A stretch of DNA of 64,000 nucleotides from Pseudomonas sp. VD-NE ins (GTDB lineage Bacteria; Pseudomonadota; Gammaproteobacteria; Pseudomonadales; Pseudomonadaceae). The DNA is taken from NCBI RefSeq assembly GCF_031882575.1, contig NZ_CP134772.1, forward strand, positions 3,863,001 through 3,927,000, written 5' to 3'. Positions 1 to 64,000 of the stretch are shown piece by piece. How positions within the stretch are numbered: position 1 is the first letter of the stretch; the number at the start of each line of letters is the position of its first letter. The position numbers and the translations under genes were made by a program. The notes under the pieces were generated by a model. It had not been told where the DNA came from. It saw only the letters and a list, made by a program, of their open reading frames with translations, and did no database searches.

Positions 1-1347
1 AATCAGCAAGGTGTTGGTGGTGGCGTCGGCCTGAATGGTCACACCGCCGGCACTGAAAGCGACGTTCTGTTCGCTGTTCTGCGTACCGCCGCTGCCGGTT
101 GTGCTGCCACTGCTGCCCTGCGCGTAACTGCCGCCCGTGCTGCCGCTGCTGTTAGTGGTCGACGTGCTGCCGCTGGTTTGCGTGCCGCTCTGGCCATTCT
201 GCCCAGCGCTGCCGCCGGTGCTGCCGCCCATGGCACTGAGCACCGAACGCGCACTGTCACTGGTGCCACTGTCGCTCTCTCCGGTGAGCAAACCACGCAA
301 GGCCTGCGCCAGTTTCGCCGCTTGCGCGTTACGCAGATAAACCACGTGCAGATTGCTCGGATTGCTCTGCGCGTTATCCAGTTTGTAGATCAGGTTGCGT
401 GCCAGTTCCGTGCGCTCCGGGCTGCCAGCGCGAATGATGATGGTGTTGGAACGCGGGTCACCGATCACGGCGATTTTCTGCGTCGGATCATTACCCGGCG
501 CATCGAGCAAATCCGCCACCATCGGCGCGATGTCAGCGGCAATGCCGTTCTGGATCTGCACCACATCGGTGTCGATCGCACTCGGCGAATCAATGCTCGC
601 GATCAACTGCGCAACACGAGTCAGGTTCTCCGCGTAGTCGGTGATGACAATGGTGTTGTTGCCCGGATAGGCGTTGATCGGGTTGTTTGGCGAAACGATC
701 GGCCGCAGCACCGGAATCAGGTTCACCGCGTTCTCGTATTGCAGACGAAACGTGCGCGTGAGCATGCCATTACCGGCCGGTTTATCGGCGCTGTAGATCG
801 GCCCGCCGAGCAACTTCGCATCCGCCTCCGGCACCACCTGCGCCACACCGCCAACATCGACCACGCTGAAACCCTGCATGCGCAGCGCCGCCAGCAACAT
901 ATCGTAAGCCTGCCGCGCTGGCACCTGACCTTCCGACACCAGCGTCAACGTGCCCTTGACCCGAGGGTCGACGAGAAACTGCTGCCCTGTCGAACGCGCC
1001 AACGCGCGCACCACTGCTTGAATATCAGCGTCGACAAAATTCAGCGTCACCGGTTGATCGCCCAAAGGATTGCTCGGCAAGGCAATGCCCGAAGCCGCCG
1101 CGCCGCTGCGCGCACTCTTCGTGATGTTGTGCAATTGCTTCGGCACAGGTCGCGCCTGCGCCTGTGCGCGTTCGCGGTCGAGCACTGCGTCGCCGCTGCG
1201 CTGGGTGTTGGCCAGCGGCCGGCCCAGTTCACTGTCGACCAGCAATGGCTGCTGGTTTTGCGGTGTGCTGGTGTTGCTGCACGCGCTCAACGCCATCAGC
1301 AACATCGGCAACGCCAGACGTGCCGGTTTGGATCCTGACCCCTTCAT
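1..1347 (-). CDS. hxcQ: Type II secretion secretin (GspD/HxcQ), 3' part outside window
   Basis: Outer-membrane secretin of an Hxc-type T2SS, the channel through which folded exoproteins leave the periplasm. About 449 N-terminal residues are visible; the C-terminal secretin beta-domain lies left of the window. The N-terminus is a lipoprotein signal with lipobox ALSAC (Cys23), as in the self-piloting lipo-secretin HxcQ of P. aeruginosa, so no separate pilotin may be needed. Repeated N-domains follow, with motifs such as FVDADIQAVVRALA and YPGNNTIVITDYAENL. From about residue 354 to 426 there is an unusually long Gly/Ser/Thr-rich, presumably flexible loop. The ATG overlaps the stop of hxcZ (ATGA), so the genes are co-transcribed. 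The family call is certain; the Hxc assignment rests on gene order and on the vreAIR neighbours. Confidence 0.95.
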   Translation of the reverse strand, partial: MKGSGSKPARLALPMLLMALSACSNTSTPQNQQPLLVDSELGRPLANTQRSGDAVLDRERAQAQARPVPKQLHNITKSARSGAAASGIALPSNPLGDQPVTLNFVDADIQAVVRALARSTGQQFLVDPRVKGTLTLVSEGQVPARQAYDMLLAALRMQGFSVVDVGGVAQVVPEADAKLLGGPIYSADKPAGNGMLTRTFRLQYENAVNLIPVLRPIVSPNNPINAYPGNNTIVITDYAENLTRVAQLIASIDSPSAIDTDVVQIQNGIAADIAPMVADLLDAPGNDPTQKIAVIGDPRSNTIIIRAGSPERTELARNLIYKLDNAQSNPSNLHVVYLRNAQAAKLAQALRGLLTGESDSGTSDSARSVLSAMGGSTGGSAGQNGQSGTQTSGSTSTTNSSGSTGGSYAQGSSGSTTGSGGTQNSEQNVAFSAGGVTIQADATTNTLLI

Positions 1348-1889
1348 GAAGCTTCCTTAGCGCCCAGCGCCTGATCCATGCGAACGGTGCCTGACAAAGT
1401 GCCGGCGGTGACTTCGGTCGAGGGGTTGTCCGCGCGTTGCAAACGGGCCTCGACCACTTGCAGAGAAAGTTGTGCCGGGTTGCTCAACAGCCAGTTGAGC
1501 ACGGCGTCGCCCGGTGCCGCGTCGAAGGTCAACTGCCAGGCGCCCTGTGCCTCCTGTAATTGGTAATGTCCCGCCAAGCCACTGGCCTGCAGGGTCTGCT
1601 CCAGCGACTGCGCCAGGCTTTGCCCGTCCGGGCGCACGCTGACTTCGCGCAGCAGCACTTCCAGCGCCTCGGTCTGGGCGCGCAGCTTTGGCGTTTCGGT
1701 TTGCCAGTAAGCGATTTTCTTCAGCGGCGGCTGGATCAGCGCGACCCACAACAACAGGCCGATCAGCGCAACGGCCATGCCGGCAACCATGCGTTTTTCG
1801 CGCAACGCCAACGGCTGCCAACGCGCCTGCAGCTGAGCGTTAAAGCGTTGCCACTTGACGCGGTACAGCGCGAGCGAGGCCTTATTCAT
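1344..1889 (-). CDS. hxcZ: Type II secretion inner-membrane protein M (GspM/HxcZ)
   Basis: Inner-membrane platform protein of the T2SS that partners GspL. The product is 181 aa with a short cytoplasmic N-terminus, one transmembrane helix at about residues 34-52 (VAGMAVALIGLLLWVAL), then a coiled/periplasmic domain typical of GspM. I start at MNKASLALYRVK; a longer reading frame upstream only translates hxcY sequence out of frame. The gene overlaps the end of hxcY by 8 bp and the start of hxcQ by 4 bp. The call rests on topology, length and position between L and D rather than on strong sequence motifs, since GspM is poorly conserved. Confidence 0.88.
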   Translation of the reverse strand: MNKASLALYRVKWQRFNAQLQARWQPLALREKRMVAGMAVALIGLLLWVALIQPPLKKIAYWQTETPKLRAQTEALEVLLREVSVRPDGQSLAQSLEQTLQASGLAGHYQLQEAQGAWQLTFDAAPGDAVLNWLLSNPAQLSLQVVEARLQRADNPSTEVTAGTLSGTVRMDQALGAKEAS

Positions 1890-3060
1890 CTTCTTCTGCT
1901 CCGCCGCTGTCGTCGCTTTCACTTGGGCTGGCTTCAGTGGCCGGACGCAAGGTCCAGCCCTCGTCGTCGGCGATGACACTAATGCCCGCCTGGGCCAAGG
2001 TGCTTTGCCACTCCTGATCATTGCCGCCACGCCGGGCGTCGCTCAGCAGACTCAGTTGCAAAGCGCCGTCGACAAACGCCAACCGCTCGACACTGCCAGC
2101 CATCGACGGCATGCCGCTGCCCGCCTGCAACACCAGCCGATTGAACGTCTGCGCCGGATCATCCGCCGCGCCCTTCTGCCGCGCCGCCAATTGCTGACGG
2201 GCCTGTTGCAACGGGTTGAGGATCACCGGCAACTCGGGAAATGCCTGTTTAACCCGCAGGTTCATCTGGGTTTTCAACTGCTGGCCCTGCCCGGCTTCGC
2301 GAGCGGCATACAGGTTCAAACCAATGACCCACACCGCCACGGCCAACGCTGAGAGGGCGATCGCCCTGCCCCAGCCGCGATGCTCGGCTTTTTGTTGCTG
2401 GACCGCGCCATGCAGCCCCCAACCCGGAAGCGGCCCGGTCCAGCGCTGCGCATCCGCCATCGGCAGTTCAGCACCCGGCGGAGGTTGATCACCGACCCAG
2501 TGCAAAGTGACGCCCGGTTCCCACACAACACCGTCGAGGCCGTCATCAAACAACGGCTGCACCCGCGCCACTTGCACGCTATCGCGCAGCAATAAATGCC
2601 CGTCCTGCACGCAAGCAACGGTGCCCGGCAGCACCGGCAAACAATACGGCGCCGGGTAGAGACCGCGCAGGTTCAGCCCAGCACTTTTCAGCAACTGACC
2701 AAAACGCAACAAGTGCTGTCGAGGCGCCCAAGCGATCTGCACCTGCCCTGCCTCGTCCCGCGAACTGTGCGCGATGTGCATCTCACTACTGTCGCCCAGC
2801 ATCAACGCCTGCGCCGCACACTGCACCGCCGCGACAATCTTGTTCGCAGGCAACGGCGGTAAATCGAGACTCGCCAACAGGCTGTCAGCCGGGTGCAGAA
2901 AACACACCAGCGGCGGCAGTTTCGACTGCTGGCTCAACTGGCTCAGACTGAGGCGTTCTTCGCGCGTGACCTGGCCCTGTCGATCCAGCCAAGCACAGTG
3001 CAATTCACTGTGCAGATCCAGCTCCGCCAAGGGCGGCAACGCCACCTTCAACTGGCTCAT
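1882..3060 (-). CDS. hxcY: Type II secretion inner-membrane protein L (GspL/HxcY)
   Basis: Bitopic platform protein. Its cytoplasmic domain binds the GspE ATPase and its periplasmic ferredoxin-like domain pairs with GspM. The product is 392 aa: an actin-like cytoplasmic region (about 1-225), a single transmembrane helix at about 231-251 (AIALSALAVAVWVIGLNLY), and a periplasmic domain ending in an acidic tail. It overlaps hxcX by 4 bp at its start and hxcZ by 8 bp at its end, so it sits inside a tightly packed operon. GspE and GspF, its usual partners, are not in the window; in P. aeruginosa they lie beyond hxcQ, which would be to the left. Confidence 0.9.
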   Translation of the reverse strand: MSQLKVALPPLAELDLHSELHCAWLDRQGQVTREERLSLSQLSQQSKLPPLVCFLHPADSLLASLDLPPLPANKIVAAVQCAAQALMLGDSSEMHIAHSSRDEAGQVQIAWAPRQHLLRFGQLLKSAGLNLRGLYPAPYCLPVLPGTVACVQDGHLLLRDSVQVARVQPLFDDGLDGVVWEPGVTLHWVGDQPPPGAELPMADAQRWTGPLPGWGLHGAVQQQKAEHRGWGRAIALSALAVAVWVIGLNLYAAREAGQGQQLKTQMNLRVKQAFPELPVILNPLQQARQQLAARQKGAADDPAQTFNRLVLQAGSGMPSMAGSVERLAFVDGALQLSLLSDARRGGNDQEWQSTLAQAGISVIADDEGWTLRPATEASPSESDDSGGAEEDE

Positions 3061-4016
3061 ACGCCCACCCGCGACCAGATCACCTGCGGCAAGCGGTCCT
3101 GGCTGCGATGCAACAATGCCTCAAGACTGACCCGCCGCTGATCGCGCCGCGCCTCACCGCGCAGGCGAAACCAGTCACTGGTGATGCCGACCTTGACGCT
3201 GGTCAGCTCCAGTTGCGGCATGCGCAAGCGGTTAACGAAGTCGCCACGGTTGATAAACCAGCGCCCGGCATCGCGCTCGGCGATCAGCGCATTCGCGCGC
3301 TCCAGAGACAGCCCCGGCACATACGCGGCCAAGACCGGCGCGGTGGCGGTGTTGCCATTGAGCCAGGTCGTCGCGGGGATCACCGTCAGGTACGGCGCCA
3401 GTTTGCCGATCAGCGCGTCATTGACGCCCTCGACACTGCGCAAATCATCGATGCTGCGCAGCATCGGCAACGTCGGGTTCTGCGGTTTGTGTGACGCATT
3501 TGGCGAGGTGGCGCGGCCACTGTCGAAACCACTTTTCGGCGCCTCGGCAATCTGCGCATTCAGCAGTCGCGGGTAGGACGCGATCACCCGCTGACTGATG
3601 CGCTGACTCAACCCGGCACTGACCCCGATCAACTCACACAAGCGCTGAAACGCCGCCACCTGCGCCTCATCAACCCGCTCGTTGGCCACCAGATTGCGCA
3701 GGTTGAATTTGCCCTGCTCATCCTCCAGTCGCCCCTCAAAACCTTGCGCGGAGAGACGCTGCGCCCACGGCTGATCGAGCCGGGTCAACGGGTCGCGCTG
3801 ACGTGCATCCCAGAGCAATTGACGGCTGATCTCCAACCCGCCCTGCACCAGCCAACGGCCCTGCACACGCTGCTGATCCGCCTCCAGCGCCCGGGTCGCC
3901 ACGCTCTGACGCGTCAACATGCCCGCCGCAATCACCGCCACCACGGCCGCAATCAGCAACGCGCTGATAATCGCCATGCCCTGTTGCTTCGCCCCCTCAG
4001 GCGAGCGGCTGTTCAT
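3057..4016 (-). CDS. hxcX: Type II secretion minor pseudopilin K (GspK/HxcX)
   Basis: Tip pseudopilin of the T2SS pseudopilus. The product is 319 aa, the usual length for the large K subunit. A short leader ends in Gly-Met (KQQG/MAIISALL) and is followed by a hydrophobic helix at about 14-33. Residue +5 of the mature helix is not Glu, which is characteristic of the K class and fits a position at the tip. The globular part contains the helical insert usual in GspK. It shares an ATGA overlap with hxcY and starts 8 bp after the hxcT stop. Maturation would need a prepilin peptidase, which is not in the window. Confidence 0.92.
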   Translation of the reverse strand: MNSRSPEGAKQQGMAIISALLIAAVVAVIAAGMLTRQSVATRALEADQQRVQGRWLVQGGLEISRQLLWDARQRDPLTRLDQPWAQRLSAQGFEGRLEDEQGKFNLRNLVANERVDEAQVAAFQRLCELIGVSAGLSQRISQRVIASYPRLLNAQIAEAPKSGFDSGRATSPNASHKPQNPTLPMLRSIDDLRSVEGVNDALIGKLAPYLTVIPATTWLNGNTATAPVLAAYVPGLSLERANALIAERDAGRWFINRGDFVNRLRMPQLELTSVKVGITSDWFRLRGEARRDQRRVSLEALLHRSQDRLPQVIWSRVGV

Positions 4017-4024
4017 GGCCGGCC

Positions 4025-4483
4025 TTACAACTGCCAGGAACCGATATCGGCATTCACGCCGTCGCCGTCAGGCTGACCGTCGGCACCGAGGGAAAAGATG
4101 TCGATCTCGCCATTCGCGCCAGGGTTGAGGTACTGATAAGGACGCCCCCACGGATCGTTCGGCAAACGCTCCAGGTACGAGCGCCAATTGCTGTTCTTCG
4201 CATCCGCCGGCCGCTCCACCAGCACTTTCAGGCCCTGGTTCATGCTCGGGTAAGTGCCGTGATCGAGGCGATACAACTTCAACGCCTGCATCAACCCACC
4301 AATATCCTGCTTCGCCGCCGTCGCCCGCGCCTGATCCGGCCGGTCGAGCACTTTCGGCACCACCATCGCCGCCAAAATCCCCAGAATCACCACGACCACC
4401 ATGATCTCGATCAGGGTAAAACCCTGCTGACCACGCGGCGTGCGCAACGGTTGCTGAAGCGATTTGAAAGGTGCGATATCCAT
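4025..4483 (-). CDS. hxcT: Type II secretion major pseudopilin G (GspG/HxcT)
   Basis: Major pseudopilin that polymerises into the T2SS piston. It shows the class III prepilin cleavage site and N-methylation helix QQG/FTLIEIMVVVVILGILAA with Glu+5, and the typical C-terminal region (NDPWGRPYQYLNPG, IDIFSLGADGQPDGDGVNADIG) that binds calcium in the family. I place the start at MDIAPFKSLQQP (152 aa); an in-frame ATG 15 codons upstream (4528) is possible, but neither has a strong Shine-Dalgarno. It is divergent from hxcV across about 150 bp that should hold both promoters, and heads the hxcT-X-Y-Z-Q operon. Confidence 0.95.
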   Translation of the reverse strand: MDIAPFKSLQQPLRTPRGQQGFTLIEIMVVVVILGILAAMVVPKVLDRPDQARATAAKQDIGGLMQALKLYRLDHGTYPSMNQGLKVLVERPADAKNSNWRSYLERLPNDPWGRPYQYLNPGANGEIDIFSLGADGQPDGDGVNADIGSWQL

Positions 4484-4630
4484 CTCGACATACCCTGGCT
4501 TGATTCGATTCGACGCGCAGTGTTGCAAGAAGATATGTCAGTGATGTTGAAAATCCTCGGGTGTTTTCGTCGTCAAGCCGTCAAGGACGGGGGTTAGCGT
4601 CGAGGGCTGGGTTTTGGTTTTGGGCCACTT

Positions 4631-5017
4631 ATGCGTGCGCGTTCGCGGGAAGAGGGTTTCACGTTGATTGAGGTGCTGGTGGCGCTGGCGATTATTGCCG
4701 TGGCGATGTCGGCGGCTGTGCGGGTGGCGGGGTTGATGACGCAGAGTAGCGGGGTTTTAAGGGATCGGTCGGTGGCGATGATTGCGGCGCAGAGTCGGAT
4801 GGCGGAGTTGCGGTTGGAAGGGAAGTTGCCGATGGGGATGAAGTCGCAGGAATGTGATCAGGGGCGGTTGTTGCTGCGGTGTGAACAGTTGATCAGCGCA
4901 GCCGAAAATGGCCGCTTACTCAAGATTGGTATTCAGGTATTCGACCGCAACCAGGATGCGCCGCCGTTGGCCAGGCTTGAGACCTTGTTGTCACGAACGG
5001 AAAGCCCCTCACCCTAG
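4631..5017 (+). CDS. hxcV: Type II secretion minor pseudopilin I (GspI/HxcV)
   Basis: Minor pseudopilin of the tip complex (H-I-J-K). The product is 128 aa, normal for GspI. The prepilin motif EEG/FTLIEVLVALAIIAVAMSAAV has Glu+5, and the region MIAAQSRMAELRLEGK is typical of the I class. It is divergent from hxcT. Its stop lies at the left edge of the tandem-repeat region, and the next hxc gene, hxcP, is 7 kb away. In the P. aeruginosa order as I recall it, hxcP and hxcV are neighbours. The gene looks intact, although its last codons (TESPSP) run into repeat-like sequence, so the C-terminus may have been slightly altered by the repeat. Confidence 0.9.
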   Translation: MRARSREEGFTLIEVLVALAIIAVAMSAAVRVAGLMTQSSGVLRDRSVAMIAAQSRMAELRLEGKLPMGMKSQECDQGRLLLRCEQLISAAENGRLLKIGIQVFDRNQDAPPLARLETLLSRTESPSP

Positions 5018-5815
5018 CCCTCTCCCCGAGGTAGAGGGAACCGATTCGGGGATATTCGAGAGCTACACCGACTTGAACGTCTTTCACTGAATCCAAATTC
5101 GCCAAAGCTCACCAAAGCTCACCAAAGCCATAATCGCTAAGGTCCTTCAGGTCGATGTACCCCGCAAGACACCTCGGTCGGCCCCCTCTCCCTCCGGGAG
5201 AGGGCTGGGGTGAGGGCCGCTTCGACTCGCAACCCCCAGAATCAACAAAGCCATAACCCCCAAGGCCCTTCACCAAAACCATAATCACCAAAATCTTCCA
5301 GGTCGACGTACCCCGCAAGACACCTCGGTCGGCCCCCTCTCCCTCCGGGAGAGGGCTGGGGTGAGGGCCGCTTCTACTCGCCCCCCCCCAGAATCACCAA
5401 AACCATAACCCCCAAGGCCCTTCACCAAAACCATAATCGCCAAAATCTTCCAGGTCGACGTACCTCGCAAGACAACTCGGTCGGCCCCCTCTCCCTCCGG
5501 GAGAGGGCTGGGGTGAGGGCCGCTTCGACTCGCAACCCCCAGAATCAACAAAGCCATAACCCCCAAGGCCCTTCACCAAAACCATAATCACCAAAATCTT
5601 CCAGGTCGACGTACCCCGCAAGACACCTCGGTCGGCCCCCTCTCCCTCCGGGAGAGGGCTGGGGTGAGGGTAGCTTCTAATCGAGAAGCCCAGAATCACC
5701 AAAACCATAATCGCCAAAATCTTTCAGGTCGGCGTACCCCGCAAGACACCTCGGTCGGCCCCCTCTCCCTCCGGGAGAGGGCTGGGGTGAGGGCCGCTTC
5801 TACTCGCAAGCCCCC
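5009..5815. repeat. Five-copy tandem repeat array with hairpin cores
   Basis: Directly visible: the core GGCCCCCTCTCCCTCCGGG plus AGAGGGCTGGGGTGAGGG occurs five times, starting near 5175, 5326, 5478, 5629 and 5752. The spacing is 151, 152, 151 and 123 bp, so four near-identical units and one shortened unit. Each core forms a strong hairpin (CCCTCTCCC/TCCG/GGGAGAGGG). The units also share a spacer rich in ACCAAAACCATAATC and CAGGTCGACGTACC. A degenerate opposite-orientation copy (CCCTCACCCTAGCCCTCTCC) lies at 5009-5046. Reading frames exist through the array on the minus strand, but the period is not a multiple of three and all frames repeat the same peptide, so I do not call a gene. Confidence 0.9.
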
Positions 5816-5872
5816 CAAAACCGGCAACAGACTGGCAACGTACCAGGCAATGGCCTGAACCAAAGCGACCAT

Positions 5873-6331
5873 TCAATCGGCCCCATCCAAATCAATCAGC
5901 CCCACCACCGGAACCTGCCAAGCAGGTTTTTTCCCGCTCTGACCATCAAACACCCGGCGCGCCTCGCGAAAATCATCGACGTGCTCCACAACCCAAGTCC
6001 AAATCGGCGACATGCGAACCAACAACTCCATCCCCAACGCCGTCAGCTCATACTCAACATGGGGCGGCACTTGATCCAACTCCCGCCGTATCAGCAAACC
6101 ATCGCGCTCCAGCGCACGCAGCGTCTTGGTCAACATGCGCTGAGTCACGCCGGTCATTTGCCGTTTGATCTCGGCATGACGCATCGTGCCGTACACACCC
6201 AGGGCATGCAGGATACCCAGTGACCAGCGGCTACCAGCGTGAGCCAGGACTTCGCGCCGCACGCCATCCTCGTCTCGTCTTAGCGTCTGGCAGATCGCTT
6301 CTGCCTGGCTAAGGATTTCCTCATCGGTCAT
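5873..6331 (-). CDS. HxlR-family transcriptional regulator
   Basis: Winged-helix DNA-binding protein of the HxlR type, 152 aa. The core SRWSLGILHALGVYGTMRHAE followed by MTGVTQRMLTKTLRALERDGL is the classic HxlR helix-turn-helix and recognition helix, with the wing at RRELDQVPPHVEYELTALG. The start MTDEEILSQ at 6331 is chosen because AGGAGG lies seven bases upstream; a further ATG 6 codons upstream has none. It is divergent from the NAD(P)-binding oxidoreductase gene across 96 bp, the usual arrangement in which an HxlR protein represses or senses ligands for the adjacent reductase. The ligand is unknown. Confidence 0.93.
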   Translation of the reverse strand: MTDEEILSQAEAICQTLRRDEDGVRREVLAHAGSRWSLGILHALGVYGTMRHAEIKRQMTGVTQRMLTKTLRALERDGLLIRRELDQVPPHVEYELTALGMELLVRMSPIWTWVVEHVDDFREARRVFDGQSGKKPAWQVPVVGLIDLDGAD

Positions 6332-6427
6332 GTGTCCTCCTGGTATCACGCGTGTGCCTTCTTCTGAGCGCTGCGCAATCGTGCCAGCATCGACAAATCA
6401 TACAGACGACGAATCTCAGGAAACATC

Positions 6428-7369
6428 ATGACCGCCGCGACCCACCCTTCCCCGCAATCCATTCTCGTACTCGGCGCCGGCGAACTTGGCCTGCCGGTGC
6501 TGCGCAATCTTGCGCGGGTAGCAAAACGCTCGCCCGGCAGCACCATCAGCGTCCTGCTCAGGGATTCGACCATCAACACGCAAGCCCCCGAGAAAAAACT
6601 GGAAATCGATGAACTGCGCAGTCTGGGCATCCAACTGGTCGCTGCAGATCTGGTTAACGACTCCATCGATCAACTGGCCGAAGTGTTCGCAGCATTCGAC
6701 ACCGTCATAGGCTGCGCCGGCATGGTCGCGGGCCGTGAAACGCCGATGAAACTGGCGACAGCCGCGCTCAGGTCCGGCGTGAAGCGCTATATCCCGTGGC
6801 AGTTTGGCGTCGATTTCGAAGTAATTGGCCGGGGCAGCCCGCAGGATTTGTTCGATGCACAACTCGACGTGCGCGAGTTGCTCCGCGCCCAGGATCAAAC
6901 CGAATGGGTGATCATCTCGACCGGCATGTTCACCAGTTTTCTGTTCGAGCCGGTCTTTGAGGTCGTCGATTTTGAGAGCGATACCGTCAACGCCTTGGGC
7001 AGCCTGGAAACCAGCGTGACGCTCACAACACCCGAGGACATCGGCAAGCTGACAGCGGACATTGTTTTCTTCGAACCGCGATTTCGCAATGAGATCGTGT
7101 ACCTGTCTGGCGACACGGTGACGTATGGGCAGGTGGCGAGCCTGCTTGAACGTGTGCTGGGGCGGCCCTTCAAGCGTAACGTCTGGACGGTTCCGTACCT
7201 GATGCAGGAACTGGAAAAAGACCCCACTCACCACATCAAAAAATACCGCGCCGTATTTGCTCAAGGCAGAGGCGTGTCGTGGCCGAAAGCGGGGACTTTC
7301 AACGAACAGCAGTCGATTCAGGTCACTACGGCTGAACAGTGGGCTCGAGACAACCTGGCAGTCGATTGA
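6428..7369 (+). CDS. NmrA/isoflavone-reductase-like NAD(P)-binding protein
   Basis: Atypical short-chain dehydrogenase/NmrA-like protein, 313 aa. The Rossmann dinucleotide motif is near the N-terminus (LVLGAGELGLPVLRNL), followed by an acidic second strand region and the conserved VKRYIPWQFGVDFE segment of the isoflavone reductase/phenylcoumaran group. The active-site Lys/Tyr pair of classical SDRs is not evident, so it may be a redox sensor or an atypical reductase. It is divergently paired with the HxlR regulator. The pair lies inside the segment that separates hxcV from hxcP but has the GC content of the host genome, so it probably came from within Pseudomonas. Confidence 0.88.
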   Translation: MTAATHPSPQSILVLGAGELGLPVLRNLARVAKRSPGSTISVLLRDSTINTQAPEKKLEIDELRSLGIQLVAADLVNDSIDQLAEVFAAFDTVIGCAGMVAGRETPMKLATAALRSGVKRYIPWQFGVDFEVIGRGSPQDLFDAQLDVRELLRAQDQTEWVIISTGMFTSFLFEPVFEVVDFESDTVNALGSLETSVTLTTPEDIGKLTADIVFFEPRFRNEIVYLSGDTVTYGQVASLLERVLGRPFKRNVWTVPYLMQELEKDPTHHIKKYRAVFAQGRGVSWPKAGTFNEQQSIQVTTAEQWARDNLAVD

Positions 7370-7435
7370 CGCAAAGAAAGCCCCCCCAATCGCAGGTACA
7401 GAAACGCGTAGGTCTCTCGATATTTATCGCGGCTA

Positions 7436-7500
7436 AAGAGCCAGCCCGCTCCCACCTTGGAACACACTCAAAGGTGGGAGCGAGCCTGCTCGCGAAGGCG
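7436..7500. repeat. REP pair, mixed arms
   Basis: Inverted arms AGCCCGCTCCCACCTT (about 7443-7457) and AAGGTGGGAGCGAGCCTGCTCG (7471-7492) form a REP doublet downstream of the NmrA gene. The right arm carries the GGAGCGAGCCTGCTCGCGAA family core; the left arm is diverged. Confidence 0.8.
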
Positions 7501-7546
7501 CGAGAGTTCACACCTGATCAATCACCAAGTGCCCCCGACACCCGTA

Positions 7547-7906
7547 TCACTCCGGCAATTGCAAATTATCCAGCGCCCGATTCACCGCCAATTCCCCGAG
7601 CATGATCAACTGCGCAATCCCCGCCAGCGCATGGCGCTGCGATGCCGGCAACAGGCTGGAGACGTTCTGGGCGATGGTTTTGGCCGAAGCGAGTGTTGCA
7701 CTGGCATCGACCAGCAGTTCTTCGGTTTTGTTGTCCGCCGTCACGGCATACATCCCACGGTTTTTACGTGGGGGCGGCGTGGAACCGGGTGGACAGAGGT
7801 AATGGTCGAGCGCGCGGTCGGCGGCTTCGTGGAGTTTTTTGGAATCGATGGATTCGTAGGGGGAAACCGAGGCGGTTTCGGGCGGGTTGGGTGTTGGTTT
7901 GATCAT
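7547..7906 (-). CDS. DUF6124 (formerly DUF3077) family small protein
   Basis: 119-aa soluble protein of a family that is abundant and multi-copy in P. fluorescens-group genomes; no function is established to my knowledge. The family-typical parts are LHEAADRALDHYLCPP and a C-terminal helical region SLLPASQRHALAGIAQLIMLGELAVNRALDN. I take the start MIKPTPNP at 7906, with GGAG seven bases upstream. The frame stays open for another 126 codons upstream, but that translation is of a hairpin-rich leader, is low-complexity and Arg-rich, and should not be taken as protein. Confidence 0.85.
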   Translation of the reverse strand: MIKPTPNPPETASVSPYESIDSKKLHEAADRALDHYLCPPGSTPPPRKNRGMYAVTADNKTEELLVDASATLASAKTIAQNVSSLLPASQRHALAGIAQLIMLGELAVNRALDNLQLPE

Positions 7907-8165
7907 GAGTGAAGCTCCAAATTTATACCTGGTGGAACCACCAACACCTGTCGCTAAACAAGTAAGGGTGGCAGCTGTACGCGGGTTAGCGAACCGAGAG
8001 GTATAAGACCCGGCAGACCCGAAGGTCTCCCACGCACAGCCACCATATCGTCGTCGCAAACGTCTGCGACAAACTGGAGCGTCGTTGTACTTATACCTGG
8101 TCAGGTCGCTAAACCCGGTCGCTGGGTTGCCAGCGACACGTAGACGATAAAGACCAGGTACAAAG
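7907..8165 (-). promoter_or_regulatory. Hairpin-rich leader upstream of the DUF6124 gene
   Basis: Read on the minus strand, towards the gene, this 250-bp stretch holds a series of self-complementary segments: GCTGGCAACCCAGC, TCGCAGACGTTTGCGA, GACC-TTCG-GGTC (a UUCG tetraloop stem) and GGTGG-TT-CCACC just ahead of the Shine-Dalgarno. The short motif GGTATAA recurs three times (near 8092, 8003 and 7923). The density of perfect short stems suggests a structured RNA leader or a separate small RNA rather than coding sequence. Function is unknown; this is inference from visible complementarity. Confidence 0.45.
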
Positions 8166-8335
8166 CGCACAAGCCGGCGGATTCTGGCGTAGCTGTAGGC
8201 AAAGGCGCAAGGGTGTGTAGCCTGAGAGAGTGTCTGGAGATGTCTTTTTAAACGTTGGTGTTTATCGAGACCGAATTCCGTCACGCCGCCCTGAATAGAT
8301 CCGTCCTCTTAACCCGAGTCCCCCACTCCCAGCAA

Positions 8336-8377
8336 ACGAAAAAATGGCCGAGGTTGCCAGCCGTAACTGGCAACCTC
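8336..8377 (-). terminator. Rho-independent terminator closing the AT-rich island (minus strand)
   Basis: An 11-bp perfect stem (GAGGTTGCCAG / CTGGCAACCTC, 6-nt loop) at 8350-8377. On the minus strand it is followed by GGCCATTTTTT, a T-tract. It lies about 280 bp downstream of the membrane-protein gene and could end that transcription unit. Confidence 0.65.
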
Positions 8378-8655
8378 AGTAAGTAAAAATAGCTGTTGCT
8401 TCCAGCACATATCGACTTCAGCCTAGGTCTTCAGGACTGTATCGATGCCCAACCAGTACTTGTGAAAGGAGACGGACTTATTTAATAAAAACAAATCATT
8501 CCCTATTCAGTCCCTATTTGCCTGCTTCTTTCTCAACTAATTTCCAGACCAGAAACCCAACGAACAAAAAACTTCGATTCACAAATCCTACTGAAGAACG
8601 TTTTTTAGCAGTCGTTGGTTCACCTCTCGCGAGAGTTATCGCTCCAAAATGACTA
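8378..8655. other. AT-rich non-coding stretch at island left edge
   Basis: About 280 bp between the terminator and the membrane-protein stop, with AT-rich composition unlike the flanking hxc DNA. I see no credible reading frame, RNA gene or clear att-like direct repeat. Confidence 0.5.
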
Positions 8656-9591
8656 TTATTGAATCCAGTCATCAATAGTTCGCCGTTTGGTTTTTTTCCC
8701 CGTTAAAAGTACAGGTTTACCCCAGTCAAAAATAGAGACAGATATCCTATATTTCTGCCCCTTCAAAACTGTGCGCAACATACCTTTGATATTTTCCAAT
8801 AGAGGAGGCTCAAGATCAGCATATAAAGGGTAACCTTCAGGGTATTTCTTACGCTCGACCCAATACATGATGCGTGAAAACACGAACATTGCAGTGATCA
8901 TTGCGCCCATAGAAAACGGCATCATAAGATAGACTGGTATGGTATCAGGATTATGGAGCAGTACACTTACCCCATAGTCATGGAAGATGTAGCCACCAGC
9001 TATCAGTAGACCAGGAAGTGTATTCATAAATATTAGGAGCAGTACGAGCACCGAAAGGCGCTCGAGAAACGGTGCTCTTACCTCTGCTGCCGTATGATCA
9101 ACTGGATTCTCCTGCCCGATTATTCTTCCTGTGACTTTTACCTCGGTCATCGGATTACCAGTGCAAAAAATCGGAATCACCAGATACTCATTTTGATTTA
9201 TGCAATCGAAATTTATTTGCAATGTTTTTGCATCTACAACTGTCACAGAACAATCAGTTTGTTCTTCAACAGGAACAATCTTGGCACTCACAAGCGCCGC
9301 ATCATCACCCAGTACAACCTGTAGCTTTGACGAAGGCAGAATGTCGGCTTGAGTTATTGGTTGATCCCCCTTATTCCAGACAACTAGCCCAATAACGTAA
9401 ACACCTCTGTGTCGGCTTCCTTCTTCATTACATAGATAAAAAGGAAGCTCTTCTGGTATCTCCGCTACAATACCTCGGAGTAACAGGCTAGCCTCAAGAC
9501 GCTTTTTAGGTTCCTCTCTTCGTCTACCCAAAAAGGTGGCGATCAATCGAAAAAAAGCGACGACTGGCGAAAGTAGCTCTCCAAAAGTCAT
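8656..9591 (-). CDS. Unknown two-helix membrane protein, partner of the DUF262 gene
   Basis: 311 aa, no family recognised. The N-terminus has a hydrophobic/amphipathic helix (about 4-21), then a basic stretch, a beta-rich soluble region (about 35-170) with a VVWNKGDQPITQADI segment reminiscent of an Ig-like fold, two strong transmembrane helices (about 179-202 and 218-243), and a basic C-terminal tail. The start MTFGELLSP at 9591 is preferred because GGGGG lies seven bases upstream; another ATG 6 codons earlier has no ribosome site. It lies on the same strand as the DUF262-AlbA gene, 227 bp downstream of it. Both are AT-rich. A membrane effector next to a DUF262 sensor or nuclease fits an abortive-infection layout, but that is inference. 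Confidence 0.75.
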   Translation of the reverse strand: MTFGELLSPVVAFFRLIATFLGRRREEPKKRLEASLLLRGIVAEIPEELPFYLCNEEGSRHRGVYVIGLVVWNKGDQPITQADILPSSKLQVVLGDDAALVSAKIVPVEEQTDCSVTVVDAKTLQINFDCINQNEYLVIPIFCTGNPMTEVKVTGRIIGQENPVDHTAAEVRAPFLERLSVLVLLLIFMNTLPGLLIAGGYIFHDYGVSVLLHNPDTIPVYLMMPFSMGAMITAMFVFSRIMYWVERKKYPEGYPLYADLEPPLLENIKGMLRTVLKGQKYRISVSIFDWGKPVLLTGKKTKRRTIDDWIQ

Positions 9592-9836
9592 AATAGCGCC
9601 CCCATTCAAAATAAAAAAACATACACCACTCGAAGCGCACTTATTAATGCTAAAAAATCACTCCCCTCTAATCACAACCTGGTCAAAATCCCAGTAACGA
9701 AATTAGGGACGAATTTATTTTTCACAGCCACACCGACCAAAAAAGACCTTCACCCAAGAAAAAAGCTGGGAATATCTTTATCGTTTCTAAAAGGCAGCAA
9801 CTTTAGTTGACTGCCTATTTGAAACGACCTTCAATA

Positions 9837-11612
9837 TCAATGAAACAGGCCATTAATAGAGAGCAGCTTTTTCCCCTCAGCTAAAATGGTCGAGGAGTTT
9901 TCTCTCGTATAACAATGCTCACCAACAAAGGAAATTGATTTCTGACGAGGTATGCGCACCCTCAGAACAGACAGTCCCTTATATTCGACAAAATCTATCT
10001 GGGAGAGAACCTGAGACTTTAAAGGCTCGGACAGCTCTGATTTTCGGATGTATCCTAAAAACTTCTCCAAATATTGTTCTGTATTGTAATTCATTATCTC
10101 CATTTCACGTTCCAGCCCTACAACGTAACGCGCCCCTACGACTACTGCTTTAACACCATCTAGCGTGAAGATTTTTTCGGAGTCAGCTTTTTTATCCGCA
10201 ACACCAATGAAGATATAGCCATCAGCATCAGGCCCCACATTAGCAATACCACAAATCGTTTCAATGATCTTTGGTGGTAGTTTCTCGTCGAAATATCGCT
10301 TGGGTGATAAATTTATTAAACCTTGCTTACACTCATATCTTGACGTTTCAATTCTAGATCTTCTAAGGGAGTTCTCCATGTCGAGTGCTAAACCAGCCCC
10401 ATGCCTAAACATGGGTGGATCTTTTTTGACAAAGAAGCGTTGAATGAGCCCGGTAGTCTTATCTACGTTTGTTATCCGATCCGCAGTGGTAGAGTAATTA
10501 GCACTTTGAATCATAGACCGTTGCAAGCCTTTCAAGGCAAGCATTATTTTTGAGTAATCATCAGCTGTCATTTCATTAACTATAACTAATTGATGAAATG
10601 CCATAAATATTGAAAAGAAAGAACCTTTGATGGGGTTGCTCGACGAAGGATTCACTACTGATCGCAGTGCATAGGGGCTCGTGCTATAGCCATCAATAAC
10701 TTCGGTCAGAACCGACATTGTCACTTTAACTTCTTCTTTTAATCGCTCACTACCATAGCTATGGAATTCCCTGCGAACCTTTGAGTACTCAGATTCCGCT
10801 TCATCATATATCTTATCAAAGAGCTCCTTACTTCTCGCAATTGGCTCCCCCCTTATAATAGAGACACATATATCAGTGATCATCTCTTCATCTTCGCTAT
10901 CGCGAAGTTGTTGGGATTTTAATATTCCTTGCCGACACCAAAAAATTTCTTCTGCCTTTAAGGCGTAACCCATACCGGACCGATATGAGTCAATACTTAT
11001 CTCTGGCATGCTAGAAAGCGGAAGCTTCTCTCTTGATGAGTCTCCTCTTATCTCAGATGAAAGTTCCCTGATCAAAAGTGAGAATTCATCTACTCGACCT
11101 GCTTGGCGCTTTTCTTGAGCACTTAACTGACGACCTCCGGAGTTTATTCTACCGAACACATCCGTTATCTGCTCTTCGCTTTCGATAGGAAAAATAGTTA
11201 CCGCTAACTGATAGTCCAATATATTTGCGCAAATATTTGACGGAAGAAAATTTGTCTCTTCACGCGGAGCAGGTATGAATGATCCTGCGTCGGCTGCTAA
11301 TTTGGCTCGAGAAAACTCCTTGATATCAAAGAAGGCATCATTAACCGCAAAAGAGTTTTCAATAAAAGAAAAAACTGCATTGAGACGTTGCATTCCGTCC
11401 ATTATCTCATATATCACTCCCTCCCCATTTGAAGCGTCTGCGAGCATAATTAGAGGGATTGGATAGTCGGAAATCAAACTATCTATTAACTTCTGCTTTT
11501 CCGCCAAAGTCCAAACAAGTTTCCTCTGATATTTCCTGTTAACTATTAGTCGATCTTCACGATAAAGGCGATAAGCCTCTTGAACACTCATGCCGCGCGG
11601 GGTAATACTCAT
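9837..11612 (-). CDS. DUF262 protein fused to a C-terminal Schlafen/AlbA_2-like domain
   Basis: 591 aa. The N-terminal DUF262 (ParB/Srx-like, as in the GmrSD/SspE-type restriction proteins) is seen as RKYQRKLVW (26-34), DGMQRLNAV (72-80, canonical DGQQR) and INSGGRQLSAQEKR (156-169). A helical middle region follows. No DUF1524 His-Me nuclease domain is evident. Instead residues about 420-590 look like an AlbA_2/Schlafen-type domain: ExK at 427-429 (YECKQG), ICGIANVG (453-460), GYIFIGVAD (464-472). Strongly AT-rich, with codon use unlike the hxc genes. It sits between the split halves of the hxc cluster and upstream of a membrane-protein gene on the same strand. Likely an anti-phage defence component. 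The DUF262 call is firm, the C-terminal call moderately so. Confidence 0.85.
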   Translation of the reverse strand: MSITPRGMSVQEAYRLYREDRLIVNRKYQRKLVWTLAEKQKLIDSLISDYPIPLIMLADASNGEGVIYEIMDGMQRLNAVFSFIENSFAVNDAFFDIKEFSRAKLAADAGSFIPAPREETNFLPSNICANILDYQLAVTIFPIESEEQITDVFGRINSGGRQLSAQEKRQAGRVDEFSLLIRELSSEIRGDSSREKLPLSSMPEISIDSYRSGMGYALKAEEIFWCRQGILKSQQLRDSEDEEMITDICVSIIRGEPIARSKELFDKIYDEAESEYSKVRREFHSYGSERLKEEVKVTMSVLTEVIDGYSTSPYALRSVVNPSSSNPIKGSFFSIFMAFHQLVIVNEMTADDYSKIMLALKGLQRSMIQSANYSTTADRITNVDKTTGLIQRFFVKKDPPMFRHGAGLALDMENSLRRSRIETSRYECKQGLINLSPKRYFDEKLPPKIIETICGIANVGPDADGYIFIGVADKKADSEKIFTLDGVKAVVVGARYVVGLEREMEIMNYNTEQYLEKFLGYIRKSELSEPLKSQVLSQIDFVEYKGLSVLRVRIPRQKSISFVGEHCYTRENSSTILAEGKKLLSINGLFH

Positions 11613-12087
11613 GACTTATATTCCTTTAAACAATCATATGGCCAGCTTTACGAGGTCTTCGAGGTCATGCTAGTAAATCTCAAAGGCTGATAAGGCTCAT
11701 GCCATAATGCCATTATCGACGTATTTACAGAACCCTAAAATTCTCTGCTCTCTATTTCTAGGAAATTTTCTTCTCGACGTACCGATTTGAGGCGGCGGCG
11801 TACAGAGTTTTTTATCACTCAATGCAGCGCTGGCTGCGAGTTTGGCCCCTTTGCCGAAAACTATAACCGTCCGCTCTTGGCGCGGATCTTTTCGACGAAG
11901 TTTTTGGACGCTGGCGATTTCTCGCGAATGGATGCTATGGACTGAACACCGACCAAGAAAATTTTTTTGCGCCCCCCACGACATTCTCCATTTCTTCGTT
12001 CGTTGCTCGTCAAGGCACTTGAACCGGCTGTTCAGAAAACGTAATACCTCGACTGAAACAGCAGGATGATCGACTTCAACCCTAAAA
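11613..12087. other. Unassigned right edge of the AT-rich island
   Basis: 475 bp between the DUF262 gene and hxcP. The first part should hold the island promoter. A 95-codon minus-strand frame (11697-11984) and a 75-codon plus-strand frame overlap each other here. Neither has a good ribosome site or a recognisable product, so I call neither. Composition changes from AT-rich to GC-rich around 12.06 kb, marking the return to hxc DNA. Confidence 0.5.
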
Positions 12088-12519
12088 TCACGGCCTCACC
12101 AACCCAGGCAAAACCACCCCCTCCGCCAACCTCTCCACCCCCAACCTTACCCTCTCCCCACCCTGCTCAATCACCACCCCATCCCCCTCCACCGCCACCA
12201 ACTTCACCCCAGGCCCCACCTTCTCCCCCTGCAAAAAACTCCTCGGCGGCCCATCGTTCAGGCTCAATATCGCCACCGCCCCCCGACTCCCCGCCATCAC
12301 CCCGCTCACCTTGATGTCCATCGGCGCCGTTTGATTGGAAAACCACTGCAATGCCGGGCTATCACTGCGCGCCGCCAGCAATTGCGGGGCCGCTGCCGAG
12401 GTGTGTGATTCGGCGGAGGTCAGCAGCAGCGACGACCATGTCGCCACGCCGACCAGCGCGGCGAGCAGCGCGAAGGCCTGGACCATTTGGGGTGGCGAAA
12501 AGCGTGCGGTGAAGGTCAT
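12088..12519 (-). CDS. hxcP: Type II secretion protein C (GspC/HxcP)
   Basis: Inner-membrane protein that links the T2SS platform to the secretin, 143 aa. One N-terminal transmembrane helix (about 14-34, AFALLAALVGVATWSSLLL) is followed by a periplasmic homology region with the pattern VSGVMAGSRGAVAILSLNDGPPRSFLQGEKVGPGVKL, the typical HR domain of GspC. There is no PDZ domain; short C proteins are usual for Hxc. It is divergent from hxcU and its 3' end faces the inserted segment. Confidence 0.85.
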   Translation of the reverse strand: MTFTARFSPPQMVQAFALLAALVGVATWSSLLLTSAESHTSAAAPQLLAARSDSPALQWFSNQTAPMDIKVSGVMAGSRGAVAILSLNDGPPRSFLQGEKVGPGVKLVAVEGDGVVIEQGGERVRLGVERLAEGVVLPGLVRP

Positions 12520-12639
12520 GGGTTGAATCTCCTTTTTATCCCTGCTGTCAGCCTACGCGGCAATTCTCTCCGTTTTATTTCACACGCCTTACATGTTGGC
12601 CGTGCACGATGGCGCAGGACGCAAAGGAGCGCGCGCGCG

Positions 12640-13086
12640 ATGAACAGGCAAGAGGGTTTTACGCTGATCGAGTTGATGGTGGTGCTGGTGATCATCGGCA
12701 TCGCCAGTGCGGCGATCAGCCTGAGTATCAAGCCGGATCCGTTGCAGTTGCTGCGCAAGGATGCCGAGCGTGTGGCGCAGTTGCTGCAGGTCGCGCAGGC
12801 GGAGGCGCGCGCGGATGGCCGGCCGATTGTGTGGGTGAGTGATGCCAAGGGGTTTCGCTTTAGTCGGCGCAGTGACAGTGGCAAGGGGTTTGATCATTTC
12901 GCGCAGGATCCGCAGTTGCGGCCGCGTGCCTGGCAGAGTCCGAAGATGGAGGTGCGGGTGGAGCCGAAACAGAGGGTTGTGCTGAATGCTGAGTGGATTA
13001 ATCCGCCGCTGCAGTTGACGTTGTCGGATGGGTTGAATCGCTTGAGTGTGCTGCGTGATGGCAGCGGAAGGATCAGCCTGCAATGA
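12640..13086 (+). CDS. hxcU: Type II secretion minor pseudopilin H (GspH/HxcU)
   Basis: Minor tip pseudopilin, 148 aa. Prepilin motif QEG/FTLIELMVVLVIIGIASAAI with Glu+5, then a beta-rich globular domain (AEARADGRPIVWVSDAKGFRF) typical of the H class. The start at 12640 is supported by AAAGGAG upstream; the frame is open further upstream but without a ribosome site. It overlaps hxcW by 4 bp (ATGA). Confidence 0.93.
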   Translation: MNRQEGFTLIELMVVLVIIGIASAAISLSIKPDPLQLLRKDAERVAQLLQVAQAEARADGRPIVWVSDAKGFRFSRRSDSGKGFDHFAQDPQLRPRAWQSPKMEVRVEPKQRVVLNAEWINPPLQLTLSDGLNRLSVLRDGSGRISLQ

Positions 13087-13691
13087 AGCGCCAGCAAGGG
13101 TTTACATTGATTGAGGTGATGGTCGCGATTTTGTTGATGGCAGTGGTGAGTCTGATTGCCTGGCGGGGGCTGGACAGTGTGACGCGGGCGGACAGTCATT
13201 TGCAGGCGAGCAGTGAGCAGAGTGACGGTTTGTTGCGGGCGCTGAATCAGTTGCAGCGGGATGTGGAGATGCGGGCGGGGATTGAGTTGACCGAGCCGAA
13301 GAAGGTTGGGGTGGATGATGAGCCGCCGAGCGCCCCGCCCGCTCTGACTGTGCGCAGTAGCGACACTAAGGGTTTTCGGCTGGACATTATTCGTACGGCG
13401 GCGGATCAGCCGGGGGCGTTGCAGCGGGTGCGGTGGTGGGTCAAGGGCGACACGTTGTATCGGGCGGTGGCTGAGGCGCGGAGTCGGTATCCATTGCCGG
13501 CGCCTGGGAATGGGGTTGCTGTTTTGAGTGATGTCAGTGATGTGCAGGTGCGGGTTTGGGAGGTGGATAAGGGCTGGCGGCAGTTGAGCGGGAATCGGCG
13601 GGAGGATCCGTTGGGGTTGGAGATTCGGTTGAGTCGGGGGACGGCGCAGGGGGTGGAGAAGTATCGGCAGGTGATTGGGCCGTTGGATTGA
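13083..13691 (+). CDS. hxcW: Type II secretion minor pseudopilin J (GspJ/HxcW)
   Basis: Minor tip pseudopilin, 202 aa. Prepilin motif QQG/FTLIEVMVAILLMAVVSLIAWRGLDSV, then the larger globular domain of the J class including LNQLQRDVEMR and LEIRLSRG. It is translationally coupled to hxcU. Last hxc gene on this side; REP elements and then vreR follow. In the P. aeruginosa order as I recall it, hxcW is likewise next to vreR. Confidence 0.93.
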   Translation: MKRQQGFTLIEVMVAILLMAVVSLIAWRGLDSVTRADSHLQASSEQSDGLLRALNQLQRDVEMRAGIELTEPKKVGVDDEPPSAPPALTVRSSDTKGFRLDIIRTAADQPGALQRVRWWVKGDTLYRAVAEARSRYPLPAPGNGVAVLSDVSDVQVRVWEVDKGWRQLSGNRREDPLGLEIRLSRGTAQGVEKYRQVIGPLD

Positions 13692-13757
13692 TGCGTATCC
13701 CTGCAAAGCTCCTACATTGGGATTGGTTGAAATCAGTTGGAAATTGGTCGGCTTTTA

Positions 13758-14000
13758 GGCCGCCATCGCTGGCAAGCCAGACTCCCACAGGGATTGAGTA
13801 CAACCGGTAGATATTGGTTGGCTGGCAGGCCGTCATCGCTGGCAAGCCAGCTCCCACAGGAATTGGGTGAGGTCAGTGGGGATTGGTTGGCTGTGAGGCC
13901 GCCATCGCGAGCAGGCTCACTCCTACAGTTGGATCGGGTACATCAGCAAGAGAGTGGTCGGCTGGCAGGCCGCCTTCGCGAGCAGGCTCGCTCCCACAGT
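13758..14000. repeat. Cluster of four co-oriented REP elements
   Basis: Four REPs in the same orientation with about 70-bp spacing: 13758-13792 and 13827-13860 (core TCGCTGGCAAGCCAG), 13897-13926 and 13966-14000 (core TCGCGAGCAGGCTC). The spacers are related (ATTGGTTGGCTGGCAGGCCG), so the array grew by tandem duplication even though two REP families are represented. Confidence 0.88.
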
Positions 14001-14014
14001 TCTTAATTTGCGTA

Positions 14015-14375
14015 CAACCCAAGCGGCAAAGCCGCCCCACTCAACAAGATGAGCGTTAGCTCGGCTGCAGCTCTTGATCTTGATTTTGATCCACGGGCGA
14101 CGTCGGAAGGCTGAGTGGAGGGATTCATCCGGGCGTGGGAGCGCAGCGACCGTTTGGCGCAGCCAAATACATCGAGAGGAGGTGCAGCGAAGCAAACCGT
14201 AGGCGATGCGCCCGGATGGATCCCGCAGCGAAGGTACCCCGAGCTTTAGCGAGCGGGCCGTACGTAGGAGCAAGCGTTTTTTTTGCTTACTTTTTTTAGG
14301 CGTTTGTAAAAAAAGTGAGTCGCCGTAAGGGCGAAACCCTAAGCCGCCGTTACCGCAGCAACGGATATGTACCCA
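14015..14375. repeat. Probable dispersed Pseudomonas intergenic element
   Basis: A GC-balanced, non-coding block with runs such as GGAGGTGCAGCGAAGCAAAC and GCGAGCGGGCCGTACGTAGG, ending in TTTTTTTTGCTTACTTTTTTT and GTAAAAAAAGTGAGTCGCCG. From memory this pattern recurs between genes in fluorescent pseudomonads, but I cannot count copies here because only one is in the window. No credible gene lies in it. It sits between the REP cluster and vreR. Confidence 0.45.
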
Positions 14376-14385
14376 ATCAAACCCA

Positions 14386-15324
14386 CTAGCTCAAAACGAC
14401 AACGCCACCCGGCAGCTCAGTGCATTTGACGCCATAGGCATCCCGAATCAGCAATGCAACGCCGGCGAGCTGATCAAGGCTAAAGCGCGCCTGGACGCGG
14501 CGTTGGCCGAGTTCGCGGTTGAGCAGCAGCAACATCCCGGGGCGGTAGCGGTTGATTTCGTCGATCATTTGGCTGAGGGTTGCGCCGTTGAACACCAACA
14601 CTTGCTGACGCCAATTCATCACCGCCGCCGTGTCGACACTCTGCACACTGCCAACCTGCCGCGCGTCATAGGTCACCTGCTGGCCCGGTTCGAGGCGCAG
14701 GCTGCGGCCTTCTACGTCGACTTCAACCGCACCATCAAGACAAGTCACGCAAACTTGCTGATCAGTGTTACGCAAATTGAACCGCCCCTGACTCGCGCGC
14801 AACCACCCTCCCCCAGCCTGCATCGCCAACGGCAACCGCGCGGTCTGCACCTCAACTTCACCACTGACCAGTTCAAACCCCTGCACACCGTCAGACACCG
14901 CACGCTGATTGATCCGCGTCTGCGTGTTCAGCTCCAGACTCACACCCTGCACAGGTTCAAAACGCCGCTGCTGACCAACTTCAGTAATGTAGTCCGCACC
15001 CAGCCCTTCAAAACCACCGGGAATCGTCCCGCGCACCAGCAAAAACGCCGCCGACGCAGCAATCGCCCCACCGAGAAAAACACGTCGACCAAACCCACGC
15101 GGCGCCTGCATCTGCTCCACGGCCGGTTGCAGTTGCTGCCACAACCGCTTGGCCTCTTCGAACGCGCGGGCATGCTCGGCGCTCTGCGCGCACCATTCGC
15201 GCAAGGCGCGGGCGTCGGCCACGGTGGCGCGGCCGGAGGTCAGCAGGACCAGCCAGTCGCGGGCTTCGCTGTGCAGATTGTCGGCCGCCGATGGCTCGGC
15301 AGATGTCAGTCGAAAGATGTTCAA
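14386..15324 (-). CDS. vreR: FecR-like anti-sigma factor (VreR)
   Basis: Cell-surface-signalling anti-sigma regulator, 312 aa. The N-terminal cytoplasmic DUF4880-type region (about 18-66, ARDWLVLLTSGRATVADARALREWC) is followed by a membrane segment (about 80-97) and a periplasmic FecR domain (about 115-210) with a C-terminal STN-interacting part. In P. aeruginosa PUMA3, VreR holds the sigma factor VreI until VreA signals. Here it lies directly downstream of the sigma gene (31-bp gap) and next to hxcW, matching that locus. Confidence 0.88.
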   Translation of the reverse strand: MNIFRLTSAEPSAADNLHSEARDWLVLLTSGRATVADARALREWCAQSAEHARAFEEAKRLWQQLQPAVEQMQAPRGFGRRVFLGGAIAASAAFLLVRGTIPGGFEGLGADYITEVGQQRRFEPVQGVSLELNTQTRINQRAVSDGVQGFELVSGEVEVQTARLPLAMQAGGGWLRASQGRFNLRNTDQQVCVTCLDGAVEVDVEGRSLRLEPGQQVTYDARQVGSVQSVDTAAVMNWRQQVLVFNGATLSQMIDEINRYRPGMLLLLNRELGQRRVQARFSLDQLAGVALLIRDAYGVKCTELPGGVVVLS

Positions 15325-15355
15325 ACGCGCAGATTCTCAACGAATTGATCGGGCA

Positions 15356-15907
15356 CTATTCAGAAGACGGTTTTCCGGCCCCGCGACCGAACCGCTGAAA
15401 CACTTTTCTTTCCAGTTTCGCGGCGCAGAAGCCCAACGCGGCTTTGATTTCCTTCTCGACCATGCGCGTGGAAATACCGAAGCGCTGCGAGATTTCCAGA
15501 TGCGGCGCCTCTTCCAAACGCGCGGCGATGAAGATCTTCCGGCGCCGTGCCGGCAGCTCGTACAACGCACTGAGCAGCGACTGGATTTCCTTCTGCCCGC
15601 CCACCACCCGCGCCGGATCAAGGGCTTCGTCGCCGATTTGCAGCAGCTCTTCGACTTCCTCGCCGGTAAGCAGGCGCGCGTCGGCCTGGCGGCGGTCGGC
15701 TGCGATGTTCAGGGCCATGCGATAGAGGTAGGCGTTGGGCCGCAGAACGTTCGGCGGCGTCTCCATGCGGTCGACCCGCAGGTAGGTTTCGTGCAGCACG
15801 TCGTTGGCCAGATCTTCCGAACCGAGACGCCTGCGCAGGCGCACCCGAAAGTCCTCGTAGGACGTCAGGAACAGTTGGACCATCGAACCTTGTCCGGTGT
15901 CTTTCAT
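15356..15907 (-). CDS. vreI: ECF sigma factor (VreI)
   Basis: Extracytoplasmic-function sigma factor of the iron-starvation/FecI type, 183 aa. Region 2 is FLTSYEDFRVRLRRRLGSEDLANDVLHETYLRV; region 4 is LPARRRKIFIAARLEEAPHLEISQRFGISTRMVEKEI. The start at 15907 overlaps the vreA stop (ATGA), so it is translationally coupled to vreA. In P. aeruginosa, VreI transcribes hxc and nearby exoprotein genes together with PhoB, so control of this hxc cluster is expected. That last point is inference from the homologous locus. Confidence 0.88.
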   Translation of the reverse strand: MKDTGQGSMVQLFLTSYEDFRVRLRRRLGSEDLANDVLHETYLRVDRMETPPNVLRPNAYLYRMALNIAADRRQADARLLTGEEVEELLQIGDEALDPARVVGGQKEIQSLLSALYELPARRRKIFIAARLEEAPHLEISQRFGISTRMVEKEIKAALGFCAAKLERKVFQRFGRGAGKPSSE

Positions 15908-16653
15908 CCCCCGGAAACTCCTTCCCATTTGGTGCATTCCATGCGTTTCCCTGACGACTCCGGTAACAACAGCAACGTGACCGGCTGACGCAAGGCGCTG
16001 GGCGTCGGCCGGTCGATTTTGAGATTGCGAAAACTTTCCACCAGCGCGTTGTCGCGCCGTACATCACCGGTCGAAGTGACCAACCGGTTGTGCTGCACCA
16101 AGCCGTCGCGGCCAACCCAGACCTGTAACACCGCGCGATAACTGCCCGGTCGGGTCAGCGGCGAACGGCACAGGTTGCGCTCGATCGCCGCTTGCACCGC
16201 CGTGGCGTAGTTGCGGTTGACCGCGACACTTTCCGGCGTCTGTTTTTGTGCCGGCGCCGGCACGTCTTCGACCTGCGCCACTTGCAAGGTAAACGCATCG
16301 TCGCGGGCATAACGCGCCATCAAACCACTGCCGCCGAGCAATCGACGCAGGGCATCGGCGGCGGTGTATTCACCGTCCACCGCGAGCGAGCGACGACCGC
16401 GACTCAACTGACTGTCGACCAGCACCGCAACGCCAGTGGCGTGGCTGTACTGATCCAGCGCGTGCGCCAGATCCTGTGCCGGAATGTGCAGCGTCATGCG
16501 CAGGTCCGCCGGCACCGCGTCGGCCATGGCGTGGCCCGCCGCACAGCCAAGCAGCCACCCCAGACACATCCGGCGCACAAGCCTCGTTGAACGCTGAAAA
16601 CCGTCCGTGGAATTGCCTCGCTGCACGGCTGACGAATCCTTGGAAATCGTCAT
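15904..16653 (-). CDS. vreA: VreA-like signalling receptor: STN domain plus TonB_C-like domain, no barrel
   Basis: 249 aa, exported (signal-like CLGWLLGCAAGHAMADA at about 30-46). A secretin/TonB short N-terminal (STN) signalling domain spans about 54-124 (LRMTLHIPAQDLAHALDQYSHATG is its start). A second domain at about 148-231 resembles the TonB C-terminal fold (YATAVQAAIERNLCRS, YRAVLQVWVGRDG). It lacks the 22-strand barrel of normal TonB-dependent transducers, as does PUMA3 VreA. So it should sense from the periplasm and relay to VreR. First gene of vreA-vreI-vreR. An in-frame Met at residue 29 is an alternative start closer to the signal peptide. Confidence 0.87.
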   Translation of the reverse strand: MTISKDSSAVQRGNSTDGFQRSTRLVRRMCLGWLLGCAAGHAMADAVPADLRMTLHIPAQDLAHALDQYSHATGVAVLVDSQLSRGRRSLAVDGEYTAADALRRLLGGSGLMARYARDDAFTLQVAQVEDVPAPAQKQTPESVAVNRNYATAVQAAIERNLCRSPLTRPGSYRAVLQVWVGRDGLVQHNRLVTSTGDVRRDNALVESFRNLKIDRPTPSALRQPVTLLLLPESSGKRMECTKWEGVSGG

Positions 16654-16776
16654 CCTGAGGGCTGTTTATGAATCTGGTGTGACGGGCGGTGCAAAAAAAC
16701 CATCACGGGAATTGCGCAAGGCTTGCACTAGACTCAAGCCATAGCGCGGCCCCGTCGGGCCGGCCAGGAGGCGAGC

Positions 16777-17091
16777 ATGAACACACTGTGGCGATTGAGC
16801 CTTGGCGGGCTGTGGTTGATGGCGCTGTCGAGCGCTTATGCCGAGCAGCCGTTGGGCTGTGTGGAAGTGACGGTTGGCGGTTACAAGGCGCCGAATTACG
16901 ACTGTTTGAGCCAGCAGATGGGCAACAACCCGGAAGGCGCGGCGGCGGCGGAGAAGAATCAGGAGGCGCTGAATGTGCCGGTGAACAAGCGGCCGCCGAA
17001 TCAGGTTGGGCTGGCGACGCCGGCGGCGACCAGCACGCGGATGGGCAATACCTTTGGCACGTCGGTAAAACCGCAACGCCCACCGCAATGA
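16777..17091 (+). CDS. Small exported protein, unknown
   Basis: 104 aa with a clear signal peptide ending in SSAYA and GGAGG upstream of the ATG. The mature part is short, polar and Pro/Asn-rich, with two Cys (GCVEVTV.. and YDCLSQQM) that could form one disulfide. I recognise no family. It is divergent from vreA across about 120 bp, so it shares a regulatory region with the signalling operon and could be a regulated or even secreted product of the Hxc system; that is speculation from position only. Confidence 0.7.
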   Translation: MNTLWRLSLGGLWLMALSSAYAEQPLGCVEVTVGGYKAPNYDCLSQQMGNNPEGAAAAEKNQEALNVPVNKRPPNQVGLATPAATSTRMGNTFGTSVKPQRPPQ

Positions 17092-17096
17092 TTTTG

Positions 17097-17340
17097 ATCG
17101 TTCCCACGCTCCGCGTGGGAATGCAGCCCGGGACGCTCCGCGTCCCATCCAGAGCCGAACGCAGAGCGTCCGTTGAGGCATTCCCACGCAGAGCGTGGGA
17201 ACGATCATGGGGGGCTCAGTCGCTGACCGCTCGTTCCCGTGCTCCGCGTGGGAATGCAGCCCGGGACGCTCTGCGTCCCATCCGGAGCCGAACGCAGAGC
17301 GTCCGTTGAGGCATTCCCACGCGGAGCGTGGGAATGATCA
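17097..17340. repeat. Two tandem copies of the GTTCCCACGC inverted-repeat element
   Basis: Copy 1 spans 17097-17206 and copy 2 spans 17231-17340. Each has outer arms TTCCCACGC..GCGTGGGAA at both ends and inner arms GGGACGCT..AGCGTCC, giving a long cruciform. The two copies are nearly identical, implying a recent duplication. Confidence 0.88.
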
Positions 17341-17348
17341 GGGCGGGC

Positions 17349-17789
17349 TCATTCGCTTGGGGTTTGGCGGAAGCTCACCGCGAGGCGATTCCAGCTGTTG
17401 ATGGTGGTCACGGCCATGGTCAGGTCAACCAGTTCGCCTTCGTTGAATTGCTCGCGCGCCTGCTGATACACCTCATCAGGCACACGGCTCTCCGCCAATA
17501 ACGTCACCGCCTCGGCCCAGGCCAGCGCCGCACGCTCGCGCGGGTTGAAGAAGTTGCTGTCGCGCCACACCGCGATCGCATACAGCCGCCGATCACTCTC
17601 CCCGGCCCGCCGCGCGTCCACCGAATGCATGTCGGTGCAGAACGCGCAGCCATTGAGCTGTGAAGCACGGATGCGGATCAGTTGCAGCAGCGGCTGCTCG
17701 ATACTGAGGTTGGCGGTCAGCGCCTCCATGGCAATCATCGCTTTCATCGCCTTGGGCGAAGCGTTGTAGTAATCCAGGCGCGGGGACAT
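17349..17789 (-). CDS. Carboxymuconolactone decarboxylase / AhpD-like protein
   Basis: 146 aa, alpha-helical CMD-family protein with the redox motif NGCAFCTDMHSVDARR (CxxC followed by His), typical of AhpD-like alkylhydroperoxidase-core proteins. It likely handles peroxide or reactive electrophiles in the cytoplasm. Start at MSPRLDYYNAS (17789); an in-frame GTG upstream gives an extra 36 residues with no support. It stands alone between REP-type repeats. Confidence 0.88.
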   Translation of the reverse strand: MSPRLDYYNASPKAMKAMIAMEALTANLSIEQPLLQLIRIRASQLNGCAFCTDMHSVDARRAGESDRRLYAIAVWRDSNFFNPRERAALAWAEAVTLLAESRVPDEVYQQAREQFNEGELVDLTMAVTTINSWNRLAVSFRQTPSE

Positions 17790-17901
17790 GGCGGTTCTCG
17801 GTGGACGGAATAATGAGTTCACCGTAAACGCCGGCAGCGATGCATTACAGTCCCAATTGCACGGAAAATCGCTACACCACTGAATCCGGACACACACTGA
17901 C

Positions 17902-17994
17902 CCTGTGGGAGCTGGCTTGCCAGCGATGGCGGTATATCTGCTGACACTATTGCTGGATCCGAAGGCCTCATCGCTGGCAAGCCAGCTCCCACAA
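17902..17994. repeat. REP doublet (REPIN-like)
   Basis: Inverted pair TGTGGGAGCTGGCTTGCCAG (17904-17923) and CTGGCAAGCCAGCTCCCACA (about 17974-17993), separated by about 50 bp. Confidence 0.9.
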
Positions 17995-18098
17995 GGTACG
18001 TGACCAATTCGAGTTTTTTACTCCACGCAACTACTGCCCCGCAAACAAACGGGAGTAATCTGGCCGGCACACTCAACTGCCCTGGGAGCCTCGTCGGT

Positions 18099-19532
18099 AT
18101 GGAACTTCACGTCGTGATCAACGGCCGCAAGGATCTTGCCGGTCAGTTGTATCAGCAGTTGCGCGGGGCCATCGAGTCCGGGCGTCTGGCTGCTGGCACG
18201 CAATTGCCGCCCAGCCGTCTGCTCGCCGAGCAATTGGGCATCTCGCGCAAGACCATTTCCGACACCTACGCGCAACTGACTTATGAAAACTTCCTCACCG
18301 GGGTGATCGGCAAAGGCACCTACGTCAACGCGCGCCCGGCGCAGGTTCAGCGCAAACAGAGTCACACCGAACTGGCCAGTGCCGAGGTGATCGAGAGCTG
18401 GCGCAATCTGCCGGTGTTTCTCCGTCACCCGACGCTGGAAGGCTCGCTGCGCTACGACTTCATCGGGGGCGCGACCAGCAAGGGCCAGTTTCCGCAGGAT
18501 GACTGGCGCCGATGCGTCGCCCATGCGATGCGCCAGATGAGCCAGTCCAAGGGTTTCTACAGTGTCGCCGAAGGCCTGCCGGCGCTGCGCAATGCGATTG
18601 CCCGGCACATCGCGTTTTCTCGCGGGATCAACTGCCAGGATGAAGACATCGTCGTGTGCAATGGCGCGCAACAGGCGCTGGATCTGATCACCCGTGTGTT
18701 GATTCGCCCGGGCAGTCTGGTGGCGATGGAAGATCCCGGTTATCCGCCGGCGCGCCTGTTATTCGGCACCCATGGCGCCGAGGTGGTCGGGATTCCAGTG
18801 GATGCCGAGGGCATTCAGGTCGAGCTCATTCCCGATGGCACGCGCCTAATCTATGTCACGCCGTCGCACCAGTTCCCGTTGGGCATGCCGATGAGTCAGG
18901 CGCGCCGTGAAGCCTTGCTGGCTCGCGCTCATGAGTTGGGTGCGATCATCATCGAGGACGATTACGACAGCGAGTTTCGCTATGAAGGCCGGCCCACTGA
19001 TTCGCTGTTCAATCTCGACCAGCGCGGCATCGTCGCCTACGTCGGGACATTCTCGAAAACCCTGCTGCCGGAGCTGCGCCTGGGCTATGCGATCCTGCCG
19101 CCGGCGATCCTTGAGGCGGTGATCCGCGCCAAGCAGCTCACTGACCTGCACGCTTCGACCCTGCCGCAATGGGCGCTGGCCAAGTTCATCGCCGAGGGTT
19201 GCCTGCTCAAGCATATACGCCGCTGTCATGCGATTTATGCGCAGCGCCGCGAGCGGATTCTGGCGCGCATGGCCACCGATCTGGCGCCATGGCTGGAGGC
19301 GGTGCCGGCCAGCGCCGGGTTTCATATGGCGGTGTTCTGCAAGGTGCCGATCGACTTGCCGCTGGTGATCGAACTGGCGAAAAAGGTCGAAGTCGGGCTG
19401 TACTCGATCAATGGTTTTTATCATCAGCAACCGGCGAAAAACGGTTTGTACTTCGGCTTCGGCGCCATCGAAACCCTGGACATCGATATCGCTCTGGATC
19501 GCCTGCGCGACATCCTCCAGCAGGTCGCCTGA
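18099..19532 (+). CDS. MocR/PdxR-type PLP-dependent transcriptional regulator
   Basis: 477 aa. An N-terminal GntR-type winged helix (about 1-75; LAGQLYQQLRGAIESGRLAAG, LAEQLGISRKTISDTYAQL) is fused to a fold-type-I aminotransferase domain. The PLP lysine is Lys320 in GTFSKTLLPELRLGY, with the usual DDYDSEFRY segment upstream. Such proteins normally regulate neighbouring genes in response to PLP or an amino compound. I start at MELHVVING; an in-frame upstream Met adds 33 unconserved residues. It is followed on the same strand by the ABM monooxygenase and then the cupin, which are the likely targets. Confidence 0.93.
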   Translation: MELHVVINGRKDLAGQLYQQLRGAIESGRLAAGTQLPPSRLLAEQLGISRKTISDTYAQLTYENFLTGVIGKGTYVNARPAQVQRKQSHTELASAEVIESWRNLPVFLRHPTLEGSLRYDFIGGATSKGQFPQDDWRRCVAHAMRQMSQSKGFYSVAEGLPALRNAIARHIAFSRGINCQDEDIVVCNGAQQALDLITRVLIRPGSLVAMEDPGYPPARLLFGTHGAEVVGIPVDAEGIQVELIPDGTRLIYVTPSHQFPLGMPMSQARREALLARAHELGAIIIEDDYDSEFRYEGRPTDSLFNLDQRGIVAYVGTFSKTLLPELRLGYAILPPAILEAVIRAKQLTDLHASTLPQWALAKFIAEGCLLKHIRRCHAIYAQRRERILARMATDLAPWLEAVPASAGFHMAVFCKVPIDLPLVIELAKKVEVGLYSINGFYHQQPAKNGLYFGFGAIETLDIDIALDRLRDILQQVA

Positions 19533-19655
19533 GCGATTGGCCTAAAGATTTAACCGCCGATTGGTTATTGGTGTTCCGGGGGTGCAGGCCTATCCTGCAC
19601 AGGCGTTATCCCTCAATGAGCAGGATTCGTCCGGCCTGATTCAGGAGTGTGAGCA

Positions 19656-19949
19656 ATGTCCAACGAAGTGATCAATACGGTGCAGGTACAGGCTGCGGCC
19701 GGCCGCTCGGAGGAGCTGGGCAAGCAACTGCAGAAGATCGTCGAAACCTTGCGCGAAACGCCGGGCTGCGATTCCTACCTGGTCGACCGCTGCCCCGAGG
19801 ACAGCCACCGCTGGACGGTCAGTGCCCGCTGGCAATCGGAAGCGGCGATGCAGGCGCATTTCAACCGGCCCGAGGCGCAGGGGTTTATTGACCTGATCGA
19901 TAGCCGGTTGGCCAATAGTGTGGATTTCAACAGCTTTCCTATCGTCTGA
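19656..19949 (+). CDS. Antibiotic biosynthesis monooxygenase (ABM) domain protein
   Basis: 97-aa ferredoxin-like ABM protein (NTVQVQAAAGRSEELGKQLQKI, PGCDSYLVDRCPED, WQSEAAMQAHFNRPEAQGF). Members are dimeric and either oxidise quinone-like compounds or have unknown roles; no heme-binding residues stand out. It lies 123 bp downstream of the MocR gene with GGAG before its ATG, so it may be its target or co-transcribed. Confidence 0.88.
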   Translation: MSNEVINTVQVQAAAGRSEELGKQLQKIVETLRETPGCDSYLVDRCPEDSHRWTVSARWQSEAAMQAHFNRPEAQGFIDLIDSRLANSVDFNSFPIV

Positions 19950-19956
19950 TCTGACG

Positions 19957-20050
19957 CTATCGCTGGCAAGCCAGCTCCCACAGGGTTCAGCGTCGTTCGA
20001 TAATTTAATGAACGACACAAAACCTGTGGGAGCTGGCTTGCCAGCGATGG
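19957..20050. repeat. REP doublet (REPIN-like)
   Basis: Inverted pair CTGGCAAGCCAGCTCCCACA (19963-19982) and TGTGGGAGCTGGCTTGCCAG (about 20025-20044), between the ABM and cupin genes. Confidence 0.9.
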
Positions 20051-20175
20051 CTTATTTGGAAGCGATGAAAATCCACAGATTGGTCACCCAATCTTCCCGA
20101 ATATTGGCCGTTTGAATGCACCGCCCTGCGGACTACTGTGATCAGCAACACCCCGATTATCACAGGTAACCCGCC

Positions 20176-20580
20176 ATGAAAGCCCTGCCCTTCTTCGCTG
20201 CCGCCCTCGCCCTGAGCCTTTGCACCTCGGCAGCCTTTGCCCACGACCCGTCGGAAAAAGTCACCGTCCTGCAAGACCAGATGCTGAAAAACGCCCCGGG
20301 CAAAAAAGCCATGATGATCGAAGTGGACTACAAACCCGGCCAGTCCTCTATCGCCCATAAACACGACGGCACCGCCATGGCTTACGTGCTCGAAGGTGAA
20401 GTGATTTCCCAGGTCAAAGGTGAACAACCGATCACCTACAAGAAGGGCCAGTTCTGGTACGAACCCGCTGGCTCGGAACATCTGGTGTCGAAAAATGCCA
20501 GCCAAAGCAAACCGGCCAAGTTGCTGGTGTTCATGGTCCTGGCCCCGGATGAACAAGTGTTGATCCCGCTGAAAAACTGA
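20176..20580 (+). CDS. Exported single-domain cupin protein
   Basis: 134 aa. Signal peptide cleaved after AFA, giving a periplasmic protein of about 112 aa. Cupin motif 1 is seen as KHDGTAMAYVLEGEV and motif 2 as YEPAGSEHLVSKNAS. The usual first HxH is reduced to a single His in HKHDG with Glu and a later His, still enough for a metal site. Substrate unknown. It follows the ABM gene and a REP doublet, and ends at a good terminator. Confidence 0.88.
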   Translation: MKALPFFAAALALSLCTSAAFAHDPSEKVTVLQDQMLKNAPGKKAMMIEVDYKPGQSSIAHKHDGTAMAYVLEGEVISQVKGEQPITYKKGQFWYEPAGSEHLVSKNASQSKPAKLLVFMVLAPDEQVLIPLKN

Positions 20581-20607
20581 TGGCTGTTTAACCAGCCATA
20601 AATAAAC

Positions 20608-20640
20608 GGGCGCAAATCGATGATTGGCGCCTTTTTATTT
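20608..20640 (+). terminator. Terminator of the cupin gene
   Basis: Stem GGCGC..GCGCC with a partly paired loop, followed by CTTTTTATTT, 30 bp after the cupin stop. A second small stem (TGGCTG/CAGCCA) begins at the stop codon. Confidence 0.7.
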
Positions 20641-20796
20641 CCCGGCGCAATTAGTGATTAAGGGTTAAAGCGAATCAGACTATTGCTCAGCTTTTATTAC
20701 AGCAAATTGTCAGGTTGGCGGGTTTAGTCTGAATTAACTGTCGTCATAAACGACTTTTAAACTTTCCGACTGATGTTGTTTCACGGGAGAAACACC

Positions 20797-21510
20797 ATGA
20801 AACTTGCGCTCACCAGTGTACTGGCGATATCGGTTTTAGCTCTGTCAGCCTGTTCGGTACCCACCGCGCCTCAAGCCGTTTCCTCACTGGACACCCTGCT
20901 CCCCCATCCCACCGGCCGCAGCAGCGCCACCCAGGTAAAAAGCGGTCCCGGCGTGTCGCTCGGCGTGGTCTACAGCCCAAGCACCCAGACCAACCGTGAA
21001 TACCTGCGTGACTACCAAGCCAACGCCGGCACCGGTTTCGGCCAGAGCCTGCTGGTGCAGCCGATCCACGACGCCTACGTCGCCAGCTCGAAACCGGACA
21101 TGGCGGTGGAGTGGGTCAACGCGTCCTTGCAACGTCAGTTCGGCTCGGTGACGGTGTATCCGGACATGCAGAGCCTGCGGGCGGCCAGACCGGATGTGGT
21201 GGCGATCGTCGACACCCACAGCCAGTTGATCACTTCGCGCAGTTCCGACATCAAGGCGGATGTCAGTGCCGATTTTTATGATGCGCGGTTGAACTATATC
21301 GGTACGGCGAAAGGTTCAGATGCGCGGGAATTGACGCCAGTGTGGGCGGACTTCAAACGGTCGGAAGAGATAGTGGCGGATATTAATCAGCAGCAGGATG
21401 TGCAAGTTCGGGCGCTGCAGAAGTTTGACCGGTCGCTCAACAATTTAGTGGCCAGACCGGCGGACAAAGTGTCGATGCTGGATAGTAAACAAGGTCAGAA
21501 GTTGTATTGA
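20797..21510 (+). CDS. Hypothetical lipoprotein
   Basis: 237 aa. Lipoprotein signal with lipobox LSAC at about residues 17-20, and GGGAGA six bases before the ATG. The mature part has a repetitive surface-like segment (REYLRDYQANAGTGFGQ) and mixed alpha/beta character (VVAIVDTHSQLITSRSSDIKADVSADFYDARL), suggesting an outer-membrane-anchored periplasmic domain. No family recognised with confidence. It is monocistronic and ends at a bidirectional terminator shared with gdhB. Confidence 0.8.
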   Translation: MKLALTSVLAISVLALSACSVPTAPQAVSSLDTLLPHPTGRSSATQVKSGPGVSLGVVYSPSTQTNREYLRDYQANAGTGFGQSLLVQPIHDAYVASSKPDMAVEWVNASLQRQFGSVTVYPDMQSLRAARPDVVAIVDTHSQLITSRSSDIKADVSADFYDARLNYIGTAKGSDARELTPVWADFKRSEEIVADINQQQDVQVRALQKFDRSLNNLVARPADKVSMLDSKQGQKLY

Positions 21511-21566
21511 ATGTAAGGGCCTGCTCGCGAAGGGGTCAGACCTAACACTACAAAACCCTCAGACAT

Positions 21567-21603
21567 AAAAAAGCCCCGGCATCTCACGACACCGGGGCTT
21601 TTT
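21567..21603. terminator. Bidirectional terminator between lipoprotein gene and gdhB
   Basis: AAAAAAGCCCCGG..CCGGGGCTTTTT: an 8-bp GC stem flanked by A- and T-tracts, so it works for both converging genes. Confidence 0.9.
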
Positions 21604-21617
21604 CATTCAACCACTAC

Positions 21618-24600
21618 TTACGCCAATTCAAGCTCGGCATTCGCAGCAGCCGCAGGCACTACCGCTTGCCCACTCAACGCCAGATCCAGCAGCTCACGGT
21701 TGGCCACTGCATACATGGCGTAGTCCGTGCCGCTTGCCGCGCGGATTTCCACCAGCATGGCGCGCCAGCGCGAGATCATGCTTTCGTGCTGTTCCATCCA
21801 CAGCGCCAGACGTGCTTCCACATCCAGTGTGCCGTCGCCCTGTTGCAGGACGGAGATGGTGATCGCACGTTGCTGCCAGTCGACATCATCACGGAACGCT
21901 TCACGGGCCAGGGCCTGCCAGTTGTTTTCAACCGGCAGCGCGCTGATCTGTTGCAGGTACCAGGTGATGTCCAGCGCACTGCCCACGGCGAAGTAGGCCT
22001 TGGCCACTTCGGCAGGGTTCTGGCCAGTCACGTCGGACGCTTCGATGATCGGCAGCAGCGTGTACAGGTGCGAGGTGCCCGCAACCATGCGCGCCAGCAA
22101 TTCCGGTACTCCGGCTTCAACGTACGCCTGATAACGCGCCTGCCAGTTTTCACGGATTTCGCCGCTCAGCAGTTCGTCGAGCTTCAGACCCAGCTCTTTC
22201 AGGTGCGGACCGAAGTGCGCGACGTCACGGGCAGCGTTCTGCTCGTTGCGGCGGGCACGCAGGAACCAGCGAGTAGCGCGACGGCCCAGACGCATCAGCT
22301 CGTCCATCAGCTCCAGCTGAACGTCAGCGCTGACTTGGTAGTCCAGCGCTTCGATCTGACGGAACCAGTGCGGGAGGTGGAAGATGTCGCGCACGATCAC
22401 ATAAGCGCCGGCCACGTTCGCCGGGCTCATGCCGGTCGACTCTTTGAGTCGTTGAACGAAGGTGATGCCCATGTGGTTGACCAGGTCGTTGGCGATCTGG
22501 GTGCTGACGATCTCGCGCTTCAGACGGTGACGACGCATGGCTTCGGAGAACTTGCTGACCAGAGACGGCGGGAACGCCGTTTCCATGTCGCGGGTCAGGT
22601 AATCGTCGTCCGGCACCAAGGAGCCCAACAGCTGCTCTTTGAGGTCGATCTTGCTGTACGAAATCAGCACCGACAGCTCAGGACGGGTCAGGCCGTGGCC
22701 CTCAGCAATACGCTCGGCCAGTTGCTCTTCGGTCGGCAGGAACTCGATGGCACGGTCCAGCTTGCCACGGCCTTCCAGATCGCCCATCAGACGCTTGTAC
22801 TCAGCGATGCGCGCATACGCACGACGCGCCGCCAGGGACAGGGCCTGAGTCTGCTTGTAGTTGTTGCCCAGCACCAGATTGCCGACTTCGTCGGTCATGC
22901 TCGCCAGCAACTGGTTGCGTTGCTTGTCGGTCATGTCACCGGCCTGAACCACTTCGTTCAGCAGGATCTTGATGTTCACTTCGTGGTCGGAGCAGTCCAC
23001 GCCACCGGCGTTGTCGATGAAGTCGGTGTTGGAACCGCCGCCATTCAGACCGAATTCGACACGACCCAGTTGGGTCATGCCGAGGTTACCGCCCTCGCCC
23101 ACCACTTTGCAGCGCAGCTCGTTACCGTTCACGCGCAGTGCATCGTTGGCCTTGTCGCCGACATCGGCGTGGCTCTCGGTGCTCGCTTTCACGTAAGTAC
23201 CGATACCGCCGTTCCACAGCAGATCCACCGGCGCCTTGAGCAAGGCGTTCAGCAGTTCGGTCGGGGTCAGCTTGTCGGCCTTGATGTCGAAGCGTTCCTG
23301 CATCTGCGGGGAGATTGCGATGCTCTTCGCGCTGCGCGAGAAGATACCGCCACCTTCGGACATGATGCTGGTGTCGTAGTCGGTCCAGGCCGAACGCGGC
23401 AGGTCGAACATGCGCTGACGCTCGACGAAGCTGGTCGCCGGATTCGGGTTCGGGTCGATGAAGATGTGCATGTGGTTGAAGGCAGCGACCAGTTGCAGCT
23501 TGTCGGACATCAACAGGCCGTTACCGAACACGTCACCGGCCATGTCGCCGACGCCGACAACAGTGATGCTGTCTTCCTGAACATTGATGCCGCGCTCGCG
23601 GAAGTGACGTTGTACGCCCACCCACGCGCCTTTGGCGGTAATGCCCATTTTCTTGTGGTCATAACCGGCCGAACCACCGGACGCAAACGCGTCACCCAGC
23701 CAGAAGCCGTAGTCGATGGCGATGCCGTTGGCGATGTCGGAGAAGGTCGCAGTGCCCTTGTCCGCAGCCACTACCAGGTACGGGTCGTCATCGTCGTGGC
23801 GAACCACGTTCAATGGTGGCACCAGTGCGCCGTCTTTCAGGTTGTCGGTGATGTCCAGCAAGCCCGAAATGAAGATGCGGTAGCAGGCGATGCCCTCGGC
23901 CGCGATCTCGTCACGGCTGCCGCCCAGTGGCAGGCGACGCGGCAGGAAGCCGCCCTTCGCACCCACTGGCACGATGACCGAGTTCTTCACTTGCTGGGCC
24001 TTTACCAGACCGAGGACTTCGGTACGGAAGTCTTCTTCACGGTCGGACCAGCGCAGACCACCACGAGCGACGTTACCGAAGCGCAGGTGCACGCCTTCAA
24101 CGCGTGGCGAGTAAACGAAGATTTCGAACTTCGGCACTGGCTTCGGCAGTTCAGGGATCGCGTGCGGGTTGAACTTGAAGCTGAAGTACGACTTGTTCTG
24201 GCCGTTGGCGTCAGTCTGATAGAAGTTGGTCCGCAGGGTGGCTTTGATCAGGTCGAGGTAACGACGCAGGATACGGTCTTCGTTGAGCACCTGGACGTCG
24301 TCCAGTGCGGTCAGAATCGCTTGTTCCAGACGCAGTTGCTTGTCTTCCAGATCGTCGTCGCTGAGTTTGCGCGCCAGATAGAAGCGGGTCTTGAACAACC
24401 GGGTCAGCTCGCGAGCGATGTCGGTGTGGTTGTTCAGGGTGCTGGCGATGTAGCCCAGATCGAAGCCCAGACGAATCTGCTTCAGGTAACGCGCGTAAGC
24501 ACGCAGCAGCGCCACGTCGCGCCAAGGCAGGCCGGCGGTCAGTACCAGACGGTTGAACGCATCGTTTTCGGCGTCGCCGCGAACGATGTGGACGAAGGCG

Positions 24601-26513
24601 TCCTGCAGGGTGTCGTTGAGTTGCTGGATGTCGAGGTCGAGGCCTTCAGCGGCAGTGAACGCGAAGTCGTGAATCCAGAACTCGCGGCCATTGGTGTGAC
24701 GCAGACGGTAAGGGAATTCACCCAGCACGCGCAGGCCGAGGTTTTCCAGAATCGGCAACACGTCGGACAGCGCCAGCGGCGTGTCGGCGTGATACAGCTT
24801 GCAATGCAGCTCGCGCTGGCCGGAAACCTGACCGAGCGGCTGGTAGAAGCTCATCACCAGCGGATTTTTTTCGTTCAGGCTCAACAAGTGCTGCATGTCG
24901 ACCACGGCCGAATGCGCGGCAAAACGCTCGCGGTAGCCGGCAGGGAAGCCTTTCGGGAAGTCCGCCAGCACGTTGGTGCCGTGGGCTTCGCCGAAGCTTT
25001 CGACGGTCAGTGCAGCGTAGTCGTCCTGCCAGCTGCGGCAGGCTTGCACGACTTCTTTTTCCAGCAGCACCGGGTCGATGTCGAGACGGTTTTTCGGGTC
25101 GACACGCAGGATCAACTGCACGCGGGCCAGCACCGATTCGGAGAAGAACGTCCAGAATTCGCAATCGGAAGCCTTCAGGCGCTCCATCAGCACTTGCTGG
25201 ATCTTCTGGCGAACTTCGGTGGAATAGATGTCGCGCGGCACGTAGGCCAGGCAGTAGCAGAAACGACCGTACGGGTCTTTGCGCAGGAACACGCGGATCT
25301 TGTTGCGTTCCTGGATCTGCACGATCGACATCACGGTGGTGAACAGTTCGTCGACCGGGGTCTGGAACAGGTCATCACGCGGCAGGACTTCAAGCACCTG
25401 CGCCAGTTCCTTGCCCAGGTGAGCCTTGGACTGGAAGCCGGAGCGCGTTTCGATTTCTTCGACCTTGCGGCGGATGAACGGGATGACCCGCACGCTCTCG
25501 CCATACACCGAGGAGGTGTACAGGCCCATGAAGCGGTGTTCTTTGATGACTTTGCCGTCAGCGTCGATTTCACGGATCGACACGTAGTCCGGGTAGGCCG
25601 GACGGTGAACACGGCTTGGATGCGCAGCCTTGGCGAACGACAGCAGGGTCGGTTCGCGCAGGTAGTTCACCGCATAGTCTTCGATGCGCAGGTCATCGTA
25701 GGTCAGGCCGGTGCGCAGCAGTTTGGTCAGGCCGAGGAAGGAGTTCTGGTCGTATTCGATGTGGCCGCCGTCGGCCTGATCGGTGACCACGAATTCTTCG
25801 TAGCCGAGGAAGGTGAAGTGGTTGCCCACCAGCCATTCCAGGAAGCTTTTGATTTCGTTCTTTTCGTCTGCATCGACGGCGAACGCGCTGTTGTCGAGCT
25901 GGGTGAGGATGTCCTGCACTTTGGCTTTCATCGGCTCGAAATCGGCGACCGCGACGCGGACTTCACCGAGAACCTGTTCCAGCTCTTTGCTCAGCACATT
26001 CAGTTCGGCCGCGTTGGCGCAGCGGTCGATTTCCAGGTACATCAGCGATTCGTGCAGAACGCCTTCGCCGGTGCTGCCCTTCGGCAGGATTTCCAGCAAT
26101 TCGCCCTTGCTGCCACGACGCACGCTGAGCACGGTGGTTTGCAGGGTATGGATGCTGTAGCCGCGACGGTTCAGCTCGGTACGAACCGAGTCGACCAGGA
26201 ATGGCAGGTCATGGTGCAGGACTTCGACCGCGGTGTGGGTCGACTGCCAGCCATGACGCTCGTAATCAGGGTTGTAGACGCGCACTTGCGGTTGCGCGTG
26301 ATCGAAGCGCTCAAGCAGGCGCCACGCGGAAAGAGTACAGCCAGCGAGGTCGGAGAGGCGACGTTGAGTCAGCTCGTCCAGGGAAATGATGCCGAAGAAT
26401 TGTTCAGCGAACAGCGCCACTTGTGGCAGTGCCTGTTCACTGATGTGCTGCGCCAGTGCCGCTTGCAGTTGGTGCTGGAAGTCGGCTTTGCTGGCTGCGG
26501 TGAAGAACGCCAT
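21618..26513 (-). CDS. gdhB: NAD-dependent glutamate dehydrogenase, GDH-180 type
   Basis: 1631 aa, the usual length of the 180-kDa class. It oxidatively deaminates L-glutamate to 2-oxoglutarate and ammonia with NAD+. A long N-terminal regulatory region with ACT-like parts precedes the catalytic core, which shows GNVARGGLRWSDREEDFRTE, VPVGAKGGF (catalytic Lys region), the Rossmann part GVGDMAGDVFGNG and the downstream GGGSNTDFIDNAGGVDCSDHEVN. Start at MAFFTAASKAD with CGGAG upstream; the frame is open 66 codons further but with no motif. It stands alone. It likely lets the cell use glutamate/arginine-family amino acids as carbon. Confidence 0.96.
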   Translation of the reverse strand: MAFFTAASKADFQHQLQAALAQHISEQALPQVALFAEQFFGIISLDELTQRRLSDLAGCTLSAWRLLERFDHAQPQVRVYNPDYERHGWQSTHTAVEVLHHDLPFLVDSVRTELNRRGYSIHTLQTTVLSVRRGSKGELLEILPKGSTGEGVLHESLMYLEIDRCANAAELNVLSKELEQVLGEVRVAVADFEPMKAKVQDILTQLDNSAFAVDADEKNEIKSFLEWLVGNHFTFLGYEEFVVTDQADGGHIEYDQNSFLGLTKLLRTGLTYDDLRIEDYAVNYLREPTLLSFAKAAHPSRVHRPAYPDYVSIREIDADGKVIKEHRFMGLYTSSVYGESVRVIPFIRRKVEEIETRSGFQSKAHLGKELAQVLEVLPRDDLFQTPVDELFTTVMSIVQIQERNKIRVFLRKDPYGRFCYCLAYVPRDIYSTEVRQKIQQVLMERLKASDCEFWTFFSESVLARVQLILRVDPKNRLDIDPVLLEKEVVQACRSWQDDYAALTVESFGEAHGTNVLADFPKGFPAGYRERFAAHSAVVDMQHLLSLNEKNPLVMSFYQPLGQVSGQRELHCKLYHADTPLALSDVLPILENLGLRVLGEFPYRLRHTNGREFWIHDFAFTAAEGLDLDIQQLNDTLQDAFVHIVRGDAENDAFNRLVLTAGLPWRDVALLRAYARYLKQIRLGFDLGYIASTLNNHTDIARELTRLFKTRFYLARKLSDDDLEDKQLRLEQAILTALDDVQVLNEDRILRRYLDLIKATLRTNFYQTDANGQNKSYFSFKFNPHAIPELPKPVPKFEIFVYSPRVEGVHLRFGNVARGGLRWSDREEDFRTEVLGLVKAQQVKNSVIVPVGAKGGFLPRRLPLGGSRDEIAAEGIACYRIFISGLLDITDNLKDGALVPPLNVVRHDDDDPYLVVAADKGTATFSDIANGIAIDYGFWLGDAFASGGSAGYDHKKMGITAKGAWVGVQRHFRERGINVQEDSITVVGVGDMAGDVFGNGLLMSDKLQLVAAFNHMHIFIDPNPNPATSFVERQRMFDLPRSAWTDYDTSIMSEGGGIFSRSAKSIAISPQMQERFDIKADKLTPTELLNALLKAPVDLLWNGGIGTYVKASTESHADVGDKANDALRVNGNELRCKVVGEGGNLGMTQLGRVEFGLNGGGSNTDFIDNAGGVDCSDHEVNIKILLNEVVQAGDMTDKQRNQLLASMTDEVGNLVLGNNYKQTQALSLAARRAYARIAEYKRLMGDLEGRGKLDRAIEFLPTEEQLAERIAEGHGLTRPELSVLISYSKIDLKEQLLGSLVPDDDYLTRDMETAFPPSLVSKFSEAMRRHRLKREIVSTQIANDLVNHMGITFVQRLKESTGMSPANVAGAYVIVRDIFHLPHWFRQIEALDYQVSADVQLELMDELMRLGRRATRWFLRARRNEQNAARDVAHFGPHLKELGLKLDELLSGEIRENWQARYQAYVEAGVPELLARMVAGTSHLYTLLPIIEASDVTGQNPAEVAKAYFAVGSALDITWYLQQISALPVENNWQALAREAFRDDVDWQQRAITISVLQQGDGTLDVEARLALWMEQHESMISRWRAMLVEIRAASGTDYAMYAVANRELLDLALSGQAVVPAAAANAELELA

Positions 26514-27266
26514 CTGTGGTACTCCGCTTAAGCTTGTTATTGATGGAAAGCGTCGCGTGCAACACCCCTTTCGGGGCTTGTGTCGCCCTGTTCCTGATTC
26601 TCGGGCAGAGGAAACAGGGGACAGGTGGGTGAAGCTGGACGGGACACTCAGGTCACATTCACCTTCCATAGAATGAGCATCTGCAAAAGCGACTGCCAGC
26701 GGTGCCAACAATGCCTTTACGGGTGCTCATCCGTTGCGCAGCTTAAAGGGTGCGACAATGTGTCTGCTTGCGGTGCTGCGACATATTCGGTCATTGGCAC
26801 GTAAAACAAGGCTTTGGCAACGATAAACACTAGCACTCGTGGCGCAAAACGGTGGTCTGAATGCCCGTTTTTACGGGACATCCGTCCCAAGTCCAGACCT
26901 TTCCCTCTACATATCCAGAAACGAAAACGCCCAAGGCCGTTCTATCGACCTTGAGCGTGGCATCGTGTTCAGCGCGAGCGATTGACGCGCATCAGCCCCG
27001 CCACGTAAAAAATCCTACCTTCGCGTCAGCAATTTCATCTCCAACAATAAGAAAATATCGCAGGATATTTCTACCGCAGCTCTTTTTAAATCAAAAAAAC
27101 ACCAAAAATAACGACCATCAAAAAGCTTTTATAAAAACTTACAACCCGACAAGAATTGTCTCACAAAACTAAAAGACCGGACCCTACAGAATATTTCTGC
27201 CAGCAGCGCTATTAATATGTGACCGAACCACGGAACAGGTTCTTTATCAGGAAAAGGAGTCAGCGC
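26514..27266. other. Intergenic region between gdhB and the bacteriocin gene
   Basis: About 750 bp with promoters for two divergent genes. Composition falls from GC-rich near gdhB to AT-rich from about 27.0 kb, the edge of the bacteriocin cassette. I see no convincing LexA box (CTGT-N8-ACAG) or PrtN P-box and no gene. Confidence 0.5.
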
Positions 27267-28465
27267 ATGCGACAACTGGAACTTCCGACAACCGTATTTT
27301 ATGGCGACGGCACATGGGAAATAATCAATCTGAACCCAGGCTCCATTCGCGGTGACATTCTAAAGAATTATCCGCTTGGCAATCCGATGCATGGTTTTAC
27401 ACTGGCCATCGAAAGCGATTATCTAGCGCAAAAACAAAACCTTGAGCATAACTTGCAAATAGAGCTCAACCTGGCAGAAAGCCGACAGCCACCGCTGGCT
27501 GACTCAACACCACAAGCATGGCTTGACAGAGCAACCAATACCGTCAACGAATTACTCTTTCAGAAAAATACAACTTTGCAACAAAAGCTGAGAGACGTGC
27601 AGACCTCTCGACAGCATGCAAAGTTGCAAGCGACTTATGATGCGATGCTGTTGAATGAGCAAATTTCCAGCCTTCAATCAAGACAAGCACAACTGTATGC
27701 CGAGATAGCCCGTCGACAAGCCGAGGCACTTGCACAACAACAGGCCGCCGAAGCGGCGCGACGTGCTGAAGAAGCTCAGAGACACGCGGCAGAACAAGCT
27801 CATTTGGCCGCTCTGGCGGAAGCTAAACGCCAGGAGGACGAAAGAAACCGGATAGCGGCCGAAGCAGAAGCCAAACGCATTGATGACTACAAACGCGCGG
27901 TGGCTTTCGTCGCCGACGCGAACAAATACATCCTTGAGAAATATGGCGCCAATCTGCACCAGGTAGTCATGGATCTGCAAAAGGATATTTCGGGGAAGAA
28001 GATCAGAAGCTATGCGGAGGCGATGCAGACTTTCGAGGCAGTGCGGACCAATCCCAATGCGCGGCTCAGTCCGCAAGATACACGCGCGGTTGTGGACGCG
28101 CTCAATGCGCTGGATAAAGCGACCTACATGGACAGTGTCAATAAGCTTGCCAAGGGGTTTGGCGTGACCGGAAAATCGTTCAGGCCCATTCGGTGATCGA
28201 AAAGACGGTCATTGGCTTCCGGGACGGTAACTGGAAGCCCTTGATTCTGGAGCTTGAGAGTATCGCGCTCGGCGCGGGTGCTGGCGCGGCGGTGGCGACA
28301 TTGCTCGCAGTGTTCAGTCCGGGTTTCGCCGCTAGCGCAATAGGTATCGTTGCTGTTGGCGTAGCGATTGCCACAATCGCATCTCTTTTAAATGCCGATA
28401 ATGTAGAAAAAATAAACGTTTTCATCTCTGACCACTTAGAAACTGCACTGAAAGAGCAGCGCTAA
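27267..28465 (+). pseudogene. Pore-forming colicin/pyocin-like bacteriocin, split by a 1-nt frameshift
   Basis: Two overlapping frames make one protein. Frame 1 (27267-28196, 309 aa, GGAG seven bases before ATG) has a short N-terminal domain, a long Ala/Glu/Gln/Arg coiled coil (about 95-205) and the first half of a pore-forming domain (ISGKKIRSYAEAMQTFEAVRTNPNARLSPQD). It then ends at GKSFRPIR. Frame 2 (visible to 28465) continues the domain: VIEKTVIGFRDGNWKPLILELES, then the hydrophobic hairpin of colicin channels (IALGAGAGAAVATLLAVFSPGFAASAIG and on). One extra A in the A-run at 28172-28175 would join them into about 399 aa (GKIVQAHSVIEK). So this is a mutation, sequencing error, or less likely slippage. 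The immunity gene follows. Confidence 0.85.
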
Positions 28466-28546
28466 AGTCACTGTCGGGGTCGAGCACGCCTAGCCAGACC
28501 CCGATTACCAAAGCGGCATAAACCTCGATTCCAAAGAGTGCAGTTC

Positions 28547-29113
28547 ATGACGAGTAAAAAACCAGATCAACCTTTACCTTTGATTGCATTCGGACTTTTC
28601 GCTACGCCCATTTTTCTAATTAACCTGATCCTTCCCGCCCACCCTCAGTCCAGCTTTGACATGGCGATTGATCACTTTCTGGACAATCAGCTATTCGGAC
28701 TGATTGGTTTCTGGTCATCCTTGTTTCCCTTCAGCTCAAAAGCGACTGCAAATTATATTGCGCTTTTTGCCCCCCTGCTCGCTGCTGTCTCAACCTTTTA
28801 TGCCTTCACGGAAAAGTTCGACTCAACGCAGTTCGATCAAATCACACTTAGACGATATCTGACCTTGCTTTTCGCAGGAGTAGCTCTCTCAGCACTCTTT
28901 ATCTGGTGTTTTTATTTGACATCAACAGACCTCGGAACAACCAAAGGCAAATATGGAAATTTGTTCGGACTTAATATCTTTTTCTTTTCCGCCCACAACG
29001 TGGCCATGTCTTTATTTCCATTTCTCGTCGTACCATTTATGGTGCAACGCTGCTTGTATTGCATCCCACGTCGCATTCTAAAAAGGTGGTGGAACTCTAG
29101 AGAAAAAGCGTGA
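28547..29113 (+). CDS. Probable immunity protein to the pore-forming bacteriocin
   Basis: 188 aa, with at least four hydrophobic helices (LPLIAFGLFATPIFLINLIL, YIALFAPLLAAVSTFYAF, LLFAGVALSALFIWCFYL, NVAMSLFPFLVVPFM) and a basic C-terminus. This size and topology match A-type immunity proteins for pore-forming colicins, which sit in the inner membrane and block the channel. It lies 81 bp after the bacteriocin stop on the same strand and is equally AT-rich. Start ATG at 28547; a GTG three codons upstream is an alternative. The assignment rests on position and topology, not on sequence motifs. Confidence 0.75.
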   Translation: MTSKKPDQPLPLIAFGLFATPIFLINLILPAHPQSSFDMAIDHFLDNQLFGLIGFWSSLFPFSSKATANYIALFAPLLAAVSTFYAFTEKFDSTQFDQITLRRYLTLLFAGVALSALFIWCFYLTSTDLGTTKGKYGNLFGLNIFFFSAHNVAMSLFPFLVVPFMVQRCLYCIPRRILKRWWNSREKA

Positions 29114-29183
29114 AGCAATAGCAGCAAAAACTTTTTTGGGGTGGCAAAATTACATTTTGTCCGCGCCGACCAGGAATCCCCCC

Positions 29184-29537
29184 ATGCAAATGACCACCGC
29201 CCTACTCATCGTCAACCCGTGCGATGACGAAGAAGACAACATGGCCATGCTCTGCTGCCACAGCGACAAGGGCGATATGTTCCTGATGAGTCGTTATCCG
29301 GATGAGGATGAGCTGGAGATCACCCTGGATGGCGAGCCTTCGACGCTGGACGGGGTGAAAGTCACGCTGACCTCGACTCTGCTGAAGATCGAGATTGCGG
29401 CGGCGGATGCCGATGCGTTGAATGGGGATGATGTGCTGGAGATCAGCTTTAACCCGGACATGGTGGATATGGATGAGGTGGTCGAGACCTTGACGAATAT
29501 CCTCGACGGGACTGGCACGTTCATCAACGAAGCTTAA
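29184..29537 (+). CDS. Small acidic protein, unknown
   Basis: 117 aa, very acidic (clusters CDDEEDN, YPDEDELE, NPDMVDMDEVVE), no signal or membrane segment. Probably cytoplasmic and alpha/beta. AGGAA precedes the ATG at 29184. Composition is back to host-like, so it marks the right edge of the bacteriocin cassette. Function unknown. Confidence 0.75.
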   Translation: MQMTTALLIVNPCDDEEDNMAMLCCHSDKGDMFLMSRYPDEDELEITLDGEPSTLDGVKVTLTSTLLKIEIAAADADALNGDDVLEISFNPDMVDMDEVVETLTNILDGTGTFINEA

Positions 29538-29553
29538 TGGTGTCCGTTCTGGC

Positions 29554-29649
29554 CCCATCGCTGGCAAGCCAGCTCCCACAGGTATCGGCGGTGTGCATGC
29601 GATTTGTGCAACACATCAATCACTGTGGGAGCTGGCTTGCCAGCGATGA
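29554..29649. repeat. REP doublet (REPIN-like)
   Basis: Inverted pair CTGGCAAGCCAGCTCCCACA (29561-29580) and TGTGGGAGCTGGCTTGCCAG (about 29624-29643), between the acidic-protein gene and the moxR operon. Confidence 0.9.
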
Positions 29650-29828
29650 GGCCGGCACAGGCAACCAATCACTCCCCCACTACAAAAATCCAACAACTTC
29701 CACGATCATTTCCCGCACTTTGCGCAAAATGCCGTTAGTCGCCACCCCCCGCGATGGATTAAAGTAACGCCCCCAGCCCCGGCGTTATCCGAACGCTTGT
29801 GGCCACCCCTTTCCAGGAACAGTCACCG

Positions 29829-30788
29829 ATGGAACATCGTGAAGCGCTGCTGGCGCTGCGAACCTTTCTTTCAACGCAGATTCTCGGCCAGGAAAAACTC
29901 ATCGAGCGTTTGCTCATCGCCCTGCTCGCCGACGGCCACATGCTGGTCGAGGGCGCTCCGGGTCTGGCCAAGACCAAAGCGATCAAAGAACTCGCCGAGG
30001 GCATCGAAGCCCAGTTCCATCGCATCCAGTTCACTCCTGACCTGCTGCCGGCCGACATCACCGGCACCGAGATCTATCGCCCGGAAACCGGCAGTTTCGT
30101 GTTCCAGCAAGGGCCGATCTTCCATAACCTGGTGCTGGCGGACGAAATCAACCGCGCCCCGGCCAAGGTGCAATCGGCGCTGCTCGAAGCCATGGCCGAG
30201 CGTCAGGTCAGTGTCGGTCGCAGCACGTATGAGCTGTCGCCGCTGTTTCTGGTGATGGCCACCCAGAACCCGATCGAGCAGGAAGGCACTTACCCGCTGC
30301 CGGAAGCGCAGCTCGACCGTTTCCTCATGCACGTGAAAATCGGTTTCCCGGATGCCGCCGTCGAGCGCCGCATCCTCCAGCAGGCCCGTGGCGAAGCGTT
30401 GAACGGTGAAACCAAGCCTGAACGCCGCGTCAGCCAGCAGGCGATCTTCGCCGCGCGCAAGGAAATCCTCGGTCTGTACATGGCCGACGCCGTGGAGGAA
30501 TACCTCGTGCAACTGGTCATGGCCACGCGCAACCCGGCCAAGTTCGACCCGGAAATGGCCGAGTGGATCGCCTACGGCGCCAGCCCGCGTGGCTCGATTG
30601 CCCTCGACCGCTGTGCCCGCGCTCACGCCTGGCTGGCCGGTCGCGACTTCGTCAGCCCGGAAGACATCCAAGCGGTGCTGTTCGATGTGTTGCGTCACCG
30701 CATCATTTTGTCGTTTGAAGCCGAAGCCGCCGGCATTGATCAGGATCGGGTGGTGCAGCGGATTCTCGACGTCGTAGCCGTCGCTTGA
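29829..30788 (+). CDS. MoxR-family AAA+ ATPase
   Basis: 319 aa. Walker A GAPGLAKTK, Walker B LADEINRAP, sensor region MATQNPIEQEGTYPLPEAQLDRF and a C-terminal lid. MoxR ATPases act as chaperones that load or activate the VWA proteins encoded beside them. Start at MEHREALLALR with AGGAA upstream; a GTG 10 codons earlier is less likely. First gene of a six-gene operon (MoxR, DUF58, DUF4381, VWA, VWA-TPR, BatD) with overlaps or gaps of a few bases, associated in several bacteria with envelope stress or oxidative tolerance. Confidence 0.95.
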   Translation: MEHREALLALRTFLSTQILGQEKLIERLLIALLADGHMLVEGAPGLAKTKAIKELAEGIEAQFHRIQFTPDLLPADITGTEIYRPETGSFVFQQGPIFHNLVLADEINRAPAKVQSALLEAMAERQVSVGRSTYELSPLFLVMATQNPIEQEGTYPLPEAQLDRFLMHVKIGFPDAAVERRILQQARGEALNGETKPERRVSQQAIFAARKEILGLYMADAVEEYLVQLVMATRNPAKFDPEMAEWIAYGASPRGSIALDRCARAHAWLAGRDFVSPEDIQAVLFDVLRHRIILSFEAEAAGIDQDRVVQRILDVVAVA

Positions 30789-30793
30789 CCCCC

Positions 30794-31738
30794 ATGAACG
30801 CCCCCCTGCCGTCCGAACCGGGTATCCGCGTCAGTCTCGCCGAGCTGATCGAGATGCGTCACCGCGTGCGTGAAGTGCAGCTGTTTTCCACGCCGAGTCA
30901 GCGCAGCCCGCTGATCGGCCTGCATCACTCGAAATTCCGTGGTCGTGGTGTCGACTTCGATCAGGTGCGGGTCTATCAGGCCGGCGACGACGTGCGCACC
31001 ATCGACTGGCGCGTGACGGCGCGCACGCAAGAGCCGCACACCAAGCTGTTCCATGAAGAACGCGAGCGGCCGATCTTCATCATGGTCGAGCAAAGCACGC
31101 GGTTGTTTTTCGGTTCCGGGCTGATGTTCAAATCGGTGCTGGCTGCGCAAGTAGCGGCGCTGATCGGTTGGGCCGCGCTGGGTCATAACGACCGCGTCGG
31201 CGGGCTGGTGTTCGGCGACAACGAGCACTACGAAATCAAACCACGGCGCAGCAAGCAGAGCCTGCTGCAATTGCTCAACCGTCTGGTCAAGGTCAATCAG
31301 TCGCTGCACAGCGAGCGTGAGCCGGATCGCGATGCGTTCGGCGTGGCCCTGCGCCGTGCCCGTGAAGTGTTGCGCCCCGGCAGCCTGGCCATCGTGATCT
31401 GCGACGAACGTGCGCTGTCCGACAGCGCCGAACAACAGCTCAGCCTCTTATCGCGTCATTGCGACCTGTTGATGTTGCCGATTTCCGATCCGCTGGATCA
31501 CGCCCTCCCCGCTGCCGGCCTGCTCAGATTCGCGCAGCGCGGTGCGCAACTGGAACTCGACACGTTGAACTTTGAGCTGCGCCAGACCTATCGCGCCCAG
31601 GCCGAAGCACGCATCGCCCGCTGGGAATTGCTCGCGCAAAAGCTGCGGGTACTGCTGATGCCGCTGAGCACACAGAGTGAAATGGTCGAGCAGATGCGCG
31701 AATTCCTCAATCCGCAGCGTCCGGGGAAAGGTCGATGA
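30794..31738 (+). CDS. DUF58 domain protein
   Basis: 314 aa. The DUF58 core is seen as GRGVDFDQVRVYQAGDDVRTIDWRVTARTQEPHTKLFHEERERP, followed by a VWA-like fold with a degenerate metal site (IFIMVEQSTRLFFGSG). It is the usual partner of MoxR and likely acts at the cytoplasmic membrane face. It lies 5 bp after the MoxR stop and overlaps the DUF4381 gene by 4 bp. The ATG at 30794 is chosen over a TTG three codons earlier. Confidence 0.93.
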   Translation: MNAPLPSEPGIRVSLAELIEMRHRVREVQLFSTPSQRSPLIGLHHSKFRGRGVDFDQVRVYQAGDDVRTIDWRVTARTQEPHTKLFHEERERPIFIMVEQSTRLFFGSGLMFKSVLAAQVAALIGWAALGHNDRVGGLVFGDNEHYEIKPRRSKQSLLQLLNRLVKVNQSLHSEREPDRDAFGVALRRAREVLRPGSLAIVICDERALSDSAEQQLSLLSRHCDLLMLPISDPLDHALPAAGLLRFAQRGAQLELDTLNFELRQTYRAQAEARIARWELLAQKLRVLLMPLSTQSEMVEQMREFLNPQRPGKGR

Positions 31739-32232
31739 ACGGCCTCGAACAACTGCAACCGCTGATCTCGCCGCCACCGATTGCCTTCTGGCCGCCGGCA
31801 CCGGGTTGGTGGCTGCTGCTTCTGTTGTTGCCGCTGCTGGGATTCGCCGTGTGGCGCCTGCGCCGTTTTATTCCACTGAAGAAACGCCCGATCGTGCGTG
31901 CTGAACAGCCGCTCGATCCGGTGCGCATCGCCGCCCTCGCTGAACTGGCACAAATGCCCAAACCTTACGACGGTGCCCCGGCCGGCGCCTGGTTGCAGCA
32001 ACTCAACGGCCTGCTCAAACGCCTGTGCCGCAACCACTATCCCTACAGTCAGAGCCACACCCTCAACGGGCGTAAATGGCTGGCCTTTCTCGATAACCGC
32101 TGCCCGGCCGCCGGCTTGACGCGCTGGATGGTGTTGGTCGAGGGCGCGTACAAACCAGAATGCAAACTCGACGACAAAGCCATCGCCGGCCTGACCCAGG
32201 CTGTCGACACGTGGATTCGAAAACATGTTTGA
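31735..32232 (+). CDS. DUF4381 membrane protein
   Basis: 165 aa. One N-terminal transmembrane helix (about 23-41, PGWWLLLLLLPLLGFAVWRL) then a cytoplasmic basic domain (LKRLCRNHYPYSQSHTLNGRKWLAFLD), as in the DUF4381 proteins encoded between DUF58 and VWA genes. Probably a membrane adaptor of the MoxR/Bat complex. ATGA overlap upstream, 8-bp overlap downstream. Confidence 0.9.
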   Translation: MNGLEQLQPLISPPPIAFWPPAPGWWLLLLLLPLLGFAVWRLRRFIPLKKRPIVRAEQPLDPVRIAALAELAQMPKPYDGAPAGAWLQQLNGLLKRLCRNHYPYSQSHTLNGRKWLAFLDNRCPAAGLTRWMVLVEGAYKPECKLDDKAIAGLTQAVDTWIRKHV

Positions 32233-33304
32233 GTTCGCCTGGCCGTGGATCTTCGTGCTGTTGCCGCTGCCGTGGCTGATGCGCCTCGTGCTGCCAGTGG
32301 CGGACAGCGGCGAGCCAGCCTTGAAAGTCAGCTTCCTCGCCGATCTCGAAGGCCTGGCCCGCCGTCGCGCTCGCGCCAACCTGCCCGCGTGGCGTCAACA
32401 AGCGCCGTTCATGCTCTTGTGGCTGTTGCTGCTGACCGCCGCCGCCCGCCCGCAATGGCTCGGCGAACCACTGCCAATTGCTGCCAGTGGGCGTGATCTG
32501 CTGGTGGCGGTGGATGTGTCCGGCTCGATGGATTTCCCCGATATGCAGTGGCAGGACGAAGAAGTCAGTCGTCTGACGCTGGTGCAGCATCTGCTCGGTG
32601 ATTTCCTCGAAAGCCGCGATGGCGATCGTGTCGGCCTGATCCTGTTTGGCAGTCAGGCATACCTGCAAGCACCACTGACTTTTGACCGCCACACGGTGCG
32701 CGTCTGGCTCGACGAAGCGCGTATCGGCATCGCCGGTAAAAACACTGCGATCGGCGATGCCATCGGTCTGGCGCTGAAACGCCTGCGCATGCGCCCGGCG
32801 CAAAGTCGCGTGCTGATTCTGGTCACTGACGGTGCCAACAACGGCGGCGAAATCGATCCGCTGACGGCAGCAAAACTGGCCGCCAGCGAAGGCGTAAAAA
32901 TCTATCCGATCGGGATTGGCGCCAATCCCGAGGACAGCGGTTCGACTGGCCTGCTCGGCGTCAATCCAAGCCTGGATCTCGACGAACCGGCGCTCAAAGC
33001 CATCGCCGAAGTCACCGGCGGCCAGTATTTCCGCGCCCACGACGGCAAAGAACTGCAAGCGATCAAAGACACCCTCGACCAGCTCGAACCAGTGACCCAA
33101 CAACCAACCCAGGCCCGCCCGGCCCAAGCCTTGTATCACTGGCCGCTGGCGCTGGCGTTGTGGTTGAGCCTGTTGCTGGTCGCGCGCGAATTGTGGCCGG
33201 ACAACCCGCTGCAACGCCTGTTCACCAAGGAGCTGTATCTGCAAAGTCCGCTGCCTGACTGGCGCGAGCGCCTCAAGCGCCTGCGTCTGCGGAGGCGCCG
33301 ATGA
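32225..33304 (+). CDS. VWA domain membrane protein (BatA-like)
   Basis: 359 aa. Two N-terminal membrane helices (about 5-24 and 60-74), a periplasmic or cytoplasmic VWA domain with an intact MIDAS DVSGSM (97-102) and later TDGANNGG, and a C-terminal membrane helix (about 305-322). Batteries of such proteins form membrane assemblies with MoxR. The last helix is followed by a basic tail (RLKRLRLRRRR). Overlaps both neighbours. Confidence 0.93.
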   Translation: MFEFAWPWIFVLLPLPWLMRLVLPVADSGEPALKVSFLADLEGLARRRARANLPAWRQQAPFMLLWLLLLTAAARPQWLGEPLPIAASGRDLLVAVDVSGSMDFPDMQWQDEEVSRLTLVQHLLGDFLESRDGDRVGLILFGSQAYLQAPLTFDRHTVRVWLDEARIGIAGKNTAIGDAIGLALKRLRMRPAQSRVLILVTDGANNGGEIDPLTAAKLAASEGVKIYPIGIGANPEDSGSTGLLGVNPSLDLDEPALKAIAEVTGGQYFRAHDGKELQAIKDTLDQLEPVTQQPTQARPAQALYHWPLALALWLSLLLVARELWPDNPLQRLFTKELYLQSPLPDWRERLKRLRLRRRR

Positions 33305-35040
33305 TCGCGCTCTGGCCGCACTGGTTCCGTCCGTGGTGGTTGCTGTTGCTGCCGCTGCTGGGCTGGCTGATCTGGCAACTCTGGCACCGGCAGAAACGCG
33401 CGGGGCGCTGGCAGATGATTTTGCCGCCGGCGTTTCATGCCACCCTGCTCAGCGGCGGCAATGGTCGCGACAGCAAACTGCCGTGGATCGCCCTTGGCGT
33501 GGCGTGGTTGCTGACCATCCTGGCGCTGCTCGGGCCGAGCTGGGAGCGCGTTGAACAGACCAGCCAGAAACCTGCCGATCCCTTGGTGGTGGTGCTGGAA
33601 CTGACCCCGGAAATGCTCGCCAGCGACTCGCCGCCGACGCGACTGGAACAGGCGCGGCGCAAGCTGTTCGACCTGTTGCAGGCGCGCAGCGATGCGCAGA
33701 CCGCCATCGTCGTCTACGCCGGCAGCGCGCACACGCTGGTGCCGCTGTCGGATGACCTGGCGACCAGTCGCAATCTGCTCGATGCGCTCAAACCGTCGTT
33801 GATGCCGGAAAGCGGCCATCGTGCCGATCTGGCCGTGAGCAAAGCGCTGGCACTGTTGAAACAGGGTGCGCTCGGTCAAGGCCGAATTCTGTTGATCGGC
33901 TCGTCATTGAACGAAGAAGAGCGCCAGGGTATTCGGCGTGCCCTCAACGGTGAGTCGGCACAACTGTTGATGCTCGGCGTCGGCACCGCCGAAGGTGCGC
34001 CAATCGCCCAAGAGGACGGCAGTTTCCTCAAGGACGAGCAAGGCGCGATTCGCGTGCCGCAACTCGACAGTCCGGGCCTGAGTGCATTCCTCAACAGTGT
34101 TGGTGGCGAATACCACCCTGCCCGCCTCGACGAAGCGGATCTTGGCGCGCTCGGCCTGCTCAACGGTCCACGCAGTCTGCGCGACGACGGCCAGACCGTG
34201 CGCCTCGATACCTGGGCCGATCAGGGTTACTGGCTGCTGTTGCCGCTGTTGCTGCTCGCGGCCTGTGCCGGGCGTCGCGGCTGGTTGTTCTGCCTGCCGT
34301 TGCTGTTTTGCTTGCCACAGCCCAGCTACGCTTTCGACTTTGAAGATTTGTGGCTGCGCCCCGATCAACAGGGCCTGCACCTGCTCAAACAGAAGCGCCC
34401 GGCCGAAGCCGCACAACATTTTGACGATCACCAATGGCAAGGGGTGGCGTTGTACGAGGCCGGCGACTACAGTGGCGCCGCTCAGCGCTTCGCCGAAGGC
34501 AGCGACGCCCGCGCCCACTACAATCGTGGCAACGCGCTGGCGAAAAGCGGTGAGCTGGAAGCGGCGATCGACGCCTATGAACAGGCACTGGAACTGCAAC
34601 CGGATTTGCGCCCGGCGCAGACCAACAAGGCCCTGGTGGAAAACCTGCTCAAGCAGAAAAACCCACCGCCGCCCGCCGAGCCGGACACCAAACCGAGCGA
34701 ACAGCAAAGTCTGCCGGGCGACGAACCAGCGCCCGCGACCACGCCGCCACCGGCGGTAAAAAGTGAAACCCAGAGCGAAGCGCAACCGAGCGAATCGGCC
34801 AGCGAACCGCCACCGACCACGCCGCCGCAGCCAGGCCCCAACGAAGTGCCAGGCAGCACCGAGGAAGAACAAACGGACACCGTGCCGACGCTACGCCCGA
34901 GCGAGGACAACCTCGAAGGCGAGCAACGTCAGGCACTGGAACAATGGCTGGGCAAGATCCCGGACGACCCGGGCGAACTGCTGCGCCGCAAATTCTGGTA
35001 CGAACAGCAACAACATCAGGATCAGGAAAACACTCGATGA
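33301..35040 (+). CDS. VWA-TPR membrane protein (BatB/BatC fusion-like)
   Basis: 579 aa. N-terminal membrane helices (about 10-26 and 61-78), a VWA domain, another helix pair (about 310-345), a TPR region (about 380-455, with repeats around YNRGNALAKSGELEAAIDAYEQAL) and a Pro/Glu/Ser/Thr-rich tail. The VWA metal motif is degenerate: VLELTPEML, where DxSxS would be expected (residues 100-104 read E-L-T-P-E). So it probably does not bind Mg the usual way. It combines the roles split between BatB and BatC in other bacteria. ATGA coupling on both sides. Confidence 0.92.
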   Translation: MIALWPHWFRPWWLLLLPLLGWLIWQLWHRQKRAGRWQMILPPAFHATLLSGGNGRDSKLPWIALGVAWLLTILALLGPSWERVEQTSQKPADPLVVVLELTPEMLASDSPPTRLEQARRKLFDLLQARSDAQTAIVVYAGSAHTLVPLSDDLATSRNLLDALKPSLMPESGHRADLAVSKALALLKQGALGQGRILLIGSSLNEEERQGIRRALNGESAQLLMLGVGTAEGAPIAQEDGSFLKDEQGAIRVPQLDSPGLSAFLNSVGGEYHPARLDEADLGALGLLNGPRSLRDDGQTVRLDTWADQGYWLLLPLLLLAACAGRRGWLFCLPLLFCLPQPSYAFDFEDLWLRPDQQGLHLLKQKRPAEAAQHFDDHQWQGVALYEAGDYSGAAQRFAEGSDARAHYNRGNALAKSGELEAAIDAYEQALELQPDLRPAQTNKALVENLLKQKNPPPPAEPDTKPSEQQSLPGDEPAPATTPPPAVKSETQSEAQPSESASEPPPTTPPQPGPNEVPGSTEEEQTDTVPTLRPSEDNLEGEQRQALEQWLGKIPDDPGELLRRKFWYEQQQHQDQENTR

Positions 35041-36686
35041 CCCGCTTCACCGCTCTCTTGCTGCCCCTGCTGCTCTGCACGGCCACCGCCCAGGCGGCCG
35101 AGCTGACGGCCGAGCTGACGGCCAGCGTGGATCGCAGTCGCCTGAACTCCGGCGAGACGGTCGAACTCACCCTTGAAACCAGCGACGTCACCCAGTTCGG
35201 CAAACCCGATCTGACCGCGCTCGAAGCGTTGTTCGAAGTGCGCGGCACGCGGCAGGTCAACCAGCTCAACACCCTCAACGGTGACAACCGCGCGACCACG
35301 CGCTGGATCATCACCCTGCTGCCGAAAGAGAACGGCAGCGTGGTGATCCCGCCGCTGCAACTGGGCGACGCACAGAGCCAGCCGATCACCGTGCAAGTGG
35401 TCGAAAGCGACACCCGCGAGAATCAGAACAGCCTTGATCCGGTGTTCATCGAGGCCAGCCTCGATCAGTCCAGCGTCTATGTGCAGGCGCAGGCGATCCT
35501 GACGTTACGCATCTACCACTCGGTGTCGCTGTACGACGACAGCAGCCTGACGCCGTTGCAAATTGCCGATGCGCGCATCGAGCAACTGGGCGACACGCGC
35601 ACCTACGAAAAAGACCTCAACGGTGTGCGCCATGGCGTGATCGAAATGCGCTATGCGATCTACCCGCAGCACAGCGGTTTGCTGACCATTGCGCCGCAGA
35701 CCTTCAGCGCCACACTGGTCGATACGCAGCCGTCACAGGATGCCAATGCGCAGGGGCCGAAGCCGGGAAAACTGATGCGCGTCAGTTCCGCCGAAATCCC
35801 TCTGACGGTCAAACCCAAACCGCTGACCTATCCGGTCGACGCGCCATGGCTACCCGCGCGCAGCCTGAGCCTGAGCGAAAGCTGGAACCCGGAACCGGAA
35901 CACACGCAGGTCGGCGATTCCCTGACCCGCAGCCTGACGTTGAAAGTCGAAGGCCAGGCTGCCTCGCAACTGCCAGCGCTGCCCGCCACCGACGTCAACG
36001 GCCTGCGCCGCTACCCCGATCAACCGGTGCTGAGCAACCAGAGCACCGACCGCGGCATTGTCGGCAGCCGCGAAGAACGCGAAGCCCTGGTGCCGAGCCG
36101 CAGCGGCACCATCGACTTGCCAACCGTGGACGTGGTCTGGTGGAACACCTTCGAAGATCACCTGGAGCACAGCAGCCTGCCGGCGCGCACCCTGCAAGTG
36201 GCCAACAACCCGAGCCTGCAAGTCGACACCCCGACCGGCAACCTGCAACCGAGCGTCGCCGATAACGACGTGTTGTGGTGGTGGAAACTCAGCACGCTAG
36301 TCCTCGCCTGCACCACCCTGCTCGGCTTCGGCCTGTGGTGGCGCGCACGCTGGCAACCGGCGGTGCACCGCGCCGCCCAAACCGGCCCGAGCCCGCGCAC
36401 GTTGCTGGACGACATCAAGCGTGCGAGCCAGGCGAATGATCCGCAGGCGACGCGGCAGGCGCTGGATGCGTGGGCGCGGCAGCAGCCGGAAACGCTGGCG
36501 GACATGGCGGCGCGGTTTGTGCCGTTGTCGGATGCGCTGGATGGGTTGAATGGTGCGCTGTACAGCGAGACGGGGCAGCATTGGCAGGGTGAGGATTTGT
36601 GGCGGGCGATCCGCACGATTCCGGCGGCGGAACGGGTGCAGGATCCGGTGGGTGATAGTGGATTGCCGCCGCTTTATCCGAAGTAA
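35037..36686 (+). CDS. BatD family protein
   Basis: 549 aa. Signal peptide (cleavage after AQA), then several Ig-like beta-sandwich domains (LTASVDRSRLNSGETVELTLETS is the opening strand pattern), one membrane helix (about 420-440, LSTLVLACTTLLGFGLWW) and a short cytoplasmic tail. BatD-type (oxygen tolerance) proteins are the periplasmic component of MoxR/Bat systems. It overlaps the VWA-TPR gene by 4 bp and is the last gene of the operon. Confidence 0.92.
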   Translation: MTRFTALLLPLLLCTATAQAAELTAELTASVDRSRLNSGETVELTLETSDVTQFGKPDLTALEALFEVRGTRQVNQLNTLNGDNRATTRWIITLLPKENGSVVIPPLQLGDAQSQPITVQVVESDTRENQNSLDPVFIEASLDQSSVYVQAQAILTLRIYHSVSLYDDSSLTPLQIADARIEQLGDTRTYEKDLNGVRHGVIEMRYAIYPQHSGLLTIAPQTFSATLVDTQPSQDANAQGPKPGKLMRVSSAEIPLTVKPKPLTYPVDAPWLPARSLSLSESWNPEPEHTQVGDSLTRSLTLKVEGQAASQLPALPATDVNGLRRYPDQPVLSNQSTDRGIVGSREEREALVPSRSGTIDLPTVDVVWWNTFEDHLEHSSLPARTLQVANNPSLQVDTPTGNLQPSVADNDVLWWWKLSTLVLACTTLLGFGLWWRARWQPAVHRAAQTGPSPRTLLDDIKRASQANDPQATRQALDAWARQQPETLADMAARFVPLSDALDGLNGALYSETGQHWQGEDLWRAIRTIPAAERVQDPVGDSGLPPLYPK

Positions 36687-36819
36687 TGTCTGTAGGATTT
36701 TGAATTGTATGGCGTACGCCTTTTCCTGAGTGAGCGCGTCCTACGCCAATTATCGAATCATCTGACTGCAGCAAATTGTGGACACACGCAGAGTTCCCTG
36801 TCTCAAACAGACACGGGAT

Positions 36820-39800
36820 ATGCAAATGTCCAAGATCCACCCCGCCAACCTCGCTGCTGCCGCGGCGTCCAAAACCCCCATCGGTTCTCCGGGCGCTTGC
36901 CCATTGCGGCAAACCCATGTGCAACTGTTGCCCTTGGCTTATGGCCTGGTGGAACGACTTCACGACCCGGTTGCCGAATTGAAGTTGCCATATGCCCTGA
37001 CCGCGCGGCCAATGGGCATTCGCCGATTGCGCGACGGCTGGCTGTACATCATCGACAGCCTCAGTGGCGAGTTGTACGAATACCGCGTGCTCGACGGGAT
37101 TATCACGGCGTTGCTGCACCAAGGTAAAAACGTCACAGAAGATCAGCGTGCAGCGATCGAAGAACATCCGGCGTTGATCTTTTCGCGCAAGAGCACGCTG
37201 TATGTGACGTTTGCCGAGGTGCAGTTGACGGCTGCCAAATGCCGACAAGTGCTGGACAGCACGGAAGAGCGCGAGCACTTCATGCAGGCGGTCGATCTGG
37301 GGCCGGTCAATTGCCTGGTTGGCGGCGAGCATTTGTTGACCGTCGAGCAGACCCGGCGATGGCTGGCGGAGGTGGCGACTGGCGCTGAACCCGTTGCCGA
37401 AACCGATGCGACGCGGATGCCGGCGGTGCAGGTCAGCGATGCGCCGGAGCACGAGCGCGAGCCGTATCTGTGGGAGCAGCCGCGACGCTTTCGCGAGGCG
37501 CACATCGGCGAATTTCTCGGTCGCGTGCGCGGGCCGTATCAGGACGACACGCTGTTTCTGCTGGTCAATGATGACTTGGGCGTGATGCGTGATCTGGCCG
37601 AGTATCAGGATGTCGTGGTCGGCTGGGTCGAAGAGTGGAGCAACAGCGGCAACAACGAGCGCGATTACCTGCTGGCCAGTTACATCGAGTCTTTGAGCCA
37701 GCTCGGCAGCGTAGATTTCGACAGTCTGGCCAAGGCCAGTGACGATCCGCGAGCCAAGGCGTTTTATGCCGAACTGGAGCAACTGTCCGAACCGGATCGG
37801 GAAAATACGCGCAAGGCGGTGCTTGAGTATTTGAACAAGGGCGGCAAGGTTGAGCCCGCTTCTGCAGAGGCAACGCCAGAGCTTTCGCAACTTCGCGAAA
37901 AGGCCCTTGATGATGCGTTGGCGTTAAATCGATTCGATGGTTTAGCGCCGGACGCCAAGGCTTATGGTCGCGCTACCGCCGAGGCGGATCGACGTTTCTA
38001 TACGCGCGAGTATTTTGCTGAAGTCGCCCCGCGAGACTTTGTCGACCGGCACCTTTCGACACTGGTCGACCTCGGCAAGAATCAGGACCGGCGCATGCGC
38101 GACGTGCTCGACGGCCCGTTCCTCAGCGGTAAACGCGGGGTCAACGACCTGATCGACCGCCCGGCGATGGACGACGTCCTCAACCGTCACCGCGACAACC
38201 TCGGCCGCTGGAACCGCTTGCTCGAACGCATCACCGCCGACCGCACGCAGTTGCTGATCGCCGGGCGCTTCCATCGTTCGGCCTGGTACTTCGACGCACA
38301 AGTCGCGACGCAAATCGGCCAGGCCCTCAGCACCGAATACGCCTGCCTCAAGGACCTGTGCCGCAGCGACACGGCCAGCGAAGAGATGCTCGGTTATCTG
38401 GAGGAGCACCCGGAACTGACCCGAACCCTGTTCTACACCTTGCCGCTGCGCCTGCAAATCCAGCAGGCCGGGCAGTATTCAACGCTGTTCAACGCCGGCA
38501 TGGCCACGTTCAACAATCTGCCGGACTGGCTGGCCAAACTGAAAAAGATCGAACAACCGCAACTGCCGGCCCTCGACGATCTGCCCGAACACACCCGCAC
38601 CGTCGCGGCCGCCGTGCAGGACACCTACAGCCCCGCACTGAATCTGGGGCTGAACCGCGTACTGGAAGGTTTCGACCTCTCAGGCGAAAAAATTCCCGAG
38701 CTGGATGAACTGTTCCAGCGGCTGCCCAAAGCCTTGCGCCTGCGTCTCTTCGACGCGGCAAAAACCAGCGGCGTGACCTTCACCGTCGCCAGCCCCGCCG
38801 AACAGACCGCGCTGCAAGGCGCGATCAAGGAAATGCTGCGCGAACGCGAATACCTGAAAACCCTCAACCGCGAACGCAACCAGCTCACCCACAACAAGAA
38901 TCGTCAGGGCCATAAAACGGCGCGGGCGGTGGAATTGCAGGAAGAGATTGTGCGGGTGCGAGCGCAATTGACGCTGTTCGAAGGACGGTTGGCGGCGGCG
39001 TTGAGCCCTATCGAAGAACTGCCGGATCGCTCGGCGCGGCTGTACGGCGCGACACCGGCTCGCGCAGGGGTGACAGTGGTGTTTCCACCGGCGCAGCAGG
39101 GAGAGTTAAGGAGTTTGTTGGGGAATATTCGGTTGGGAGTGAGTGGGGTGTCGGCGGGGAGTTTGGTGAAGACAGAGGGGATGGGGTTGGTGGTGGTTTT
39201 GGTGCAGGTGGTGAATTTGTTGGGGGCAGCAAAGGAGCTGAAAAAGCAGTCCAGGAACGAACGGATTTGGGGGCCGGTTCTGAATGCCTTGATGACCACC
39301 GGTGCTGCTGGCTTCACGGCGGCACAGAGCTTGGCTGATACGGCATTAAAAGCCCGGAGTTCGACGCTTGTTGCTGGGCTTCAACTCCATGTCTTGCAGC
39401 ATGTGCATGTACAGATGGGGAAGTTGCATATTGGACTTGGTGCGCCGACCTATCTTTTGGGCTTAATTTCATCGCTTACGAGTTTAAATACTCAACAAAA
39501 GCATTGGCAGGAGGCGACGCGCAGCGGGAATCTCGCAGCTCAAAACAGCGCGGCACTCGCAACCTCAGGTGCTGGAGGCATGGTGGCTGTCAACACCTAT
39601 GGCTTGAGCAATACTGTCCACGCCACTTTCCAGGTGTTAACAGCTCCGAATAGTGCGGCACGAACTACCGCTTGGGCTGCCGCTGGTACTCGTCTTTCCA
39701 CAGTATTCTTCCGTTTCAATCTGGCGGGTGCTCTGTTCACGGTGTTGGAACTTAGCGGAACGTGGTTGTTTGGTCGCTACAACATCAGCGCCCATGACAA

Positions 39801-40422
39801 ATGGCTGAAAATCACGCCTTGGAGCCGAGATGCTGAGATGCGCGGTGACCATTCACTGGACGACTATCAAAAGTATTTGGCTTTTCTGATACACGCTCCT
39901 TACGCACAACTTGGTCCAAGTCCGTACGATTCCTGGCTGAAAAACCTGTTGCTCAAAGCCAAGCCAAGCGATATCCATCTTGTCCTGCCAAGATTGACAT
40001 TGAGTGATCTTCTGCCTCCTCTAGGCGGTAAGGCGACGTGGCGGCTTGGCATTGGAGCGCACCGTATTTCCATTCCCCTGCACAGTCGAGGAGTACTACG
40101 AGAGCGCAAAGACGTCATCAGCGATGAAGTTTTAAGCAGCCTGCGTATTGTCAAATCTTCGCCCGAAGGACTAATGCTTTGTCTTCAGTACCCGGTGGAT
40201 TCCGATTCTGAAATCACTCCAGCAAAAGAAACACTGGAGCTGGCAGTTTGTATTCAAAACTTGAACGATAAAGGCGAGTGGGCGTCGCGGACCCGCGTGA
40301 TCCATCTCGATCCTCGCGGAGAAGGCCACTTCGCTGTAGTCGTTCCCCAGTTGGTAAAAGAAAATCCACCGGTGTTGCTTGTTGAAACCCAGTTTTTAGA
40401 GCGAGCCGATCATGCCGAATAA
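36820..40422 (+). CDS. T6SS effector, VasX / BTH_I2691 family, probably membrane-disrupting
   Basis: 1200 aa. The N-terminal part carries the VasX-type MIX region (CPLRQTHVQLLPLAYGLVERL, ALTARPMGIRRLRDGWLYIIDS). This is followed by a long helical body with coiled coil, and several hydrophobic segments in the C-terminal third (for example GMGLVVVLVQVVNLLGA, FNLAGALFTVLELSGTWLFG), consistent with a pore-forming toxin delivered by a T6SS. No VgrG, Hcp or core T6SS gene is nearby, so it is an orphan cargo effector. Two close ATGs (36820, 36826) are possible starts. Overlaps the DUF6708 gene. Base composition changes from about 39.1 kb onward, matching the toxin end. Confidence 0.85.
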   Translation: MQMSKIHPANLAAAAASKTPIGSPGACPLRQTHVQLLPLAYGLVERLHDPVAELKLPYALTARPMGIRRLRDGWLYIIDSLSGELYEYRVLDGIITALLHQGKNVTEDQRAAIEEHPALIFSRKSTLYVTFAEVQLTAAKCRQVLDSTEEREHFMQAVDLGPVNCLVGGEHLLTVEQTRRWLAEVATGAEPVAETDATRMPAVQVSDAPEHEREPYLWEQPRRFREAHIGEFLGRVRGPYQDDTLFLLVNDDLGVMRDLAEYQDVVVGWVEEWSNSGNNERDYLLASYIESLSQLGSVDFDSLAKASDDPRAKAFYAELEQLSEPDRENTRKAVLEYLNKGGKVEPASAEATPELSQLREKALDDALALNRFDGLAPDAKAYGRATAEADRRFYTREYFAEVAPRDFVDRHLSTLVDLGKNQDRRMRDVLDGPFLSGKRGVNDLIDRPAMDDVLNRHRDNLGRWNRLLERITADRTQLLIAGRFHRSAWYFDAQVATQIGQALSTEYACLKDLCRSDTASEEMLGYLEEHPELTRTLFYTLPLRLQIQQAGQYSTLFNAGMATFNNLPDWLAKLKKIEQPQLPALDDLPEHTRTVAAAVQDTYSPALNLGLNRVLEGFDLSGEKIPELDELFQRLPKALRLRLFDAAKTSGVTFTVASPAEQTALQGAIKEMLREREYLKTLNRERNQLTHNKNRQGHKTARAVELQEEIVRVRAQLTLFEGRLAAALSPIEELPDRSARLYGATPARAGVTVVFPPAQQGELRSLLGNIRLGVSGVSAGSLVKTEGMGLVVVLVQVVNLLGAAKELKKQSRNERIWGPVLNALMTTGAAGFTAAQSLADTALKARSSTLVAGLQLHVLQHVHVQMGKLHIGLGAPTYLLGLISSLTSLNTQQKHWQEATRSGNLAAQNSAALATSGAGGMVAVNTYGLSNTVHATFQVLTAPNSAARTTAWAAAGTRLSTVFFRFNLAGALFTVLELSGTWLFGRYNISAHDKWLKITPWSRDAEMRGDHSLDDYQKYLAFLIHAPYAQLGPSPYDSWLKNLLLKAKPSDIHLVLPRLTLSDLLPPLGGKATWRLGIGAHRISIPLHSRGVLRERKDVISDEVLSSLRIVKSSPEGLMLCLQYPVDSDSEITPAKETLELAVCIQNLNDKGEWASRTRVIHLDPRGEGHFAVVVPQLVKENPPVLLVETQFLERADHAE

Positions 40423-41542
40423 TCTCGATAAGCCAATAGCTACTCCGATGCTTGAGCAACCACGAAAAGCAGGCGATATCGAGTTGTTTCCGGGTGGAAA
40501 AATCACATATCTCTCTCCGCTGCCCTTACCAACTCCGATGCCTGCTTATGGCCCACATATTGGCGAACTGAATGATGGGTATATGGACTTCGGGATGGGT
40601 TCTCCTCAAATATTTTCATGGCAAGTTATCTTGGGCGGGCCATTCAGCGTTGCATGCATGATTGCCTTTCTGTTTCCCCTCATCGGTGGTTTTCTGTTCT
40701 TTGTGTTCGGGATGGGATGGGAGGACATTACCCACGCCATACGAGGGATTTTTCATGAGGCTTATGGGAAGGCCTTTCTTGCTCTTTTTTTAGGTTTTGT
40801 CATTGGCCTCGCCGTCTGGCACCACAACCACAAAAAACGCGCCTCAATCATCCCAACCCGCTTCAACCGCCAACGCCGCGAAGTCTGCTTCATGCCCGCA
40901 GGCGAAACCGAACCCGTCTTCGTCCCATGGGAATCGCTCTCCGCCTGGGTCATCGAAGCCCAAGGCGCGACCCAGTACGGCATCCACCGCCAATACGGCA
41001 TGGGCATCGGTTTCTACCAAGGCGAAACCCTCACCAGCCTCGAATTCCAATGCGCCGGCCTGCCACTCGCCATCAGCCACTGGGAGGCCATCCGCGGCTA
41101 CATGGAATACGAGGTCAATGACCTCAAATCCATCCAGGACCTGCAAGACCTGCAAGGCCCCGACGACCCACCCCACGAAGGCCTGCACACTTTCCGCAAT
41201 GCCCGAGCGCGCATGCATCAGCAGATCCGCGAGGGCTCCCGCACACGTGTTTCGGGCTTTTTCTGGTACCTCTACCACGTCATGACCTTGTGGACGATTC
41301 CCAACCACCTCGTCGAATGGGAAGTGCGTCGCCTCGAAAGAATCGGCAAGCAAGCACTGCCTGAAGTCATGCGCGAATGGTCAGAACCGCTGCCGCAAGA
41401 CCAATGGGCCAAACCCAGTGAGGAGCTGCTGCAAATGAGTGAGCAAGTGCGGCAGATGCAAAAGCGTCAGCCACATCGACCGATCACGGAAATCTTCGCC
41501 GAGGTGCACGCGACTGGTCACGCGACAAAGCAAGGGGCGTGA
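40412..41542 (+). CDS. DUF6708-type membrane protein, likely immunity or accessory to the T6SS effector
   Basis: 376 aa. Hydrophobic segments at about 72-102 and 119-137 (LFLGFVIGLAVW), then a cytoplasmic domain with REVCFMPAGETEPVFVPWESLSAWV, typical of DUF6708 proteins encoded directly after BTH_I2691-like effectors. It overlaps the effector by 11 bp. The first 130 codons are AT-rich; from 40.80 kb the DNA switches abruptly to GC-rich, biased codon use. The N-terminal part with the membrane segments may therefore be the specificity-determining, exchanged portion. Immunity role is inferred from position. Confidence 0.75.
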   Translation: MPNNLDKPIATPMLEQPRKAGDIELFPGGKITYLSPLPLPTPMPAYGPHIGELNDGYMDFGMGSPQIFSWQVILGGPFSVACMIAFLFPLIGGFLFFVFGMGWEDITHAIRGIFHEAYGKAFLALFLGFVIGLAVWHHNHKKRASIIPTRFNRQRREVCFMPAGETEPVFVPWESLSAWVIEAQGATQYGIHRQYGMGIGFYQGETLTSLEFQCAGLPLAISHWEAIRGYMEYEVNDLKSIQDLQDLQGPDDPPHEGLHTFRNARARMHQQIREGSRTRVSGFFWYLYHVMTLWTIPNHLVEWEVRRLERIGKQALPEVMREWSEPLPQDQWAKPSEELLQMSEQVRQMQKRQPHRPITEIFAEVHATGHATKQGA

Positions 41543-41617
41543 TTTGCCAGTAAACTCCCCTTCTTTTCGCCGCCTTATTCGTCCTTGCGGCCCTTTGATC
41601 AAAATGCGGAGTCCACC

Positions 41618-42862
41618 TTGCGTCTGTTCCACACCTCCGACTGGCACCTTGGGCAAAACCTGCACGGCCAGGAGCGCGATTTCGAGCACGCCTGTTTTCT
41701 CGAATGGCTGCTGCGCCAGCTGCAACTGGCGCAGCCGGATGTGCTGCTGATTGCCGGGGACATCTTCGACACGGTCAATCCGCCGGTCAAAGCCCAGGAA
41801 CGCCTTTACGATTTCATCGTCAGCGCCCACGAGCAGCAGCCGTTGCTGACCATCGTGATGATTGCCGGCAACCACGATTCCGGCTCACGAATCGAACTGC
41901 CGGCGCCGCTGATGCGCCGTTTGCGCACCCATGCGTTGGGTCGGGTGTTGTGGCTGGATGACGGCCAACTGGATGCCGAACGCCTGCTGCTGCCGTTGCC
42001 GGATAAAACCGGCGAAGTCGCCGCGTGGTGCCTGGCGCTGCCGTTCCTGCGCCCGGCGGAGGTGACTGGCGCGCATCTGGGCGACAACTATTTGCGCGGC
42101 ATCGGTCAGGTGCATGAATGGCTGATCGAGGCGGCCAACGCCAAGCGCAAACCCGGTCAGGCGCTGATCGCGATCAGCCACGCGCACATGGCCGGCGGCT
42201 CGGTGTCGGAAGACTCCGAGCGCAGCCTGATCATCGGCAACGCTGAAGCCCTGCCCGCCAGCCTGTTCGGGCCGAGCATCAGTTACGTCGCCCTCGGCCA
42301 CTTGCACAAGCCGCAGAAGGTCAACGGTGAAGAACGCATTCGCTACAGCGGCTCGCCGATTCCGTTGTCGTTCTCCGAGATCGGCTATCAGCACCAGATT
42401 CTCGACGTCACCCTCGACGGCGAAACCCTGGTCAGCGTCGAGCCGAAACTGATCCCGCGCTCGGTTAACCTGCAACGCATCGGCCCGGCACCGCTGGCCG
42501 AGATTCTGCTGCAACTGGCCGATCTGCCGAACATTGATCTGCTCGCCGAAACCCAGCGGCAACCGTGGCTGGAAGTGCGGGTAACCCTCGATGAACCGCA
42601 GCCGGATCTGCGCCATCAAGTCGAAAGCGCCCTGCAAGGCAAAGCCGTACGCCTGGTGCGCATCGCCGCCGAATACGCCGGCAACCGTGGCGCTGACGGT
42701 GTCGAAGATGGCACTGCGCTGGTCGAACTCGACCAACTCACCCCGCAAGAACTGTTCAGCCGCGCCTGGCTCGATAACTACGGCAACGAGGTCGATGAGC
42801 AGACGCTGAAGGACTTCGCCGAACTGCTGCAAGACGTGCAACTGGAGGGCGAGCAGCCATGA
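41618..42862 (+). CDS. sbcD: Exonuclease subunit SbcD
   Basis: Mre11-like Mn-dependent nuclease, 414 aa, partner of SbcC. It opens hairpins and trims blocked DNA ends. Metallophosphoesterase motifs: TSDWHLG (from residue 6), GDIFDT, AGNHDS, SHAHMAGG and GHLHKP, all intact. The start is a TTG at 41618: GGAG lies seven bases upstream and the conserved sequence begins at once (LRLFHTSDWHLG). A frame start 11 codons upstream has no support. Shares an ATGA with sbcC. Confidence 0.95.
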   Translation: MRLFHTSDWHLGQNLHGQERDFEHACFLEWLLRQLQLAQPDVLLIAGDIFDTVNPPVKAQERLYDFIVSAHEQQPLLTIVMIAGNHDSGSRIELPAPLMRRLRTHALGRVLWLDDGQLDAERLLLPLPDKTGEVAAWCLALPFLRPAEVTGAHLGDNYLRGIGQVHEWLIEAANAKRKPGQALIAISHAHMAGGSVSEDSERSLIIGNAEALPASLFGPSISYVALGHLHKPQKVNGEERIRYSGSPIPLSFSEIGYQHQILDVTLDGETLVSVEPKLIPRSVNLQRIGPAPLAEILLQLADLPNIDLLAETQRQPWLEVRVTLDEPQPDLRHQVESALQGKAVRLVRIAAEYAGNRGADGVEDGTALVELDQLTPQELFSRAWLDNYGNEVDEQTLKDFAELLQDVQLEGEQP

Positions 42863-45800
42863 AAATTCTCGCCATTCGCTTGAAAAATCTCGCCTCGCTG
42901 GCGGGGCCGTTCGAGATCGATTTCACCGCCGAGCCATTGGCCAGCGCCGGTTTGTTCGCGATCACCGGCCCAACCGGCGCCGGTAAAAGCACCCTGCTCG
43001 ACGCCTTGTGCCTGGCGCTGTTCGGCGCCGTGCCGCGCCTGAACAACACCGGCCGTGATGCGAAAGTCCCGGATGCCGACGGCGAAATCGCCACTGGCGA
43101 CCCGCGCACCCTGCTGCGTCGCGGCACCGGCGAAGGCTATGCCGAGGTAGATTTCGTCGGCGTTGATGGCCGTCGTTATCGGGCGCGCTGGGAAGCCAAT
43201 CGCGCCCGCGAAAAGGCCGGCGGAAAGCTGCAGGCCAGCCGGCAGAGCCTGCGCGACATCGATCAGGATCAACTGCTCGCTAGCCAGAAAGGCGAATACA
43301 AAACCCAACTGGAAGCCGCGCTCGGCCTGAACTTTGAGCAGTTCACCCGCGCCGTACTGCTGGCGCAGAGCGAGTTCAGTGCGTTCTTGAAAGCAGACGA
43401 CAACGACCGCAGCGAACTGCTGGAAAAACTCACCGACACCGCGCTGTACACCCGCCTCGGCCGCCGCGCCTTCGACAAGACCAAAGAGGCCCGCGAAGCG
43501 CACAAGCTGTTGCAGGATCAGGCCACCGGTGTGACCCCGTTGGCACCTGAAGCCCGGGCCGAGTTGGATGAGCGCTTCAACGCTGCGCAACAGCAATTGA
43601 AGTTGCAGCAGGCGCAGCTCAAGCAACTTGAGCAACAGCACGGCTGGCTCAAGGATTTGCGTGTGTTGCAGGACGCGCAGCAGGCCGCCACCGAGCAGCT
43701 GCACAGTGCCCAGCAGACCTCGGAAGGTCTGGCCGGCGAACGCATGAAACTGACACGACTGGAGCAACTCGGTCCGCAGCGACATCAGTTCGCACGCAAA
43801 ACCGAACTTGATGCGCTGCTGATACCGCTGGCCGCACAAATTGCCGCACACACTCAGCAGCACGGCGAACTGACTGAGCGCCAAACGCAACTGGAGCAAA
43901 CTCTGGAAGCGGCGAAAGTTGCCCTGAGCGAAGCGCAGCAGCGGCAAAGCGAAAACACGCCGCTGTTGCGTCAGGCCTTTGACGAGCAAAGCACCCTCGC
44001 ACGTCTGGCCAAGGATGTCGCGCAAAGTGCCGAAGCCAAGCGCACCGCGCAGCAGGCTTGCACCGAGGGCCAGAATGCCATTCAAGCCTTGCAGGAAAAA
44101 CAGACTCACGTCGCCGAGCGCCTGCAACGCATCGCCATCGAACTGGAACAAAGCGCTCATCTGGCGCCGTTGAGCGATGCGTGGAATGCCTACCGCGATC
44201 GCCTGCAACAGCTGATGCTGATCGGCAATCGTCTGAACAAGGGGCAGGCGGAACTGGCGAGCCTCGAAGAAAACGCCACGCGCAGCGCCGAAGCTCTGAC
44301 CACGCAGAAGCAGCAACTGGAAGTACTGTTCAAAGAGGCCGGCGCCGAACCCGATGCCGTCGCCGAGCAAATCGGCATCCTCGGCACGCTGCTGCAGGAC
44401 AACCGCAAACAGCTGCGCGCCTTCGAAGACCTGTCACGCCTGTGGGCCACGCAACAGGATCTCGACAAGCGCAGTGGCGAGCTGCAACAACGTCAGCTCA
44501 GCGCCCAGCAGGAGCGCGAACGACTGACTCAGGACGGGGTGAAAAGCAAAGCCGAACTGACCGTCGCCGAACAAACCCTCAACGTCACCCGCGAGCTGCT
44601 TGAACGCCAGCGGCTGGCGCGCAGTGCCAGTGTCGAAGAGTTGCGCGCGCAGTTGCAAGACGATCAGCCGTGCCCGGTCTGCGGCAGCAACGAGCATCCG
44701 TATCATCAGCCCGAAGCGCTGCTGCAAAGTCTTGGGCGGCATGATGAAAGCGAGCAGGCCAATGCCCAGAAAGTCGTCGATCAGCTCAAGGAAAAACTCA
44801 TCGAGCTGCGCGCCGAAGTCGGTGGCGTGATTGCTCAGCAGAAAGAATTGCTGCAACAGCAGGAACAACTGGCCAGCCAGCAGCAAGCGTTGACGCCTAG
44901 CCTCGATGCGCATCCGCTGGCCGCACAGTTGTTCAATCAGGACGCCGACAAGCGCGATGCCTGGCTCGCCCGGCAAAACGAGCAACTGAACCAGAGCATC
45001 ACTCAGGACGAACAACGCCAGAGCGCCCTGCTCACCCTGCAACAGGACGCCGCGCGTCTGACCCAGCAATTGCGTCAGGCCGAAACCGCGCACCAGCAGG
45101 CCGCGCAGCATTTGAGCAATCAGCAGCGCGAATTGAGCAGCGACCGTCAGCGCCTCGACGAAGAACTCAACGCGTTCGGCAATTTGCTGCCGGCCGATAC
45201 CCTTGAAGCCTTGCGCCAGGAACCGGCGGCAACGTTCATGCAGCTTGACCGGCAGATCGCCGAACGTCTGGCGCAGGTCGAACAGCACAAGGAAGAACAG
45301 GCCGAGCAACAGCAGCGGCAACAGACGCTGGAGAAAGAGCAGGATCGCCAGCAGACCCGCGCACAGCAGTTGCTCAGCGCCGAACAGCAATTCACTGCGC
45401 TCACCGAGCAACAGCAAGCCTGCCAGCAAAAACTCGCACAGTTGCTTGGCGAGCACAGCAGCGCGGAGCACTGGCAGCAGCAGCTCGAGCAAGCGGTCGA
45501 ACAGGCGCGCAACGCCGAAACCGCTACCGCGCAGGAACTGCAGAACGTGCGCACGCAACTCGTGCAGATCGCGGCCGAGTTCAAAGCGCAGCAGGAACGT
45601 TTGCAGGCGCTGCAAAGCGAAGATCAGGAACTGGCCGGCAAGATTGCCGACTGGCGCGCCCGCCATCCTGAGCTGGATGACGGTGGCCTCGAAGATCTGT
45701 TGCGGGTCGATGACGGGCAAGTCGCCGAGCTGCGCCAGCGCTTGCAGCACAACGAAAAAGCCATCGAACAGGCCAGGGTGTTGTTGCAGGAGCGTGATCG

Positions 45801-46500
45801 CTTGTTGCTCGATCATCAGGCGCAGCACAACGGCAACCTCGATGCCGAACAACTGGCCAGTGCCCTCGCTGAGCTGCAGAGCCAGTTCACCGTCAGCGAA
45901 CAGCAATGCGCCGAACTGCGTGCCGAACAGGTCGAAGACCAGCGCCGGCAGAACGCCAATCAGGCGCTGGCGCAGCAGATCGCCTCGGCCTACGCCGAAT
46001 ATCAGCGCTGGGCGCGACTGAGTGCCTTGATCGGCTCGGCCACCGGCGACACCTTCCGCAAGATCGCCCAGGCCTACAACCTCGACCTGCTGGTGCACCA
46101 CGCCAACGTGCAGTTGCGCCAACTGGTCAAACGCTATCGCCTCAAGCGCGGTGGCAGCATGCTTGGCCTGCTGGTGATGGACACCGAAATGGGCGACGAA
46201 CTGCGCTCGGTACATTCGTTGTCCGGTGGCGAGACGTTCCTGGTGTCGCTGGCGTTGGCATTGGGACTAGCGTCGATGGCGTCGAGCACGCTGAAGATCG
46301 AATCGCTGTTTATCGACGAAGGCTTTGGCAGCCTTGATCCGGAGTCGCTGCAACTGGCCATGGATGCGCTCGATGGCTTGCAGGCGCAGGGCCGCAAGGT
46401 CGCGGTGATTTCCCACGTGCAGGAAATGCACGAGCGGATTCCGGTACAGATTCAGGTACAGCGTCAAGGCAACGGTTTGAGCACACTGGAGGTGAAATGA
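42859..46500 (+). CDS. sbcC: Exonuclease subunit SbcC
   Basis: Rad50-like SMC-type ATPase, 1213 aa. Walker A GPTGAGKST (37-45), long antiparallel coiled coils extremely rich in Gln and Glu, zinc-hook CPVCG at about residue 605, signature LSGGETFLVSLALALGLA at about 1120, Walker B SLFIDEGFGSLD. Works with SbcD on palindromic or cruciform DNA, which may matter in a genome with this many inverted repeats. Coupled to sbcD and to the GST-like gene (ATGA each side). Confidence 0.96.
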   Translation: MKILAIRLKNLASLAGPFEIDFTAEPLASAGLFAITGPTGAGKSTLLDALCLALFGAVPRLNNTGRDAKVPDADGEIATGDPRTLLRRGTGEGYAEVDFVGVDGRRYRARWEANRAREKAGGKLQASRQSLRDIDQDQLLASQKGEYKTQLEAALGLNFEQFTRAVLLAQSEFSAFLKADDNDRSELLEKLTDTALYTRLGRRAFDKTKEAREAHKLLQDQATGVTPLAPEARAELDERFNAAQQQLKLQQAQLKQLEQQHGWLKDLRVLQDAQQAATEQLHSAQQTSEGLAGERMKLTRLEQLGPQRHQFARKTELDALLIPLAAQIAAHTQQHGELTERQTQLEQTLEAAKVALSEAQQRQSENTPLLRQAFDEQSTLARLAKDVAQSAEAKRTAQQACTEGQNAIQALQEKQTHVAERLQRIAIELEQSAHLAPLSDAWNAYRDRLQQLMLIGNRLNKGQAELASLEENATRSAEALTTQKQQLEVLFKEAGAEPDAVAEQIGILGTLLQDNRKQLRAFEDLSRLWATQQDLDKRSGELQQRQLSAQQERERLTQDGVKSKAELTVAEQTLNVTRELLERQRLARSASVEELRAQLQDDQPCPVCGSNEHPYHQPEALLQSLGRHDESEQANAQKVVDQLKEKLIELRAEVGGVIAQQKELLQQQEQLASQQQALTPSLDAHPLAAQLFNQDADKRDAWLARQNEQLNQSITQDEQRQSALLTLQQDAARLTQQLRQAETAHQQAAQHLSNQQRELSSDRQRLDEELNAFGNLLPADTLEALRQEPAATFMQLDRQIAERLAQVEQHKEEQAEQQQRQQTLEKEQDRQQTRAQQLLSAEQQFTALTEQQQACQQKLAQLLGEHSSAEHWQQQLEQAVEQARNAETATAQELQNVRTQLVQIAAEFKAQQERLQALQSEDQELAGKIADWRARHPELDDGGLEDLLRVDDGQVAELRQRLQHNEKAIEQARVLLQERDRLLLDHQAQHNGNLDAEQLASALAELQSQFTVSEQQCAELRAEQVEDQRRQNANQALAQQIASAYAEYQRWARLSALIGSATGDTFRKIAQAYNLDLLVHHANVQLRQLVKRYRLKRGGSMLGLLVMDTEMGDELRSVHSLSGGETFLVSLALALGLASMASSTLKIESLFIDEGFGSLDPESLQLAMDALDGLQAQGRKVAVISHVQEMHERIPVQIQVQRQGNGLSTLEVK

Positions 46501-47081
46501 ACACGCTGTACTCCTTCCGCCGCTGCCCGTACGCCATGCGCGCGCGGATGGCGTTGCGTTACTCGGGTGTACCGGTGGACATCGTTGAGGTCAGCCTCAA
46601 GGCCAAGCCTGCCGAGATGCTGGTGATCTCGCCCAAGGGTACGGTGCCGGTGCTGAATGCAGAGGGTCGGGTGATTGATGAGAGTCTGGAGATCATGCGC
46701 TGGGCCTTGGCGCTGAATGATCCGGATGATTGGCAACTTGACGGCGATTCACGGATTGCTGAACTGATTGAAGCGAATGATCAGGGGTTCAAGGTGCATT
46801 TGAATCGCTATAAATACGCCGAGCGCTATCCCGAGCAGCCGATGGAGGTTTATCGGGCCGAAGGCGCGGTGTTTTTGCAGCGTTTGGAGGGGTTGCTCAA
46901 TGATCGTGATTACTTGCTGACTGATCATCCGAGCCTGGCGGATATCGCCCTGCTGCCATTCGTTCGGCAGTTCGCCCATGTGGATCGCGAGTGGTTTGCG
47001 CAGACGCCATATCCGCGATTACAGGCATGGTTGCAGCGCCTCCTCGAATCCGAGCTATTCACCTCGATCATGAAGAAATAA
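46497..47081 (+). CDS. Glutathione S-transferase-like protein
   Basis: 194 aa. Thioredoxin-like N-terminal domain with RRCPYAMRARMAL (a Cys-Pro at the active-site position, as in glutaredoxin 2/Omega-like GSTs), cis-Pro in KGTVPVL, ES in DESLEIMRW, and a short all-helical C-terminal domain. Likely glutathione-dependent reductase or lyase. Translationally coupled to sbcC but functionally unrelated as far as known. Confidence 0.9.
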   Translation: MNTLYSFRRCPYAMRARMALRYSGVPVDIVEVSLKAKPAEMLVISPKGTVPVLNAEGRVIDESLEIMRWALALNDPDDWQLDGDSRIAELIEANDQGFKVHLNRYKYAERYPEQPMEVYRAEGAVFLQRLEGLLNDRDYLLTDHPSLADIALLPFVRQFAHVDREWFAQTPYPRLQAWLQRLLESELFTSIMKK

Positions 47082-47102
47082 CCCTTACCTTCCTGCTTGA
47101 TG

Positions 47103-47207
47103 ATCGTTCCCACGCTCTGCTTGGGAATGTCTCTCGGGACGCTCTGCTTTCCAATCGGACGCGGAGCGTCCGGGGCTGCATTCCCACGCGGAGCGTGGGA
47201 ACGATCA
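47103..47207. repeat. GTTCCCACGC inverted-repeat element
   Basis: Arms GATCGTTCCCACGCTCTGC (47103 on) and GCGGAGCGTGGGAACGATC (ending about 47207), with inner GACGCTCTG..GCGGAGCGTC arms; same family as the pair at 17.1-17.3 kb. Confidence 0.88.
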
Positions 47208-47217
47208 GTCAAGCGCT

Positions 47218-47475
47218 TTACGCCAGCGCTTGGCACATGCCGAGCGCCATGCAATCCACTTCGAACGGCCCGAGAAAATCCGCCGAGACTTTCACCGGTG
47301 GATTGCCGGCCATCAGCCCCAACGCATTCGCCCGTTCGATGTTGTGCGCAATGTTGTGATTGGCCTCTATGGCCCGCGCCAGCCCACCAACCGAGCCCTG
47401 GCCGATACCTAATAATGAAGCGCCGTTGGTGAAAAACGCCAAACCGGCGACCACCCAGAGTCTGTAGCCTTTCAT
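47218..47475 (-). CDS. Small hypothetical protein
   Basis: 85 aa with an N-terminal hydrophobic stretch (LWVVAGLAFFTNGASLLGIG) that could be a signal anchor, and a remainder with NHNIAHNIERANALGLMAG. No family recognised. It overlaps the upstream small gene by 4 bp (ATGA), which supports both as real and co-expressed. Confidence 0.6.
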   Translation of the reverse strand: MKGYRLWVVAGLAFFTNGASLLGIGQGSVGGLARAIEANHNIAHNIERANALGLMAGNPPVKVSADFLGPFEVDCMALGMCQALA

Positions 47476-47684
47476 GCTCCGCCGACTCCCGCGAGTTCGG
47501 CCCGGTCGACCATCACGCTTTGCGAGCGGACTTCGAACTGGATGCCGGCGTGGGCAACTTGAATCGGGGCTTCGAAGGTATGTTCCATCTGCGAGGCGAT
47601 GCTGACGACCAACACTACGGCCAGGTAAAGACCGATGGCCAGATAGGCGCCGCGTTTGGCTGAATGAAGGATTGCGCTGGCCAT
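47472..47684 (-). CDS. Small single-helix membrane protein
   Basis: 70 aa: one membrane helix (about 12-32, GAYLAIGLYLAVVLVVSIASQ) and a short, probably periplasmic, tail. GGAGAA precedes the ATG. Coupled to the 85-aa protein downstream. Function unknown. Confidence 0.6.
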   Translation of the reverse strand: MASAILHSAKRGAYLAIGLYLAVVLVVSIASQMEHTFEAPIQVAHAGIQFEVRSQSVMVDRAELAGVGGA

Positions 47685-47848
47685 GGTGTTCTCCCGTGGG
47701 CATGTTTCGATGTCCACAGAATCGATCAAAAAAGCCGTGGCAACCACTCAGGGTTTTCCATAGTAAACATCAGCTTCGTTGATTATTTAGCCAGTCTATT
47801 TGCAAGTTTGAAGAAACCTATCGTGCTGCGAAAAACACACGCACACGT

Positions 47849-48021
47849 GTAGGAGTTGCCGAAGGCTGCGATCTGATCGTTCCCATGCTCAGCGTGGGAA
47901 TGCCTCTTGGGACGCTCTGCGTCCAGTGACGCGGAGCGTCACGGGCTGCGTTCCCACGCGGTGCGTGGGAACGATCCCAAGGGCAAGATCAAGACTGCAG
48001 CCTTCGGCAGCTCCTGCAAGG
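47849..48021. repeat. Nested repeats: GTTCCCACGC element inside another REP pair
   Basis: Outer arms TAGGAGTTGCCGAAGGCTGC (about 47850-47869) and GCAGCCTTCGGCAGCTCCTG (about 47997-48016) are a third REP family. Between them sits an inner inverted repeat from 47879 (GTTCCCATGCTCAGCGTGGG) to about 47973 (GCGGTGCGTGGGAACGAT). The layout looks like one element inserted in another. Confidence 0.85.
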
Positions 48022-48038
48022 GAGTTGTGTGCAGACTT

Positions 48039-48218
48039 TCAGTGTTGGGCTTTGTGATCCAGGGCGGCGTAGAAGTTGGCGCTCTGCTGCAGATATTTCT
48101 GGGTGTAACTCTGGGTGTGGGATTTTTTGCTGGTGATTTCAACGTTGGCACCGGCTGGCAGTACCACGGTGGCGGAGATGGCGGAAGCGGCAATCACGGA
48201 GAAGAGATTGAAGTTCAT
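48039..48218 (-). CDS. Small exported protein, unknown
   Basis: 59 aa with a signal-like N-terminus (FSVIAASAISATVVLPAGA) and a short Gln/Ser/Tyr-rich mature part (YTQKYLQQSANFYAALD). GAGGG lies upstream of the ATG. Probably periplasmic; no family recognised. Confidence 0.55.
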   Translation of the reverse strand: MNFNLFSVIAASAISATVVLPAGANVEITSKKSHTQSYTQKYLQQSANFYAALDHKAQH

Positions 48219-48349
48219 GGCGGTAACCCTCGTGTTCGGTTGGCTTGCTTGCCCGGTTGGGCCGTGGAGCAAACTTAACGCTCGAGGGTTGATCGCTTGA
48301 AATGCTTTGTAGCATTACCGGATATCAGCGCGATTAATACAAAGAGACA

Positions 48350-48368
48350 GGCCCCGTAAACCGGGGCC
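48350..48368 (-). terminator. Possible terminator of the lactonase gene
   Basis: GGCCCCG-TAAA-CCGGGGCC stem just after the lactonase stop. The following T-run on the minus strand is weak (TGTCTCTTTG), so efficiency is uncertain. Confidence 0.5.
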
Positions 48369-48374
48369 CGTGGC

Positions 48375-49550
48375 TTATTGTCGCACTAGAAACTTGAGGT
48401 CGCTCGGCGCATCCATCGGCAGTTTCTGCACGGTTTTGCCGAGCAGACCGGTCTTGCCATCGCGCTCGACGACGACAATTTCGTTGCTCTTCTGGTTGGC
48501 GATCAGCAGGAATTTGCCACTCGGATCGAGGCTGAACTCGCGTGGGTGATCGCCGTCCACCGAACGCTTTTGCAGCTCTTTGAGCTGGCCGCTCGCCGGA
48601 TCAATCGCGAACACCACCAGTTGATTGGCGGTGCCACGGTTGCTGACATAGAGAAACTTGCCATCAGCCGAGGCATGCAGCGCCGCGCCGGCCTTGTCCG
48701 AGGTCGGCTGGCCGGCGGCCAGATCGACCAGTTGCGTCTGGGTCAGCACGCCGTCGTGGTAATCGAACACCGCGACCTGCGCGCTCATTTCCATGGTCAG
48801 CCAGGCGTGTTTGCCATCAGCGCTAAACAGCAGATGACGCGGGCCGCTGCCGGCCGGCAAGGGCACTGCGGCGGTCATCGCCGGCGTCAGCGGCAAGTCC
48901 GGGTTGGCCTTCGGATCGAACAGGTAGACAAAGATTTTGTCCGCACCCAGATCGTTGGAGAATACGTAGCGGCCGTCCGGCGAAGAAACCGTCGAGTGCA
49001 CGTGGTTGGAGGCCTGGCGCTCAGGATTGATCCGACTCGCCGGGTGCGCGCTCATCTGCACCACTGGTTTGAGTTTGCCGTCGGCGCCAACTGGCAATAC
49101 CGCCAGCGTTCCACCCGGATCTTCCATCACCGAATAGTTGCTGACGAACAAGTGGCTGGCATCACCGCTGAGGCTTGAATGGGTGGGTTCGTTGCCCAGG
49201 CTCTGCACTTGATTGATCAGGGTCAGGGCGTGGGTTTTCGGATCGATCGAATAGCTGCTGACGCGACCGACCGGGTCTTTCTGGCCCGGGCCGTTTTCAT
49301 TGACCACGAACAGGCGTTTCTGATCCTTGGACAGGGTCAGCCACGACGGGTTTTCACTTTTCACCACTTGCAGCGGTTTGGCGGCGATCTGGCCGGTGGC
49401 GCTGTCGAAGTTCATTCGATAGAGGCCCTGGCTGGTGTTGGCGGTGTAGGAACCAACCAGCAACTGGAAGTTCTCGGCGGATGCGCTGGAAAGCCCCATG
49501 GCACCGACGCTGCCAGCCATCAGCAGCGGCCAGAATTTACGCATTTTCAT
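48375..49550 (-). CDS. Exported lactonase-family beta-propeller (6-phosphogluconolactonase/YbhE-like)
   Basis: 391 aa. Signal peptide (cleavage near SSASA), then a seven-bladed propeller of the cycloisomerase-2 family with repeated strands such as GSYTANTSQGLYRMNFD, HLFVSNYSVMEDPGG, KFLYVSNRGTANQLVVF and a conserved GPRHLLFSADGKHAW. The presence of a signal peptide argues for a periplasmic sugar lactonase rather than the cytosolic Pgl. Start at 49550 is chosen (MKMRKFWPLL); it overlaps the DUF5629-like gene by 14 bp. Confidence 0.88.
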   Translation of the reverse strand: MKMRKFWPLLMAGSVGAMGLSSASAENFQLLVGSYTANTSQGLYRMNFDSATGQIAAKPLQVVKSENPSWLTLSKDQKRLFVVNENGPGQKDPVGRVSSYSIDPKTHALTLINQVQSLGNEPTHSSLSGDASHLFVSNYSVMEDPGGTLAVLPVGADGKLKPVVQMSAHPASRINPERQASNHVHSTVSSPDGRYVFSNDLGADKIFVYLFDPKANPDLPLTPAMTAAVPLPAGSGPRHLLFSADGKHAWLTMEMSAQVAVFDYHDGVLTQTQLVDLAAGQPTSDKAGAALHASADGKFLYVSNRGTANQLVVFAIDPASGQLKELQKRSVDGDHPREFSLDPSGKFLLIANQKSNEIVVVERDGKTGLLGKTVQKLPMDAPSDLKFLVRQ

Positions 49551-49848
49551 CAGTGTCATCCTCATCGTCGCTGCTGCTGACTACGTCACCATGGCAGACC
49601 AGACGGTGTTCGCCGATCGCTTTGGTTTCATTGAAATAACCGACGATCAGCCAGCTTTGCAGTGAGTCATCAAACGTTGCCGCTGCAACCTGCGCCGGAG
49701 TGAACTCCCAATGCTTGGCCGCTCGGCCATCGATGCATTCGATGTGCAGGTTGTCGTCTTCATCGAGGGCGAATTCGAAGGCGTGCAAGCCGTCGATTTC
49801 GACCATACCGCAGTGTTCGAGGGCGTTGAGAAGGGTTTGGGCAGTCAT
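49537..49848 (-). CDS. Small acidic protein, DUF5629-like
   Basis: 103 aa, cytoplasmic. Pattern LLNALEHCGMVEIDGLHAFEF, IECIDGRAAKHWEF and HRLVCHGDVV with a very acidic tail (SSSDDEDDTDENA) resembles a Pseudomonas-restricted family annotated as DUF5629. Function unknown. Its 3' end overlaps the lactonase start, so the two are probably co-transcribed. Confidence 0.7.
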   Translation of the reverse strand: MTAQTLLNALEHCGMVEIDGLHAFEFALDEDDNLHIECIDGRAAKHWEFTPAQVAAATFDDSLQSWLIVGYFNETKAIGEHRLVCHGDVVSSSDDEDDTDENA

Positions 49849-49906
49849 GGCAAACAGTCTTTCTAGGGGGAAAGGGCCAATGATAGCTCATTGACGATGC
49901 AGAACC

Positions 49907-49999
49907 CCTGTGGGAGCTGGCTTGCCAGCGATAGCAATCTGTCAGTCACATCTATATTGGATGTGCCGCCGTCATCGCTGGCAAGCCAGCTTCCACAGT
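49907..49999. repeat. REP doublet (REPIN-like)
   Basis: Inverted pair TGTGGGAGCTGGCTTGCCAG (about 49910-49929) and CTGGCAAGCCAGCTTCCACA (about 49978-49997). The right arm has one mismatch. Confidence 0.9.
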
Positions 50000-50014
50000 G
50001 ATTTGCGGTGTGGA

Positions 50015-51595
50015 TTAGAGAGCGTCGCGTGAGGGCTTGCCGTCAACCAGGCGCTGGATGCGCAGCGGGTTGGCGTTTTTCAGCGGCTCGGGCAACAAGC
50101 TGTCCGGGTAGTTCTGGAAGCATACCGGGCGCAGGAAGCGGTCGATGGCCAGCGTGCCCACCGACGTGCCACGGGCATCGGACGTCGCCGGATACGGCCC
50201 GCCGTGCACCATCGAATCGCACACCTCGACACCGGTCGGATAACCGTTAAGCAGAATTCGCCCGACCTTTTGCTCCAGCAACGGCGTCAGCTCGGGGAAA
50301 CGTTCGAAGTCCGCCTGCTCGCCAATGATCGTCGCCGTCAGTTGCCCATGCAGGCCGTGTAACGCGGCGCTGAGTTGCGCTTTGTCTGCCACTTCGACAA
50401 TTACCGTGGTCGGGCCGAACACTTCTTCCTGCAACACTTCATCGCCATCGATCAACAGGCTTGCATCGGCCTTGAACAATTGCGGTTGCGCCTGATTGCC
50501 CTGCTGTGGATTGCCGGCCAGATGCTCGATGCCGGAGTGTGCCAACAGTTTCTGCAAACCTTTACCGTAGCTGCCGAGGGTGCCGGCGTTGAGCATGGTT
50601 TGCGCCGGTTGATCGCCGATCAAACCGGCGACTTGCTGCACGAAAGCGGTGAATTGTGGCGAACGGATGCCGATGACCAGGCCCGGATTGGTGCAGAACT
50701 GACCGCAGCCTTGTACCACCGAGGCGGTGAGATCGCGAGCCACGGTGTCGGCGCGCTCGGACAAGGCCTGCGGCAGGACGATCACCGGGTTGATGCTCGA
50801 CATCTCGGCGAACACCGGGATCGGTTGCGGGCGCGCAGCGGCCATGTCGCACAGTGCGCGGCCACCCTTGAGCGAGCCGGTGAAACCGACCGCTTGAATG
50901 GCCGGATGCTTGACCAGCCATTCGCCGACGCCACCGCCGTAGATCATGTTGAATACGCCGGCCGGCATCGCAGTTTTTTCTGCTGCACGAATCACCGCGT
51001 CAGCGACCAGCTCAGCCGTGGCCATGTGGCCGCTGTGAGCCTTGAACACCACCGGGCAACCGGCAGCCAGCGCCGAAGCGGTGTCGCCGCCCGCCGTGGA
51101 AAATGCCAGTGGAAAGTTGCTTGCGCCAAACACGGCGACGGGGCCGAGACCAATGCGGTATTGGCGCAGATCCGGACGTGGCAGCGGTTGGCGATCCGGC
51201 AGTGGCAGGTCAATGCGCGCACCGTAGAAATCACCGCGTCGCAAGACTTTGGCGAACAGGCGCATTTGCCCGCTGGTACGTCCGCGCTCACCCTGAATGC
51301 GCCCGGCCGGCAGCGCTGTTTCGCGGCAGACCACAGCGACGAAATCATCACCGAGCGCATCAAGCTCATCGGCAATCGCGTCGAGAAACTGCGCGCGGCG
51401 TTCGGCGCTGAGGCTGCGATAGGCCGGATAGGCTGCGGCGGCGGCTTTGGCTGCAGCGTCGACCTCTTCAACCGTGGCCTGAATGAAATCGTGCGGCAAT
51501 TGTTCGCCCGTCGTGGCATCGACGGATTGCAGTTTGACGTCGCCAGCAGCACTGCGCTGACCGCCGATGTAGTTGTGACCGAGAATCTGAGTCAT
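50015..51595 (-). CDS. 2-oxoglutarate semialdehyde (2,5-dioxovalerate) dehydrogenase
   Basis: 526 aa NADP-type aldehyde dehydrogenase. Catalytic Cys in VQGCGQFCTNPG, general-base Glu in AEMSSINP, N-anchor GASNFPLAFSTAGGD. This subgroup oxidises 2,5-dioxopentanoate to 2-oxoglutarate, the last step of non-phosphorylative pentose or hexarate breakdown. AAGGAG precedes the ATG. It lies 9 bp after the FAH-family gene, which would provide the substrate. Confidence 0.9.
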   Translation of the reverse strand: MTQILGHNYIGGQRSAAGDVKLQSVDATTGEQLPHDFIQATVEEVDAAAKAAAAAYPAYRSLSAERRAQFLDAIADELDALGDDFVAVVCRETALPAGRIQGERGRTSGQMRLFAKVLRRGDFYGARIDLPLPDRQPLPRPDLRQYRIGLGPVAVFGASNFPLAFSTAGGDTASALAAGCPVVFKAHSGHMATAELVADAVIRAAEKTAMPAGVFNMIYGGGVGEWLVKHPAIQAVGFTGSLKGGRALCDMAAARPQPIPVFAEMSSINPVIVLPQALSERADTVARDLTASVVQGCGQFCTNPGLVIGIRSPQFTAFVQQVAGLIGDQPAQTMLNAGTLGSYGKGLQKLLAHSGIEHLAGNPQQGNQAQPQLFKADASLLIDGDEVLQEEVFGPTTVIVEVADKAQLSAALHGLHGQLTATIIGEQADFERFPELTPLLEQKVGRILLNGYPTGVEVCDSMVHGGPYPATSDARGTSVGTLAIDRFLRPVCFQNYPDSLLPEPLKNANPLRIQRLVDGKPSRDAL

Positions 51596-51604
51596 GGGAT
51601 CTCC

Positions 51605-52597
51605 TTAAAGGGTGCCGATGCTGTCCGGCTCGAAAGCGGCCGCGATCGGCACGATGCCGTTGACCAGCGGTGCGCCGAATTCGGCCTGGCTGATTTCGAA
51701 CAGGTCGCCCGGTTGCGTGCGGATACCATCGGCGAACGACAGGGTCGCGGTGCCGAAGAAGTGAATGTGCACGTCGCCCGGACGGAGGAACTGCCGGTAT
51801 TTGAAATGGTGGTATTCGAGGTTGGCGAGGCTGTGGCACATGTTCGCCTCGCCGCTGAGAAACTCGTTTTGCCAGAGCACTTCGCCGTCACGCAGGATGC
51901 GACTGGTGCCTGCCAGATGTTGAGGCAATTCACCGCTGCGAAGTTCCGGGCCGTAACTGCAACTGCGCAGTTTCGAGTGCGCGAGGTACAGGTAATTCTT
52001 GCGCTCCATGACGTGGTCGGAGAACTCGTTGCCCACCGCAAAACCGAGGCGGTAAGGCTTGCCGTCGTGGCCGATCACGTAGAGGCCGGCCATCTCCGGT
52101 TCCTCGCCGGCGTCCTCGGCAAATGGCGGTACCGGGAAAGGTTGCCCCGGACGCACAACGATGCTGCCGTCGCCCTTGTAGAACCATTCTGGCTGCACAC
52201 CGGCCTGCCCCGCTGCCGGTTTGCCGCCCTCCACGCCCCATTTGAAAATGCGCATGGTGTCGGTCATCGCCGCTTCGTCGCCAGCCTGCTGGTGCATTTT
52301 GTCCCGCGCCGAAGCGCTGCCCAAGTGGGTCAGACCGGTGCCGCTGATCAACATGTGCGCCGGGTCCGGATGGTCGAGGGGCGGCAGGATGCGCAGTTGC
52401 GCCAGTAGCTCGGCGTAATCGTGGCTGATGCCGAGGCCGAGGGTTTGCACTTGCTGCTCAAGGGAGTTGCCGGCCTCGATGGCGGCCAGCGCCAGATCGC
52501 GCACGCTGCGCGCGTCCTGCACTTCGCGCACCAGACCGTTGTCGACCACGCCGACGCGGCGCTCGCCGTTGCTTAATTCGAATTGAACCAGATGCAT
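51605..52597 (-). CDS. FAH-family 2-keto-3-deoxy-aldonate dehydratase (AraD1/GguC-like)
   Basis: 330 aa, fumarylacetoacetase fold. Motifs: HMLISGTGLTHLGSA, GNEFSDHVMERKNYLYLAHSKLRSCSYGPEL, SGEANMCHSLANLEYHHFKY. In this subgroup the likely reaction is dehydration of 2-keto-3-deoxypentonate (L-arabonate route) to 2-oxoglutarate semialdehyde. Start at MHLVQFEL with GGAGAGGACAT upstream; an in-frame GTG 28 codons earlier only translates a REP. Co-transcribed with the downstream dehydrogenase. Confidence 0.85.
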   Translation of the reverse strand: MHLVQFELSNGERRVGVVDNGLVREVQDARSVRDLALAAIEAGNSLEQQVQTLGLGISHDYAELLAQLRILPPLDHPDPAHMLISGTGLTHLGSASARDKMHQQAGDEAAMTDTMRIFKWGVEGGKPAAGQAGVQPEWFYKGDGSIVVRPGQPFPVPPFAEDAGEEPEMAGLYVIGHDGKPYRLGFAVGNEFSDHVMERKNYLYLAHSKLRSCSYGPELRSGELPQHLAGTSRILRDGEVLWQNEFLSGEANMCHSLANLEYHHFKYRQFLRPGDVHIHFFGTATLSFADGIRTQPGDLFEISQAEFGAPLVNGIVPIAAAFEPDSIGTL

Positions 52598-52638
52598 ATG
52601 TCCTCTCCTGTCTACAAAACTTCGAAACACTGCAAAAC

Positions 52639-52731
52639 CCTGTGGGAGCTGGCTTGCCAGCGATGGCAATCTGTATGACACATCAATGTTGAATGTGCCG
52701 CCGTCATCGCTGGCAAGCCAGCTCCCACAGG
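52639..52731. repeat. REP doublet (REPIN-like)
   Basis: Inverted pair TGTGGGAGCTGGCTTGCCAG (52641-52660) and CTGGCAAGCCAGCTCCCACA (about 52711-52730), between the transporter and FAH genes. Confidence 0.9.
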
Positions 52732-52755
52732 TTCCTTGGTGATTGATAGCGGGGC

Positions 52756-54078
52756 TCAGGTACGGGTGGCACCGCGTGCACTTGCTGCGAATTGGTCAAC
52801 CGGGAGCACGTGTTTGCGCTCCAGCACGCGATAGACGATGCCGGTCAGAATCAAGCCGAACACCATCACCCCCGAGAGGAAATACAAGCCGGACGCCAAA
52901 TTGCCGGTGTACTCCTTCAACGCCCCAATCACAAACGGCCCGATGTACCCGCCCAGATTCCCCACCGAATTGATCAACGCGATTCCCGCCGCCGCACTCG
53001 CGCCAGCAAAGAACCGCCCCGGCAACGTCCAGAACACCGCCGTGCAGGAAAACAGCGCAAACGCCACCAGACACAGCGCCGCCAGTTGCGCCACTGGCAT
53101 CGACAGCCACGCACTCATGAACAAGCCAATCGCGCCCAGCACATACAGAACAGCCAGATGCCCGTAGCGATCATTCAAACGATCAGAACTGCGCGGCACG
53201 ATCAGCAAGCCGCTGATCCCGAAGATGTACGGCACCGACGACACGAAACCGGTGACCAGATCGCTGCCGCCGAACTGTTTGATCAGCGTCGGCAACCATA
53301 GACCGAGGCCATAAATGCTCAACGTCACCGGCAGATAGAACAGCGCCAGCAGCAACACACGTTTGTCTTTCAGCGCATGCAGCGGATTGCCGTGGCGGGT
53401 CTGGCCGTATTCCTGCAGATCCTTTTTCAGCTCGCCGGTCAGCCAGTCTTTTTCCGCCTGATCCATCCATTTCACTTGCTGCGGGCCGTCCGGCAACCAG
53501 CGCAGCACCGGCCAGGTCAGCAGGATCGCCGGGGTGCCGATGACGATGAACAGCCACTGCCAGCCGTGCAGGCCGAGGACGCCATCCATGCCGAGCAAAC
53601 CGCCGGATACCGGGCCGGTGATCATCATCGCGATCGGCTGGGAAAGAATGAACAGGCCGAGAATCTTGCCGCGATGGCGAACCGGGAACCATTGAGTGAT
53701 GTAGTAGAGAACGCCAGGAAAGAACCCCGCCTCGGCCGCGCCGAGCAGAAAGCGCATCACGTAAAAACTGTGCGGGCCCTGGACGAAGGCCATGCCGATG
53801 GTGATCGCGCCCCAGGTGATCATGATCCGCGCGAACCAGCGTCGTGCGCCGAAGCGTTCGAGCATCAGGTTGCTGGGAATTTCAAGCAGGAAGTAACCAA
53901 TGAAGAACAGCCCGGCGCCGAGGCCGTAAGCCGCATCGCCAATGCCGATATCGGCGCCCATGTGCAGCTTGGCGAAGCCGACGGCGGAGCGATCCACATA
54001 GGCGATCAGGTACAGCAGGATCAGGAAGGGAATCAGTTTCAGCGTAATGCGCCGGATTAGCCGCAGTTCCTGGCTCAT
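52756..54078 (-). CDS. MFS transporter, anion:cation symporter type (sugar acid uptake)
   Basis: 440 aa with 12 predicted membrane helices. It shows the ACS-family signs: PFLILLYLIAYVDRSAVGFAK in helix 1, GYFLLEIPSNLMLERFGARRW and FFPGVLYYITQWFP. These usually import hexuronates, aldonates or tartrate-like acids with protons. First gene of the minus-strand unit transporter, FAH, dehydrogenase, and divergent from the dehydratase gene, so substrate is probably the aldonic acid used by that enzyme. Confidence 0.9.
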   Translation of the reverse strand: MSQELRLIRRITLKLIPFLILLYLIAYVDRSAVGFAKLHMGADIGIGDAAYGLGAGLFFIGYFLLEIPSNLMLERFGARRWFARIMITWGAITIGMAFVQGPHSFYVMRFLLGAAEAGFFPGVLYYITQWFPVRHRGKILGLFILSQPIAMMITGPVSGGLLGMDGVLGLHGWQWLFIVIGTPAILLTWPVLRWLPDGPQQVKWMDQAEKDWLTGELKKDLQEYGQTRHGNPLHALKDKRVLLLALFYLPVTLSIYGLGLWLPTLIKQFGGSDLVTGFVSSVPYIFGISGLLIVPRSSDRLNDRYGHLAVLYVLGAIGLFMSAWLSMPVAQLAALCLVAFALFSCTAVFWTLPGRFFAGASAAAGIALINSVGNLGGYIGPFVIGALKEYTGNLASGLYFLSGVMVFGLILTGIVYRVLERKHVLPVDQFAASARGATRT

Positions 54079-54171
54079 GAGATCGGTCTCCGATTGTTGT
54101 TTTTATAGAACCTCGGGGGACGCCTCTCACGGTTAACCGTCAGGGCCATCCCTCCGTCGAAAACGACTATA

Positions 54172-54257
54172 TAGTAATACTAATTTACCAACAACACTTC
54201 CAAACCTAGGATTTTGCGCTTAGATTAAGCCGTAGCTGGAACACTATAGTCATACAA
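54172..54257. promoter_or_regulatory. Candidate operator pair in the divergent transporter/dehydratase promoter
   Basis: TAGTAATACTA (54172-54182) is an 11-bp near-perfect palindrome, and TAGTCATACAA (54247-54257) is a related copy 75 bp away. Both share TAGTnATACnA, like the short palindromes bound by FadR-type GntR proteins. The GntR gene downstream of the dehydratase is the likely binder. Confidence 0.45.
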
Positions 54258-54271
54258 TAAGAGAATCGATC

Positions 54272-56008
54272 ATGTCTGATAAGAAACCCACCCTGCGCTC
54301 CGCCCAATGGTTTGGCACGGCCGACAAGAACGGCTTCATGTACCGCAGCTGGATGAAGAATCAGGGCATCGCCGACCACCAGTTCCACGGCAAGCCGATC
54401 ATCGGCATCTGCAACACCTGGTCGGAACTGACCCCATGCAACGCGCACTTCCGCCAGATCGCGGAGCACGTCAAACGCGGGGTGATCGAGGCTGGTGGCT
54501 TTCCAGTGGAATTTCCGGTGTTCTCCAACGGCGAATCGAACCTGCGCCCGACCGCCATGCTCACCCGCAACCTGGCGAGCATGGACGTCGAGGAAGCGAT
54601 TCGCGGTAACCCGATCGACGGCGTGGTGCTGCTGACCGGTTGCGACAAAACCACCCCGGCGCTGCTGATGGGCGCGGCCAGTTGCGACGTGCCGGCCATC
54701 GTTGTCACTGGCGGGCCGATGCTCAACGGCAAGCACAAAGGCAAAGACATCGGTTCCGGCACCGTGGTCTGGCAGCTCAGCGAGCAGGTCAAGGCTGGCA
54801 CCATCACCATCGATGACTTCCTTGCAGCCGAGGGCGGCATGTCGCGTTCGGCGGGCACCTGCAACACCATGGGCACCGCATCGACGATGGCGTGCATGGC
54901 TGAAGCGTTGGGCACTTCGCTGCCGCACAACGCGGCGATTCCGGCGGTGGATGCGCGGCGTTATGTGTTGGCGCACATGTCCGGCATGCGTGCGGTGGAG
55001 ATGGTGCGCGAAGATCTGAAACTGTCGAAGATTCTGACCAAGGAAGCCTTCGAAAACGCTATCCGTGTGAACGCTGCCATCGGCGGTTCGACCAACGCGG
55101 TGATTCACTTGAAAGCCATTGCCGGGCGCATCGGCGTCGAGCTGGATCTGGACGACTGGACGCGCATCGGACGCGGCATGCCGACCATTGTCGATCTGCA
55201 ACCGTCCGGGCGCTTCCTGATGGAAGAGTTCTATTACGCCGGTGGTTTGCCAGCGGTGCTGCGGCGTCTCGGTGAAGCCAATCTGATTCCCAATCCGAAT
55301 GCACTGACCGTCAACGGCAAGTCGATCGGCGAGAACACCAAGGACGCGCCGATCTACGGCGAAGACGAGGTGATCCGCACCCTCGACAATCCGATTCGTG
55401 CTGACGGTGGCATCTGCGTATTGCGCGGCAATCTGGCGCCACTGGGTGCGGTGCTCAAACCCTCCGCCGCTACGCCGGAATTGATGCAGCATCGCGGCCG
55501 CGCGGTGGTGTTCGAGAACTTCGACATGTACAAGGCGCGGATCAACGATCCGGAGCTGGATGTCGATAAAGATTCGATTCTGGTGATGAAAAACTGCGGG
55601 CCGAAGGGTTATCCGGGCATGGCCGAAGTGGGCAACATGGGTTTGCCGGCCAAGTTGTTGGCCCAGGGTGTAACGGACATGGTGCGCATTTCCGATGCAC
55701 GGATGAGCGGCACGGCGTACGGCACGGTGGTGTTGCACGTCGCGCCGGAAGCGGCAGCCGGCGGGCCTTTGGCGACGGTGCAGGAAGGCGACTGGATCGA
55801 GCTGGATTGCGCCACCGGGCGTTTGCATCTGGACATCCCGGATGCTGAACTGGCCGCGCGCATGGCGGATCTGCAGCCACCGCAGCAATTGTTGGTGGGC
55901 GGTTATCGTCAGTTGTACATCGACCATGTGCTGCAGGCGGATCAGGGCTGTGACTTTGACTTCCTCGTGGGTTGCCGAGGGGCTGAAGTACCGCGCCATT
56001 CCCACTAA
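54272..56008 (+). CDS. IlvD/Edd-family sugar-acid dehydratase (probable L-arabonate dehydratase)
   Basis: 578 aa. Iron-sulfur and Mg ligands are in ICNTWSELTPCNAH, LTGCDKTTPA and SAGTCNTMGTASTM. In the IlvD/Edd family these cysteines hold a [2Fe-2S] or [4Fe-4S] cluster and the enzyme converts an aldonate to 2-keto-3-deoxyaldonate. With the FAH dehydratase and oxoglutarate semialdehyde dehydrogenase next door, L-arabonate or another pentonate is the best substrate guess. No sugar dehydrogenase or lactonase is adjacent, so the cell may take up the acid directly. Confidence 0.88.
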   Translation: MSDKKPTLRSAQWFGTADKNGFMYRSWMKNQGIADHQFHGKPIIGICNTWSELTPCNAHFRQIAEHVKRGVIEAGGFPVEFPVFSNGESNLRPTAMLTRNLASMDVEEAIRGNPIDGVVLLTGCDKTTPALLMGAASCDVPAIVVTGGPMLNGKHKGKDIGSGTVVWQLSEQVKAGTITIDDFLAAEGGMSRSAGTCNTMGTASTMACMAEALGTSLPHNAAIPAVDARRYVLAHMSGMRAVEMVREDLKLSKILTKEAFENAIRVNAAIGGSTNAVIHLKAIAGRIGVELDLDDWTRIGRGMPTIVDLQPSGRFLMEEFYYAGGLPAVLRRLGEANLIPNPNALTVNGKSIGENTKDAPIYGEDEVIRTLDNPIRADGGICVLRGNLAPLGAVLKPSAATPELMQHRGRAVVFENFDMYKARINDPELDVDKDSILVMKNCGPKGYPGMAEVGNMGLPAKLLAQGVTDMVRISDARMSGTAYGTVVLHVAPEAAAGGPLATVQEGDWIELDCATGRLHLDIPDAELAARMADLQPPQQLLVGGYRQLYIDHVLQADQGCDFDFLVGCRGAEVPRHSH

Positions 56009-56021
56009 TACCGCCGCCCCC

Positions 56022-56112
56022 CTGTGGGAGCGAGCCTGCTCGCGAAGAGGGAGTGTCAGTCGACATCTATTTGACTGATATGCCGCCTTCGCGAGCAGGC
56101 TCTCTCCCACAT
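56022..56112. repeat. REP doublet, second family
   Basis: Inverted pair GTGGGAGCGAGCCTGCTCGC (56024-56043) and GCGAGCAGGCTCTCTCCCAC (56091-56110), between the dehydratase and the GntR gene. Confidence 0.9.
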
Positions 56113-56195
56113 TTGGTTTTGTGTACTCCCTCAAGATTGTGTCGTGCCTGCTATGATGCGCGGCATCTCCATCGCTCAGGATCGCCCCGCTCCCC

Positions 56196-56915
56196 ATGGA
56201 TTACCGCAAACCCTCCGACCGTAAAAGCATGCACTCGCGCATCGTCCAGGAACTGGGCATGCAGATCGTCTCCGGACGCTTTTTGCCCGACGACAAACTG
56301 CCCGCCGAAGCCTTGCTCTGCGAGGAGTACGCGGTCAGTCGGCCGGTATTGCGCGAAGCCACGCGGGTGCTGGTGGCCAAGGGGCTGGTGTACTCCAGAC
56401 CGCGCGTCGGCACCGTGGTCAAAGCGCGCCGCGAATGGCACATGCTCGATCCCGATGTACTGCACTGGCTGATGCAAAGCAGCCCGCAGAATGAATTCTT
56501 CAATGTGCTGACCAGTGTGCGCAGCATTATCGAACCGGCCGCCGCAGCCCTCGCCGCTCAGCATGCGACCGAGGCTGATATCGCGGCGATTGGTGAGGCG
56601 TACCAGCGCATGGAAGCGGCGCCGACACCGGAAGCCTTGTTGCAACCGGATCTGGATTTTCACAGCCGGATTGCCGATGCGACGCACAATGATTTGCTGG
56701 CGAACCTGTGCAACATGTTGTCGGTGGCGATTGCCGAAGCGTTGAAGCATTCGAATCAGCGGCCGAATCTGCATGAATTGGCGTTGCCTCGGCATAAGGC
56801 GATTTTGACGGCGATCGAAAATCGGGATGCGCTGGGGGCTCGGCATGCGACGTTGGTGCAGCTGGATGATGCGCGTAGTGCACTAAGTGTCGTGCTCGGA
56901 ACAGAACTGTCTTAA
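56196..56915 (+). CDS. GntR-family regulator, FadR/FCD subfamily
   Basis: 239 aa. N-terminal winged helix (IVQELGMQIVSGRFLPDDKLPAEALLCEEYAVSRPVLREATRVL) and a C-terminal all-helical FCD ligand domain with metal-type His residues (DLDFHSRIADATHN, LPRHKAILTAI, ARHATLVQL). It probably represses the aldonate catabolism genes until the sugar acid or its keto-deoxy derivative binds. It lies 190 bp after the dehydratase with a REP doublet between them, so it may have its own promoter. Confidence 0.92.
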   Translation: MDYRKPSDRKSMHSRIVQELGMQIVSGRFLPDDKLPAEALLCEEYAVSRPVLREATRVLVAKGLVYSRPRVGTVVKARREWHMLDPDVLHWLMQSSPQNEFFNVLTSVRSIIEPAAAALAAQHATEADIAAIGEAYQRMEAAPTPEALLQPDLDFHSRIADATHNDLLANLCNMLSVAIAEALKHSNQRPNLHELALPRHKAILTAIENRDALGARHATLVQLDDARSALSVVLGTELS

Positions 56916-56930
56916 CGCTTGAATCCTCTT

Positions 56931-57138
56931 GCCCTCACCCTAGCCCTCCCGAAACGTCGGACCGCCCAGAGGTAGAGGGGACCGACCGCGATGTCTTGCG
57001 TGGTACATCGACCTGAAAAACCGAGTCGATTATGGATTCACAGCTGGACGCTCAAGTCGGCGTAAATCTCCAATCTCCCCCAATCAGTCCCCTCTCCCTC
57101 TGGGCGGTCCGACGTTTCGGGAGGGCTAGGGTGAGGGG
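56931..57138. repeat. Long inverted repeat (about 51-bp arms)
   Basis: Left arm 56931-56981 (begins GCCCTCACCCTAGCCCTCCC) and right arm 57087-57138 (ends GGAGGGCTAGGGTGAGGGG) are nearly perfect reverse complements, including GAAACGTCGGACCGCCCAGA, with about 105 bp between. Related to the repeat core at 5.0-5.8 kb. Downstream of the GntR gene. Confidence 0.9.
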
Positions 57139-57156
57139 CTCTTGATCCTGAGCCAC

Positions 57157-57188
57157 AAAAAAAGCCGCAACCCTAAGGTTGCGGCTTT
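57157..57188. terminator. Terminator at the end of the exporter operon
   Basis: AAAGCCGCAACC-CTAA-GGTTGCGGCTTT: a 12-bp stem flanked by A- and T-runs, so it can stop transcription from either side. About 20 bp after the exporter stop. Confidence 0.9.
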
Positions 57189-57207
57189 GTCGTTTCAGGC
57201 TCGCAGA

Positions 57208-59592
57208 TCAATGCGCAAACAGTGAATTGCCCTTCTGCCCCGCCAGTTTCTCCGGTTTGATCAGGAACTTCGCCAGTGCCGGCAGCAGCCACAGCGCACC
57301 GAACATGTTCCACAGCAGCATGAAGGTCAGCATCAGGCCCATGTCGGCCTGGAACTTGATCGCCGAGAAGATCCAGGTGCACACGCCGATCGCCAGGCAC
57401 AGACCGGTGAACAGCACCGCTTTACCGGTGGATTTCAGCGTCTGGTAATAGGCTTCCTGCAACGGCAGCCCAGCACGCAGGAAACTCTCCAGACGGCTGT
57501 AGATGTAGATGCCGTAATCGACACCAATCCCCACACCCAGCGCCACCACCGGCAAGGTCGCAACCTTCACGCCGATGCCCATGAACGCCATCAGCGCGTT
57601 GCCGAGTACCGAGGTCAGCACCAGCGGCAGGACGATGCACAAGGTCGCTGCCCACGAACGGAAGGTGATCATGCACATCACCGCCACGCAGATGTACACC
57701 AGAATCAGGATGGTCAGTTCAGCCTGTTTGATGACTTCGTTGGTGGCCGCTTCGATCCCGGCATTACCGGCGGCGAGGATGAATTCCAGACCGTCCTTGT
57801 TATTCTCCTGGGCAAATTCCTGCACCGCATGCACCGCCCGATCCAGGGTTTCGGCCTTGTGGTCGTTGAGGAACACCAGCACCGGCGCCAGCGAGCAACT
57901 GTTGTTGTACAGACCGTCGGCGCGGGCAATCGAGTTGTTCAGTACGTCCGGGTTGCGCGACAGGGTTTCCCATTTCAGGTTGCCCTCGTTCATGCCCTTG
58001 ATCATCTGCTTGGACACGGTCACCAGCGAGATCGCCGACTGCACGCCCTCGGTGTTCTGCATCTTCCACATCAACTCATCGATCGGCGCCATGGCTTCGT
58101 AGCGCGAGCAACCCTCAGCCTTGGTCTTGACCATCACCACCAATACGTCAGAGCTGGTGGAGTAATTGCTGATGATGAAGTTGTTGTCCTTGTTGTAACG
58201 CGAGTCCGGACGCAGTTCCGGCGCGCCCTGGTCGAGGTCGCCGATTTTCAGGTTCTGGCTGTACCAAAGGCCGCCGCCGAAAGCGATCAGCGCCAGCACC
58301 ACCGAGATGCGGGCGACTTTCGGGTTGGCGAAATTCGACAGCAGGCGCCAGAACGGATGCTCGCGGTTCGCGTCTTTCTTGCTCCTGGCAATCGCGCGCT
58401 TGCTGATGCCGACATAGGAAATCGCCACCGGCAGCAGGATCAGGTTGGTGAACACGATCACCGCCACGCCGATCGATGCGCCGATGGCCAGTTCACGGAT
58501 TACACCGATATCGATGATCAGCAGCGTGATGAAGCCCACCGCATCCGCCAGAATCGCGATCATCCCCGGCAGGAACAGTTGCCGGAAGGTGCGCCGCGCG
58601 GCGGTCAGGGCGTTGTCAGCCTCGCTGGATTGCAGGGCGATACCGTTGATCTTCTGCACCCCGTGGGAAATACCGATGGCGAAGATCAGGAACGGCACCA
58701 GCATCGAATACGGATCGAGCCCGAAGCCGAAGAAGTGCATCAAGCCGAGCTGCCAGACCACCGCCACCAACGTCGTACTCAGTACCGCAATGGTGCTGCG
58801 TACGCAGTTGGTGAACCACAGCAACAGGATCAGGGTGATGACGAAAGCAATGCCGAAGAACAGCACCACCATTACCAATCCATCGATCAGGTCGCCGACC
58901 TTTTTGGCGAAACCGACGATGTGGATTTTGACGTTGGGGTTCTGTGCTTCGAACTTGTTGCGGATCTTGTCTTCGAGTTCATGGGAGAACTTGCGGTAGT
59001 CCAGCGCGAGCAACTTGCCCTGGTCTTCCGGGTCCGGGTAGGACTCCAGCAGCGGGATGTCGACGATGCTCGACTTGAAGTCGTTGGCCACCAGACGCCC
59101 GACCTGGCCGGACTTGAGCACGTTGTTGCGCAGCAGATCGAGGCTGTCCTGCGAGCCGTTGTAGCTCTGCGGGATCACTTCACCGCCGGCAAAACCCTCT
59201 TCGGTCACTTCGGTCCAGCGTACGCTCGGGCTCCACAGCGACTTCAGGCCGGAGCGGTCAACGCCGGAGATGTAGAACACCTCGTCGTTGATCTGGCGCA
59301 GGGTCTCCATGTACTCCTTGGAGAAGATGTCGCCGTCCTTGGCTTCCACCGAAATGCGCACGGTGTTGCCCAGGTTGGCCAGATCGTTGCGGTGTTCCAT
59401 CATCTTCTCGATGAACGGATGCTTGAGCGGGATCATTTTTTCGAAACTGGTCGACGGCCGGATCAACGTCGCCTGCCAGAACAGGAAAATGCTCACCACC
59501 AGGCAGATCAGGATCACTGCCGGGCGGTTGTTGAAGATCAGGCGCTCAAGAAACGTCGCCTTGTCCTGCTGAGGAGTGATCAAGGAAGTCAT
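57208..59592 (-). CDS. RND-superfamily exporter, MMPL/HpnN-like
   Basis: 794 aa, about 12 membrane helices in two halves, each starting with a helix and large periplasmic loop (about 45-215 and 440-600). Sterol-sensing/MMPL-type motifs: LDPYSMLVPFLIFAIGISHGVQKIN and ALGVGIGVDYGIYIYSRLE. This subgroup exports or moves lipids and hydrophobic compounds across the inner membrane. It shares a 4-bp overlap with the Ycf48-like gene upstream. In other Pseudomonas loci this pair, as I recall, sits beside DUF1302/DUF1329 genes, which are absent here. Confidence 0.88.
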   Translation of the reverse strand: MTSLITPQQDKATFLERLIFNNRPAVILICLVVSIFLFWQATLIRPSTSFEKMIPLKHPFIEKMMEHRNDLANLGNTVRISVEAKDGDIFSKEYMETLRQINDEVFYISGVDRSGLKSLWSPSVRWTEVTEEGFAGGEVIPQSYNGSQDSLDLLRNNVLKSGQVGRLVANDFKSSIVDIPLLESYPDPEDQGKLLALDYRKFSHELEDKIRNKFEAQNPNVKIHIVGFAKKVGDLIDGLVMVVLFFGIAFVITLILLLWFTNCVRSTIAVLSTTLVAVVWQLGLMHFFGFGLDPYSMLVPFLIFAIGISHGVQKINGIALQSSEADNALTAARRTFRQLFLPGMIAILADAVGFITLLIIDIGVIRELAIGASIGVAVIVFTNLILLPVAISYVGISKRAIARSKKDANREHPFWRLLSNFANPKVARISVVLALIAFGGGLWYSQNLKIGDLDQGAPELRPDSRYNKDNNFIISNYSTSSDVLVVMVKTKAEGCSRYEAMAPIDELMWKMQNTEGVQSAISLVTVSKQMIKGMNEGNLKWETLSRNPDVLNNSIARADGLYNNSCSLAPVLVFLNDHKAETLDRAVHAVQEFAQENNKDGLEFILAAGNAGIEAATNEVIKQAELTILILVYICVAVMCMITFRSWAATLCIVLPLVLTSVLGNALMAFMGIGVKVATLPVVALGVGIGVDYGIYIYSRLESFLRAGLPLQEAYYQTLKSTGKAVLFTGLCLAIGVCTWIFSAIKFQADMGLMLTFMLLWNMFGALWLLPALAKFLIKPEKLAGQKGNSLFAH

Positions 59593-60632
59593 AGCCCCGC
59601 CTTCTTGTTATTGATCTCGGCACCGTTCGGCAGGGTGGTGTGAACGCCACCTTGCCCGCTCAGAATCAGATTGCCGTCGCCGGCAGCGGTGACGGACGAC
59701 AGCGAGATGCGGTCCGGGCGGTTGAACACGCTGAACGTTTCGCCGTTGTCGCTGCTGCTGATCACCGAACCGCCGTTGCCGACAATGACGATCGAGCCAT
59801 CCGGGAGCAAGGTTGCGCCGGACAGGCCGAACTCCAGCGATCCGCGCGCGGCTTTCAGCTCGACCTGCTCCCAGGTGCTGCCGAAATCCGTCGAGCGATA
59901 GAGATTGCCGCGCAAGCCATAAGCCAGCAGGGTCTGCGGTTGCGCGGTGCCGATCACGCCGAACAGCGAGCCTTCGTACGGGCCTTCGAGTTTTTCCCAG
60001 GTCTGACCGTCGTCGGCGGAGCGGAACATGCTGCCCGACTCGCCGACGATAAACAGCCCGGCATCCTTCACTGCCGCGATAGCGTTAAGGTGGAATTGAT
60101 CTTCGTTGTCGAGGCGGTCGCTGACGTCTTCCCAGTTTTTACCGCCGTCAGTGGTTTCCAGCAGCGCACCGTACGCGCCCACGGCGAGGCCGCTGTTGAC
60201 GTCCTTGAACCAGACGTCGAGCAGCGGCGATTCACGTTTGAGGTCTTCGAATTGCTTGGTCCAGGTCAGACCGCCGTCTGCGCTGGCGAGGATTTGCGCG
60301 TCGTGCCCGACCGCCCAGCCGTGCTTGTCGTCGACAAAGTACACCGCGGTCAGCAGTTGCCGGGTCGGCACCTTGGCCTGTTTCCAGGTTTTGCCCTGGT
60401 CATCGGAATAAAGGATGTGCCCGCGATCGCCGACCGCGACCAGGCGTGCGCCGGCGTGGACGACGTCGAGAATCAGGCTTTTCGCGGCTTTAGTAGATTC
60501 GGTGGCATAGACCACGTCAGCCGGGGCCTCGGCGGCAAGCACAGGTGCCGACAACGTGGCAAAGCCCAGCAGAGAGAGTGCTGTGGCCAGCAACGCGGTG
60601 TTGCGTAACGCCGGCGGGCGGCAACGACTCAT
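59589..60632 (-). CDS. Exported Ycf48/Hcf136-like beta-propeller
   Basis: 347 aa. Signal peptide (cleavage after VLAAEA region) and a seven-bladed propeller with repeated GWAVGHDAQILASADGGLTWTK, GLAVGAYGALLETTDGGKNW and FRSADDGQTWEKL (BNR/Asp-box motifs SxDxGxTW). In plants and cyanobacteria this fold assembles photosystem II; in non-photosynthetic bacteria it is found with RND exporters and probably acts as a periplasmic partner. First gene of the two-gene operon. Confidence 0.9.
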   Translation of the reverse strand: MSRCRPPALRNTALLATALSLLGFATLSAPVLAAEAPADVVYATESTKAAKSLILDVVHAGARLVAVGDRGHILYSDDQGKTWKQAKVPTRQLLTAVYFVDDKHGWAVGHDAQILASADGGLTWTKQFEDLKRESPLLDVWFKDVNSGLAVGAYGALLETTDGGKNWEDVSDRLDNEDQFHLNAIAAVKDAGLFIVGESGSMFRSADDGQTWEKLEGPYEGSLFGVIGTAQPQTLLAYGLRGNLYRSTDFGSTWEQVELKAARGSLEFGLSGATLLPDGSIVIVGNGGSVISSSDNGETFSVFNRPDRISLSSVTAAGDGNLILSGQGGVHTTLPNGAEINNKKAGL

Positions 60633-60849
60633 AGACCTTCCCCTATTTATTATTGTTAGGCCATCTGGCCTTCAAGGGCGCCGCAAGTGTGCTCCGCTGA
60701 TGGCTGCTCAGGAGCATAGTCCTGAAACCCGCAATCCAGAGCCACTTCGGAAGCTGGCTCATCCTATCGGGCTTTCGAAACGTCTGACAATCGGCGCCAC
60801 GTTATCTTTTGTTAACCGAAAGCAGCTCTCTATAACAGATGAATTCCCT

Positions 60850-60941
60850 TGTAGGAGCGAGCCTGCTCGCGAATGCGGTGCACCAGTCACCCAGTTTATT
60901 GGCTGACCCACCGCTTTCGCGAGCAGGCTCGCTCCCACAGG
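60850..60941. repeat. REP doublet, second family
   Basis: Inverted pair TAGGAGCGAGCCTGCTCGCG (60852-60871) and CGCGAGCAGGCTCGCTCCCA (about 60918-60937). The remaining intergenic DNA from 60633 to 61093 holds promoters and the palindrome at 61042; I see no gene. Confidence 0.9.
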
Positions 60942-61041
60942 GGTCAGAGGGGGTCTTGGAATTTGTGGTTGTCAGTGAATGCAGCGCCATTCGCCGGATG
61001 TATGACGCAATTCTTGCGAGGGGACTTGCACGATCGGTATT

Positions 61042-61053
61042 ATGGTATACCAT
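61042..61053. promoter_or_regulatory. Perfect 12-bp palindrome upstream of the DUF1185 operon
   Basis: ATGGTATACCAT is a perfect palindrome about 40 bp before the DUF1185 start, flanked by TATT and CATACG so that partial symmetry extends outward. It resembles GntR/FCD-type operators. No regulator gene is within the window on this side, so the binder is probably encoded to the right. Confidence 0.5.
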
Positions 61054-61093
61054 CATACGCACAGACACTCTCAATCCCCCTACGGAGCAGCTC

Positions 61094-61684
61094 ATGAGTT
61101 TCGAAATTCGCAAGATCGTCAGCTATGTCGAAGAAACCTTCATCGAAGGCGGCAAAGCCACTGACAAACCAGTGACCATGGTCGGCCTCGCCGTGGTGAT
61201 GAAAAACCCATGGGTGGGCAACGGTTTCGTTGAAGACCTCAAGCCGCAGATCCGCGCCAACTGCTCCGACCTCGGTGCACTGATGGTTGAGCGTCTGGTC
61301 GGCATCATCGGCGGTGCCGAGAAGATCGAGGCCTACGGCAAAGCCGCTGTGGTCGGTGCCGACGGCGAGATCGAACACGCCTCCGCCGTGATCCACACCC
61401 TGCGCTTCGGCAACCACTACCGCGAAGCCGTCAACGCCAAGAGCTACCTGAGCTTCACCAACAAGCGCGGCGGCCCGGGCACCTCGATTCAGATCCCGAT
61501 GATGCACAAGGACGACGAAGGTCAGCGTTCGCACTACATCACTCTGGAAATGCAGATCGAAGACGCGCCGCGTGCCGACGAAATCGTCGTCGTGCTGGGT
61601 TGCGCCGACGGTGGTCGCCTGCACCCGCGCATCGGCAACCGCTACATCGATCTGGAAGAACTGGCCGCCGAAAAAGCCCAGTAA
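61094..61684 (+). CDS. Amino acid synthesis family protein (DUF1185)
   Basis: 196 aa. Family-typical MSFEIRKIVSYVEETFIEGG, VVMKNPWVGNGFVEDLKP, GKAAVVGADGEIEHASAVIHT and ADGGRLHPRIGNRYIDLEEL. Biochemical role unknown despite the family name. CGGAG precedes the ATG. First gene of DUF1185, hydrolase, aldehyde dehydrogenase, an arrangement that suggests catabolism of an amide, ester or cyclic carbonyl compound. Confidence 0.92.
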   Translation: MSFEIRKIVSYVEETFIEGGKATDKPVTMVGLAVVMKNPWVGNGFVEDLKPQIRANCSDLGALMVERLVGIIGGAEKIEAYGKAAVVGADGEIEHASAVIHTLRFGNHYREAVNAKSYLSFTNKRGGPGTSIQIPMMHKDDEGQRSHYITLEMQIEDAPRADEIVVVLGCADGGRLHPRIGNRYIDLEELAAEKAQ

Positions 61685-61715
61685 TCACAATAAAAAGGCA
61701 CTGCAGGAGCGCTCC

Positions 61716-62549
61716 ATGATTCGGCTCACCGCTGAACTCACCCCGGCTGGCACCAGTTACCTGGCGACCGGCCAAGGCCAGCCCGTGGTTTTGATCCACG
61801 GCGTGGGCCTGAACAAAGAAATGTGGGGCGGGCAGATTGTCGGCCTGTCCAGCCAGTACCGGGTGATCGCCTACGACATGCTCGGCCATGGCGCCAGCCC
61901 GCGACCGGCCAGCGGCACCGCTTTGCTCGGTTACGCCGATCAGTTGCTGGAGCTGCTCGACCACCTCAATCTGCCGCAGGCAGCGGTGATCGGTTTCTCC
62001 ATGGGTGGTCTGGTCGCGCGGGCCTTTGCCCTGCATTACCCGGAGCGCCTGCAAAGCCTGGTGGTCTTGAACAGCGTGTTCAATCGCAGCGAAGAACAGC
62101 GTGCCGGCGTCATCGCCCGTACCGCGCAAGCGGCCGAACATGGCCCGGACGCCAATGCCGAAGCGGCGTTGTCACGCTGGTTCAGCCGCGAATATCAGGC
62201 GGCCAATCCGGCGCAGATCGCCGCATTGCGCCAGACCCTCGCCAATAATGATCCGCAGGGTTACCTGACCACCTACGAATTGTTCGCCACTCAAGACATG
62301 TACCGCGCCGACGACCTGGGCAGTATTCAGGCGCCGACGCTGATCGCCACCGGTGAACTCGATCCGGGTTCGACCCCGGAAATGGCCGAGCAACTGGCCC
62401 GGCGCATCCCCGGTGCGAAGGTTGCCGTGCTGTCTGAGCAACGGCATATGATGCCCGTAGAGTCGCCGCGTCTGGTCAACCAGACGCTGCTGGAATTTCT
62501 GCAATTCGCACACTCCCGACAAAACCATATAAAGGGGATCGTTGCATGA
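61716..62549 (+). CDS. Alpha/beta hydrolase
   Basis: 277 aa. Oxyanion region VLIHGVGLNKEMWGGQ, nucleophile elbow GFSMGG (Ser), acid residue near GELDPGSTPEM and catalytic His in SEQRHMMPVESP: a complete triad. Substrate is likely a small ester, lactone or enol-lactone. AGGAG precedes the ATG; 31 bp after the DUF1185 gene and overlapping the aldehyde dehydrogenase by 4 bp. Confidence 0.9.
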   Translation: MIRLTAELTPAGTSYLATGQGQPVVLIHGVGLNKEMWGGQIVGLSSQYRVIAYDMLGHGASPRPASGTALLGYADQLLELLDHLNLPQAAVIGFSMGGLVARAFALHYPERLQSLVVLNSVFNRSEEQRAGVIARTAQAAEHGPDANAEAALSRWFSREYQAANPAQIAALRQTLANNDPQGYLTTYELFATQDMYRADDLGSIQAPTLIATGELDPGSTPEMAEQLARRIPGAKVAVLSEQRHMMPVESPRLVNQTLLEFLQFAHSRQNHIKGIVA

Positions 62550-64000
62550 CACTCGCACGCTTCCAGATGTGCATCGGCGGAGAATGGGTCGATGCCCTCT
62601 CCGGCAAGACTTTCGAAAGCCTCAACCCGGCCACCGCACAAGCCTGGGCCGAACTGCCTGACGCTGATGAGGCCGACGTCGAACGCGCCGTGCAATCGGC
62701 GCAGACTGCATTCGACAGCCCGGCCTGGCGTGGCCTGACTGCGACCGCACGCGGCAAACTGCTGCGCCGTCTCGGTGATTTGATCGCGGAAAACAAGGAA
62801 CAATTGGCGCAGCTGGAAAGCCGCGACAACGGCAAGCTGATCCGCGAAACCCGTGGGCAAGTCAGTTATCTGCCAGAATTCTTCCACTACACCGCAGGCC
62901 TGGCCGACAAGCTCGAAGGCGGCACGCTGCCGCTGGATAAGCCCGACCTGTTCGCCTACACCGTGCACGAAGCGATGGGCGTGGTCGCCGCGATCATTCC
63001 GTGGAACAGCCCGCTGTACCTGACCGCGATCAAACTCGCCCCGGCCCTCGCCGCTGGCAACACGATTGTGATCAAGCCGTCAGAGCACGCCTCGGCAACG
63101 ATTCTTGAACTGGCGCGTCTGGCCCTCGAAGCCGGGATTCCGCCGGGCGTGGTCAACGTCGTCACCGGTTACGGCCCGAGCACCGGCGCCGCCCTCACCC
63201 GCCATCCGCTGATCCGCAAAATCGCCTTCACCGGCGGCGCAGCCACGGCGCGGCATGTGGTGCGCAGCAGCGCCGAGAACTTCGCCAAGCTGTCGCTGGA
63301 ACTGGGCGGCAAGTCGCCGAACATCATCTTCGCCGACGCCGATCTGGACAGCGCGATCAACGGCGCGATTGCCGGGATTTACGCAGCGTCCGGACAAAGT
63401 TGCGTGTCCGGGTCGCGCCTGCTGGTGCAGGACGAAATCTACGACGAGTTCGTCAATCGGCTGGTGGAGCGCGCCCAGCGCATCCGCATCGGTAACCCGC
63501 AAGAAGACCACAGTGAGATGGGCCCAATGGCCACCGCGCAGCAACTGGCGGTGGTCGAAGGTCTGGTCGCCGATGCCATCGCCGAGGGCGCGCGCTTGCG
63601 TACCGGCGGCAAGCGCCCAACTGATCTCGGCGAGGGCTGGTTCTACGAGCCGACGCTGTTCGAATGCGACCGCAACTCGATGAAGATCATGCAGGAAGAA
63701 GTCTTTGGCCCGGTGGCTTCGGTGATTCGCTTCAAAGATGAAGCCGAGGCACTGGCGATCGCCAACGACTCACAGTTCGGCCTCGCCGCCGGCATCTGGA
63801 CGCGCGATCTCGGCCGCGCTCATCGCCTCGCTCGCGACGTGCGTTCGGGGATCATCTGGGTCAACACTTACCGCGCGGTGTCGGCGATGGCGCCGATCGG
63901 CGGCTTCAAGAACAGTGGCTATGGACGCGAAAGCGGCATCGATTCGGTGCTGGCCTACACCGAACTGAAAACGGTGTGGATCAACCTCTCCCAGGCACCG
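62546..64000 (+). CDS. Aldehyde dehydrogenase, runs to window edge
   Basis: 485 codons visible with no stop, so only a few residues can be missing. NAD(P)-dependent ALDH: anchor IIPWNSPLYLTAIKLAPALAAGN, catalytic Glu in LELGGKSPNI, catalytic Cys in ASGQSCVSGSR, and EEVFGPVASVIRF. Resembles the group annotated as betaine/aminobutyraldehyde or hydroxymuconic-type semialdehyde dehydrogenases; substrate cannot be fixed. Coupled to the hydrolase by an ATGA overlap, so the hydrolase product may become its aldehyde. Confidence 0.92.
   Translation, partial: MTLARFQMCIGGEWVDALSGKTFESLNPATAQAWAELPDADEADVERAVQSAQTAFDSPAWRGLTATARGKLLRRLGDLIAENKEQLAQLESRDNGKLIRETRGQVSYLPEFFHYTAGLADKLEGGTLPLDKPDLFAYTVHEAMGVVAAIIPWNSPLYLTAIKLAPALAAGNTIVIKPSEHASATILELARLALEAGIPPGVVNVVTGYGPSTGAALTRHPLIRKIAFTGGAATARHVVRSSAENFAKLSLELGGKSPNIIFADADLDSAINGAIAGIYAASGQSCVSGSRLLVQDEIYDEFVNRLVERAQRIRIGNPQEDHSEMGPMATAQQLAVVEGLVADAIAEGARLRTGGKRPTDLGEGWFYEPTLFECDRNSMKIMQEEVFGPVASVIRFKDEAEALAIANDSQFGLAAGIWTRDLGRAHRLARDVRSGIIWVNTYRAVSAMAPIGGFKNSGYGRESGIDSVLAYTELKTVWINLSQAP

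Follow-up and report, generated by a model that had tools for sequence, protein, structure and literature searches.

A DUF262-Schlafen fusion protein encoded in a defence-rich insertion hotspot of Pseudomonas

Within the 64,000-nucleotide stretch of Pseudomonas DNA analysed here, which we call the window, two neighbouring genes on the minus strand lie beside a set of T2SS genes. A reading made from the letters alone had taken them for one candidate defence system, in which the first (gene 1), a fusion of a DUF262 domain with a Schlafen AlbA_2 domain, would act together with a membrane protein (gene 2). Both open reading frames, 9837-11612 and 8656-9609, are located as this sequence-only reading claimed, and the question they raise is the following. 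Do the two genes form one system, and, if not, what might gene 1 do by itself? The features on which our answer relies are collected in Table 1.

Table 1. Features of the island and its borders (positions in the window; strand as given)
Feature	Position	Strand	Basis
Variable island, hotspot cargo, 3.8 kb	8316..12070	.	Homology breakpoints in relatives
Left border, ORF with DUF6124 domain, repeated in some relatives	7547..8284	-	PF19619 E 3.3e-16, residues 179-240
Right border, gspC-like T2SS gene	12088..12519	-	PF11356 T2SSC E 9.3e-9
Gene 1, DUF262 (GmrSD_N)-Schlafen AlbA_2 fusion, 591 aa	9837..11612	-	ATG-start ORF; Pfam; PHROG; AlphaFold pLDDT 83.0
Gene 1 DUF262/GmrSD_N domain, residues 23-171, ParB/Srx-type NTPase fold	11100..11546	-	PF03235
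Gene 1 DGMQR motif, residues 72-76, counterpart of DGQQR, a nucleotide-pocket motif in the GmrSD family	11385..11399	-	
Gene 1 Schlafen AlbA_2 domain, residues 422-575, with E422, E427, K429, D473	9888..10349	-	
Gap between gene 2 and gene 1, 245 bp	9592..9836	.	No terminator-like site found within
Gene 2, 311 aa, membrane protein that includes an Ig-like domain; probably independent cargo	8656..9591	-	ORF; AlphaFold pLDDT 78.5
Gene 2 Ig-like/cohesin-like beta sandwich, residues 27-168, probably cytosolic	9088..9513	-	
Gene 2 first strong hydrophobic segment, residues 169-203	8983..9087	-	Hydropathy; model helices 175-189, 191-205
Gene 2 second strong hydrophobic segment, residues 218-239	8875..8940	-	Hydropathy; model helix 220-249
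Gene 2 conserved C-terminal tail, residues 249-311, invariant e.g. E261, P262, D308, W309	8659..8847	-	Alignment A1, 34 sequences
Terminator-like hairpin 3' of gene 2	8346..8379	-	14-pair stem and T run; consensus match only

The island and its insertion site

The island had been described as AT-rich within a GC-rich secretion locus, and this description holds: its GC content is 0.42 as compared with 0.59 for the window, and T2SS genes adjoin it, with GspH (12487-13086) following the T2SSC gene of the right border. To place its ends, 298 genomes of the genus were searched with the gsp side, and 13 of the best 14 relatives were compared, one (G198) being left out because it has almost no sequence at the hotspot side. 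On the left, homology stops at 8265-8315 in 11 of the 13 and at 8459 and 8462 in the other two, while on the right it begins at 12052-12107 in every one of them (blastn). Between the DUF6124 and gspC sides, all 13 relatives carry roughly 3 to 8 kb of inserted DNA; the open reading frames of these inserts differ, and no match to gene 1 or gene 2 was found among them. An empty site was not found among the 13, each of which carries some cargo, and no convincing direct repeats were found at the ends of the island.

What does this site carry in other strains? The 13 sites contain 41 cargo proteins (short and some other open reading frames omitted), 30 of which were scanned with PADLOC, and at ten of the sites one or more models match below E 1e-20, these being single-model matches and not called systems. 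In particular, Hachiman proteins are matched at two sites (HamB, 3.2e-43, in L058; HamB, E 0, and HamA, 1.3e-98, in L059), and Lamassu proteins at a third (L052: LmuB 1.1e-77, LmuA 5.8e-24, LmuC 1.3e-16). Further matches are Drt2 (2.4e-186) and AriA (2e-21) in L050, Drt9 (1.3e-204) and PDC-S25 (1.9e-80) in L060, AbiO (2.4e-158) and Nhi (4.8e-153) in L062, PD-Lambda-2_B (3.1e-49) and PD-Lambda-2_C (2e-35) in L054, PifA (4.4e-31) in L055, PD-T7-3 (1.3e-27) in L061 and, in L057, the candidate model PDC-M41B (5.9e-101), together with DarT and a NADAR antitoxin by Pfam. Two sites, L051 and L053, gave no PADLOC match below E 1e-20 (best 9e-4). By eye, the cargo of L056, which lay outside the PADLOC scan, looks metabolic. 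The same single-model measure puts gene 1 itself at 1.8e-28 with NsnA, and as a control, none of 10 window ORFs outside the island, which were picked by eye and some of which may not be real genes, matches PADLOC at E <= 1e-3. Since the flanks are the same and the cargo differs and mostly matches PADLOC models, the site is an insertion hotspot that is rich in, and not exclusive to, defence genes. This address is the best reason to assign gene 1 a role in defence, and perhaps gene 2 as well, and the defence setting proposed from the letters is borne out by the cargo of most relatives compared.

Gene 2 and the question of a pair

The two genes are adjacent, on the same strand and equally low in GC, within one island, and the gap between them has no terminator-like site, all of which would suit a two-gene abortive-infection system in which gene 1 senses and signals and gene 2 permeabilises the membrane. 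That said, the gap is 245 bp long, which speaks against such a system. A purine-rich stretch is visible by eye upstream of both gene starts; terminator-like sites in the region are at chance level in number, and three promoter-like sites were found there as compared with 7.0 expected by chance.

The relatives of the two genes speak more directly to this point. On the one hand, none of 12 loci with a gene-1 relative contains a gene-2 match; these are six plasmid regions (two of them apparently from one E. coli lineage), five genome regions (L063-L067) and a viral contig (L008) carrying a broken copy. On the other hand, none of 10 loci with a gene-2 relative contains a gene-1 match, these being seven genome loci (44-67% identity), taken with up to 10 kb per side (about 3.5 kb on one side of L004), and three further loci of the genus, namely a broken copy (L068) and two remote ones (L069, which ends at the contig end, and L070). 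In L001-L007 the gene-2 open reading frame is present with no gene 1 nearby, and in three Pseudomonas among these (L001-L003) it adjoins the same methyltransferase-like gene, a neighbour named by eye. The two families are thus found together in none of 22 loci, a set that leaves out the two closest relatives, P0002 (93%, contigs of at most 6.1 kb) and P0122 (84%, contigs of at most 9.7 kb). What is more, of the 298 genomes of the genus, 5 have gene 1 (E <= 1e-60) and 4 have gene 2 (E <= 1e-3), counting the window's own in both, and the window's own is the only genome with both. The idea of one system made of both genes, with which the sequence-only reading had started, is not supported: the 22 loci and the survey of 298 genomes speak against it, and we consider abortive infection by the pair very improbable. 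Most relatives compared share less than 75% identity, and the two genes may still have entered a recent, lineage-specific partnership.

What, then, is gene 2? Its open reading frame runs through 8656-9609 on the minus strand (317 aa from TTG), and 8656-9591 is the better choice because most relatives start at the methionine corresponding to 9591. The beta-rich part, the two membrane helices and the basic tail that had been read from the letters are all recognisable, with two strong hydrophobic segments, a weaker N-terminal one (residues 2-22) and 12 K/R as compared with 7 D/E in the tail; the pattern of charges along the sequence points to an Ig-like domain that lies in the cytosol and is held by a membrane anchor, and the proposed membrane permeabilisation by gene 2 as the effector step finds no support. 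The family has 66 matching proteins including the window's own, a number that, like that for gene 1, is far above chance, and to which a profile search with alignment A1 added only two (P0187 and P0188). Gene 2 has no match in PADLOC or NCBIfam, its best Pfam match has an E of 0.1, no ATPase domain was found in it with Pfam or PADLOC, and in PHROGs it reaches phrog_29378 at E 0.003. When 34 family members were searched against Pfam, the best E was 0.0017 (PRCH), and no Pfam family appeared in more than seven members at E <= 0.5; a search of PDB sequences with the gene-2 profile gave two prolyl-tRNA synthetases at E 2. No match to gene 2 was found in phages, plasmids or viral contigs. Its structural model has four matches among viral structures at E <= 0.001, the best (1.2e-6 over 129 columns) being to an uncharacterised viral protein. 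Gene 2 is probably a separately acquired passenger, dispensable for gene 1, and may be another conflict gene.

Domains, distribution and proposed action of gene 1

Searched against Pfam at E <= 1, gene 1 gives only GmrSD_N (PF03235, E 1.4e-22, above the cut-off) and SLFN_AlbA_2 (PF04326, E 1.4e-7, scoring 32.4 bits where the cut-off is 25.3); DUF1524/HNH was not found in it at this threshold, nor was HEPN (PF18735) in either gene. An unnamed PHROGs family, phrog_26759, covers nearly its full length (residues 3-575, E 1.3e-123), and NCBIfam has no match. Its best PADLOC models are NsnA, of which positions 45-346 of 385 align to residues 2-369, and PD-T4-2_A (E 5.1e-18), aligning to residues 11-181; both miss the Schlafen part, and no PADLOC model covers the whole protein. 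In the AlphaFold model, the N-terminus resembles BrxU and SspE, with the BrxU structure aligning to residues 3-392, and the best folds for the C-terminus include the SAMD9 tRNase domain and Schlafens; a second-look structure aligner was applied because Foldseek alone gave a best E of only 0.024. In sequence searches of the PDB, the gene-1 profile reached BrxU (E 0.078) and an unrelated chain (E 0.13), and the C-terminal 192 residues gave nothing at E <= 10.

The motifs are well kept. In alignment A4, made up of the window protein and ten relatives (30-72% identity), Q29, R30, D72, G73, Q75, R76, F153, N157, E422, K429 and D473 are invariant in all 11 rows and position 427 is E or D, while in a 67-row alignment (A3) D72, E427 and K429, all three correctly numbered by the sequence-only reading, are invariant. 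We take E422, E427 and D473 to be the counterparts of the catalytic carboxylate triad of SLFN13. The DGMQR motif carries M where DGQQR has its first Q, and the kept motifs include QR, DGxQR and FxxxN, which are the three that PMC12137116 gives for the DUF262 domain of GrwA/GrwB. Among four distant relatives, Pfam places AlbA_2 above the cut-off in one (L024, from E. coli), below it in two (L021, L066) and not at all in the fourth (L022). For the window protein itself, Pfam, the structural model and the conserved motifs agree on the fusion of DUF262 with Schlafen AlbA_2 that had been proposed.

Our favoured reading, to which we give a probability of about one half, is that gene 1 alone encodes a complete defence protein against phages (or mobile elements), namely an NTP-gated, modification-sensing RNase that halts translation. 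The computed basis for it consists of the two domains with their folds, the conserved motifs, the lone occurrence of the gene elsewhere and the defence-rich hotspot. According to PMC10952713 and PMC12137116, DUF262 proteins of the GmrSD family sense modified DNA, and binding and hydrolysis of NTP control their C-terminal nuclease; PMC12839542 assigns Schlafen RNases the role of backup effectors within BREX loci. By analogy, the DUF262 domain would recognise invading DNA, most likely through a modification of base or backbone, and would bind and hydrolyse NTP, thereby gating the effector. The NTP switch would then free the C-terminal Schlafen/SAMD9-type nuclease, which would cut RNA, presumably tRNA (or rRNA), by means of the carboxylates E422, E/D427 and D473. 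Translation would stop, and the infected cell would presumably cease growth before phage is made, an abortive outcome.

Could the protein act on DNA instead? It may be argued that gene 1 works in type IV restriction with DNA as its target, its DUF262 domain sensing modified DNA and its AlbA_2 domain binding or nicking DNA and not RNA, as GmrSD, BrxU and SspE act on DNA (PMC10952713) and AlbA_2 is treated as DNA-binding in pAgo proteins and operons (PMC6299218). However, the missing DUF1524/HNH match, the closeness of the C-terminal fold to the SAMD9 tRNase domain and Schlafens, and the retained set of acidic residues, which fits a nuclease, all argue against this possibility, and we regard it as unlikely.

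Gene 1 is widespread. At least 1850 proteins match it at E <= 1e-3, counting the window's own (7991 candidates sharing the most words were scored), and both Pfam domains are present in 118 of the 120 matches listed, own included. At E <= 1e-60, a profile search found it in 2 of 398 genomes of the phylum, again with its own, and the window's genome has one match for each of the two families. Searching plasmids with tblastn gave 1542 records, 144 of them with at least 80% coverage, and the full-length plasmid relatives include a Polaromonas copy at 72.5% identity and, at the distant end, copies in lactobacilli at about 31%. Phage matches are partial in all 66 records, with none reaching 80% coverage. 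The sequence-only reading had named two things as telling against its defence system, namely homologues always alone outside defence islands and a C-terminus with a non-Schlafen fold. Homologues are indeed found alone, but they lie on plasmids and beside prophage-like genes, and the window copy in a defence-rich hotspot; as for the fold, it is the Schlafen/SAMD9 one that is matched.

Such a distribution may also be taken to mean that gene 1 serves plasmids or prophages as a module for maintenance or competition, excluding rivals or acting like a toxin, and is not mainly anti-phage. In addition to the 144 long plasmid matches, a conjugative type is assigned to 1137 of all 1542 matching records, two copies on E. 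coli plasmids, apparently from one plasmid lineage, adjoin pemIK, one Polaromonas plasmid copy lies near a HigA-type antitoxin gene, and the PHROG match is nearly full-length. Still, the window copy is chromosomal and sits within the hotspot, and beyond pemIK in that one E. coli lineage no recurring partner gene was seen in the six annotated plasmid regions. On balance, a maintenance role seems rather improbable to us, and we keep to the single-gene RNase.

The E. coli relative, with 31% identity and located on IncF plasmids next to pemIK, gives a view of how such a gene fares. Matches occur in 803 of 5426 complete E. coli genomes, in 105 of which one place covers at least 80%, and 862 of the 890 places are on plasmids. 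Among 25 records spaced evenly over 847, 11 match bases 1-1284 only and 7 match bases 1276-1773 only; the partial copies share a 9-bp overlap, located within the Schlafen domain, and in a Shigella plasmid record (H29) an IS1-like element separates the two halves. Because the search joins nearby pieces, the other half of a one-sided copy is either lost or distant. The split copies look like a single insertion or rearrangement that spread with its plasmids, which shows that the gene is dispensable there, one event saying little about its cost.

Taken more broadly, gene 1 might represent a widespread one-gene immune protein in which a modified-DNA sensor like that of type IV restriction is joined to a Schlafen/SAMD9-type tRNase cutting the cell's own tRNA, combining restriction and abortive infection in one chain, with gene 2 as a second, unrelated single-gene membrane defence family using the same hotspot. 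We offer this wider picture tentatively, as possible rather than probable.

Comparison with known systems

A DUF262-Schlafen fusion as a named system was found in none of Pfam, PADLOC, NCBIfam and PHROGs. Literature searches, with most subscription-journal papers and preprints outside them, found no published DUF262-Schlafen protein or DUF6124-gspC hotspot, and nothing on DUF6124. Core defence hotspots have been reported for Pseudomonas aeruginosa. In the available text of one P. aeruginosa genomic-island paper (PMC12629846), neither 'gsp' nor 'DUF262' was found, and in the excerpts of PMC3710099 DUF262 and Schlafen are each paired with HEPN and not with each other. The domains and their logic are known, and the fusion and the hotspot appear to be undescribed in the literature searched, the P. 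aeruginosa core hotspots lying outside the comparison. In any case, the DUF6124-gspC site is a useful place to seek further defence genes.

Among systems built on DUF262, NsnA and PD-T4-2_A, the best PADLOC matches of gene 1, share its DUF262 part. For Nsn, taken from its model names to be NsnA with an NsnB ATPase, gene 2 gave neither a PADLOC match nor an ATPase domain by Pfam. PD-T4-2 combines DUF262 with HEPN (PMC10952713), for which neither gene has a Pfam match. Similarly, the proposed defence operon ptuXYZ, as described in PMC11980606, has a DUF262 protein with an RNase, but it comprises three genes, the RNase being of the BECR fold and accompanied by a PtuA-like ATPase, as opposed to one fused gene here. 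GmrSD, BrxU and SspE are closer in plan, having an N-terminal DUF262 domain with QR, DGxQR and FxxxN, the ParB/Srx fold and a helical part before the C-terminal effector, which is HNH (DUF1524) in them and Schlafen AlbA_2 in gene 1. If our reading is true, the DUF262 sensor is an exchangeable module, able to drive cleavage of RNA as well as DNA, and this would suggest a role for those DUF262 proteins in which an HNH nuclease is missing. Finally, the AlbA_2 nucleases SLFN11, SLFN13, SLFN14 and the SAMD9 tRNase share with gene 1 the AlbA_2 fold and the E-x4-[E/D]-x-K motif with a later D, whereas gene 1 differs from Schlafen/SAMD9 nucleases in having a single AlbA_2 unit, placed C-terminally on a DUF262 protein; in this way, again if the reading holds, it would form a bridge between type IV restriction and the antiviral immunity of animals, where Schlafen/SAMD9 tRNases act.

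Relatives of gene 1 on plasmids and in phage-like settings

On E. coli and Shigella plasmids, some copies of a relative of gene 1, the DUF262-Schlafen fusion, are partial or interrupted. Namely, among the 25 records listed for the E. coli plasmid relative, 11 contain only bases 1-1284 and 7 only bases 1276-1773, these two partial forms overlapping by 9 bp within the Schlafen domain; in a Shigella plasmid (H29), the two halves of the relative are separated by an IS1-like element.

A further relative, in the genomic locus L063, adjoins genes that by eye look umuC-like and prophage-like, and this setting agrees with the PHROG family (phrog_26759) that gene 1 itself matches. In this sense, phages or prophages are possible carriers, i.e. 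a gene of this type may be borne by the phages or prophages themselves. On a viral contig (L008), the relative is broken across several frames and lies directly downstream of a transposase-like gene (again by eye).

Relatives of gene 2

Relatives of gene 2, the membrane protein, occur without gene 1 in three Pseudomonas (L001, L002 and L003), where their common neighbour is a methyltransferase-like gene (by eye), and the site beside it is perhaps a second small insertion site. Another relative, in locus L068 of genome G033, is split into two reading frames.

The site between the DUF6124 gene and gspC

The segment from the DUF6124 gene to gspC is an insertion hotspot: in all 13 relatives fetched from within the genus (L050-L062), its cargo differs from that of the window. 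In 5 of the 13 (L050, L053, L055, L059 and L060), the DUF6124 block is present two or three times per fetched piece, and cargo lies between the copies.

Repeats were also observed around this site. Tandem repeats of approximately 150-bp segments, revealed by L052 matching there more than once in blastn, lie near the T2SS genes, and a REP-like inverted repeat occurs close to the left border. A sequence resembling a short stretch of the window is found at the DUF6124 block edge in 13/13 relatives. Part of the gsp region occurs a second time in genome G000, at about 66% identity.

Coordinates of the features discussed
Feature	Sequence	Positions
DUF6124-gspC segment	window	7547-12519
Tandem repeats	window	5242-5691
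REP-like inverted repeat	window	7438-7491
Stretch resembled at DUF6124 block edges	window	13971-13999
Second partial gsp copy	G000:C1	2329249-2330299
Gene-1 relative	L063	8424-10202
Gene-1 relative, broken	L008	1399-3182
Gene-2 relatives	L001, L002, L003	around 10001-10933
Gene-2 relative, split	L068	9053-10002

The cargo of L051 and L053 includes a pentapeptide-repeat ion-channel protein (Pfam) and a PAAR-like protein (named by eye), and the site may therefore also take competition-type genes. As for known systems, the cargo of the relatives matches DRT2, DRT9, Hachiman, Lamassu, AbiO/Nhi, PD-T7-3 and DarT with a NADAR antitoxin.
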